A stretch of DNA of 30,273 bases, from positions 1 to 30,273 of IMG/VR virus record IMGVR_UViG_3300048507_000042. One strand, 5' to 3'. Under the pieces are notes generated by a model. That model was not told where the DNA came from. It searched no databases and saw nothing but the letters and a program-made list of their open reading frames with translations. Source of the stretch: a virus. Both the position numbers and the translations under genes were made by a program. Shown one piece after another: positions 1-30,273 of the stretch. The number at the start of each line of letters is the position of its first letter. Position 1 is the first letter of the stretch.

Positions 1-41
1 GCCAATTTGACTACGCCGCTTGAGCCTTTAGTCGTTGCCAT
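1..41 (-). CDS. Tail tube protein, first 13 codons only (cut by window edge)
   Basis: The start codon is the complement of 39-41. The fragment reads into the window edge and is identical to the first codons of the complete tail tube gene at 28808-29209, including the spacer to the tail terminator gene. The call rests entirely on that match. It is the left-hand end of the genome wrap-around, not a broken gene. Confidence 0.85.
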   Translation of the reverse strand, partial: MATTKGSSGVVKL

Positions 42-53
42 GATTAAACCCCT

Positions 54-488
54 TTAGGTTGTTCCACGAGTGTACTGGTACTCAATGCGTACCGTTAAAA
101 TCACCCCACCGATGGGGGTAATACTTCCGTCGTCGGTTTCCACGCTGACAATCTGTGTGTCGATTGCGTGTCCGCCGCGTGATCTGTCTTCGTCAAGTTT
201 CTCCTCGATAGACTCGACGATGTTATTCCTTGCTTGATCCAAGCCTGTCCCCTTCACATAGCAGACAAGCTGGTAGTCAATCGTGCCGAACCGCTGAGTC
301 ATGCTCCCACCCACGGTTCCGTCTTCCCTGTTTTCGTTTGTCGTTCTGACCAAAACCGCTGGGTATTGCGCGTTGCTTAACTTGTCAAAATCAAACGGTT
401 CGCGGGTCACGAACTTGATGTCTGTTGGCGTGGTCACTGCTTGCAGCGAAGTCACCAGATTTCCTGCAATGCTCTCTCTCACGCTCAT
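54..488 (-). CDS. Tail terminator / minor tail protein, left copy
   Basis: This 144-residue protein is in the position of a siphophage tail terminator, which caps the tail tube and joins it to the head: after the completion protein and before the tail tube gene. A second copy lies at 29222-29656 and differs at about seven residues (for example Ser6/Asn, Ser14/Ala, Thr22-Asp23/Val-Ala), roughly 95 percent identical. At DNA level the two copies are identical up to position 122, then about 45 of the next 366 bases differ, many of them silent. The start overlaps the stop of the upstream gene by 4 bases (ATGA), typical of translational coupling. The function is inferred from length and order; no catalytic motif is expected. 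Confidence 0.75.
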   Translation of the reverse strand: MSVRESIAGNLVTSLQAVTTPTDIKFVTREPFDFDKLSNAQYPAVLVRTTNENREDGTVGGSMTQRFGTIDYQLVCYVKGTGLDQARNNIVESIEEKLDEDRSRGGHAIDTQIVSVETDDGSITPIGGVILTVRIEYQYTRGTT

Positions 489-919
489 AGCTTTAACTGC
501 TTCCTGAATACGTCAGCCAGACGCTTTTCTTCTTTGTCGTTAAACCCGAAGAACGGTCTTATTCGGTTGTTAAACGCTGCTTTCTTGGCTTGTGTCGCGT
601 TGTCAAAGTACAACATGGCCTCGTTTGAGCTTGTCACTTTGGCCTGCATAGACCGCAGCATGTCCCCTTCGTTCTCAAGGTCTACCGGTGTCGTAGGATA
701 ACCAGCAGCTTTCAGCCACTTCAGGTACTTCTTTGGATACCGCGCAAACTTGCCGTTTATGCCCATACCATCCGCAGTACGGTTGTCGATTATTTCTTTA
801 CCTTTGATCGCCGCTTCACTAATACCACGCGTCACACCACGCTTCACATCACGCCGCTGCGCTCTTGTGATCTTGGTAAAGTCTTCAGGAAAGGTTTTGA
901 CATCAATCTTTAGGCTCAT
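485..919 (-). CDS. Tail completion / head-tail joining protein (HK97 gp10-like), left copy
   Basis: This basic 144-residue protein sits between the connector and the tail terminator, where HK97 gp10-type proteins lie. The C-terminal part, including KKAAFNN and RPFFGFNDKEE, is typical of this group, which helps finish the neck so that tails can join. The homologue at 29653-30090 shares mainly that C-terminal block, while the N-terminal two thirds are much diverged. Its flanking genes stay above 90 percent identical between copies, so this gene marks a sharp mosaic segment. Both ends overlap their neighbours by 4 bases. Confidence 0.72.
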   Translation of the reverse strand: MSLKIDVKTFPEDFTKITRAQRRDVKRGVTRGISEAAIKGKEIIDNRTADGMGINGKFARYPKKYLKWLKAAGYPTTPVDLENEGDMLRSMQAKVTSSNEAMLYFDNATQAKKAAFNNRIRPFFGFNDKEEKRLADVFRKQLKL

Positions 920-1329
920 CGTGTTAGCCGTCCATACGACACAATGCCGCGCTCGTCATCTTCGATGGTGCCGCTGTTATCATCGTCATACTCGACACCG
1001 TCAGCGAATACAGCAACCAACTCCTCGTTGTATCGCTGCTGGTAGAACGTGATCATGTTCAGGAATCGGTCGTCCTGTACCCAGTTTGTAAGCTGGGGGA
1101 GAGCGTACTTCCACAACACCAAATAAGCGTTGCAGCGAGTCCACTGGGAATCTGTCAGATAGGCCGGAACCATCTCGCCCGGTATCTGCTTCTTGTACCA
1201 CCACTCATTGCGAATGGTACGGGTTAGATCGGTCTGTGCCTTCGCGTGTTCAGTTGCGAATGATGTGATGCCAAAGTCCAAGATGTCGGGGACAAGGGCT
1301 ACCAGATCGGAGTCTTGAGAAAATGCCAT
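916..1329 (-). CDS. Head-tail connector (neck) protein
   Basis: A 137-residue acidic protein encoded downstream of the capsid genes. The position and the helical composition (many Trp, Tyr and Leu) fit the connector that binds under the portal. The C-terminal segment from LPQLTNW to the end recurs in the truncated copy at 30087-30273 with about 5 of 61 residues changed. It ends with an acidic run (EYDDD, EDDE). The next gene starts within its stop codon. I assign it from gene order and size; no motif alone proves it. Confidence 0.65.
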   Translation of the reverse strand: MAFSQDSDLVALVPDILDFGITSFATEHAKAQTDLTRTIRNEWWYKKQIPGEMVPAYLTDSQWTRCNAYLVLWKYALPQLTNWVQDDRFLNMITFYQQRYNEELVAVFADGVEYDDDNSGTIEDDERGIVSYGRLTR

Positions 1330-1338
1330 GTTATGCCC

Positions 1339-1626
1339 CTACCATTTGACCAAATCCGACCAATAGGCCGCTGATGCTGTTTTGTCTTTGCGCCCTGCTG
1401 CTATCTGCTTGGCGAATCTGGCCTTGAACGATCTACGCTTGGCCTTGTCCGCTTCACTCTCACCCTTTCTCGGTGGCTTGTTCTCTGCACCCTGCAAGCC
1501 AAAACGGATCAGACGAACCTTGTCACCCTGCTTTGCCAATACTGCATGGCTCTTGTCTGGATGCTTGGGTGTTCGCTTGGGCTTGTTGTAGCCCTCGAAC
1601 CGTTCACCACGGTATGTGATAGCCAA
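1339..1626 (-). CDS. Small basic capsid-associated protein (DUF6321-like) with probable TTG start
   Basis: A basic protein of about 95 residues with YRGERFEGYNKPKR near the N-terminus and AAYWSDLVKW at the C-terminus. I recognise this pattern from small proteins encoded near head genes in aquatic phages (DUF6321-like); the function is unknown. An ATG at 1683 would add 19 residues, but it would place a GC-rich stretch followed by seven T inside the gene. The TTG at 1626 has a perfect GGAGG five bases upstream, directly after that T-run, and gives the length I expect for the family, so I prefer it. The gene follows the major capsid gene. Confidence 0.65.
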   Translation of the reverse strand: MAITYRGERFEGYNKPKRTPKHPDKSHAVLAKQGDKVRLIRFGLQGAENKPPRKGESEADKAKRRSFKARFAKQIAAGRKDKTASAAYWSDLVKW

Positions 1627-1633
1627 TAGAACC

Positions 1634-1656
1634 TCCAAAAAAAGGGACAGCCCCAC
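1634..1656 (-). terminator. Possible weak terminator after the major capsid gene
   Basis: On the minus strand the sequence GGGGCTGTCCCTTTTTTT lies 37 bases after the capsid gene stop, a short G/C stem followed by seven T. The stem is only 3-5 base pairs, so it would be partial at best. Almost the same element occurs at 13059-13079. With the promoter at 3246-3272 it would bracket scaffold and capsid. Confidence 0.35.
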
Positions 1657-1692
1657 CCCAAGGAGAGGAAGGGGCGAGGCCATCCAAACGCT

Positions 1693-2526
1693 TTAGATAG
1701 CTGCGTCGAACAGCATCTCAACACCGTAGGTATCGTCAAGCTCACCCACACCGTAGATAGCGGTGGCGTTAAGCTCGAAGGCCCGTAGTGATGCGTCACG
1801 TTGCGCTTCGATCTGGAAGTCACGCTTCATAGCGATAGCCAAGGCTTCGCGTGAGAAGACAGCGCCTTTCGCGTCATCGTTGCCATCAACAGATACGTTT
1901 GCAGACTCGTAAACGTCGATGCCAGCGATAGTTCCAACGTAAGCGTTAACCATAGCCGTGTTCTGCGCGTCACCACCATTGGGGTTGGCGAAGGTATTGG
2001 TCAGGTTTGCTTTCAGTTGATACGCTTGGAAAGGGTTCACAACAGCGAAGATCTCGCCCTGTGCCTTTGCGTTACGCAAGGTAGCAGCAGCTTTGAACAG
2101 ATCAGCAACAGTGATCTCCTGACCAGCAGCGCCCAAGGCAGTGCTGAAGCCGTCGAACAACGCGATCAGATCTACGTCCATCTTCGTGGCGATAGCGTTA
2201 CCCAGTACCGTACCCAACTCCTCAGCAGGGTTGCCAGCGCCCATTGCAGCCAAGTCAGTCAATACTACTTGTGCGCCCACCTCGCCAACGGTGATTGAGA
2301 CGGAAGAAGTAGAGACAGTCGTGCTGGTCATGTCAGCGCCTTCGGTCAAGGCAGCGGCAGTGATCGCAGGGTACTTAGGCACCTGAATCGTCTTGCCAGC
2401 TTCGTCGCCGATGTTGTACTGAGTAACCAATCCCATCATCAGGGATTCTTCTTCAGCGGTGAATCGTGCCTGAGCGATGATATTCGCAAACAGGTCGTCA
2501 AGGGTTGTGCTAGTTGAAGCAGCCAT
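1693..2526 (-). CDS. Major capsid protein (HK97-fold type)
   Basis: A 277-residue protein directly downstream of the scaffold gene. The N-terminal part is acidic and helical, followed by a segment with GKTIQVPKYP, a central region rich in Ala, Thr and Val, and a C-terminal domain with AIAMKRDFQIE and GVGELDDTYGVEML, the pattern of HK97-fold major capsid proteins of marine phages. The length is normal for a shell protein made with a separate scaffold. No protease gene is present and the N-terminus does not look like a cleaved delta domain, so maturation cleavage is not indicated. A strong promoter lies upstream of the preceding scaffold gene and a possible terminator follows. Confidence 0.85.
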   Translation of the reverse strand: MAASTSTTLDDLFANIIAQARFTAEEESLMMGLVTQYNIGDEAGKTIQVPKYPAITAAALTEGADMTSTTVSTSSVSITVGEVGAQVVLTDLAAMGAGNPAEELGTVLGNAIATKMDVDLIALFDGFSTALGAAGQEITVADLFKAAATLRNAKAQGEIFAVVNPFQAYQLKANLTNTFANPNGGDAQNTAMVNAYVGTIAGIDVYESANVSVDGNDDAKGAVFSREALAIAMKRDFQIEAQRDASLRAFELNATAIYGVGELDDTYGVEMLFDAAI

Positions 2527-2550
2527 ATTAGTAGTCCTATATAAAGTGGT

Positions 2551-3219
2551 TTATTTGGTCTTCTTCTTTAACGCATGAAAGGCTTCTCGCCCTCCGTCGT
2601 TCCAGTTTTGAACCATGTCAGCCACAGATATAGGCTTCTGCGTGGAGCCACCAGCCATCCCCTGTGTGCCAGCGCCACCTTGGGAGGCTCTGACGAAATG
2701 CGGGTTAGCCGTAAGAAAGTCACCCACCAACTCATCAACAGAGAGGGGGTCGGCTTTGTCGTTGTATCTTACCGCGCCGTTGTCGTCTAATACTTCAACC
2801 GAACCATCGTCGGAGAGTTTTACACGATTACGCAGCAGTTGCGATACCTGCTCAGAATCCACAGCGTTGTGCCTGCTTGCTGCTGTCAGTAACGCACCGT
2901 CTATCTTGGTGGTTTCCAACGCCATCCGCATGGCGGCAATCTCCAGATCCTTCTTCTCGACAGTCTGCTTCAGTACCGACTCGAACTCGCCTTTTTCTTT
3001 TTGGCGTTCTATGTTCGCCTGTTCACGCTCAAGCATGAGTTGACGAGCTTCCTCGATGTCGATGCCTTCCAGCTTCTTGTCTAGCTTGCGCCTCTCCCTT
3101 TGGATTCGATCAGCAACAATGCGATCAAGCTCCTCTTGGGTAAACGTCTTGCTTTCCTGAACTTCCGTATCTTGCACTGGTTCAGTATCAGTGCTTTCAA
3201 CCATGACTTCATCGCTCAT
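2551..3219 (-). CDS. Capsid scaffolding protein
   Basis: A 222-residue, highly charged protein encoded immediately before the major capsid gene. Residues about 25-105 are rich in Glu, Lys, Arg and Gln in heptad-like order (IQRERRKLDKKLEG, LEREQANIERQKEKGE) and predict a long coiled coil. A Gly/Gln/Ser-rich linker follows near residue 180, then a short basic tail ending KKKTK that could bind the capsid protein. Composition and position are those of phage scaffolds, which guide procapsid assembly and then leave. No protease motif is visible. It is the first gene after the strong promoter at 3246-3272. Confidence 0.85.
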   Translation of the reverse strand: MSDEVMVESTDTEPVQDTEVQESKTFTQEELDRIVADRIQRERRKLDKKLEGIDIEEARQLMLEREQANIERQKEKGEFESVLKQTVEKKDLEIAAMRMALETTKIDGALLTAASRHNAVDSEQVSQLLRNRVKLSDDGSVEVLDDNGAVRYNDKADPLSVDELVGDFLTANPHFVRASQGGAGTQGMAGGSTQKPISVADMVQNWNDGGREAFHALKKKTK

Positions 3220-3245
3220 GTGCGAACCTCTTTCGAGTGGGTGGG

Positions 3246-3272
3246 AGTATACCAGCTTTTGAGAAATGTCAA
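3246..3272 (-). promoter_or_regulatory. Sigma70-type promoter before the scaffold and capsid genes
   Basis: The minus strand has a perfect TTGACA (3267-3272) and, 15 bases on, TATACT (3246-3251) preceded by TGG, which makes an extended -10. The spacing is short, but the extended -10 can compensate. It lies in the 71-base gap before the scaffold start, where it could raise capsid expression above that of the packaging genes. Confidence 0.7.
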
Positions 3273-3290
3273 CAGCCAGCGGGTTATTTT

Positions 3291-3548
3291 TTAGCCTTCT
3301 TTTTCTTCTTCTTGCCGATCTGCTTCAGGCTCTTGCCGTACTTGCTCGGGTTCATCTTTGGCATCTTTCTTTCCTCGCTTCTTCTTGGGTAGTGGCAGCA
3401 GCACGTTCACGATTCCATACAGGTCATCAAATTCCAGCTTCTCGTCCTCTGGTGCAGCCGCTGCCAATGGCTCCAGCAGTTCACGAATCGCGGGGGGTAT
3501 TGGTCGTCTAGCGACCAGATTCTTGGCTCGGTCTAATTCTTTGGACAT
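3291..3548 (-). CDS. Small charged protein between MuF-like and scaffold genes
   Basis: An 85-residue protein with a helical N-terminal half and a C-terminal third made almost wholly of Lys, Glu, Asp, Gln and Arg (KKKRGKKDAKDEPE onward). The start at 3548 is chosen because GAGG lies just upstream and the codon comes two bases after the stop of the MuF-like gene; a longer reading would run back into that gene. I do not recognise the family. The position among head genes suggests a minor head or assembly factor, which is inference only. Confidence 0.6.
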   Translation of the reverse strand: MSKELDRAKNLVARRPIPPAIRELLEPLAAAAPEDEKLEFDDLYGIVNVLLPLPKKKRGKKDAKDEPEQVRQEPEADRQEEEKEG

Positions 3549-3550
3549 GG

Positions 3551-4429
3551 TTATTCCTCGACTATTGGTATCCAGCGATGGCGGCAGTTGTAGCCCCCTC
3601 GCACTATGAATGGATCGCCCGGACTCTTGCCTGCCCAGCTTCCTTTCCATATCTCCGCGATCTCGTCACGGGTGTATGTCTTGTTCAGGTGCTTCTTACA
3701 GAAATCCCGTGTATCGCGTATCACGTTGCCTCGATACCTGAACTCCTCTACTCCCGCCTCGTTTGCGATGTTAATCGTGAGCGAAGCCGAGAACTGATTG
3801 ATTGAATCCGTTGCGTAAGTTGTCGCATAACGCCGAAGGTTATTACCAAGGCGATCTGAGTTGTAAACGCTATGGAGTCGATCAACCGCTGCCTGTTGCG
3901 TGGCTCCAGTCGTTGTCTTAGCCACCTCCACCAGTTCTTCAATCTCTGCTTGATCGCTTGCTTGATAGATTCCATTGATTCGCCCCCTGACCTCTGAGAT
4001 GAAGTCCTGTTTTGACCGGCCAGACAAGGTTGCCTGATAGACACCGTTTGCCAAGGCATCCAGTTGTGACTGCGCCAAAGCCTCAAAGCCTTGGAATGAT
4101 AGCCTCTGAAGCCCTGCAATGACCTCTGGCTGGACTTTTGCAAAGTTTCCATAGGTACCTAGCATCTCCTGCAAATCGTCTGAGAGGCCTCTGTAGTCGC
4201 CCAGAACGGTCTGTACGCTCGATAGATAATCGTCTTCCAGTATGCGGCGCATCTCAGAGCGAGCGTTGACCGCCCACTCCAAGTCAAATAGCTTGCCTGC
4301 GCTGTCTGGTGCCGACTGTATGAGGTCAGCCATATCCCGCTCGGTAAGGTCGAAAGCGTTGGACAAGAACTCCTTGTGCCGATCTTCCATAGCCTCTTGG
4401 ATATTTTCATAGACGTCATCTGCTGCCAT
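3551..4429 (-). CDS. Phage head morphogenesis protein, Mu gpF-like
   Basis: A 292-residue protein encoded directly after the portal gene. The N-terminal 200 residues are helical. The C-terminal domain contains RDTRDFCKKHLNKTYTRDE and then GGYNCRHRWIPI, the Cys/His pattern of MuF-type minor head proteins, which bind the portal and enter the capsid in low copy number. Order (terminase, portal, MuF, scaffold, capsid) is standard for the family. It overlaps the portal stop by one base. No toxin or peptidase domain is fused to the C-terminus, as happens in some MuF proteins. Confidence 0.85.
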   Translation of the reverse strand: MAADDVYENIQEAMEDRHKEFLSNAFDLTERDMADLIQSAPDSAGKLFDLEWAVNARSEMRRILEDDYLSSVQTVLGDYRGLSDDLQEMLGTYGNFAKVQPEVIAGLQRLSFQGFEALAQSQLDALANGVYQATLSGRSKQDFISEVRGRINGIYQASDQAEIEELVEVAKTTTGATQQAAVDRLHSVYNSDRLGNNLRRYATTYATDSINQFSASLTINIANEAGVEEFRYRGNVIRDTRDFCKKHLNKTYTRDEIAEIWKGSWAGKSPGDPFIVRGGYNCRHRWIPIVEE

Positions 4430-5937
4430 TACTGACTAGGCTCTTGACCAACTGGGGCGAATAGTTCATCGCCACCATCTACCGGCTCCAGACCAATCTT
4501 CTCGCGCACTTCGTTGGGGCTTACCGCTCCGCTGTCGATGTGGTACGAGTAGATCTGTGTCTTCTCGTTGAAGTCACCCAGAGCTTGTGTCGCTTGGTCG
4601 ATCTCGACATGAGACTTGGCCAGCTTGTCATCATCTAGCACAAGGTCTGCGATCTGCTTGTCGATCTCTTGCATCAACGTAACTGAGCGCACACCGCTTG
4701 AGCGCATCTGCTGCAAGAACAGCAGTTCTTTGTCGTAATCACGGATGTCGAAACTGTCGGGGTAGAACACCTCCACGTCGGGCGTTACGTCTAGCCAGTT
4801 GCAGAAGTACGTCCACAAGTGCTCTTCGGCTAGTTCCAGCAGATCGGCCTTCTCTGACAGCTTGGCGTTCAGCATCTGGAACTCAGTCTGCATGGCAATG
4901 CCTGACATCGTCTTGGCATCGGTTCCCCGTACAGCGCCCATCTGAGCCATACGGTTGATAGCTTCGACCTTGTCCTTGATGGATTCGCGGATGCTGTTGA
5001 TGTTCTGACCCGAAGGCTGCAACAGGTACGGCTGCACTGAGTTGTCCATATCATCAGGTACGTTGATGACTGCCCCCGCTCCCGCGCTCGCATCTGTGTC
5101 GTAAGTCTTCACAAGTGAGGGGTGGTTGCTGATGCGGATTAGCTGCTCGATCTCAGACAGTTCCGAATAGATTGCCTTCTGCATGTAGGCGATGTCCGAC
5201 AGATCGCTCACCCCCACGCCACGGGTCACGCTGCGCTGTGCTGGCAGGTAGACCGCTGGAATCTTGCCCAGTGGGTTGTCGATCTCGCTGATCATCTGCT
5301 CTTTGTCGCCGTCAGACTTCCATTGTTGGATCGTGTCTTTGCGCCATATGCGGTAATAGCTCACCTTCGTTGTGGCGTTCTCACGGTCTACAGCTTCACG
5401 CAGCTTCAAGTAGGTAAGCTCGAATCTGCCTGATGGTGTGCGCTCCCACTTCCAATCAAATACGTTCTCAGGGGTAAACAGCGACAGGTAAGGCCGGATG
5501 TCTTGGTCTAGCTCTTCGGCTCGTGTCTGTGCGTTCGACTCTGGCTTATCAACAAGAATCCAGACGTGCCCATAAACTGATGACCACACCTGAGCCTGCT
5601 TCATAAAACTATTCATGCTCGCGCCATCAAGGTCGGCATCTTTCAGTGCAGCATCGAGTGCCGGATTGCCTGCCAGCGAGTTGAATACCCGAACTGGGGG
5701 AGTGCGCCACAAGAACGAACTGTAAATGTGGACAACGTTGCGGCAGTGGTTATCAATCGGGGTCAGATTGATGCGTCGAGCGTATTCGTTCTCCGACTCG
5801 TTCTGATAGCCGGTCAGGTAGTTGCCTGCCTGATACTCCTCGCCCCCAAGGTATGAGCGCACATATAGCTCCCACCTGTTCTCATTGGCATCGTAATCCG
5901 GATGCTGGAATTCGATATTGCTGGCCACTATGTCCAC
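4429..5937 (-). CDS. Portal protein
   Basis: A 502-residue protein between large terminase and the MuF-like gene. It has the portal layout: an N-terminal part with YLGGEEYQAGNYLTGY and NVVHIYSSFLWRTPP, a central wing, a long helix around IKDKVEAINRMAQMGAVRGTD with SGIAMQTEFQMLNAKLSEKA, and an acidic C-terminal part. It resembles the DUF4055-like portal group. Twelve copies form the DNA entry vertex, dock the terminase and nucleate the head. The start codon is GTG, inside the last codons of the terminase gene. Confidence 0.9.
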   Translation of the reverse strand: MDIVASNIEFQHPDYDANENRWELYVRSYLGGEEYQAGNYLTGYQNESENEYARRINLTPIDNHCRNVVHIYSSFLWRTPPVRVFNSLAGNPALDAALKDADLDGASMNSFMKQAQVWSSVYGHVWILVDKPESNAQTRAEELDQDIRPYLSLFTPENVFDWKWERTPSGRFELTYLKLREAVDRENATTKVSYYRIWRKDTIQQWKSDGDKEQMISEIDNPLGKIPAVYLPAQRSVTRGVGVSDLSDIAYMQKAIYSELSEIEQLIRISNHPSLVKTYDTDASAGAGAVINVPDDMDNSVQPYLLQPSGQNINSIRESIKDKVEAINRMAQMGAVRGTDAKTMSGIAMQTEFQMLNAKLSEKADLLELAEEHLWTYFCNWLDVTPDVEVFYPDSFDIRDYDKELLFLQQMRSSGVRSVTLMQEIDKQIADLVLDDDKLAKSHVEIDQATQALGDFNEKTQIYSYHIDSGAVSPNEVREKIGLEPVDGGDELFAPVGQEPSQ

Positions 5938-7139
5938 CTCACTGGTTGTTCGATCTCTCTTTGTTTCCTGATTGGGTACAGGTATTCAACCAGATACCCC
6001 AGTGCGTCATTCATGTGATCGTAGCCATCATCCTTGTTGGGTTGGCTCGTCCCTTCTTTGTATGTCTGTCGTTCAAGCGAAGCGATGGTCTGCTTACACT
6101 TGGGATCGACAAACAGCTTCCGAGCGCCAGTGGTAGACCGGAGCCTACTGTTGACGCTGTTGATTCTGTCTCTGATTGCGGGGTGACTGTTTCGCACCTT
6201 CACTGTGAACCCTGCGTTCTGAAGGATTGATAGGTCTGTCCTCCCTCCCGCGCTGGTCTTCCTTTGTTTGCTTGCTGGGTCTGGGTAGATCGTTATGCGT
6301 CTGTCCCCATACCTTTGCCGGATCTCGTCAACCATCTCGTCGGTGTTTGAGCCGTAGATCACGATCTCATCCACGACACGGATTGTATCGCCATCCCTGA
6401 CCGATACCGCTGCGCTCATTGGGTCAAGGTTGAAGTCCATCCCAATGTGTAGATCATCACCGATAGCGCCCCTCTCGACGCTCTCCTCTCTGCTGAATGC
6501 GTAGTAAATGATGCCCTGATAGTTAACGAATCTGGCTTCGTACTCTTGCTGAAAGGTACGCTCGTCTAGGTCATTCCGCGCTGCCTCGATCTCTGCCGCC
6601 TCAACGTTGCCGCCCTCGATGGTCGTAAACTGAAAGGCTTTCCAGCCCTCCTCTGCATCCGCGCCTCGCGTCCAAATGTCGTAGAAATGGTTCCGCCCTT
6701 TAGGTGTGCCAATGAATAACGCAGAGCCTAACCTATCGGACAATGATGGACGAATAACCTCGTACCAAGCCTCTGGTCGCATATCTGCGAACTCGTCTAA
6801 CACCACGAAGTCCAACGCCCTCCCTCTCAGGTTGTCAGGCTTCTCCGCACCCTTGAGCGATATGATCGAACCGTTCTTCAGTGTAAGCGTTAGCGATGAC
6901 TCGTTGCGTTTGCTGACATATCCATCTGGCAGTGCATCGGTCAAGAACGACCATGCTATCTCTTTGGCTGCCTTGTAGGTCGGGGCTACATACCAGCAGT
7001 TGCGATTCTTTCCCGACAAAGAAGCCCGCAGAAGCTCATGGGTAGACAAGAACGTCTTACCAAAGCGTCTCCCAGCGACCACTGCTCTAAAGCGTGAATC
7101 ACTGAAGAAGATGTCATCCTGTGGTTTGCTAAGCCTCAC
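5928..7139 (-). CDS. terL: Terminase large subunit
   Basis: This is the ATP-driven DNA packaging motor and nuclease. Numbering from the GTG at 7139 (403 residues), the Walker A motif AGRRFGKT is at 22-29, Walker B FVVLDEF at 111-117, and the coupling motif FIGTPKGRNH follows near 142. The RNase H-like nuclease domain shows GMDFN (Asp235) and DGYDHMNDAL (Asp374). The layout is that of T4/P22-type headful terminases rather than lambda-type, which fits the terminal redundancy of the window. A TTG at 7151 could add four residues, but GTG at 7139 has a GAGAG upstream. The start overlaps the small subunit gene. Confidence 0.93.
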   Translation of the reverse strand: MRLSKPQDDIFFSDSRFRAVVAGRRFGKTFLSTHELLRASLSGKNRNCWYVAPTYKAAKEIAWSFLTDALPDGYVSKRNESSLTLTLKNGSIISLKGAEKPDNLRGRALDFVVLDEFADMRPEAWYEVIRPSLSDRLGSALFIGTPKGRNHFYDIWTRGADAEEGWKAFQFTTIEGGNVEAAEIEAARNDLDERTFQQEYEARFVNYQGIIYYAFSREESVERGAIGDDLHIGMDFNLDPMSAAVSVRDGDTIRVVDEIVIYGSNTDEMVDEIRQRYGDRRITIYPDPASKQRKTSAGGRTDLSILQNAGFTVKVRNSHPAIRDRINSVNSRLRSTTGARKLFVDPKCKQTIASLERQTYKEGTSQPNKDDGYDHMNDALGYLVEYLYPIRKQREIEQPVRWT

Positions 7140-7467
7140 TCGCTCTCTCAATAACGATTGGCGGTAGGTCTTGCGCCTCTGTTTCTGGCTGATCTGTCTG
7201 ACCCAACCAGTTCTTGCCTAGCCATACAAGCATAGTCGTATTGCCATCCATCGCAGCCGTGTATTGCTTACGACGTAGGCTCATTCGCCCGTGACTGGCT
7301 TTTTGCCGAAAATACTCCGCAAAACTACAGTCGTATTCACGCTGACAGGCTCGGTTCAATGTGTCATAGCTCACCCCTAGGATTGCAGCCTGCTCCTCTC
7401 CCGTACAGTGAATAGCGCACATCTTATCTACTTGATCCCAGTCTATTTGTGCCAATGGTCTAGCCAT
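7129..7467 (-). CDS. terS: Terminase small subunit
   Basis: A protein of about 112 residues encoded just before the large subunit. The N-terminal half holds a helix-turn-helix (CTGEEQAAILGVSYDTLNR) for recognising the packaging site, followed by a helical part (KASHGRMSLRRKQYTAAM) like the oligomerisation region of small terminases, and an acidic tail that may contact the large subunit. The ATG at 7467 is preferred because GGAG stands six bases upstream; an ATG at 7482 is also possible. It overlaps the upstream ABC-GNAT gene by 8 bases. Confidence 0.87.
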   Translation of the reverse strand: MARPLAQIDWDQVDKMCAIHCTGEEQAAILGVSYDTLNRACQREYDCSFAEYFRQKASHGRMSLRRKQYTAAMDGNTTMLVWLGKNWLGQTDQPETEAQDLPPIVIERASEA

Positions 7468-8536
7468 GTCGCGCTCCAACATATTCAAAACTGGCTGTTA
7501 ACCGAGCCGATGAAGCAGAAGCTTTCAAATCGCCTGTTTTAGGTTGCGCCAACCTTGACGGCTTACGAGTCATCGCCCAAGTGGGGTTTTTCTGCAGTCC
7601 GAGAACAAATGCGGGCGAACTGGTAACCAAGCTCATCCGATACCCTTTCTGCTTGTACGAATCGGCTATTGCATCCATAAACGCAGCTCCAACACCAATT
7701 CCTTGATAATCCGGTTTGACCACGATTCGATGAATCCGTTTCATGTCTTTGACTATCGGATGTGGGAAATGTATTACCGAACACCAAGCGACTGATCGAC
7801 CATCAATCTCGCAAATATATTTATGAGCCGCGTTGTTGTGTGAATGCGTCAAATAGTGATGCTCCATGAACTCGGCCCACTCTCTTTGCTTTGCTTTTCT
7901 GATTGTTGCTCTAATTTCAGGTCGCCTAAGACACCTCCGGCTAAACTGCATATCATCGCAGTTAAACACCCAGTCAGGCTCCAGCCATTCTTCAATGTCA
8001 TAATGACAGCTAACGGCAACAAATTTACGACCTTGCTTGCGAATGAACTTCTGGATCGCAGAAGATCCCAAACGCGCCACCAATCTATCGACCACAGACG
8101 TGAACTCGTCGTAAATGAATGGCTTATCTGCTTCAAGGATCAACCTTGCAAGCTCTGCTCGCATTTTTTGGCCATTGGACAACACGCCAAACGGCTTCAA
8201 CCAATCTGGCGGCGACGAGAATCCAACCTTGGACAGCGCCTCTGTTATCTGTTTTGCGGTTAACATTTCACTGAAATCATCAACAAAGCTATCGCCCGAC
8301 CATTCATACCCGCTAAAAAGCTCATAATCCTGAAACATTCGCTTGGCGATTGTTGTTTTCCCCGTCCCGCTTGCTCCAACAATTAATCCAATGTTCCAGT
8401 CAACATCTTCTATCGGAATGCTTACATCAAACGTCTTGGTAACGACGTCCATATCACAGTCGAACATCGACTTGATTTTATTAGCCCTGAACGTGCCACT
8501 GGTTTCCGATTCGATTACAAACTTTGAACTCGGCAC
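7460..8536 (-). CDS. ABC-type ATPase fused to a GNAT acetyltransferase domain
   Basis: A 358-residue two-domain protein with no membrane segment. The N-terminal half is an ABC-type ATPase: Walker A GASGTGKTT at 54-62, signature LSNGQ at 119-123, Walker B FIYDEF at 140-145 and a switch histidine at 178 in SCHYD. The C-terminal part is a GNAT fold with motif A around 271-285 (IVVKPDYQGIGVGAAF), the acetyl-CoA pyrophosphate loop being QGIGVG. All visible ATPase residues are intact. The GTG start lies inside the end of the ParB-like gene (22-base overlap) and the stop overlaps small terminase, so the three are coupled. The substrate is unknown. A DNA-related role, such as base modification or packaging control, is inference from context. 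Confidence 0.85.
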   Translation of the reverse strand: MPSSKFVIESETSGTFRANKIKSMFDCDMDVVTKTFDVSIPIEDVDWNIGLIVGASGTGKTTIAKRMFQDYELFSGYEWSGDSFVDDFSEMLTAKQITEALSKVGFSSPPDWLKPFGVLSNGQKMRAELARLILEADKPFIYDEFTSVVDRLVARLGSSAIQKFIRKQGRKFVAVSCHYDIEEWLEPDWVFNCDDMQFSRRCLRRPEIRATIRKAKQREWAEFMEHHYLTHSHNNAAHKYICEIDGRSVAWCSVIHFPHPIVKDMKRIHRIVVKPDYQGIGVGAAFMDAIADSYKQKGYRMSLVTSSPAFVLGLQKNPTWAMTRKPSRLAQPKTGDLKASASSARLTASFEYVGARHG

Positions 8537-9054
8537 TTATACCCCTCCGAATCCAAACGATTGAAGATTTTTTCCTGCTCTGCTTCATTGCTACACTCAA
8601 CGACAACAGAAAAAGACTCAGCGTAATCGACCTCTTGCACAACATTTTCTTGTGGCTCATCGAACATCTTGGCAAGTTCTATTTCGTCCATCCCTGTCAG
8701 CGTTAAATCAATATCCAATTCTGCCAAACGCTCAATCTCCACCGATAACAGGTCGTAATCCCACCCCCCGTTCTCGGTGAGCTTGTTGTCTGCTATTACA
8801 TACGCCTTGCGCTGCGCCTCGGACAAGCCTTCTAACGTAATGGTCGGCACCAGTTTCAAGTCTAGCTTCTGCGCTGCTGCAAGCCTGCCGTGTCCTGCGA
8901 TGATGCTATTGTGCTCATCAATCAGGATTGGGTTGTTGAATCCGAATTCTTGGATACTCGCCGCTACTTGGGCCACTTGCTGATCGCTGTGTGTGCGCGG
9001 GTTGTTGGCATACGGGATCAGATCAGTCGTGGATATATATGCGACTTCTAGCAT
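8515..9054 (-). CDS. ParB/sulfiredoxin-fold (ParBc) nuclease-like protein
   Basis: A 179-residue protein. The N-terminal 90 residues form a ParBc domain: ISTTDLIPYANNPRTHS, then VAASIQEFGFNNPILID, then IIAGHGRLAAAQKL, the nucleotide-binding core motif. It lacks the HTH and C-terminal dimer domains of chromosome-segregation ParB, so it is closer to the stand-alone ParBc proteins found with phage methyltransferases and terminases. The last 35 residues (SFSVVVECSNEAEQEKIF) form a small alpha-beta extension. The start overlaps the holin stop by one base (TAATG). The role is unknown; a nuclease or CTP/ATP-dependent DNA-binding function is plausible. Confidence 0.85.
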   Translation of the reverse strand: MLEVAYISTTDLIPYANNPRTHSDQQVAQVAASIQEFGFNNPILIDEHNSIIAGHGRLAAAQKLDLKLVPTITLEGLSEAQRKAYVIADNKLTENGGWDYDLLSVEIERLAELDIDLTLTGMDEIELAKMFDEPQENVVQEVDYAESFSVVVECSNEAEQEKIFNRLDSEGYKCRVQSL

Positions 9055-9524
9055 TATTTTTCAGCCTTATGGCTTGCGCCAAAGTAGAACGACACCACCG
9101 CTGATACCACCCCTCCCAGATAACCAAGGACAAGATTAATCACTGCTTCTGAATTGGCGTCTGGCGGCTGAACCGTTACGAGGGTCACATACCCACCGAA
9201 AAAGAGAAAAGCCAATAAAGCCAGAACTTTGGGTGTCCAGTCGCCATTCTTCCTCGCGTCTTGGATGTCTGCCGTTTCAAGCTCGAAGATGTCTACCTCA
9301 AGCTCTGCCAAACGGGTTTTGTAGGCTAGGTCAGCCTTCTTGATCTCTGCCAGTTGTTCCGGTGAGGCTTCGCTGAGAGCCTTCTGAACGGCTTGTGGCT
9401 CTGCCGGCACCCCAAGTACCTGTGCCAGTATTTTCCCCGCTCCGGCCCCTACTGGGCCTCCTATGGCACTTCCTATGGTCGGTGCTACTGCGCCGACTAA
9501 TCCCTTGATCGCGTCCCACTTCAT
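9054..9524 (-). CDS. Holin, three-transmembrane (GTA-type) family
   Basis: A 156-residue protein with a Gly/Ala-rich hydrophobic N-terminal segment (about 8-38), a charged helix (45-95), and two clear membrane spans at about 98-117 and 128-150, ending in a short basic tail. This layout is that of the three-TM holin family described from gene-transfer agents and many phages. It would open the inner membrane at lysis. The start overlaps the stop of the putative lysis enzyme gene by 4 bases, making a two-gene lysis cassette ahead of the packaging genes. Confidence 0.8.
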   Translation of the reverse strand: MKWDAIKGLVGAVAPTIGSAIGGPVGAGAGKILAQVLGVPAEPQAVQKALSEASPEQLAEIKKADLAYKTRLAELEVDIFELETADIQDARKNGDWTPKVLALLAFLFFGGYVTLVTVQPPDANSEAVINLVLGYLGGVVSAVVSFYFGASHKAEK

Positions 9525-9925
9525 ACTTCAGCCCTCACACCCGTCACTTTCAGGGTCATTCGTTCTTCGTGTCCGTTAAAGATGTCCATCAGCGCGGCCA
9601 GCGTCTTCTTGGAATTGTAGACAGCAGGTTCCAGCGCATCTGAGACGAACCGATCACCAACCCCGATACAGCCCTCGATGTCGTGGGGAAAATTTGCCAC
9701 ATGGATCAAGATATAGCTGCGGTCTGGCACATCCATCAACTGAATCACATCTTGGAACCGCGTCCCGCTGAATGGTTGGCAGGCGTACACCCCCTCTGGG
9801 ATGCAAGACACGTTTGGCTCGTTGTTTTTCCAAGGTCGTTCAATGGTGAAGCATGACCAGTCGCCTATGCTTAACTTTCCAAGCGTCCCACTGTCTAGGT
9901 ATGCAAATCGTTGCAATAAAGCCAT
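9521..9925 (-). CDS. DUF5675-family protein, putative lysis enzyme
   Basis: A 134-residue protein with the DUF5675 pattern: CFTIERPWKNNEPNVSCIPEG in the first third, then YILIHVANFPHDIEGCIGVG. The spaced His, Asn and Gly-Cys-Ile resemble the HxxN...GC arrangement of L,D-transpeptidase-like folds, though I cannot confirm that fold. It overlaps the holin gene and no lysozyme, amidase or SAR endolysin gene is present elsewhere, so it is the best candidate for the cell-wall enzyme. There is no signal peptide, consistent with release through the holin. AAGGA precedes the ATG, and the late promoter lies 40 bases upstream. Confidence 0.7.
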   Translation of the reverse strand: MALLQRFAYLDSGTLGKLSIGDWSCFTIERPWKNNEPNVSCIPEGVYACQPFSGTRFQDVIQLMDVPDRSYILIHVANFPHDIEGCIGVGDRFVSDALEPAVYNSKKTLAALMDIFNGHEERMTLKVTGVRAEV

Positions 9926-9958
9926 TTGCGATCCTTGTTTTGAGGCTGATTCTGTGCT

Positions 9959-9979
9959 AGTTGGCGATTATACCCAACT
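9959..9979. promoter_or_regulatory. Inverted repeat over the late promoter -10
   Basis: AGTTGG (9959-9964) and CCAACT (9974-9979) are perfect inverted arms that flank and overlap the minus-strand TATAAT. The position is right for an operator controlling the lysis, packaging and structural block. The binding protein is unknown. Confidence 0.45.
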
Positions 9980-9997
9980 TTTTTACAAAAAAGGCAA
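9967..9997 (-). promoter_or_regulatory. Late promoter for the lysis, packaging and head block
   Basis: The minus strand has a perfect TATAAT (9967-9972) with TTGCCT (9992-9997) 19 bases upstream, in an AT-rich stretch. It stands about 40 bases before the DUF5675 start, the first gene of the leftward late block. The wide spacer suggests dependence on an activator. Confidence 0.6.
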
Positions 9998-10017
9998 CTT
10001 TTTCGCCCTCTCCCCTG

Positions 10018-10045
10018 TTGTGTGTGTAAACCTTTAGTGTACAAT
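10018..10045 (+). promoter_or_regulatory. Rightward promoter for the small gene pair at 10079
   Basis: TTGTGT (10018-10023) and TACAAT (10040-10045) are separated by 16 bases, 33 bases before the start of the 104-residue gene. It diverges from the late promoter; the two share a 110-base AT-rich spacer. Confidence 0.55.
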
Positions 10046-10078
10046 GATCCCATCAACAACGGATAAGCAGGGAAACGC

Positions 10079-10393
10079 ATGACTATTTCATCAAACTTCT
10101 ACAGCATTGCCACACACATGCTTGAGTGCATTCGCACTGATTACGACGACGACATTCCTTTCATTCAGCGAATGGATGAAGTGGTAGATAACAGCGAATA
10201 TGGAATCTATTACTACCAAGCGCAGCGGTTGATCTTGGATGAGATGACACCAAGCCAGCAAGCTAACGCAGAATGGGAGTTAGGCGAGTTTTCAAACACG
10301 CTAACCTATAACGAGTTTGCCTGCCTCATCGCCTGCCAAGCCATCAAGCACGCGATTATAGCGCAAGCAACCGCAGCGGAGGTTGGAGAATGA
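10079..10393 (+). CDS. Hypothetical acidic protein, rightward pair gene 1
   Basis: A 104-residue acidic protein, rich in Glu, Asp, Tyr and Ile, with no signal peptide or membrane span. The AGGGA before the ATG and the promoter just upstream support the start. The stop overlaps the next gene's start (ATGA). I do not recognise the family. It is co-transcribed with a small lipoprotein gene and divergent from the lysis block. Confidence 0.75.
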   Translation: MTISSNFYSIATHMLECIRTDYDDDIPFIQRMDEVVDNSEYGIYYYQAQRLILDEMTPSQQANAEWELGEFSNTLTYNEFACLIACQAIKHAIIAQATAAEVGE

Positions 10394-10548
10394 AACTACG
10401 CTACCCACTCGCTTTTTTGCTGGTTGTTCTGATCTCTTGTGTGTCCAATCAGGACTATCAGGACGCGCTGCACGAAGAAGCCATCTATATCCAAGCGGTG
10501 TGTGATGGTGTCCACGGGGACTATCTTAACCTTCGGCCTGCTTGCTAA
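10390..10548 (+). CDS. Small lipoprotein, 52 residues
   Basis: The predicted product has a short basic start (MKLRYP), a hydrophobic stretch (LAFLLVVL) and a lipobox ISC with the cysteine at residue 17, so it should be a processed lipoprotein of about 36 residues. The mature part contains YIQAVCDGVHGDYLN with one or two further cysteines. It starts in the stop of the previous gene. It might be an outer-membrane lysis subunit, but it is short and lacks a partner with a membrane anchor next to it. It could also act in surface exclusion. Neither role can be shown from the sequence. Confidence 0.7.
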   Translation: MKLRYPLAFLLVVLISCVSNQDYQDALHEEAIYIQAVCDGVHGDYLNLRPAC

Positions 10549-10663
10549 CCAGCCAGACGTTCTCTCTCGCCTGATCTTCCGGCTTCTCTGCTGGGGGATT
10601 GGGTTCTGGGCCTTCCTCGTACAGATCAGAGATGATTATCGTGACTTGCGAGTTGTTGTCCAT
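10526..10663 (-). CDS. Hypothetical 45-residue acidic protein
   Basis: An open frame in the leftward early group, four bases after the stop of the previous gene. The protein starts MDNNSQVTIIISDL and then is rich in Glu and Pro. A GTG at 10675 is an alternative start overlapping the upstream stop. The ribosome binding site is weak. The end overlaps the tail of the rightward lipoprotein gene on the other strand. Family unknown, and existence as a protein is uncertain. Confidence 0.45.
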   Translation of the reverse strand: MDNNSQVTIIISDLYEEGPEPNPPAEKPEDQARENVWLVSKQAEG

Positions 10664-10667
10664 GTCT

Positions 10668-10868
10668 TCAATCACTATTGTTGGCACCAAACCTCTCCTC
10701 GATGAAGCGTTCACGTTGCACGAGTGTAGCAAGATCCCGGCAGGCTTCCTCAAGAACTTGGATGTCTTTTGTCACCCCGTATTCCGTGACAAGCTGAACC
10801 ACCCTCCCACTCAGGTAGTTCAGTTGGTTTGCGATGATGTACTCCGTAGCGTCGATCTCTTTCATCAT
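10668..10868 (-). CDS. Hypothetical 66-residue helical protein
   Basis: An all-helical, acidic protein starting in the stop of the metallophosphoesterase gene (ATGATGA). The sequence (YIIANQLNYLSGRVVQLVTE, then EEACRDLATLVQRERFIEE) suggests two long amphipathic helices. Family unknown. The tight coupling to the upstream gene supports it as real. Confidence 0.65.
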   Translation of the reverse strand: MMKEIDATEYIIANQLNYLSGRVVQLVTEYGVTKDIQVLEEACRDLATLVQRERFIEERFGANNSD

Positions 10869-11845
10869 TCAAAGTCTACCCGATGAATCTCCCCACGCCA
10901 CTCGTATTCACCAGCTTCGTGTCGGCCATGAACCCGCACGAATTCAGGCTGCAACAGGAAATTGTTCTTGATCGACAGCACTGCGAATCCAGATGACCAG
11001 TTCTTGGGTGAGTCTTCTGCGTAGTCGAATGTCGGTTGGTTAGGTTCTGCCATCGTCCCTAGTTGAATGCCTAGCCTCGTGCCAGTGTAGTCGCTGAATG
11101 GCTTGGCTTCTTGGTGGTGGGTATGGCCTGACACTGTGTGCGTTCCAGACATAAGCGTGGTTCTGTGGCCCCCAGTGATACCTGCGCCGATTGGCTTGTG
11201 CCGGATCATAATTGGCCGCTCTGCACCTTCAACCCACAAACTCGTGGAGAATATCCACGCTGGGAACTGCTCCCGCAGGCTAAATCCCGGCACCCCTTTG
11301 TACTGCGGCAGAGCGTCAGCCAGCTTCATGTCAAACCGAGAATCGTGGTTACCCATAACCCAATAGCGTTTGGAACTAGGCGAAGCCTTCTCGATTTCCT
11401 CTAACCGTTGGTGGACAGCGTTTAGTTCCTGCTCGACTGTGGGCCTTTCCTCCCACCCATTTGGAGCGTGTCGGCTGATGCTTGCGCCATCCAAAAGATC
11501 GCCATTCAAGACAATAACATCAGGCTGAAGCTGTTTGGCCAGTTCAACGAAGGCAAGGTGTGCAGTGGTGACGGTGTTGATTTCATAGTGCGCGTCCGAC
11601 CCGACCAGAATGGTCAGATCCTTTTCGACCCTGAGAACCTGACGAACTGACGGTCTTGGCGTTTTGTCTCTCGACAGATGAGCGGGGACTGAGATGCTTC
11701 GACCAAGCGCCTCCTCCGCTCTGCGCCGTCGATGGAATACGTTCCTAATCCCTACCTCGTACCGAGTCGCCATCCCCTGAGCGCCGATTGATGAGAACTC
11801 AGTCGCAAACACTTCGTGATCAGTCGGTAGCTTCGGTCTTGCCAT
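10865..11845 (-). CDS. Calcineurin-like metallophosphoesterase
   Basis: With the ATG at 11845 the protein has 326 residues. The two-metal site motifs are all visible: SDAHYE (Asp84, His86), NGDLLDG (115-119), GNHDSR (165-168), HKPIG (His216) and SGHTHHQE (240-243). This fold hydrolyses phosphate esters; the family includes nucleases and phosphatases, and the substrate here is unknown. The first 70 residues precede the catalytic domain and contain a possible small HTH (FSSIGAQGMATRYEVGIRNV). An upstream start at 11986 would overlap the previous gene far more, and 11845 has a GGGGGA in good position. It is next to NinG, so a role in DNA processing is likely but inferred. Confidence 0.85.
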   Translation of the reverse strand: MARPKLPTDHEVFATEFSSIGAQGMATRYEVGIRNVFHRRRRAEEALGRSISVPAHLSRDKTPRPSVRQVLRVEKDLTILVGSDAHYEINTVTTAHLAFVELAKQLQPDVIVLNGDLLDGASISRHAPNGWEERPTVEQELNAVHQRLEEIEKASPSSKRYWVMGNHDSRFDMKLADALPQYKGVPGFSLREQFPAWIFSTSLWVEGAERPIMIRHKPIGAGITGGHRTTLMSGTHTVSGHTHHQEAKPFSDYTGTRLGIQLGTMAEPNQPTFDYAEDSPKNWSSGFAVLSIKNNFLLQPEFVRVHGRHEAGEYEWRGEIHRVDFE

Positions 11846-12005
11846 GGAATCCCCCACGCCTTGCGTATGAATTACAGACGTGGGCAAATACCAACGCCTT
11901 AAGCTGCTCATCCGATTTCTTCTTTGATTCAGAGTCCCAGACCTGTTTGGCTGCTTTGTCCATAGCCTTGACCATGTCAGCCGCAACAGCGCGTGGCGAT
12001 CTCAT
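11820..12005 (-). CDS. Hypothetical 61-residue basic protein
   Basis: A small Lys/Ala-rich helical protein between NinG and the metallophosphoesterase, overlapping both (4 bases with NinG, 26 bases with the phosphoesterase). The pattern (MVKAMDKAAKQVWDSESKKK) predicts an amphipathic helix. Family unknown. The overlaps and same strand support it as part of the leftward early group. Confidence 0.6.
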   Translation of the reverse strand: MRSPRAVAADMVKAMDKAAKQVWDSESKKKSDEQLKALVFAHVCNSYARRGGFHGKTEATD

Positions 12006-12430
12006 CTGCGCTCACCCACTCGACGCTCGTGTGCTTTGATCTGTTCTTCCCAGTCCGAAATCATGTCGCGGTAGTCTGCCGCGTAGAATTTGATCGGGTC
12101 TTTCTTCGTCGCCAGCATGTGCTCCACTGCGTCTTTGCCATACCAGTCAATCATCCAGATCGTGTATTGCGCTTCTGCGCTGCCGTGTTTCATCCCGAAC
12201 CCGTTACAGCCTCGGCACTGGGGGTGAACGTTCTGTTCCTCTAGCGCCCATCTGGACGATGACCCCTTCGGTATGAAGTGACCGCCATCCATCTCTTTGT
12301 AGTGCTGAATCTTGCCACAAGACACGCAAGCAGCGAATCCCGAGTCATCAGCCGCGCTGATTCTGGCAAGTTTTTGTAACGTCTTCAATGCCTTGGCGCG
12401 AAGTGTTGCGCTTGTAGGTTTCTTTGCCAT
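12002..12430 (-). CDS. ninG: NinG/Rap-type recombination nuclease
   Basis: A 142-residue protein with the NinG pattern: CVSCGK, then DGGHFIPKGSSSRWALEE, then NVHPQCRGCNGF, giving the four zinc cysteines around an HNH-like core. Lambda NinG (Rap) cleaves branched DNA such as D-loops and Holliday junctions during phage recombination. In this genome it would work with the Erf annealing protein. A basic N-terminus and a basic C-terminus (AHERRVGERR) fit DNA binding. It starts at the stop of the coiled-coil gene. Confidence 0.85.
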   Translation of the reverse strand: MAKKPTSATLRAKALKTLQKLARISAADDSGFAACVSCGKIQHYKEMDGGHFIPKGSSSRWALEEQNVHPQCRGCNGFGMKHGSAEAQYTIWMIDWYGKDAVEHMLATKKDPIKFYAADYRDMISDWEEQIKAHERRVGERR

Positions 12431-12756
12431 CAGACAATACGGCGTTGGTTAGCCTGCTTCGTGCGCTCTGCGTCGAACATCAACTGCCCGAGCATGATCT
12501 GCTTCTTCAGTTTCTCAGCCATCAAGCTGGCTTGTTGGACTGCTCGATAGTGGTTGGCCCACTCTCCCGTTGATCTTGTTTCTGTTTGTGCCTTAGCAGC
12601 ACTCGACCCTGCGTCCATGTGTGCTTTCTGACTAGCAGCCTCAAAGCTCTTGAAATTAGTCTCTGCCTCAATTGCTTCCCGACTCGCCCCCTCCCACTCA
12701 TTAATTCGCTCACTCAATCTGGTCAAAATCTGATCTAGTCGATCCGGTCGATCCAT
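12430..12756 (-). CDS. Coiled-coil protein upstream of NinG
   Basis: A helical protein of 108 residues from the ATG at 12756, which has GGGAG seven bases upstream; an ATG at 12780 would add eight residues but has no ribosome binding site and abuts a strong hairpin. The sequence is rich in Ala, Glu, Gln and Lys with heptad-like order (LDQILTRLSERINEWE, and later SLMAEKLKKQIMLGQL). Family unknown. Coupled to NinG, it may be a recombination accessory protein; that is inference. Confidence 0.65.
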   Translation of the reverse strand: MDRPDRLDQILTRLSERINEWEGASREAIEAETNFKSFEAASQKAHMDAGSSAAKAQTETRSTGEWANHYRAVQQASLMAEKLKKQIMLGQLMFDAERTKQANQRRIV

Positions 12757-12780
12757 TTTCTCTCTCCCACGTCGTGACAT

Positions 12781-12805
12781 TTAGTGGGGTTTGGTGACCC
12801 ACTAA
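12781..12805 (-). promoter_or_regulatory. 8-bp inverted repeat ahead of the coiled-coil gene
   Basis: TTAGTGGG (12781-12788) and CCCACTAA (12798-12805) are perfect inverted arms around a 9-base loop. On the minus-strand transcript the hairpin ends immediately before the ATG at 12780 and about 24 bases before the preferred ATG at 12756. It could be an operator or a translational control hairpin. There is no T-run, so it is not a classical terminator. Confidence 0.5.
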
Positions 12806-13117
12806 CAAAATTCATATCGACAGACTGTATTTCCACTCGATCATTTCCCTGTATATGGAGGCTGACCCAGACCCGACCCACTCCCCTGTCTATCTAAAAA
12901 TAGAGGGGGAGAGTTTTGTCACCATTAACGAGTGTTCAGTTTGGCGCTCCCACTAATGCGCCCAGCTTCTGTCAAATTGTCTTCTGGTCATTTCGTCCAA
13001 CCGGTTAACCACCGGCACCCTGTCGGGCCTCTGCTGCTTTCGGTGCAGGACATACCGTAAAAAAAGGGCCAGCCCCTCACAACAACGGGGGAGGAGGAGA
13101 GGAGGAGGGACTGACCG
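12806..13117. other. Non-coding, hairpin-rich stretch between the Cro-like and coiled-coil genes
   Basis: No convincing gene is present; frames are short and lack good starts. It holds a long imperfect hairpin near 12879-12912 (CTCCCC...CTAT against ATAG...GGGGAG), overlapping palindromes AACCGGTT and GGTTAACC at 12999-13010, a small CTGC/GCAG stem near 13033-13049, the terminator-like element at 13059-13079 and a purine-rich tract after it. It is probably a leader or regulatory region of the leftward early group. Confidence 0.5.
13059..13079 (-). terminator. Terminator-like element downstream of the Cro-like gene
   Basis: On the minus strand, GAGGGGCTGGCCCTTTTTTT forms a stem of about five pairs followed by seven T, 39 bases past the Cro-like stop. 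It matches the element near 1634-1656 except at one base over 18. It may separate cro transcription from the downstream early genes. Confidence 0.45.
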
Positions 13118-13333
13118 CTAGCCTTGCAGGATGAATTCTTCATCAAATACATCCGGCCTGATTTTTTCTCTGGGAACCCCCGTTACCTTCTCCAACTTTA
13201 TCACATGGGTGGCAGGAACCTCGACGGTTTTCCACTTGTTGATCAGTTGGCGAGATACCCCCACCCTCTGCGCCAGACCAGCTTGATTGGTTCCAGCGCC
13301 ATCCAGTAATTCTTGAAATAATTGTGCATTCAT
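13118..13333 (-). CDS. Cro/YdaS-like helix-turn-helix regulator
   Basis: A 71-residue protein with a lambda-repressor-type HTH: GTNQAGLAQRVGVSRQLINKWK, where the second helix is AGLAQRVG and the recognition helix SRQLINKWK. The C-terminal part (VTGVPREKIRPDVF) is the usual YdaS/Cro ending. It is alone on its strand opposite the rightward early genes, as Cro is in lambdoid phages. No longer CI-like partner with a peptidase domain is visible. The operator palindrome at 13395-13414 in the divergent region is its likely target. Confidence 0.85.
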   Translation of the reverse strand: MNAQLFQELLDGAGTNQAGLAQRVGVSRQLINKWKTVEVPATHVIKLEKVTGVPREKIRPDVFDEEFILQG

Positions 13334-13394
13334 CAGATAACAGTACCCGCATTGGATACAAGCGTCAACGTTTCATTGATAAATTATTTGCTGC

Positions 13395-13414
13395 CAACTG
13401 TAGCTATACTGTTG
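13395..13414. promoter_or_regulatory. Operator palindrome in the divergent early control region
   Basis: The 20 bases follow CAACnGTAnnnnTACnGTTG, perfect 7-of-8 inverted half sites. TATACT, a good -10 for the rightward early transcript, lies inside it (13405-13410), while no good -35 is visible. A repressor bound here would block that promoter. The Cro-like protein encoded 60 bases away is the obvious candidate. Confidence 0.6.
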
Positions 13415-13465
13415 ACAGGTGTATCGGGATAGACGACAATGGCTGCAACAACAACGGAGATAGAC

Positions 13466-13921
13466 ATGGCTATAACAAACAACGCGACTAACAAAGTCGA
13501 GTATGAAGGACGAGTTTTGGCTGTTAGAGGGATCACCAGAATGGATATGTTCTGGGATGAGGTCGAGGTGATACTTGACGATGGAAGCCTCGAAACAATC
13601 AGACTCGGTGGGCCATCTGACCAACGCTTTGCGAAGGTTGATGCGACAGACGAATTGATCGAAAAGCACAATGCTTACCTCCATAAAAAACGAGGAACGG
13701 AAATCGAAAACGACATCATCACCATTAACCACCATTATTACGGCGAAACCACTGTCAAAGTGGTGCGTGAAACTGAAAAGGCGGTTTTGCTAACTGGTAA
13801 CGCAAGCGAGGCTTGGTTTCCTAAATCAGCTATCGACAGCGACAACTGCATTGCAGATTGGCTTACGCTCACTCTTGAACATAACTTTTTGTGGCAAGCG
13901 CCATACACGGAAGCCGCGTAA
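13466..13921 (+). CDS. Hypothetical first rightward early protein
   Basis: A 151-residue protein from the ATG at 13466, which has GGAGAT at ideal spacing; an ATG at 13439 would add nine residues with a poorer site. The first half looks like a beta-rich fold (VEYEGRVLAVRG, then DEVEVILDDGSLETI), and a segment near the end contains WFPKSAI. No known motif. As the first gene after the early operator it may be a regulator or a host-acting protein; this is inference. Confidence 0.72.
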   Translation: MAITNNATNKVEYEGRVLAVRGITRMDMFWDEVEVILDDGSLETIRLGGPSDQRFAKVDATDELIEKHNAYLHKKRGTEIENDIITINHHYYGETTVKVVRETEKAVLLTGNASEAWFPKSAIDSDNCIADWLTLTLEHNFLWQAPYTEAA

Positions 13922-13937
13922 GCGGCTTGGAGGAACC

Positions 13938-14357
13938 ATGTTTGTACCTGATAGACCAATCGAATCTGACCCACGATTCCAAGAGATGTGGGGTGATGCT
14001 GACCTTTGCCCGAACTGCAAAACCGAACTGCGTGATCTGCACGATGACGGCCACGCCTTCCTTGTCTGCCCAGCCTGCGATCTGGGCGAACCCAAGAACA
14101 ACGATGTCAGCTTCAAGCTCACATTCTACGGCATGACCGAGTGCCAAGGCTTCGAGGACGGCATCATTGACGAGTCACGCGCTGAGATGGCTGACACCCA
14201 GAAGTGGTGGGAAGACAACCTACACTGGACGATTGCCAAGTATGAAGACGACAGGTATGTCCCTGCCGACATCAAAGACGGCAACGAATCAGGCCAGTGG
14301 TTCATCTACGCCCGTGGCTACCAGATCGCCTGCATCGTGGAGGTTCCCAATGGGTAG
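13938..14357 (+). CDS. Zinc-ribbon protein
   Basis: A 139-residue acidic protein with a CPNC...CPAC zinc ribbon in residues about 25-55, followed by a region rich in Trp, Asp and Glu (MADTQKWWEDNLHW). GGAGGAA precedes the ATG at 13938; frames opening earlier lie inside the previous gene. The family is not known to me. The zinc ribbon suggests nucleic-acid or protein binding. The stop overlaps the next start. Confidence 0.75.
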   Translation: MFVPDRPIESDPRFQEMWGDADLCPNCKTELRDLHDDGHAFLVCPACDLGEPKNNDVSFKLTFYGMTECQGFEDGIIDESRAEMADTQKWWEDNLHWTIAKYEDDRYVPADIKDGNESGQWFIYARGYQIACIVEVPNG

Positions 14358-14541
14358 AGTAAAATCTGACATGTTTGAAGAATACTTGGGGCCAGACGAT
14401 GAACTGGTCGCCAAACCAATCTCGCAGGTTGTGGACAACATCCGCGACTGCGACTTACCACTGAACTCGCTAGAGCGTTTTCAGTACATGCAAAACCAAT
14501 TGAGAGGATTGATGGATGGAATCAAAACAAACACTGATTGA
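14350..14541 (+). CDS. Hypothetical 63-residue protein upstream of Erf
   Basis: A small protein that starts in the last codons of the zinc-ribbon gene with GGAGG seven bases upstream, and ends inside the Erf start (26-base overlap). The C-terminal half is helical (LNSLERFQYMQNQLRGLMDG). Family unknown. The tight overlaps on both sides support it as real. Confidence 0.65.
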   Translation: MGRVKSDMFEEYLGPDDELVAKPISQVVDNIRDCDLPLNSLERFQYMQNQLRGLMDGIKTNTD

Positions 14542-15157
14542 TGCCTTGGTGAAGGCCCAGTCAGAAATGTCGCACGCGGCATTTGACCAAACCAACCCAC
14601 ACTTTAAATCGAAGTTCGCTTCGCTGAAGTCGGTGATCGACGCGGTAAAGCCCGCGCTCAATGCGAACGGTATTGCGTACGTTCAGAAGTCGGTACCGAT
14701 GGAAGCTGGCATCGCTGTCGAGACTGTCTTCTACGGTCACGGTGAAGAACTAGCCACTGGGCCGGTTCCCGTACCTGTAGACCGAGAGAATGCCCAAGGC
14801 TTCGGATCGGCTCTGACATACGCGAAACGCTATTCCCTCGCTATGGCCTGCGGTGTTGCTGCAGACCAAGATGATGACGGCAACGCGGCCACAAAAAATT
14901 CAACAGGCCGAAAGCCTCAATCAGTGGCCAAGATTGTGATTGAAGAGACAGGCATGGTTGTTGACCAAAACAAACGCACCCAGTATTCGACCGCTTTGAT
15001 TAACTGCGTGAAAAGTCAAGACGATGCTGGCGTAAACGAACTGATTGAAGAACTAAACGGCTACAAGGACGATGACGCAATGAAAACCTGCGTTTGGGAT
15101 GACTTGCCAAGCCATGTGAAAAGTTACATAACCAAATTGACAGGTGGGAAGCAATGA
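14516..15157 (+). CDS. erf: Erf-type single-strand annealing recombinase
   Basis: A 213-residue protein with the ERF family pattern: LVKAQSEMSHAAFDQTNPHF and KSKFASLKSVIDAVKPAL at the start, VETVFYGHGEELATGPVPV in the middle and GFGSALTYAKRYSLAMACGV, the conserved glycine and aromatic block, followed by an Asp-rich DQDDDGNA. Erf anneals complementary single strands, and in P22 it circularises the terminally redundant genome after infection. This fits the headful-type terminase and the redundancy of the window. The C-terminal third is variable, as in other members. Confidence 0.9.
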   Translation: MESKQTLIDALVKAQSEMSHAAFDQTNPHFKSKFASLKSVIDAVKPALNANGIAYVQKSVPMEAGIAVETVFYGHGEELATGPVPVPVDRENAQGFGSALTYAKRYSLAMACGVAADQDDDGNAATKNSTGRKPQSVAKIVIEETGMVVDQNKRTQYSTALINCVKSQDDAGVNELIEELNGYKDDDAMKTCVWDDLPSHVKSYITKLTGGKQ

Positions 15158-15555
15158 AGCCAAAAAGAGGATTCGCGAGGGACATTTACGAAATCGTGCA
15201 GGCTGACGGGCCGCTGGCCTATAACGGCATCCACAAGCGCCTGAGGGAGCGCAAAGTTCGTATGTCGAAGCATCAGGTACAACGTTGCCTTATCAACATG
15301 CAGCAGCGCAAGCAGTTGGTCAGGTCGGAACAGAATTTTAACAAGTTTATCGTCGTTGAGAACAAAAACGCCGTAGAACGTGCAGAAACGCCCGACCCTA
15401 TACAATCACCCTCCCTCGTGGAGAAAACGCCACAGAGCGTCGAAATAACGCCCACAGAGGGCTTATCTCAGCTCGATTCAACCACGATCACACTGATCGC
15501 AGCAATCGCGGCAGGAACAGCTGCACTCACCACCATAATTTTGAGGTTCGTATGA
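15154..15555 (+). CDS. Winged-helix protein with a C-terminal membrane segment
   Basis: A 133-residue protein. Residues 1-68 look like a winged helix (FARDIYEIVQADGPLAYNG, then MSKHQVQRCLINMQQRKQLV and a wing ending FIVVE). A low-complexity linker rich in Pro, Thr and Glu follows to about 108, then a hydrophobic span at 110-132 with RFV at the very end. This would place a DNA-binding domain at the inner membrane, facing the cytoplasm as a tail-anchored protein. It overlaps Erf and the SSB-tail gene by 4 bases each. Function unknown. Confidence 0.7.
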   Translation: MKPKRGFARDIYEIVQADGPLAYNGIHKRLRERKVRMSKHQVQRCLINMQQRKQLVRSEQNFNKFIVVENKNAVERAETPDPIQSPSLVEKTPQSVEITPTEGLSQLDSTTITLIAAIAAGTAALTTIILRFV

Positions 15556-15842
15556 CAGAGAAAGAATTTGCAAAAGGCTTGTACGTCAAGCCAAAGAAAG
15601 AAAACGCGCCAGACTGGGTCAAGTTTGGGATGAGCATCAAGCGCGAAGAAGCGATTCAGTGGCTGCAAAGTCAGACGGATGAATGGATAAACACCGAAGT
15701 CAAAGAGGGCAAGTCTGGCAAGTGGTACGCTGAAGTCTGGAAGCCAGACCCAAGCAAGGCTCGCGCAGCTAGTCCACAGCAAAACCACACCCCACCCTCT
15801 GCTGCACCACAGGACGATTTCGCAGACGATATTCCATTTTGA
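15552..15842 (+). CDS. Small protein with an SSB-like acidic C-terminal tip
   Basis: A 96-residue protein. The first 66 residues form a compact basic domain (FAKGLYVKPKKENAPDWVKF, then REEAIQWLQSQTDEW and GKSGKWYAEVW). A linker rich in Ala, Pro and Gln follows, and the protein ends DDFADDIPF. That ending is the tip by which bacterial SSB recruits partner proteins. The N-terminal domain is not the usual OB-fold SSB sequence, so it may be a different single-strand-binding domain or a mimic. The position after Erf supports a recombination or replication role. Confidence 0.75.
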   Translation: MTEKEFAKGLYVKPKKENAPDWVKFGMSIKREEAIQWLQSQTDEWINTEVKEGKSGKWYAEVWKPDPSKARAASPQQNHTPPSAAPQDDFADDIPF

Positions 15843-16019
15843 TGTAGTATTGCCAAGCGGGTGATTCGGGCAGGCGAGCGGCAGCGTCAGCCCCCCGTTA
15901 GGGCATGAGAGATAGGTCGTTTGTTCGCGGCCCGCAACATTCACCGCAAAAGCGATCAACTGCCGCATTCAAATAGGAAATTTAACCTGCTGAAATATCC
16001 TACCAATCAGGGGAGAAAT
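15843..16019. other. Non-coding 177-base stretch with predicted RNA structure
   Basis: No gene is present. The stretch is GC-rich in its first 120 bases and contains GCGGCAG (15878-15884) complementary to CTGCCGC (15960-15966), a small GCCC/GGGC stem near 15890-15904 and TTCGC/GCGA pairs inside the longer loop. It ends with GGGGAG before the ATG at 16020. It could be a leader RNA, a small RNA or an origin; none can be decided here. Confidence 0.4.
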
Positions 16020-16481
16020 ATGGATAAGAACGAATTCACCGCGATGTACGAGCAATGGTTTGCACTGCATCCGTTCAAGAAACGCGACTGGCCGGAACTA
16101 GGCAAAGTCCACTATCAGGCATTCAGTCGGGAATCACCGGCACTGTTCCAAGAAGCTCTTGGGATGCTGACCGAAGAAATAGACAATTTCCCGTCGCCAA
16201 AGCAGATCCGCGCAAAGCTCAACGCATTGTCAAACAACAAGACCGAGGGTGAGGGTAAGACCAACACGACCAGCGAGAACGAGATGATTGCCACGCGACT
16301 GCTGGAACATAAGATGGGTGTCGAGTACAACGGCAAACAGGTAAAAGAACCTGATGGATTTCCCTTGTGGATTGACCAGCTTGTTGATAAGACCATCGCG
16401 GAACTCGGCCCCAAGTATCCGATGAAGACCCTACTGGGGACTCTGGGATACCTAGTGGTTCAAGCGGAGGGCAGACGATGA
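16020..16481 (+). CDS. Putative replication protein, possible helicase loader
   Basis: A 153-residue protein starting at 16020 with GGGGAG upstream. The first 70 residues (FTAMYEQWFALHPFKKRDWP, then QEALGMLTEEIDNFPSPKQI) resemble the N-terminal helical part of phage helicase loaders of the G39P type, where a Trp-rich helix pair is followed by a FPP-like turn. A flexible linker near 78-90 leads to a second helical domain. This would give the phage access to a host helicase, since none is encoded. The resemblance is by eye and the call is tentative. Confidence 0.5.
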   Translation: MDKNEFTAMYEQWFALHPFKKRDWPELGKVHYQAFSRESPALFQEALGMLTEEIDNFPSPKQIRAKLNALSNNKTEGEGKTNTTSENEMIATRLLEHKMGVEYNGKQVKEPDGFPLWIDQLVDKTIAELGPKYPMKTLLGTLGYLVVQAEGRR

Positions 16482-16669
16482 ACGACGCACTGAAAGAATT
16501 CTTGGCCAACGGTGGTGAAATTCAGCAGTTGCCATCAAATGTCCCACGCGACTTGAATGTCTGTCTGAATTGTAAGAACTTGTTCCCAGTTGCCGAAATG
16601 ACCAAAGGGAGTCAACGTCGATGCAAGAAGTGCCACCAACGGCATACGAGCTTCAAGGAGCGCCGGTAG
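16478..16669 (+). CDS. Small zinc-finger protein
   Basis: A 63-residue protein with CLNCKNLFPVAEM and CKKCHQRHTS, giving a CxxC...CxxC zinc finger in the second half and a basic tail (FKERR). The start overlaps the previous stop by 4 bases. Such small fingers are common in phage early regions and may bind DNA or RNA. Function unknown. Confidence 0.75.
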   Translation: MNDALKEFLANGGEIQQLPSNVPRDLNVCLNCKNLFPVAEMTKGSQRRCKKCHQRHTSFKERR

Positions 16670-16671
16670 AT

Positions 16672-16902
16672 ATGTTTTATCGTGCGATCAAAGCTCAAGA
16701 AAAGCTGCAAAGGCAATACTTGGATTATCGGTTAGCTAACGTCAGCGCCCCATTCAGTGAAGCGACAAAGCGGCAGATATGGGAATGGCAGAGGGGTGGC
16801 AAATCGACTCGGTGGATAGCCGACGAGTTAGGCGTTACACGGTACAAGATACATCTGCTGGTGAAGCGAACATCGTGGCCCGCTCCCACCAACTTGGCTT
16901 AA
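16672..16902 (+). CDS. Small helix-turn-helix protein
   Basis: A 76-residue protein from the ATG at 16672, two bases after the zinc-finger stop. Residues about 30-70 form a resolvase or MarR-like HTH: FSEATKRQIWEWQRGG, then STRWIADELGVTRYKIHLLV. The first part is a basic helix. As the last gene of the rightward early group it could switch on late transcription, a guess from position. A longer frame beginning at 16621 would overlap the zinc-finger gene and is less likely. Confidence 0.75.
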   Translation: MFYRAIKAQEKLQRQYLDYRLANVSAPFSEATKRQIWEWQRGGKSTRWIADELGVTRYKIHLLVKRTSWPAPTNLA

Positions 16903-16918
16903 TGTTCCACGGGGAACA
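16903..16918. promoter_or_regulatory. 16-bp palindrome, one base from a canonical parS site
   Basis: TGTTCCACGGGGAACA has perfect 6-base arms and fills the 17-base gap between the converging early and late transcription units. The bacterial chromosomal parS sequence TGTTCCACGTGGAACA differs from it only at one central base. It has no T-run on either side, so it is a poor intrinsic terminator. It could bind host ParB, act as a weak bidirectional transcription stop, or both. Confidence 0.55.
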
Positions 16919-16919
16919 A

Positions 16920-17111
16920 TTACTCAGCTTCTTCGGGTTCCATTTCCTGCTTGATTAGTTGGGCGTGTAGCCTGATGGACTGCTCGGCTTCCTGCTGGCG
17001 CAAGATTAGCTCAACAATCTCAGCCCGTAGTTTGGCTATCCGGCCTGCCCTGATCTTCGCATCTTCACTGAGGTCTTCTTCAGTATATTCAATATCATCA
17101 ATCGTGATCAT
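16920..17111 (-). CDS. Small helical protein (DUF6447-like), last late gene
   Basis: A 63-residue acidic protein starting MITIDDIEYTEEDLS and continuing as one long helix (ARIAKL-type heptads around residues 20-50). I recognise the ITIDD-x-x-Y-x-x-EDLS start from small marine phage proteins placed near tail fibre genes (DUF6447-like); the function is unknown. GGAG stands seven bases before the ATG. It ends the leftward late block at the palindrome. Confidence 0.7.
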   Translation of the reverse strand: MITIDDIEYTEEDLSEDAKIRAGRIAKLRAEIVELILRQQEAEQSIRLHAQLIKQEMEPEEAE

Positions 17112-17120
17112 TCGATTCTC

Positions 17121-17831
17121 CTAGTCTTTTATTAGTACGGCTTCCACGAACACGGCAACCTCATTGTCACCATTGCTCGACTTCGCTTGGAATTCAAAGT
17201 CAGTCTTTTCCGCTATCTTGAACGGCACCTGCCGGTCATAGCTTACCTGACTCGTGGCAAATGTCGCCTCTGCAACGTGTAGCACTCTCCCTGTGTGGGT
17301 GGCTAGCTTGTTTCTCACCGTTAGGTACTTGTTGGGGTTGGCTGTCGCGCTGTTAAAGTCGATGCGGAATATGTACAGCGAGTGACCAGCGGGCACTGTG
17401 TAGATGCAAGCCTGCGTGGTTCCGATGTTGGTGCCGATGAAAGCGTAAGTGGTGCCACCATTGCTGACAGAAATGTCACCCGCGTTCTGTCCGCTGAGGA
17501 TGATAGCCGAGTTGATTCTGAGAAAGCTGGCAGAGGTTGTGACTGCGGATGTACCTGTGAGGGTAACTGTTTCGCTGATCTCGTTGTAGCTCGCGTCAAG
17601 ACCGCTCACCAGCACGTCCATCGTGTCGCTTGTACTGGTTGAAACCAAGTCCATCGCTACAGCAGAGGATGGGAATACATACGCTGCACCGTCGTTCCAA
17701 AGCGTCTCAAACGACGTTCCGACTAGTGTGTTGAAGCCAAAGATATTGACCGCTCGCTGATCCCACATTTTGCCTTGTGCAACGTCAAACAGAAGGTGGG
17801 GAGTGGGTCGCTGTTGGTGATACTGATACAT
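17121..17831 (-). CDS. Virion structural or fibre-associated protein
   Basis: A 236-residue, Ser/Thr/Asn-rich, mostly beta protein. The conserved-looking N-terminus (MWDQRAVNIFGFNTLVG, then FETLWNDGAAYVFPSSA) resembles structural proteins that I have seen near the fibre genes of cyanophages and other marine phages. The C-terminus has RQVPFKIAEKTDFEFQAKSS. GAGGA precedes the ATG. A capsid or tail decoration role is likely from composition and position, not proven. Confidence 0.65.
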   Translation of the reverse strand: MYQYHQQRPTPHLLFDVAQGKMWDQRAVNIFGFNTLVGTSFETLWNDGAAYVFPSSAVAMDLVSTSTSDTMDVLVSGLDASYNEISETVTLTGTSAVTTSASFLRINSAIILSGQNAGDISVSNGGTTYAFIGTNIGTTQACIYTVPAGHSLYIFRIDFNSATANPNKYLTVRNKLATHTGRVLHVAEATFATSQVSYDRQVPFKIAEKTDFEFQAKSSNGDNEVAVFVEAVLIKD

Positions 17832-17890
17832 GTTTTGTCCTCAGATGTTGTAGGCCAGCCAGACCGCAAGCAAGATCCCGATGACCATGA

Positions 17891-18334
17891 TTAAGATGTA
17901 GCCCACCAGACCACCAATCCGATTGCTATGGGAACTAAACCAAGCACGATAGCGATGGCGATCAGTATCTCGATCATCTGCTTGCGCTGTTTACGCTTAA
18001 GCGCCTCTAGGCGTTTGATTTCTTCTTGCCTAGCCTTTCTCGCATCGGCCATCTTTTGCTGCATGTCCTGCCACAAGTCCATCCGATTGGTAGCTAGGAA
18101 CACATCTTTGATGTTCTGACGTGATTGGCGAACCATCTCCTCTGCCATAACAGCTTTTGCAGCTTCAGCCTCGCTCATGTTTCTGGTGCTGTTCTTGGCG
18201 CGTTGCAGGTCAAATTCTGCCGCACCCATTCTTCCGATAAACACCCCAAGCGATTCGATATTTGAAGCCGCTCCCGCAGCCATCTCTAAGGCTTTACAGG
18301 CAGTTGTCACCGCTGCAACAGCCTCCAGAATCAC
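17891..18334 (-). CDS. Coiled-coil protein with a C-terminal membrane span
   Basis: A 147-residue protein with a GTG start at 18334 that forms a GTGA overlap with the previous stop; frames opening further upstream lie inside that gene. A helical N-terminal part (AVAAVTTACKALEMAAGAAS) is followed by a long basic and acidic coiled coil (DARKARQEEIKRLEALKRKQ) and a span at about 122-143. I have seen related proteins near the fibre genes of marine phages. The role is unknown; a membrane contact in adsorption or lysis is possible. Confidence 0.65.
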   Translation of the reverse strand: MILEAVAAVTTACKALEMAAGAASNIESLGVFIGRMGAAEFDLQRAKNSTRNMSEAEAAKAVMAEEMVRQSRQNIKDVFLATNRMDLWQDMQQKMADARKARQEEIKRLEALKRKQRKQMIEILIAIAIVLGLVPIAIGLVVWWATS

Positions 18335-18537
18335 GCTACATGGCTCATCAATAGAGTCACAACGGCAGTAGCCGCAGACGCGACCACCAGCCAAGCAAGA
18401 CGTTCCCACCGCGCAGCGTGGGCATCCGCGACCCTTCTCAGATTCCGCAGTTCAACCAAAGCCTCACCCCACCTCTGAGCGCATTCTTGCTCATGTTTGG
18501 CGATCTTCTCTAACGCTTGCTCGGCTCTGTCACTCAC
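18331..18537 (-). CDS. Small coiled-coil protein with a C-terminal membrane span
   Basis: A 68-residue protein from the GTG at 18537, overlapping the previous stop (GTGA). It has a helix with KIAKHEQECAQRWGEA, a pattern shared with small proteins in other marine phages, then a hydrophobic span at about 48-64. Two adjacent genes (this one and the next downstream) encode a soluble helix plus a C-terminal membrane segment. Possible roles include superinfection exclusion or lysis accessory; neither is shown. Confidence 0.65.
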   Translation of the reverse strand: MSDRAEQALEKIAKHEQECAQRWGEALVELRNLRRVADAHAARWERLAWLVVASAATAVVTLLMSHVA

Positions 18538-18872
18538 CAAGGCACACCATCAGCGGTGGCGGGAGTGATCTGCCCATCAATCTGAGCTTGCAGGCTGTCT
18601 TCAATGTTGGTCTGCCAGTTCTCACTCTGACCCCACACCCATCCTAGAACGTCTGACTCAGTCAAATCGTCATAAGCGATGTAGCCTTCAGCAGACGGGT
18701 CTGGCGTAAAGCCTTGTGTGCCGTATGAGGTGGCGTGGAAGGTGATTGCGTCATCACCAGAGCCTTGTGTCTGCTCTGCGTTGCAGCGCCAGTGAGCCAC
18801 AATGACCCCACCCGCTAAGTCACCAAGCAGGTCGCGCTCAAGGGTTGAGATCGTCCAGTTGAATGTCGCCAT
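18534..18872 (-). CDS. Hypothetical virion-associated protein, 112 residues
   Basis: An acidic protein rich in Trp, Thr and Asp. The start FNWTISTLERDL and a middle GVIVAHWRCNAEQ, followed by IAYDDLTESDVLGWVW, match a pattern I have seen in small proteins encoded beside the tail fibres of marine phages. Function unknown. It starts in the stop codon of the tail fibre gene (TAATG), so it is translated with it and could be a fibre chaperone or cap. Confidence 0.68.
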   Translation of the reverse strand: MATFNWTISTLERDLLGDLAGGVIVAHWRCNAEQTQGSGDDAITFHATSYGTQGFTPDPSAEGYIAYDDLTESDVLGWVWGQSENWQTNIEDSLQAQIDGQITPATADGVPW

Positions 18873-20578
18873 TAGTTGTTCTCCAGTGCTGTTAGTCTTG
18901 CTTCTAGTTCTTGTATAGTTGCTACCAGAAGTGGCACAAGTTTACTTTGGTCTATGCCTTGGTAGTCTGGGTTGCCATCAGCGTCTACTGCGTCTTTAGC
19001 ACCTGTAATTGCCTCTGGTACAACGTCCTGTACCTCATGTGCTAAAAAGCCATCTACTGTGGTATCTGCGTCAGCAATAAAGTTAAAGCGCGAAGGCTTG
19101 AGTTGCTTTAGGCGATCTGTAGCACCTGACATGGCTACTACGTTTTCCTTGAGGCGGTAGTCTGACGACGTAACGTAGCTCGTCGATAAGCCGGACAACT
19201 TTATTTCACCAACATTTCCATTGGGGTTATAAAACCGTTGTACAGTTTCTTGTGAGGTAGTTGTTGTTCCTAGCTGTAGAATAGTTCTGGCGGAAGATTG
19301 CCCAGTTTCAAAACCTGCTCCACCTGCTCCACCAGAAGGTAAAGCCGTACAACCCACCAGTAAGTTGCCTGATGCGTCTATGCGCATGCGTTCAGTGCCG
19401 TTTGTGCCAAATAATACGGCTTGATTGGCCCTGTTCCAGCAATACCCGTAGTTTCCACTATCTTGCCCAAAAAGCATTGAAGTTGAACCGGGCGTGTTAT
19501 TGTTACCTGCAACCTCAATGTATGCGTTAGCACCTGAACCGTTGATGACATTGAGACCACCAGTGCTAGGTATACGCATGCGTTCTGTATTGTCAGTAAA
19601 CAGAGTCAGATTCTTACTTGAATCATATCCAATATATCCACTGTCACCATCTGCTTGACCGTTGGATGAAAGCTGGACGTAGACTTGCGAACCTCCAGCT
19701 TCAAACTTTCCTGCTGTGGAGATTCCGCTTGCTCCAAGGCTATGGAAAGTTCTTGAAGGGCTGCTAGTCCCAATACCCAAAGACTCCGCAGACGCATCCC
19801 AGAACAACTTAGGCGTTGTGCCTGTGTCCTCGTAGAAGCTGATGTCTCCGTTAGAGGCTATAGTCTGTCTTTTAAGTAATGAAGTATCGTCTGATGTAAA
19901 TAAGTTTAACTCACTACCATATGACGAAAACTTTGGGCCAAATGCTTTTACATTTACTGACGATAGGTCACTGGCATAACTGCCATCAATAGCTAATCCA
20001 GAGCCAAAGCTAGAGTTTACACTTGGAGTATTTATAATTAGACCAGTTCCAGTCCCTATTGCGCCTACCTTTGCCCCTGCTGTAGAAACTGGTAACCATG
20101 AAAAGCCTGTGGTGCTGTCAACAGTAAGCCCATCCATCGTGGCTGTGCCAGTAAACGTAGGTGATGCCAGAGGTGCCTTGGTGTTTATCTGTGTCTGGAT
20201 GGCTGATGTAACGCCGTCAACGTAGTTCAGTTCAGCAGTGGTAGCTGTAACTCCGTCCAACAGATTTAGTTCCGTGGCTGTAGCTGTAACTCCGTCGAGT
20301 ATGTTTAATTCAGCGCCCGTCGCAGTGATCGCTGTAGAACCCAAAGTCAACGTGGTAATCGTCAACGCGCTAACTGTGTTACCTGTTAACGCAGCGTTCA
20401 GGCTTGTGTCTGATACGTTGTTGAGATCCGCTCTCGCCATCTCGAACCCACCCGCCGTGGAGCCGTCGTTGACATGGACGGAGTCGTTGGTCGTATTTAC
20501 AACGATCTCGCCCTCTGCCCCTGTGAATGCGGCTACCTGTGAGTTGGTGCCACGTCTGATCTGTAATTGTGTAGCCAT
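18872..20578 (-). CDS. Tail fibre with C-terminal S74 self-cleaving chaperone
   Basis: A 568-residue protein. The N-terminus (MATQLQIRRGTNSQVAAF, then GEIVVNTTNDSVHVNDGS) is the attachment domain found in many phage fibres. Residues 89-124 hold three 13-residue repeats ending LDGVTAT or VDGVTS. The middle is a beta-rich shaft with two copies of ERMRI (around NTERMRIPSTGG and GTERMRIDASGN). Residues from 471 onward are an S74 domain, with SSDYRLKENV and FLAHEVQDVVPEA, which helps trimer folding and then cuts itself off at the conserved serine. It recognises the host surface. A C-terminal coiled coil (ATIQELEARLTALENN) ends the protein. Confidence 0.88.
   Translation of the reverse strand: MATQLQIRRGTNSQVAAFTGAEGEIVVNTTNDSVHVNDGSTAGGFEMARADLNNVSDTSLNAALTGNTVSALTITTLTLGSTAITATGAELNILDGVTATATELNLLDGVTATTAELNYVDGVTSAIQTQINTKAPLASPTFTGTATMDGLTVDSTTGFSWLPVSTAGAKVGAIGTGTGLIINTPSVNSSFGSGLAIDGSYASDLSSVNVKAFGPKFSSYGSELNLFTSDDTSLLKRQTIASNGDISFYEDTGTTPKLFWDASAESLGIGTSSPSRTFHSLGASGISTAGKFEAGGSQVYVQLSSNGQADGDSGYIGYDSSKNLTLFTDNTERMRIPSTGGLNVINGSGANAYIEVAGNNNTPGSTSMLFGQDSGNYGYCWNRANQAVLFGTNGTERMRIDASGNLLVGCTALPSGGAGGAGFETGQSSARTILQLGTTTTSQETVQRFYNPNGNVGEIKLSGLSTSYVTSSDYRLKENVVAMSGATDRLKQLKPSRFNFIADADTTVDGFLAHEVQDVVPEAITGAKDAVDADGNPDYQGIDQSKLVPLLVATIQELEARLTALENN
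20207..20314 (-). repeat. Three tandem 39-base repeats in the tail fibre gene
   Basis: The repeats encode AELNILDGVTATA, TELNLLDGVTATT and AELNYVDGVT, period 13 residues. Such ELN-LDGVT repeats are common in marine phage fibres and can change copy number by slippage. Confidence 0.8.
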
Positions 20579-20579
20579 C

Positions 20580-20819
20580 TTATGCCTCTGGTGGTTCTGG
20601 GAACGTCACATCTTCTAATGACGCTGCATCCGCAAATGTTTGTGGTAGTTCTCTGAGCGCCTGACGATAGGTCGCCCACTCCCCCTTCTTCTCGTCAGAG
20701 AGAGGAGAGTCTGGCATCTGCGTCCAATCGCTTGTTTGCAATCGGTAGTCCCGCGTTAGCCTAATGTTTTCCAGTATCTCGTCGCTATCGGTTATCTGGA
20801 CGATCATGTCATCGCTCAT
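20580..20819 (-). CDS. Tail assembly chaperone-like small protein
   Basis: A 79-residue acidic protein with TRDYRLQTSDWTQMPDSPLS and WATYRQALRELP, the pattern of phage tail fibre assembly chaperones (R-x-x-L-x-x-tDWtq...YRqaLRdlP). These are small helper proteins encoded beside fibre genes. It begins in the stop codon of the J-like gene and ends one base before the fibre start. Confidence 0.8.
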   Translation of the reverse strand: MSDDMIVQITDSDEILENIRLTRDYRLQTSDWTQMPDSPLSDEKKGEWATYRQALRELPQTFADAASLEDVTFPEPPEA

Positions 20820-23800
20820 CGCTTTGTCTCCAAAACATAGAGAAACGCATCGAGATAGTTCTGGAATTCATCGTTCAACCCAGCTTCGAGCGTGTAGGTG
20901 ACTGATCCGCTAGATGCGCCAGTGTCAATGAACCCAATCGGCACACTGATCCCTTCAGGGGATGGTCTGACAGCAAACGTCGCAGAGGTGAATAGCACCG
21001 TAGAGCCACGCTTTATTCTAAACTGACACAGGCACTGGTCGTTATGACTTCTGACCATAAACTTGCCGCCAATCTGCGCCGTTGCACCTGTGCCGGTGTA
21101 TGTCACTGAAGCTATCGAATTAAAGATTCTGAAACTGCTGTTGCCTGAGAACGTCTGAGTGCCGGTGTTCAGGTCTTGCGCGATCTGCGTGACAGCGTTA
21201 CCGGCTAGCTGTGTCGTGTTCACACCGCCCGACTTGATGATTAGATTGCCCAGCGAATCGGTGTCCATCGTGACGTTGTCGATGCTTAATCGGCTTGCAC
21301 TAAGGGTGCCGGTTGAAATGTTATTAGCATTCAGGTTTGAGATCGTCACCTGAGCGGCGTTGATTGACCCCGCAGTGACCGTTCCCAAGTTTGCACTGAT
21401 AGCCGCCAGATTCGACACGTTGAGCTTTGATGCCTCAATGGTCGATGCTGCGATCTTCCCGCCCGTTATCGCATTCGACTGAATGTTCTGTGACTGGATG
21501 AACTCAAATGTACCAATCGCAGCGACTACCGCAGCCGTGGTGATGGATGAGCTTTGAATCGCACCGATTACCGCAGAATCAGCGAATATCTCAGACGTAT
21601 TCAGTTGGGCTGTGGTAATCGTGTTCGCCGCTATTTCTGATGCCGTCACCGCGTTTGTTGCAATGGCATTTGCAGTCACGGAATCCGCCGCCAGCTTGAC
21701 TGCACTGATCGCCCCGCTTGAGATGGAATCAGCGACCACGGCTCCGGCCTGAATGGATGCTGTCGAAATCTGACCCGCCGTGAGGCTTGCTGCTTGCACT
21801 TGTCCGAAGACTTGCGTGGCAAGGTTCACTTGGTCATCTAAGTCTGCTGCTGAGATGGCAGAAGTCCACGAGGTTCCGCTGTACCTGTAGAGCTTGTTAT
21901 CGGTTGTCAGCATAACCACTCGCCCAGTGGTCAGGTTGGTAGTCGGTAACGTACCCACCCGCTCTACTGGTCGAACCGTGTCGCTGAATAGGTTCTCGCC
22001 CAATGTTCCAGACAGGTCTGTGGTGTTCACTAAGGTCGTGAACTCAGGCACTGATGAGTTGTAGCGGTAGAGCTTCTTATCAGTGAGATTGAACAGGATT
22101 GACGGTCCTGTATAACCAGTGGGTGAGGGCAGGCTTGTAACAGCAGAGATTGGCTCAACACCGGAGGCAAACGAAGCAGCAGTGATAGAACCGGGGTCAA
22201 CAGATGAAGCTGTGAACAGGTCTGTAGTCCACGCAGAGCCGTTCCAAACGTGCAAGGTGTTTGTGGTCGTCAGGAACTTAATCTGCCCCACATGCGCCCC
22301 TGTAACGCCTGAGAGCGTACTAACAGGCTCAATACCGAAAGCATCGCCAGCAGCAAACTCATCCAAGACATCTTGAGCGAAATCATCCAACACAATCTTC
22401 TGTGTGGTGGCTGAGAACGACGCGCTGAAGCCAGATAAATTTCCAGAACGGTCAGCACTTCGCAGCCAAAAGTATCGGGTGACATCATTGCCCAGACCCG
22501 TGACTGTGTGCTGGTCTGACTTGGTTTTGACGATCAGCGTGGAAGATGCTTGATTGTCTACCGTATTGGAAAAAATCTCGACGTAGGCCAGATCAGAGTC
22601 AGATGGCAGTTCGAAATCGAGCTTGATCTGCTGAATACCGCCGGTAGCCACAATGTTGGATGGGATAGCTGGTGGCGTCTGATCGCCTTGAAGCGTTAGC
22701 GCACCAGTGACAAACCCAGAAACCTTACCAGTAAAAGTTACCGCTCTAACCTTGAACGTGAACTCCTCAAGCTCTTTCATGCCAGCGATCACGGTACTAG
22801 TGCCGTGGACATTCACGGACGAGAACTCAGCGCCTGCGCCGGTTATAGCCTCGTTCACTCCCCCATAGTTCAATTCGAGGGTGGTGGCATTAGCCACAGA
22901 ACCGTAGTCGATTGTCGCCGTGTATGAATTAGCGACAGCGCCATAGTCAATCTCGTTCTGCGAAGTCTGCTTAAACTGCACCTCGTAATAAGAAACGTAA
23001 GTGTTGGGGCTAGATGCAGTCCATGAGACGCGGACAGCAGGAAGGACAGAGCCATCGTTACCCAAGACAGTCGTTTCTGTCAGCGTCAATCCGGTGGGTG
23101 GAGTCTGTGCCGGTGTATCGTCAACAATCTCTGAATAGTCTGGATTGTTCGGGCCAACCGAAGCGACGATAGTTGAGGTGTCGTTGTCTGGGTTCCTGTC
23201 GGATCTGACGAAGGCTTGGGTACTGTTCTTATCGCCAGCATAAGCAAAGGCTTGCACCCAGTAGTACCTAGTATCACCAACCGATAGAGGGTCAGTCGGA
23301 TTGGCTGCGTCGTGGAAAAACTGCGTCCCCCTCGTTTCACCAATCAACTGGGCATTATCCCAAGACGAGTCAGCCGAGGCGTAAACCACGATGGTTTCAA
23401 ACAGCTTCGGGTTGCTTGGGTTCGTCCAATTCAGTTCGATGTGCTTGAGGCCAGACGTAGCCGTTAGATTCTGTGGGTCAGGTACACCACGGAATCCTTG
23501 TGTGATAGTGCCAGAGGGTGAGCGAGTGCTGTACTCACTAGCCGTCGGGTCAGCGTATGAGCCAGAATCATCTTCCAGCAGCGTCAGATTGACCACACCG
23601 TCTTGCGTGTCTGAGAACGACCAACCAGCACAACGGAATACCTTGTTGCTGTAGTTCAATTCCGAGACTGTGACGCTAACCCTATCGCCAACGTCCACAC
23701 GAAGCCCTGAGAGGTTCGTTGGAAAGGTCAGGACGGTCTGCTGGTCTGTCAGTTGGATCTGCTTGTGAGCGATCCTCTGAGCCATATACGACGTGTTCGT

Positions 23801-25027
23801 GAATGACAGTTGCACATCACGGATTAGTGTTTCGTTGTTATCTCTGCTAACCGCTGCTGTAAGAGCAACTTCTGGTGCCTCGACACTCTTGTGCTGCTGG
23901 GTGGGGTCAATAAATATCGGGCGGATTGTATTAAAACGATCACCGCGCTCCACCGACGTTCTAACCGTAATTGGGCCTGCAAGTGAGTCTTCATCCAAAC
24001 TCTCCGTTGGTGCCTCGTACACTCCCGCTCTGATTGTGTAAACGCCGTTAGAATACACCAGCGAGCCGTTCATGGCAGATAACAGCTTGTTGATGTTGGC
24101 TCTGTGCGAGTCAGTAGCGAACAAAACACCATTGGCAGTGAATCGCTTTTGCGTTCCACTAGGAATGGCTACTGAAACATCACAGGCATCCGCTGCGCTT
24201 TCTACTGCGTCCCAATCAATCTTGGCTACAGGCACTGACAAGCCAAACGTGGTGTCTGTCAGGTAATTAGCCGCACACAGAGCAGGGTTGTCTGTCCATT
24301 GTTGATAGGAAGCATTCGTTGGGTTAGCGCCTGCTGATGTATCGAGGCGAGGGTCATAGATGTCCTTCTTACCCTTTACGAGCGCCTTGATGTCTCGCGG
24401 TGTCAGTCTGTCCCACAGTTCCTGAGAACCGTCTGTTCTGACCCATTGAGTTGTGATGCAAGAGATGTTGGGCGTGGTGTGCGATGTAGTCCAAACCGAT
24501 GGGAATGCACCTCTAAGCAATGACGCAGCAGCTTGGTTCGATGCTCCGGTCTGCCGTTCAATCTGGCATATCGTGTCACTGTTGATCGGGCCAAACGTCC
24601 CAGCGGTAACTCTGGATTGGAAATCAATCTGACCGTCTAGGATCTTCTCGTTATCGAAGTAGACATCTGTGATGTCTTGAACCTCATGCCCCGTGAGAGC
24701 GATGGAGTGATACAGCTCGCGGTTGTCCGTTCCTGCTACGCCTACAAAGAAGATCGGGCCAGATACCAAGGCTTCGCCATAGACCATCTTCTGGGGTTCA
24801 ATCGTACCCCTAACCGTCTGCTGTCTGGATCTGTCTGTGTCGGTCTGCGGTAGGGATATATCCATCAACCCCCGAAACGCAGACACAGAACTAGCAATGA
24901 CGGCAGCGCCAATAGCCGCAGCGACCACGCCACTAGCAGCTCCGAGCGTTGCAATCGTGCCAACTACTTCAACGGCAGTTATTGCTGCGGACGCGATGCT
25001 TGCTAATACTGGGACTACTGGTGGCAC
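20816..25027 (-). CDS. J-like tail tip / central fibre protein
   Basis: A 1403-residue protein with a GTG start directly after the NlpC-like stop. Residues about 5-55 are hydrophobic (two Ala/Val-rich helices), as in J proteins of this type. Then follow the hub region (QKMVYGEALVSGPIFFVGV), three to four fibronectin type III-like domains from about residue 510 to 880 (for example LKHIELNWTNP), and a long Ala/Thr/Ile repeat region around 1110-1270 (ADSVTANAIATNAVTAS, IAANTITTAQL), probably a triple-helical fibre. The C-terminus is beta-rich. It forms the tail tip that touches the host receptor and triggers DNA release. Confidence 0.88.
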   Translation of the reverse strand: MPPVVPVLASIASAAITAVEVVGTIATLGAASGVVAAAIGAAVIASSVSAFRGLMDISLPQTDTDRSRQQTVRGTIEPQKMVYGEALVSGPIFFVGVAGTDNRELYHSIALTGHEVQDITDVYFDNEKILDGQIDFQSRVTAGTFGPINSDTICQIERQTGASNQAAASLLRGAFPSVWTTSHTTPNISCITTQWVRTDGSQELWDRLTPRDIKALVKGKKDIYDPRLDTSAGANPTNASYQQWTDNPALCAANYLTDTTFGLSVPVAKIDWDAVESAADACDVSVAIPSGTQKRFTANGVLFATDSHRANINKLLSAMNGSLVYSNGVYTIRAGVYEAPTESLDEDSLAGPITVRTSVERGDRFNTIRPIFIDPTQQHKSVEAPEVALTAAVSRDNNETLIRDVQLSFTNTSYMAQRIAHKQIQLTDQQTVLTFPTNLSGLRVDVGDRVSVTVSELNYSNKVFRCAGWSFSDTQDGVVNLTLLEDDSGSYADPTASEYSTRSPSGTITQGFRGVPDPQNLTATSGLKHIELNWTNPSNPKLFETIVVYASADSSWDNAQLIGETRGTQFFHDAANPTDPLSVGDTRYYWVQAFAYAGDKNSTQAFVRSDRNPDNDTSTIVASVGPNNPDYSEIVDDTPAQTPPTGLTLTETTVLGNDGSVLPAVRVSWTASSPNTYVSYYEVQFKQTSQNEIDYGAVANSYTATIDYGSVANATTLELNYGGVNEAITGAGAEFSSVNVHGTSTVIAGMKELEEFTFKVRAVTFTGKVSGFVTGALTLQGDQTPPAIPSNIVATGGIQQIKLDFELPSDSDLAYVEIFSNTVDNQASSTLIVKTKSDQHTVTGLGNDVTRYFWLRSADRSGNLSGFSASFSATTQKIVLDDFAQDVLDEFAAGDAFGIEPVSTLSGVTGAHVGQIKFLTTTNTLHVWNGSAWTTDLFTASSVDPGSITAASFASGVEPISAVTSLPSPTGYTGPSILFNLTDKKLYRYNSSVPEFTTLVNTTDLSGTLGENLFSDTVRPVERVGTLPTTNLTTGRVVMLTTDNKLYRYSGTSWTSAISAADLDDQVNLATQVFGQVQAASLTAGQISTASIQAGAVVADSISSGAISAVKLAADSVTANAIATNAVTASEIAANTITTAQLNTSEIFADSAVIGAIQSSSITTAAVVAAIGTFEFIQSQNIQSNAITGGKIAASTIEASKLNVSNLAAISANLGTVTAGSINAAQVTISNLNANNISTGTLSASRLSIDNVTMDTDSLGNLIIKSGGVNTTQLAGNAVTQIAQDLNTGTQTFSGNSSFRIFNSIASVTYTGTGATAQIGGKFMVRSHNDQCLCQFRIKRGSTVLFTSATFAVRPSPEGISVPIGFIDTGASSGSVTYTLEAGLNDEFQNYLDAFLYVLETKR

Positions 25028-25396
25028 TTAGACGCTCCATCCTGAGACGAGATAGCGGTCGGGTATCTGCGCGAACCCTTTGCTTGTTAAGCAGACCACC
25101 TTGTCTCTCAATTTAATTCCACAAACCTGACCGACAATCGGCGCGGCAACGATACACGGGTCGCCGTCCTTCAATTCGTCGCTCGGTTCTCCCAATATGC
25201 TGCCAATGAAATCGACAAGCTCGCCCTCTCTCCCCACCAGTAATTCAGCCTGTGCTTCTGATTCGTATTGAAACCCAGCCGAATAGTCTTTACCCGTTAG
25301 CTCTTTGACAACGAAGGCAATGAACTGACAGCAGTCGGCATCGCCATATTTGAAATCGCGCTTTTGCCACTTGTTCAACGCGGTATGAACTCTCAT
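25028..25396 (-). CDS. NlpC/P60-like tail tip protein (DUF6950-like)
   Basis: A 122-residue protein with FKYGDADCCQF near residues 15-25, the start of an NlpC/P60-like catalytic loop (Asp-Cys), then FIAFVVKELTGKD. It resembles DUF6950, a shortened relative of the tail peptidoglycan hydrolases. I see no clear catalytic histidine, so activity is doubtful. It lies just upstream of J, where lambda has gpK; a role in crossing the cell wall or in tip assembly fits. It overlaps the upstream gene by 4 bases. Confidence 0.78.
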   Translation of the reverse strand: MRVHTALNKWQKRDFKYGDADCCQFIAFVVKELTGKDYSAGFQYESEAQAELLVGREGELVDFIGSILGEPSDELKDGDPCIVAAPIVGQVCGIKLRDKVVCLTSKGFAQIPDRYLVSGWSV

Positions 25397-26031
25397 CGAC
25401 CGGGGCCGTTAACCCTAACGCCAGACAAAATGTTCACGTTCTTTGGCCCGCCAGCAACAGCGTCAGAGTTTGGATCACCCCAACGAATCTTGGCCCCTTC
25501 AATGTCAGCCATGAATTCAAAACCCAGAGAACCAGCGGAGTCGGTTTGCAACTGCGCGTCGGTGTACTTTAGGTTCGAGGCTTTATCAAAACGCGCAAGC
25601 TCAGACTCAGCAGTCAGGACAATCACGTCCCCATCAGCCGCGCCGACACTTAGCTCCATCTGATCCATCGCGCCTTCCCACACGATAGTCGGGTCAGCAA
25701 TCAGCACATCATTCGCGTTGAGGACGCCTAGATAAACCGTGACAGGCTGAAGGTAGTAGTCTTCAGTGAGCGCAGCGCCTGAGATAGTTGCGTCTAATCC
25801 AGAGAGCGAGAGCGTGATCTTGTACGGGCTGATCTCCGCGCCTTCTTCAAGCTGGCTGATTTCGCCAAGGTCGCCAGTACCCAGCCAATCATTCCCGCCC
25901 CATGTATAGGTGCCGATGGAGTTGTGCAAGTACAACGTCCCAGATGGGAACTCCAACTTGGCAAACGTGACGAGCGCAACGTGATCGGATGATAGCGCCG
26001 TTAATACGTCTGATGGGAAACCCCGACTCAT
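25393..26031 (-). CDS. Tail hub / DUF2163-like protein
   Basis: A 212-residue, beta-rich protein with FPSGTLYLHNSIGTYTWGG and later IVWEGAMDQMELSVG, the pattern of DUF2163-type minor tail proteins, which sit between the distal tail protein and the tip. Its position (after the distal tail protein, before NlpC-like and J) is the standard one. The C-terminal part contains YTDAQLQTDSAGSLGFEF. No enzyme motif is expected. Starts and stops overlap neighbours by 4 bases. Confidence 0.78.
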   Translation of the reverse strand: MSRGFPSDVLTALSSDHVALVTFAKLEFPSGTLYLHNSIGTYTWGGNDWLGTGDLGEISQLEEGAEISPYKITLSLSGLDATISGAALTEDYYLQPVTVYLGVLNANDVLIADPTIVWEGAMDQMELSVGAADGDVIVLTAESELARFDKASNLKYTDAQLQTDSAGSLGFEFMADIEGAKIRWGDPNSDAVAGGPKNVNILSGVRVNGPGR

Positions 26032-26627
26032 GCTAGAACGTCCTCGACAGCGTCAATCCTGAAGTTTGACGATATATCTGTCTGCGTCTCCCATGACGCT
26101 GGGCCTGCGAGCATGAATACCCCAGAAACGGGCGCGAGGTAGTCCACGACAGCGTTGTCCGCTGGGGTTTTCCTGATGGGTGGCGCAATCGACAAGGTGA
26201 CGTTACCCGATGCGTCCGAATTAGCATCGACCACAACCATGTGCAGTTCGTTGTTGAACGAGATGTAGTCACCCGCTCTCAGATAGTTGTTGACGTTAGC
26301 CGTAGCACCATCGCACACCAATGCAGTCCCTGATTGACTGGCTCCCTTAACTAAGAGTGTGCCACCACCCGCACCCCTTCGGGTGTAGGAATGGTCGTGT
26401 AACGTGAATCTGTGCTGCTGACCGTTTAGCTTAACCAAGAAAGCCTGCATCTCTTGGCGATCATCGCCCTTAAGATTCGAGAACTGCAAACTGGCTCGCC
26501 ACAATGAACCTTTGCGCGATGATGTTTGCACCGCGTTGGTCAGTGGTGATTTGAACGTGCGCGTGTTGGCTACAAGCTCAAAAGTGTTCGTGGTGGGGGT
26601 GATGCTAGGGAATGCAAATGTGGTCAT
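26028..26627 (-). CDS. Distal tail protein-like minor tail protein
   Basis: A 199-residue beta-rich protein encoded right after the tape measure gene. It has a start FAFPSITPTTNTFELVA, a middle region (FTLHDHSYTRRGAGGG) and a C-terminus with SWETQTDISSNFRIDAVED. Position and composition fit the distal tail protein that builds the ring at the tube tip. Family membership is by eye and the exact name is uncertain. Confidence 0.72.
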   Translation of the reverse strand: MTTFAFPSITPTTNTFELVANTRTFKSPLTNAVQTSSRKGSLWRASLQFSNLKGDDRQEMQAFLVKLNGQQHRFTLHDHSYTRRGAGGGTLLVKGASQSGTALVCDGATANVNNYLRAGDYISFNNELHMVVVDANSDASGNVTLSIAPPIRKTPADNAVVDYLAPVSGVFMLAGPASWETQTDISSNFRIDAVEDVLA

Positions 26628-28306
26628 ACGAACCGTCTCCTACGCATCAAATCTTGGATCGTCATTATAGTCTGCTGCGAGGTCTGGGCCATAGCAGATT
26701 TGATCTTCTGGTCTACATCAGCGCCAGAACCACGAGCGTCCACGTTGTTGATCACAGTCACACCCCCGCCCATCTTCTTGTTGGGTACGATAGAGCCAGA
26801 CTGATTGGGCACAAACATTTCAGGCCCACGCTCTCCAACCATGTAAGGCTGACCAGACTGAACAGGCCCACCGATAGCTTTACCGGTCAGACCCTTGGCG
26901 AACGACAAGAACCCGCCAGTAATTTTGTCGATTACAAACAATTCAATGGCCTGCGTTATCAGGCTTGCTGCCATCTGCTTGAATGCGTCTTTAACAGACA
27001 TCGTGCCTTTAACGACGTTCATTAGCCCGTCGGACATGTTCTTCATCGTCGTATTCGCCATCTTGTCCATCTGCTCTTGTACAGTTGGCAGATTCTCGTG
27101 CAACTTGGTAAAGCTGTCGTTCAGACGATCAACGAAGTTTGGCGCTGATATATCCACACCGCCTGCGCCAGTGGCGGCTTCAGTAACCTCTGCGATTGAC
27201 TCTGCCGCCTTTCTGTTGGCAACGATGAACGCTTCCATGCTGGTGGATAGCTCCAACCCCGGATTGCTTGCTTTCAGAACTTCCAACTCTTTAGCTAGAG
27301 CAGCAATGTCTTGAGGCAGATCCCCCATAATTTGAGCCGCACTCTCGGATATGAGAGGCATGCCAAGGAATGCAGCGATCTTGTTGTATATGTCGATGAA
27401 CGCTTGCAATGGTGGAATAAGTTTGCTGCCGATGGCGTTTGCCATCTCCATCACGGCCACTTGCGTGGTCTTAAACGCGATCTCCACGCCATGCATAATG
27501 GTACGAACAACACCAAAGGCTTTGACCACTGCTCCCGCGACTCTTTGCCCGATGTTGCCAAAATCTGAGGAGTCCAATGAGGCTTGTCGAAACGCATCAG
27601 CCACAAAAGTGATGATTGGCGAGAATGCCACAGCAAGTTGATTAGTCAGGCCAGTGAACACAGCCTTGAGCCTAGTTATGGCATCGTTGGCAGCTTCCAT
27701 CTGCGCTGTATCAGTGCGGGAGAGAGTCACACCGAAGTGCTCGGCTTCTGCTGTCATGGCCTTCAGTGCTTCAGATCCACCGCCAAGAGTGTTGACCAAC
27801 GCCACACCCTCACTGTCAAACAGCTTCATGGCTATGCGTACTTTGTCAGCCTGACTGTCCAAGCCTTGCATGGCATCAGCCACGACGTTCATCTGTTCGT
27901 CTAACGGCAAGCGGGTGAGAGTCTCGGCATCAATACCAAGCTCACGGAGTGCGCCCTTAGCCTCTCCAGTGCCCTTAGCGGCCTCTGCAGCGCGTCTGGT
28001 GAAACGCTGCATTGCCATGTCCATCGTGCCTGTGGACACGCCTGTAAGCTCTGCTGCGTGTCTTAAACCCGCCAACGCTTCGGTGGTAACACCTAGCTTG
28101 TCAGCGGTCTTGGCTAACGCATCCCCCGCGTCGATTGATGACTTGATCAAAGCGCCGAAACCACCAGCGCCAACCGCGCCGATTATGGCGGTCTTTAGGT
28201 TTAAGACCTTACCAGCGAGGCTCTTGAGTCCGGCGGTAGCCTTTCCAAAACCGCTCTTGGTTTTGTCCAGAGCCTTAATGACAATCTGAACTGTCTGGTT
28301 AGCCAT
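26624..28306 (-). CDS. Tail tape measure protein
   Basis: A 560-residue protein, with the usual start (MANQTVQIVIKALDKTKSGF), a long helical region, Gly/Ala-rich hydrophobic segments near residues 35-55 (TAIIGAVGAGGFGALI) and others further on, and a C-terminal domain with GGPVQSGQPYMVGERGPEMF, the GxRGPE motif common at the end of tape measure proteins. It sets tail length and is ejected with the DNA. At about 0.15 nm per residue, a tail of about 80-85 nm is expected. The G/GT chaperones upstream coat it during assembly. The T frame ends 8 bases inside it. Confidence 0.9.
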   Translation of the reverse strand: MANQTVQIVIKALDKTKSGFGKATAGLKSLAGKVLNLKTAIIGAVGAGGFGALIKSSIDAGDALAKTADKLGVTTEALAGLRHAAELTGVSTGTMDMAMQRFTRRAAEAAKGTGEAKGALRELGIDAETLTRLPLDEQMNVVADAMQGLDSQADKVRIAMKLFDSEGVALVNTLGGGSEALKAMTAEAEHFGVTLSRTDTAQMEAANDAITRLKAVFTGLTNQLAVAFSPIITFVADAFRQASLDSSDFGNIGQRVAGAVVKAFGVVRTIMHGVEIAFKTTQVAVMEMANAIGSKLIPPLQAFIDIYNKIAAFLGMPLISESAAQIMGDLPQDIAALAKELEVLKASNPGLELSTSMEAFIVANRKAAESIAEVTEAATGAGGVDISAPNFVDRLNDSFTKLHENLPTVQEQMDKMANTTMKNMSDGLMNVVKGTMSVKDAFKQMAASLITQAIELFVIDKITGGFLSFAKGLTGKAIGGPVQSGQPYMVGERGPEMFVPNQSGSIVPNKKMGGGVTVINNVDARGSGADVDQKIKSAMAQTSQQTIMTIQDLMRRRRFV

Positions 28307-28448
28307 CTTCTTGCCTCTCGCCCATTATCTTGTAGTAGGCGAGCCATTCGTTGAACTCTGACAACGACATCTGCTCGGCCTCTGCGATGCTCATATGTAA
28401 CCGATCAGCCAAAGCAACTAGGTTGAACCTTAACTGATCGGACTTTAG
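28299..28448 (-). CDS. Tail chaperone T domain, made by -1 frameshift (GT fusion)
   Basis: This frame has no ribosome binding site of its own. It is read after a -1 shift at A AAA AAC (28454-28448) at the end of gene G and encodes about 49 residues, with ALADRLHMSIAEAEQMSLSE and EFNEWLAYYKIM, the WxxYY pattern usual for the T part. The GT fusion would have about 165 residues. In lambda, G and GT in a fixed ratio coat the tape measure protein and recruit the tail tube subunits. The stop lies 8 bases inside the tape measure gene. Confidence 0.82.
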   Translation of the reverse strand, partial: LKSDQLRFNLVALADRLHMSIAEAEQMSLSEFNEWLAYYKIMGERQEDG

Positions 28449-28795
28449 TTTTTTTCCTGATCCTCGACGGACTCGATCTCGGCAAACATCTGTTCAGCAA
28501 TGCTGGATATCACGCCGGTCTCTTCGCCCATCAGGTCTGTTCTATCTTCTGCAGACGTAAACAACCGAGAACCACTCTCGTCACTGGCTTTCATAACGAT
28601 CAGGTCGATCATTGCCGCCATCGTCGTGTTTTCCATGAACTTCGGGTGCTTCTTCTGAAGTTGGTTTATGTCGTAGCAGGTGATCGGGAAGCAATACATG
28701 GCAAAGGGCTGTCCATCTGGATCAGCCCATGCCGCGACCTCGATCTTTCGAGCATTCAATTGTCTTCTATTTCGTAATTCTTTAGCTAAACCCAT
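28445..28795 (-). CDS. Tail assembly chaperone G
   Basis: A 116-residue acidic protein between the tail tube and tape measure genes, ending EIESVEDQEKN. The last codons GAA AAA AAC TAA contain the slippery heptamer A_AAA_AAC in the correct reading phase, immediately before the stop. Most ribosomes would stop and make G; some shift back one base and make GT. The N-terminal half is basic and the C-terminal half acidic, as in gpG of lambdoid tails. Confidence 0.85.
   Translation of the reverse strand: MGLAKELRNRRQLNARKIEVAAWADPDGQPFAMYCFPITCYDINQLQKKHPKFMENTTMAAMIDLIVMKASDESGSRLFTSAEDRTDLMGEETGVISSIAEQMFAEIESVEDQEKN
28448..28454 (-). promoter_or_regulatory. Programmed -1 frameshift slippery site
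   Basis: The heptamer A AAA AAC is in phase with gene G and sits directly before its stop codon; the -1 frame stays open for 49 codons and encodes the T domain. Seven consecutive A on the coding strand make it especially slippery. Confidence 0.85.
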
Positions 28796-28807
28796 TGTGG
28801 GATTCCT

Positions 28808-29209
28808 TTATGCAGTTGCTTCGGTAACAGCTCCTGAGACTTGTAGCTCAAAGCTGCCCTCTACCATACCATCAAAGGACGCTGTAATTTCTTTGCCAGT
28901 TAACACACCTGCGCCACTGTAATACTTCTCACCAGTGCCTGTTCCCGTTGGGTACAGTTCCCAGATTAAAGATGCGCCAGAATCCATTACCAGTTGGACT
29001 GCGTCAGCGTCGTCCCAGTAAACATCCATTGAGAGAGTGGCAGAAGTGAGAGAGGACAAGTATGTGCGAGCGGTATCGCCCATCACACTGTCTTCTATCG
29101 TGTCTGCTGATTCCGAGAGCGTGAAGCTGCGGACTTCACCCATAGCAGCGACACTGCCGCCACTTACCGCCAATTTGACTACGCCGCTTGAGCCTTTAGT
29201 CGTTGCCAT
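28808..29209 (-). CDS. Major tail tube protein
   Basis: A 133-residue beta-rich protein directly upstream of the tail chaperones. The start (SSGVVKLAVSGG) and SFTLSESADTIEDSVMGD, then SMDVYWDDADAVQLVM, are the pattern of siphophage tail tube subunits that stack as hexamers. The C-terminal GKEITASFDGMVEGSFELQV is the conserved end strand region. There is no immunoglobulin-like extension. The first 13 codons are repeated at 1-41. Confidence 0.85.
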   Translation of the reverse strand: MATTKGSSGVVKLAVSGGSVAAMGEVRSFTLSESADTIEDSVMGDTARTYLSSLTSATLSMDVYWDDADAVQLVMDSGASLIWELYPTGTGTGEKYYSGAGVLTGKEITASFDGMVEGSFELQVSGAVTEATA

Positions 29210-29221
29210 GATTAAACCCCT

Positions 29222-29656
29222 TTAGGTTGTTCCACGAGTGTACTGGTACTCAATGCGTACCGTTAAAATCACCCCACCGATGGGGGTAATGCTGCCGTCG
29301 TCGGTTTCTACGCTGACAATCTGTGTGTCGATTGCATAGCCACCGCGCGATCTGTCTTCGTCTAGCTTTTCTTCTATAGCCTCGACGATGTTATTCCTTG
29401 CTTCGTCCAAGCCTGTCCCCTTCACATAGCAGACAAGTTGGTAATCAATCGTGCCAAACCGCTGGGTCATGCTCCCGCCCACGGTTCCATCTTCCCTGTT
29501 TTCGTTTGTGGTTCTGACTAGCACCGCTGGGTATTGCGCGTTGCTCAACTTGTCAAAATCAAACGGTTCGCGGGTCACGAACTTGATAGCCACGGGAGTT
29601 GTCACCGCTTGTAACGCCGTGACCAAATTACCCGCAATGTTCTCTCTCACGCTCAT
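29222..29656 (-). CDS. Tail terminator / minor tail protein, right copy
   Basis: The 144-residue homologue of 54-488, about 95 percent identical in protein. It keeps the same length, start and 4-base overlap with the upstream gene, and both copies look intact, so neither has decayed. The flank towards the tail tube gene is identical to the left copy over 122 bases (29169-29290). In this copy the gene is followed by the complete tail tube gene. Confidence 0.75.
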   Translation of the reverse strand: MSVRENIAGNLVTALQAVTTPVAIKFVTREPFDFDKLSNAQYPAVLVRTTNENREDGTVGGSMTQRFGTIDYQLVCYVKGTGLDEARNNIVEAIEEKLDEDRSRGGYAIDTQIVSVETDDGSITPIGGVILTVRIEYQYTRGTT

Positions 29657-30090
29657 CGGTTGAACTCCTTGCGGAAGAATCTACCTAGACGCTCCTCTTC
29701 TTTATCGTTGAAACCGAAGAAAGGACGGGTTTGGTTATTAAACGCGGCCTTCTTAGATGCTTCTTGATTCGAGAAGTAGATACGCGCTGTCCTTCGATTC
29801 AATTGCTCAACCTGCATAGACCCAAGCATCTGTCCTGTTGCGAACAGATCCACAGGGTCATCTGGGTAGCCCTTTTTCTGTAGGAATTTGATATACCCAC
29901 CAGAATAACCTTTAAGGGGGCCATTGAAGCCCTCTCCGGCTTTTGTCCTGCGCAAGATGATCTGCTTGCCCAATGAAGCTGTGCGTCCTATAGCGCGATT
30001 AACGCCCTTCTGGACGTTGTTCTTCTCTTCCTTGAGTATCTGGTTGATATTCTTTGGAAGCTCAACTTCTACGGGCAGTCCCTGCGTCAT
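29653..30090 (-). CDS. Tail completion protein, diverged right copy
   Basis: A 145-residue basic protein, the counterpart of 485-919. It has the same KKAAFNN and RPFFGFNDKEE C-terminal block, with a mostly different N-terminal part (GLPVEVELPKNINQIL). It is one codon longer. The connector and terminator on its two sides are 92-95 percent identical to the left copy, so this gene has been exchanged or evolves much faster. It appears intact. Confidence 0.72.
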   Translation of the reverse strand: MTQGLPVEVELPKNINQILKEEKNNVQKGVNRAIGRTASLGKQIILRRTKAGEGFNGPLKGYSGGYIKFLQKKGYPDDPVDLFATGQMLGSMQVEQLNRRTARIYFSNQEASKKAAFNNQTRPFFGFNDKEEERLGRFFRKEFNR

Positions 30091-30273
30091 CGTGTGAGTC
30101 GCCCATAAGCGACAATACCTTTCTCATCATCTTCAATGGTGCCGCTTGCGTCATCGTCATACTCAACACCGTCAGCAAACACCGCGACCAGTTCTTCTTG
30201 GTAGCGCTGCTGATAGAAGTTAATCATGTTGAGAAAGCGGTCATCTTGAACCCAGTTGGTTAGCTGGGGGAGG
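30087..30273 (-). CDS. Head-tail connector, right copy, cut by the window edge
   Basis: The last 61 codons of a connector gene, whose 5' part lies beyond the window. It matches the C-terminus of the product of 916-1329 with about five changes of 61 (for example Thr/Asn, Asn/Gln, Arg/Lys). The stop overlaps the start of the tail completion gene, as in the left copy. Confidence 0.8.
   Translation of the reverse strand, partial: LPQLTNWVQDDRFLNMINFYQQRYQEELVAVFADGVEYDDDASGTIEDDEKGIVAYGRLTR

Follow-up and report, generated by a model that had tools for sequence, protein, structure and literature searches.

Single-strand-binding proteins (SSBs) are usually recognised by their OB fold, whose elements follow the order β-β-β-α-β-β, and RecO, PriA and other proteins are their partners in the host. 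As for phages, the SSB of HK620, a DUF669 protein encoded beside sak4, depends on its last six residues to bind and stimulate Sak4 (PMC5928155); in 80alpha, efficient annealing requires both the C-terminal domain of Sak and the last 7 residues of the SSB (PMC11846896), and Sak, Sak4 and their Ssb matter in phage replication (PMC5499656). The model for HK620 and 80alpha is that SSB coats the single-stranded DNA (ssDNA), its tip recruits the annealase, and the annealase displaces SSB and anneals the strands (PMC5928155, PMC11846896, PMC5499656).

The stretch of DNA analysed here (the window, 30,273 nucleotides) encodes an Erf-type annealase, then one overlapping 133-aa ORF, and then a small protein that belongs to what is called family A (Table 1). 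The 133-aa ORF overlaps each neighbour by 4 bases, with ATGA at the family A start, and it is kept, altered or missing among relatives; by eye, it appears to combine a small DNA-binding domain and, at its C-terminal end, a hydrophobic segment. The first 20 residues of a 63-aa ORF further downstream (16478-16669) resemble the SutA RNA-polymerase-binding domain, at an E value of 6.6e-6 that does not reach Pfam's cut-off; a CxxC...CxxC pattern comes next, and the product is a possible RNA polymerase binder. Elsewhere in the window, a 358-aa ORF on the minus strand (7460-8536) looks by eye like a P-loop ATPase joined to a part resembling an acetyltransferase. The two window ends repeat each other: 1-586 matches 29169-29754 at 88% identity and 916-1101 matches 30087-30272 at 79%, and the sequence between these segments has diverged. 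Either a gene was duplicated, or the genome is circular and its ends derive from different strains.

Table 1. Positions of the family A gene, its parts and neighbours in the window, and of tip-bearing frames in other loci (locus named in the position column)
Feature	Position	Strand	Remarks
Family A protein, 96 aa, SSB-like, presumed annealase partner	15552..15842	+	ATG start, ends QDDFADDIPF
Core domain, residues 1-67 of family A protein	15552..15752	+	AlphaFold2, conservation
Variable linker, residues 68-87 of family A protein	15753..15812	+	low pLDDT, low identity
SSB-type acidic tip DDFADDIPF, residues 88-96	15813..15839	+	last five residues conserved
Erf-type annealase, 213 aa, presumed partner	14516..15157	+	PF04404 E 8e-21; phrog_2324 E 8.3e-41
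Accessory 133-aa ORF between Erf and SSB slot	15154..15555	+	weak phrog_30408, E 6e-4
Conserved downstream ORF (MDKNEFTAMYEQWFALHPFKKRDW...)	16020..16481	+	right border of exchanged slot
Tip-bearing Erf frame	L181:3983-4675		ends TDDIPF
Tip-bearing Erf frame	L182:1053-1778		ends TDDIPF
795-799 residue DVPF frame	L026:4295-6679		
795-799 residue DVPF frame	L197:6603-8987		

Near relatives of the window protein occur in six IMG/VR contigs and a distant one in podovirus MW202828.1 (38% identity, E 6e-10), from which 32 loci were found. A profile search of IMG/VR gave 321 relatives among 378 pattern matches, the best 80 being retained, and bacterial assemblies gave 7 family A relatives among 215 pattern matches; the 7 plasmid records that matched all did so at E 1 or higher. 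The window protein had no significant match in Pfam, NCBIfam or PHROGs (best PHROG E 0.002). Neither PF00436, the canonical SSB family, nor DUF669 matched it at E ≤ 10; for 30 family A relatives, PF00436 was absent from the 12 families listed at E ≤ 1, and DUF669 did not match at that threshold. Among rejected candidates, phrog_2544 and phrog_4477 (E 0.002 and 0.17) span residues 33-96, a region half in the core and half in the tail, and a 335-aa XD2 protein has mainly the tail in common with the window protein. The titles and abstract openings found by a literature search did not describe the family, which has no name to search by, and the accessible part of a paper on atypical phage SSBs (PMC8276246) held no match to it.

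Regarding the core, its near-invariant positions (F6, G9, N18, A19, P20, D21, F22, V23, W45, N47, G56 and Y59) make up the motifs FxxG and NAPD[FW]V followed by W45, N47, G56 and Y59; with seven more divergent members added, only G9 and G56 remain invariant. It is under purifying selection (dN 0.02-0.21; dS 0.56-2.8, with saturation in 3 of the 12 pairs), and it is not basic, the median net charge of 76 cores being 0 (range -3 to +5). AlphaFold2, run with 69 sequences, predicted strands at residues 10-14 and 25-29, a helix at 31-40, strands at 47-52 and 58-63 and a disordered linker; the core alone, with 76 core sequences, gave the same elements at a pLDDT of 92.5 and a pTM of 0.70. The predicted arrangement is β-β-α-β-β, or β-β-β-α-β-β if an extra two-residue strand at 5-6 is counted.

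This second order equals that of the OB fold, so that family A might be an ordinary, very diverged OB-fold SSB, an alternative that concerns the fold and not the function and that overlaps with the explanation preferred below. Two other hints point the same way. VIA-align returned a single row, 1wjx (TT0801; rmsd 4.9 over 62 aligned residues), which we take to be SmpB, an OB-like protein, at Z scores of 2.0 and 2.2, which is background level; and phrog_4932, named 'SSB', gave 5 matches in 31 records (E 0.001-0.003, 12-14 bits, too weak to use), two of which, at E about 0.002, map by coordinates to the C-terminal part of family A genes. Against such kinship stand the missing PF00436 match and an hhalign probability of 2-3% (2.3-2.7% when trimmed) between the family A profile and 28 phage OB-type SSB frames, whose halves matched each other at 100% as a control. 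Moreover, Foldseek found nothing in the PDB at E ≤ 0.001 with either the full-length or the core model. The diverged-OB alternative is judged possible, if less likely than not. PDB sequence searches had best E values of 0.91 and 0.22, and the two matches at E ≤ 0.001 in a viral structure library are unnamed phage proteins, probably family A members themselves. The fold-search listings contained no SSB, PC4 or other ssDNA-binding fold, a result that still allows for such folds. The original prediction that the N-terminal 66 residues do not read as a usual SSB OB fold agrees with the PF00436 and profile results, and the structural comparison it proposed returned a confident core and no significant OB match; the core may be a diverged OB fold or have another fold.

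As for the tail, that prediction also held that the protein ends in an SSB tip, DDFADDIPF, behind a flexible linker, and both are real. Linker pLDDT is below 50 at residues 71-88 of the window protein model, and the tip is acidic and ends hydrophobic-Pro-Phe, as in canonical SSBs. In the fetched loci, the strict tip [DE][DE][ILV]P[FW] terminates 88 of 172 family frames, as opposed to 43 of 11,721 other frames of at least 60 residues and none of 5,874 minus-strand frames; it arises at a frequency of 1e-5 when residues 67-96 are shuffled, and a chance origin is ruled out by these frame counts and the shuffling. The 43 frames outside the family comprise 15 of family B (described below) and 11 OB-type SSBs, in the same kind of slot, plus 17 other proteins. 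Conservation is limited to the last five residues, with a mean pairwise identity of 51% against 10% for the ten preceding residues, means that come from 62 of the 69 aligned relatives, namely those whose tail exceeds 8 residues, tip-less rows having been dropped beforehand; over the nine tip residues, dN was 0.38-0.43 in 3 of 12 pairs and at most 0.09 in 8. A looser tip pattern closes 86 of the 118 family members read. Of the 32 without it, 19 form one subgroup of 71-73 residues that has neither linker nor tip, and 13 have variants (EEQPF, NDFPF, DLPPGW, DIPFS), extensions or no tip.

The slot that the gene occupies was compared in 56 loci fetched with the window Erf, a census in which near-duplicates were kept and raw counts are thus inflated. 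After Erf, family A was found in 28 loci, a family B type in 16 and a canonical SSB in 3, none in 2, and 7 were cut off, so 49 were readable. The canonical SSBs (L178, L179 and L180) are of the OB type, with PF00436 E values of 1.9e-31 in L178 and 6.5e-19 in L180, and the window gene occupies the same slot as these annotated SSBs. Family B, present in 15 Erf loci, is a protein of 86-87 aa with the same tip as family A; L176 was counted as family B type by its own seed and has an acidic end of another form. Both L155 (family B) and L176 matched phrog_18154, 'single strand DNA binding protein' (E 3e-5 and 2.8e-5), and the window protein did not. Family A and 15 trimmed family B proteins aligned at hhalign probabilities of 0.1-0.2%, and Erfs accompanied by family B reach 94% identity to one accompanied by family A. 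Two candidates were rejected here. An apparent double occupancy by families A and B in 7 Erf loci was an artefact in which one ORF matched both, because the six-frame stretches held common upstream DNA and tails. Kinship with DUF736, to which the motif [NH]xPD[FY] presumably points, was not supported: L176 had no Pfam match, and the similar group F had an hhalign probability of 0.1%.

Between related phages, only the reading frame at the slot is swapped, as observed in the two pairs compared. L005 and L155 are 95-100% identical in 60-base steps from position 3268 up to the start codon (one step 92%) and 30-63% identical inside the gene. L143 and L162 are 90-98% identical for about 480 bases upstream and 27-50% in the gene body, with a boundary step of 75%; in the 120 bases after the stop, identity is back at 82% and 95%, and then another unlike stretch follows. 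In both pairs the identity runs through the first codons (ATGAGCTACGA). In the loci read, a relative of the conserved downstream ORF was found after family A and also after family B cassettes. Such an exchange between unrelated cores was not found in the family libraries or the literature search listings.

A second census covered the best 80 of 83 Sak loci, again with near-duplicates kept. Family A was present in 19 loci and PF00436 in 24 records, never both; an OB-type SSB lay downstream of Sak in 20 of the 80, and many other loci had an additional tip-bearing frame within 3 kb. PF00436 was absent from all 81 family A records, namely the window and 80 distinct records from sets of 27, 37 and 19 (three common to sets, each set with none), as opposed to 24 of 61 Sak records without family A (Fisher p 0.0004, which ignores phylogeny and includes many records that are short fragments); this whole-record SSB search used PF00436, plus phrog_4932 in 31 records. 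The other tip-bearing small proteins downstream of Sak, mostly without annotated function, fall into families C (L205-L211, L230), D (L198, L200), E (L231-L234, L237), G (L223-L225) and H (L216), which are candidates for additional SSB types. Kinship of group D with family A is uncertain, the hhalign value being 10.7% or 74.7% after trimming, by column rule, and 81% untrimmed.

Neighbour-gene clustering over 121 loci placed annealases upstream of family A: the representative upstream genes match ERF, SSAP_Sak and Rad52_Rad22, and one class matches only phrog_11717, of unassigned function. DUF3799 PDDEXK-type exonuclease-like genes are linked to the family as well. An annealase-type gene was within 2.5 kb upstream in 93 of 121 loci by iterated HMMs, which overlap between classes; upon dereplication, it was upstream in 55 of 65 loci and downstream in none. 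A single-pass check recovered the same 55, 39 via Pfam-verified Erf, Sak and Rad52 seeds and 16 via phrog_11717 seeds only, so that these 16 associations rely on counting phrog_11717 as an annealase by inference. The phrog_11717 genes take the annealase position (L018:2531-3061, L036:3411-4001, L122:5436-5993) and overlap with Erf and Sak in iterated HMM searches; they may encode an undescribed annealase.

Tip and annealase tend to occur together. The tip is kept in 51 of 55 annealase-linked representatives (48 full and 3 weakened) and in 4 of 8 without annealase, two short loci excluded; Fisher p is 0.007 with weak tips counted as tips and 0.026 otherwise, values that ignore phylogeny and use tip classes (full, weakened, none) assigned after the sequences were seen. 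The mismatches among the 65 representatives are four tip-less proteins beside an annealase-type gene (L035, L052, L075, L092), two of which, L052 and L075, have DDIPF or EDIPF followed by a C-terminal extension, and four tip-bearing ones that lack an annealase-type gene within 2.5 kb (L034, L042, L054, L061), L054 having a match about 3.9 kb upstream. In 17 of the 28 loci without annealase, a DNA polymerase A gene lies upstream; the three polymerase-linked representatives are all tip-less. The 19-member tip-less subgroup has DNA polymerase A in the fetched stretch in 17 cases, the other two having too little upstream sequence; neither an annealase nor a tip-bearing frame was found in the fetched stretches of the subgroup. 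Since this subgroup keeps the core, the core must itself do something, and the subgroup, tip-less beside DNA polymerase A, suggests that the core can work without the tip. Loss of the tip in relatives, which had been named in advance as speaking against a partner role, does occur, both in this subgroup and in isolated family members, a few in number, of which some adjoin annealases.

The tip is also found on other proteins. The Erfs of L181 and L182, where the slot gene is missing, themselves end TDDIPF; docking of the tip on a separate annealase is therefore too simple an account there, and a third partner is possible. In six loci (L026, L186, L192, L193, L195 and L197), a frame of 795-799 residues just downstream ends DVPF (DNDVPF in L186, DDVPF in the other five), and the tip of the family member is weakened to EEQPF, EQPF or EEF. 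From these endings the tip seems to have moved from the family member onto the downstream frame; L013 has a similar-sized, primase-like frame in the same place without the tip. A tip on Erf or on the downstream frame leaves room for a further partner, perhaps from the host.

By analogy with the described phages, family A probably provides phages with an SSB-like partner for the neighbouring annealase of the Rad52 superfamily, which in the window is Erf; its position, exchangeability and tip are the grounds for assigning it the same role as the SSBs of HK620 and 80alpha. The 67-residue core would most likely bind ssDNA, probably as an oligomer, and the SSB-type tip of the flexible tail would most likely dock on the annealase. 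Docking would bring the annealase to the protein-coated ssDNA and, to judge from HK620 and 80alpha, the annealase would displace the coat and then anneal complementary strands in phage recombination and concatemer formation. Weighing against this reading are the tips of the L181 and L182 Erfs, the non-basic core, the absence of a solved-structure match in the searches above and the four plus four mismatches of tip and annealase among 65 representatives. The original suggestion of a new type of single-strand-binding protein gains indirect support from the slot and from the exchange with family B; DNA binding is inferred, and the fold may be OB or another.

The other suggestion was a mimic, that is, a tail-bearing adaptor without ssDNA binding whose tip recruits or titrates host SSB partners for the annealing pathway, and this now appears improbable. 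A protein of this kind would explain why the tip differs so little from that of E. coli SSB (DDDIPF; PMC5928155), why the core is neither basic nor of a recognised fold, and why the tip, present on Erf and on the DVPF frames, is not confined to SSB-like proteins; in particular, the two Erfs ending DDIPF indicate that the tip can target something other than Erf. It fits poorly with a slot shared with canonical SSBs, with the exchange with a family that weakly matches an SSB PHROG, with the lack of a PF00436 SSB in the searched family A records, and with the polymerase-linked subgroup, which keeps the core without a tip and has no tip-bearing frame in its fetched stretches. Least plausible is a recombination mediator of the UvsY, RecO or Orf type, which would load the annealase onto DNA coated by host SSB and would not replace SSB: the linkage to annealases and DUF3799 genes would suit it, but a mediator is expected to bind an SSB tail and not to carry one, and L061 encodes a separate NinB protein (PF05772), presumably of the lambda Orf family, right after the family gene.

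For the annealase-partner reading, a further step is advanced only tentatively: that the core is a new non-OB ssDNA-binding domain and the position a plug-in 'SSB slot' in which unrelated ssDNA-binding cores are swapped. If so, recombination at the gene borders would swap the cores while selection keeps the tip, the tip could even shift onto the annealase or a downstream replication protein, and the Sak-locus families C, D, E, G and H would be more undescribed SSB types. Gene context, together with the five residues of the tip, points to a large family overlooked by profile-based annotation, in phages whose recombination modules otherwise appear SSB-less, and offers a rule for finding more, namely to seek the tip after an annealase. 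Family A may also help explain the poor performance of annealases outside their own module, and its members are compact candidate partners for recombineering.

In conclusion, the role of an annealase-linked phage SSB is already known, and family A and the exchange between unrelated cores appear to be new, as judged from the family libraries and the literature search listings. Like canonical SSBs (PF00436), family A has an acidic tip and a flexible linker, and OB-type SSBs occupy its slot behind Erf in L178-L180 and lie downstream of Sak in other loci; unlike them, it has no PF00436 match or profile similarity, and its core has 67 residues versus 104 profile positions. With family B (phrog_18154) it shares slot, flanks, tip and similar length, whereas homology of the cores is undetectable. 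Two further close systems are those of the two phages. Like the HK620 SSB (HkaK, DUF669; PMC5928155), family A is a small phage protein whose annealase neighbour is its presumed partner, and both end in an SSB-type C-terminal tip, NDYPPF in HK620 and DDIPF here; they differ in that family A has no DUF669 match, has 96 aa as opposed to 21.3 kDa, and accompanies Erf-, Sak- or Rad52-type annealases instead of the RecA-like Sak4, and in that the activity of the HK620 SSB is demonstrated while that of family A is predicted from sequence and context. The Sak-SSB pair of 80alpha (PMC11846896, PMC5499656) likewise sets an annealase beside a tip-bearing SSB and provides the model for the mechanism; its Ssb, unlike family A with no PF00436 match, is 79% identical to the host SsbA (PMC5499656).
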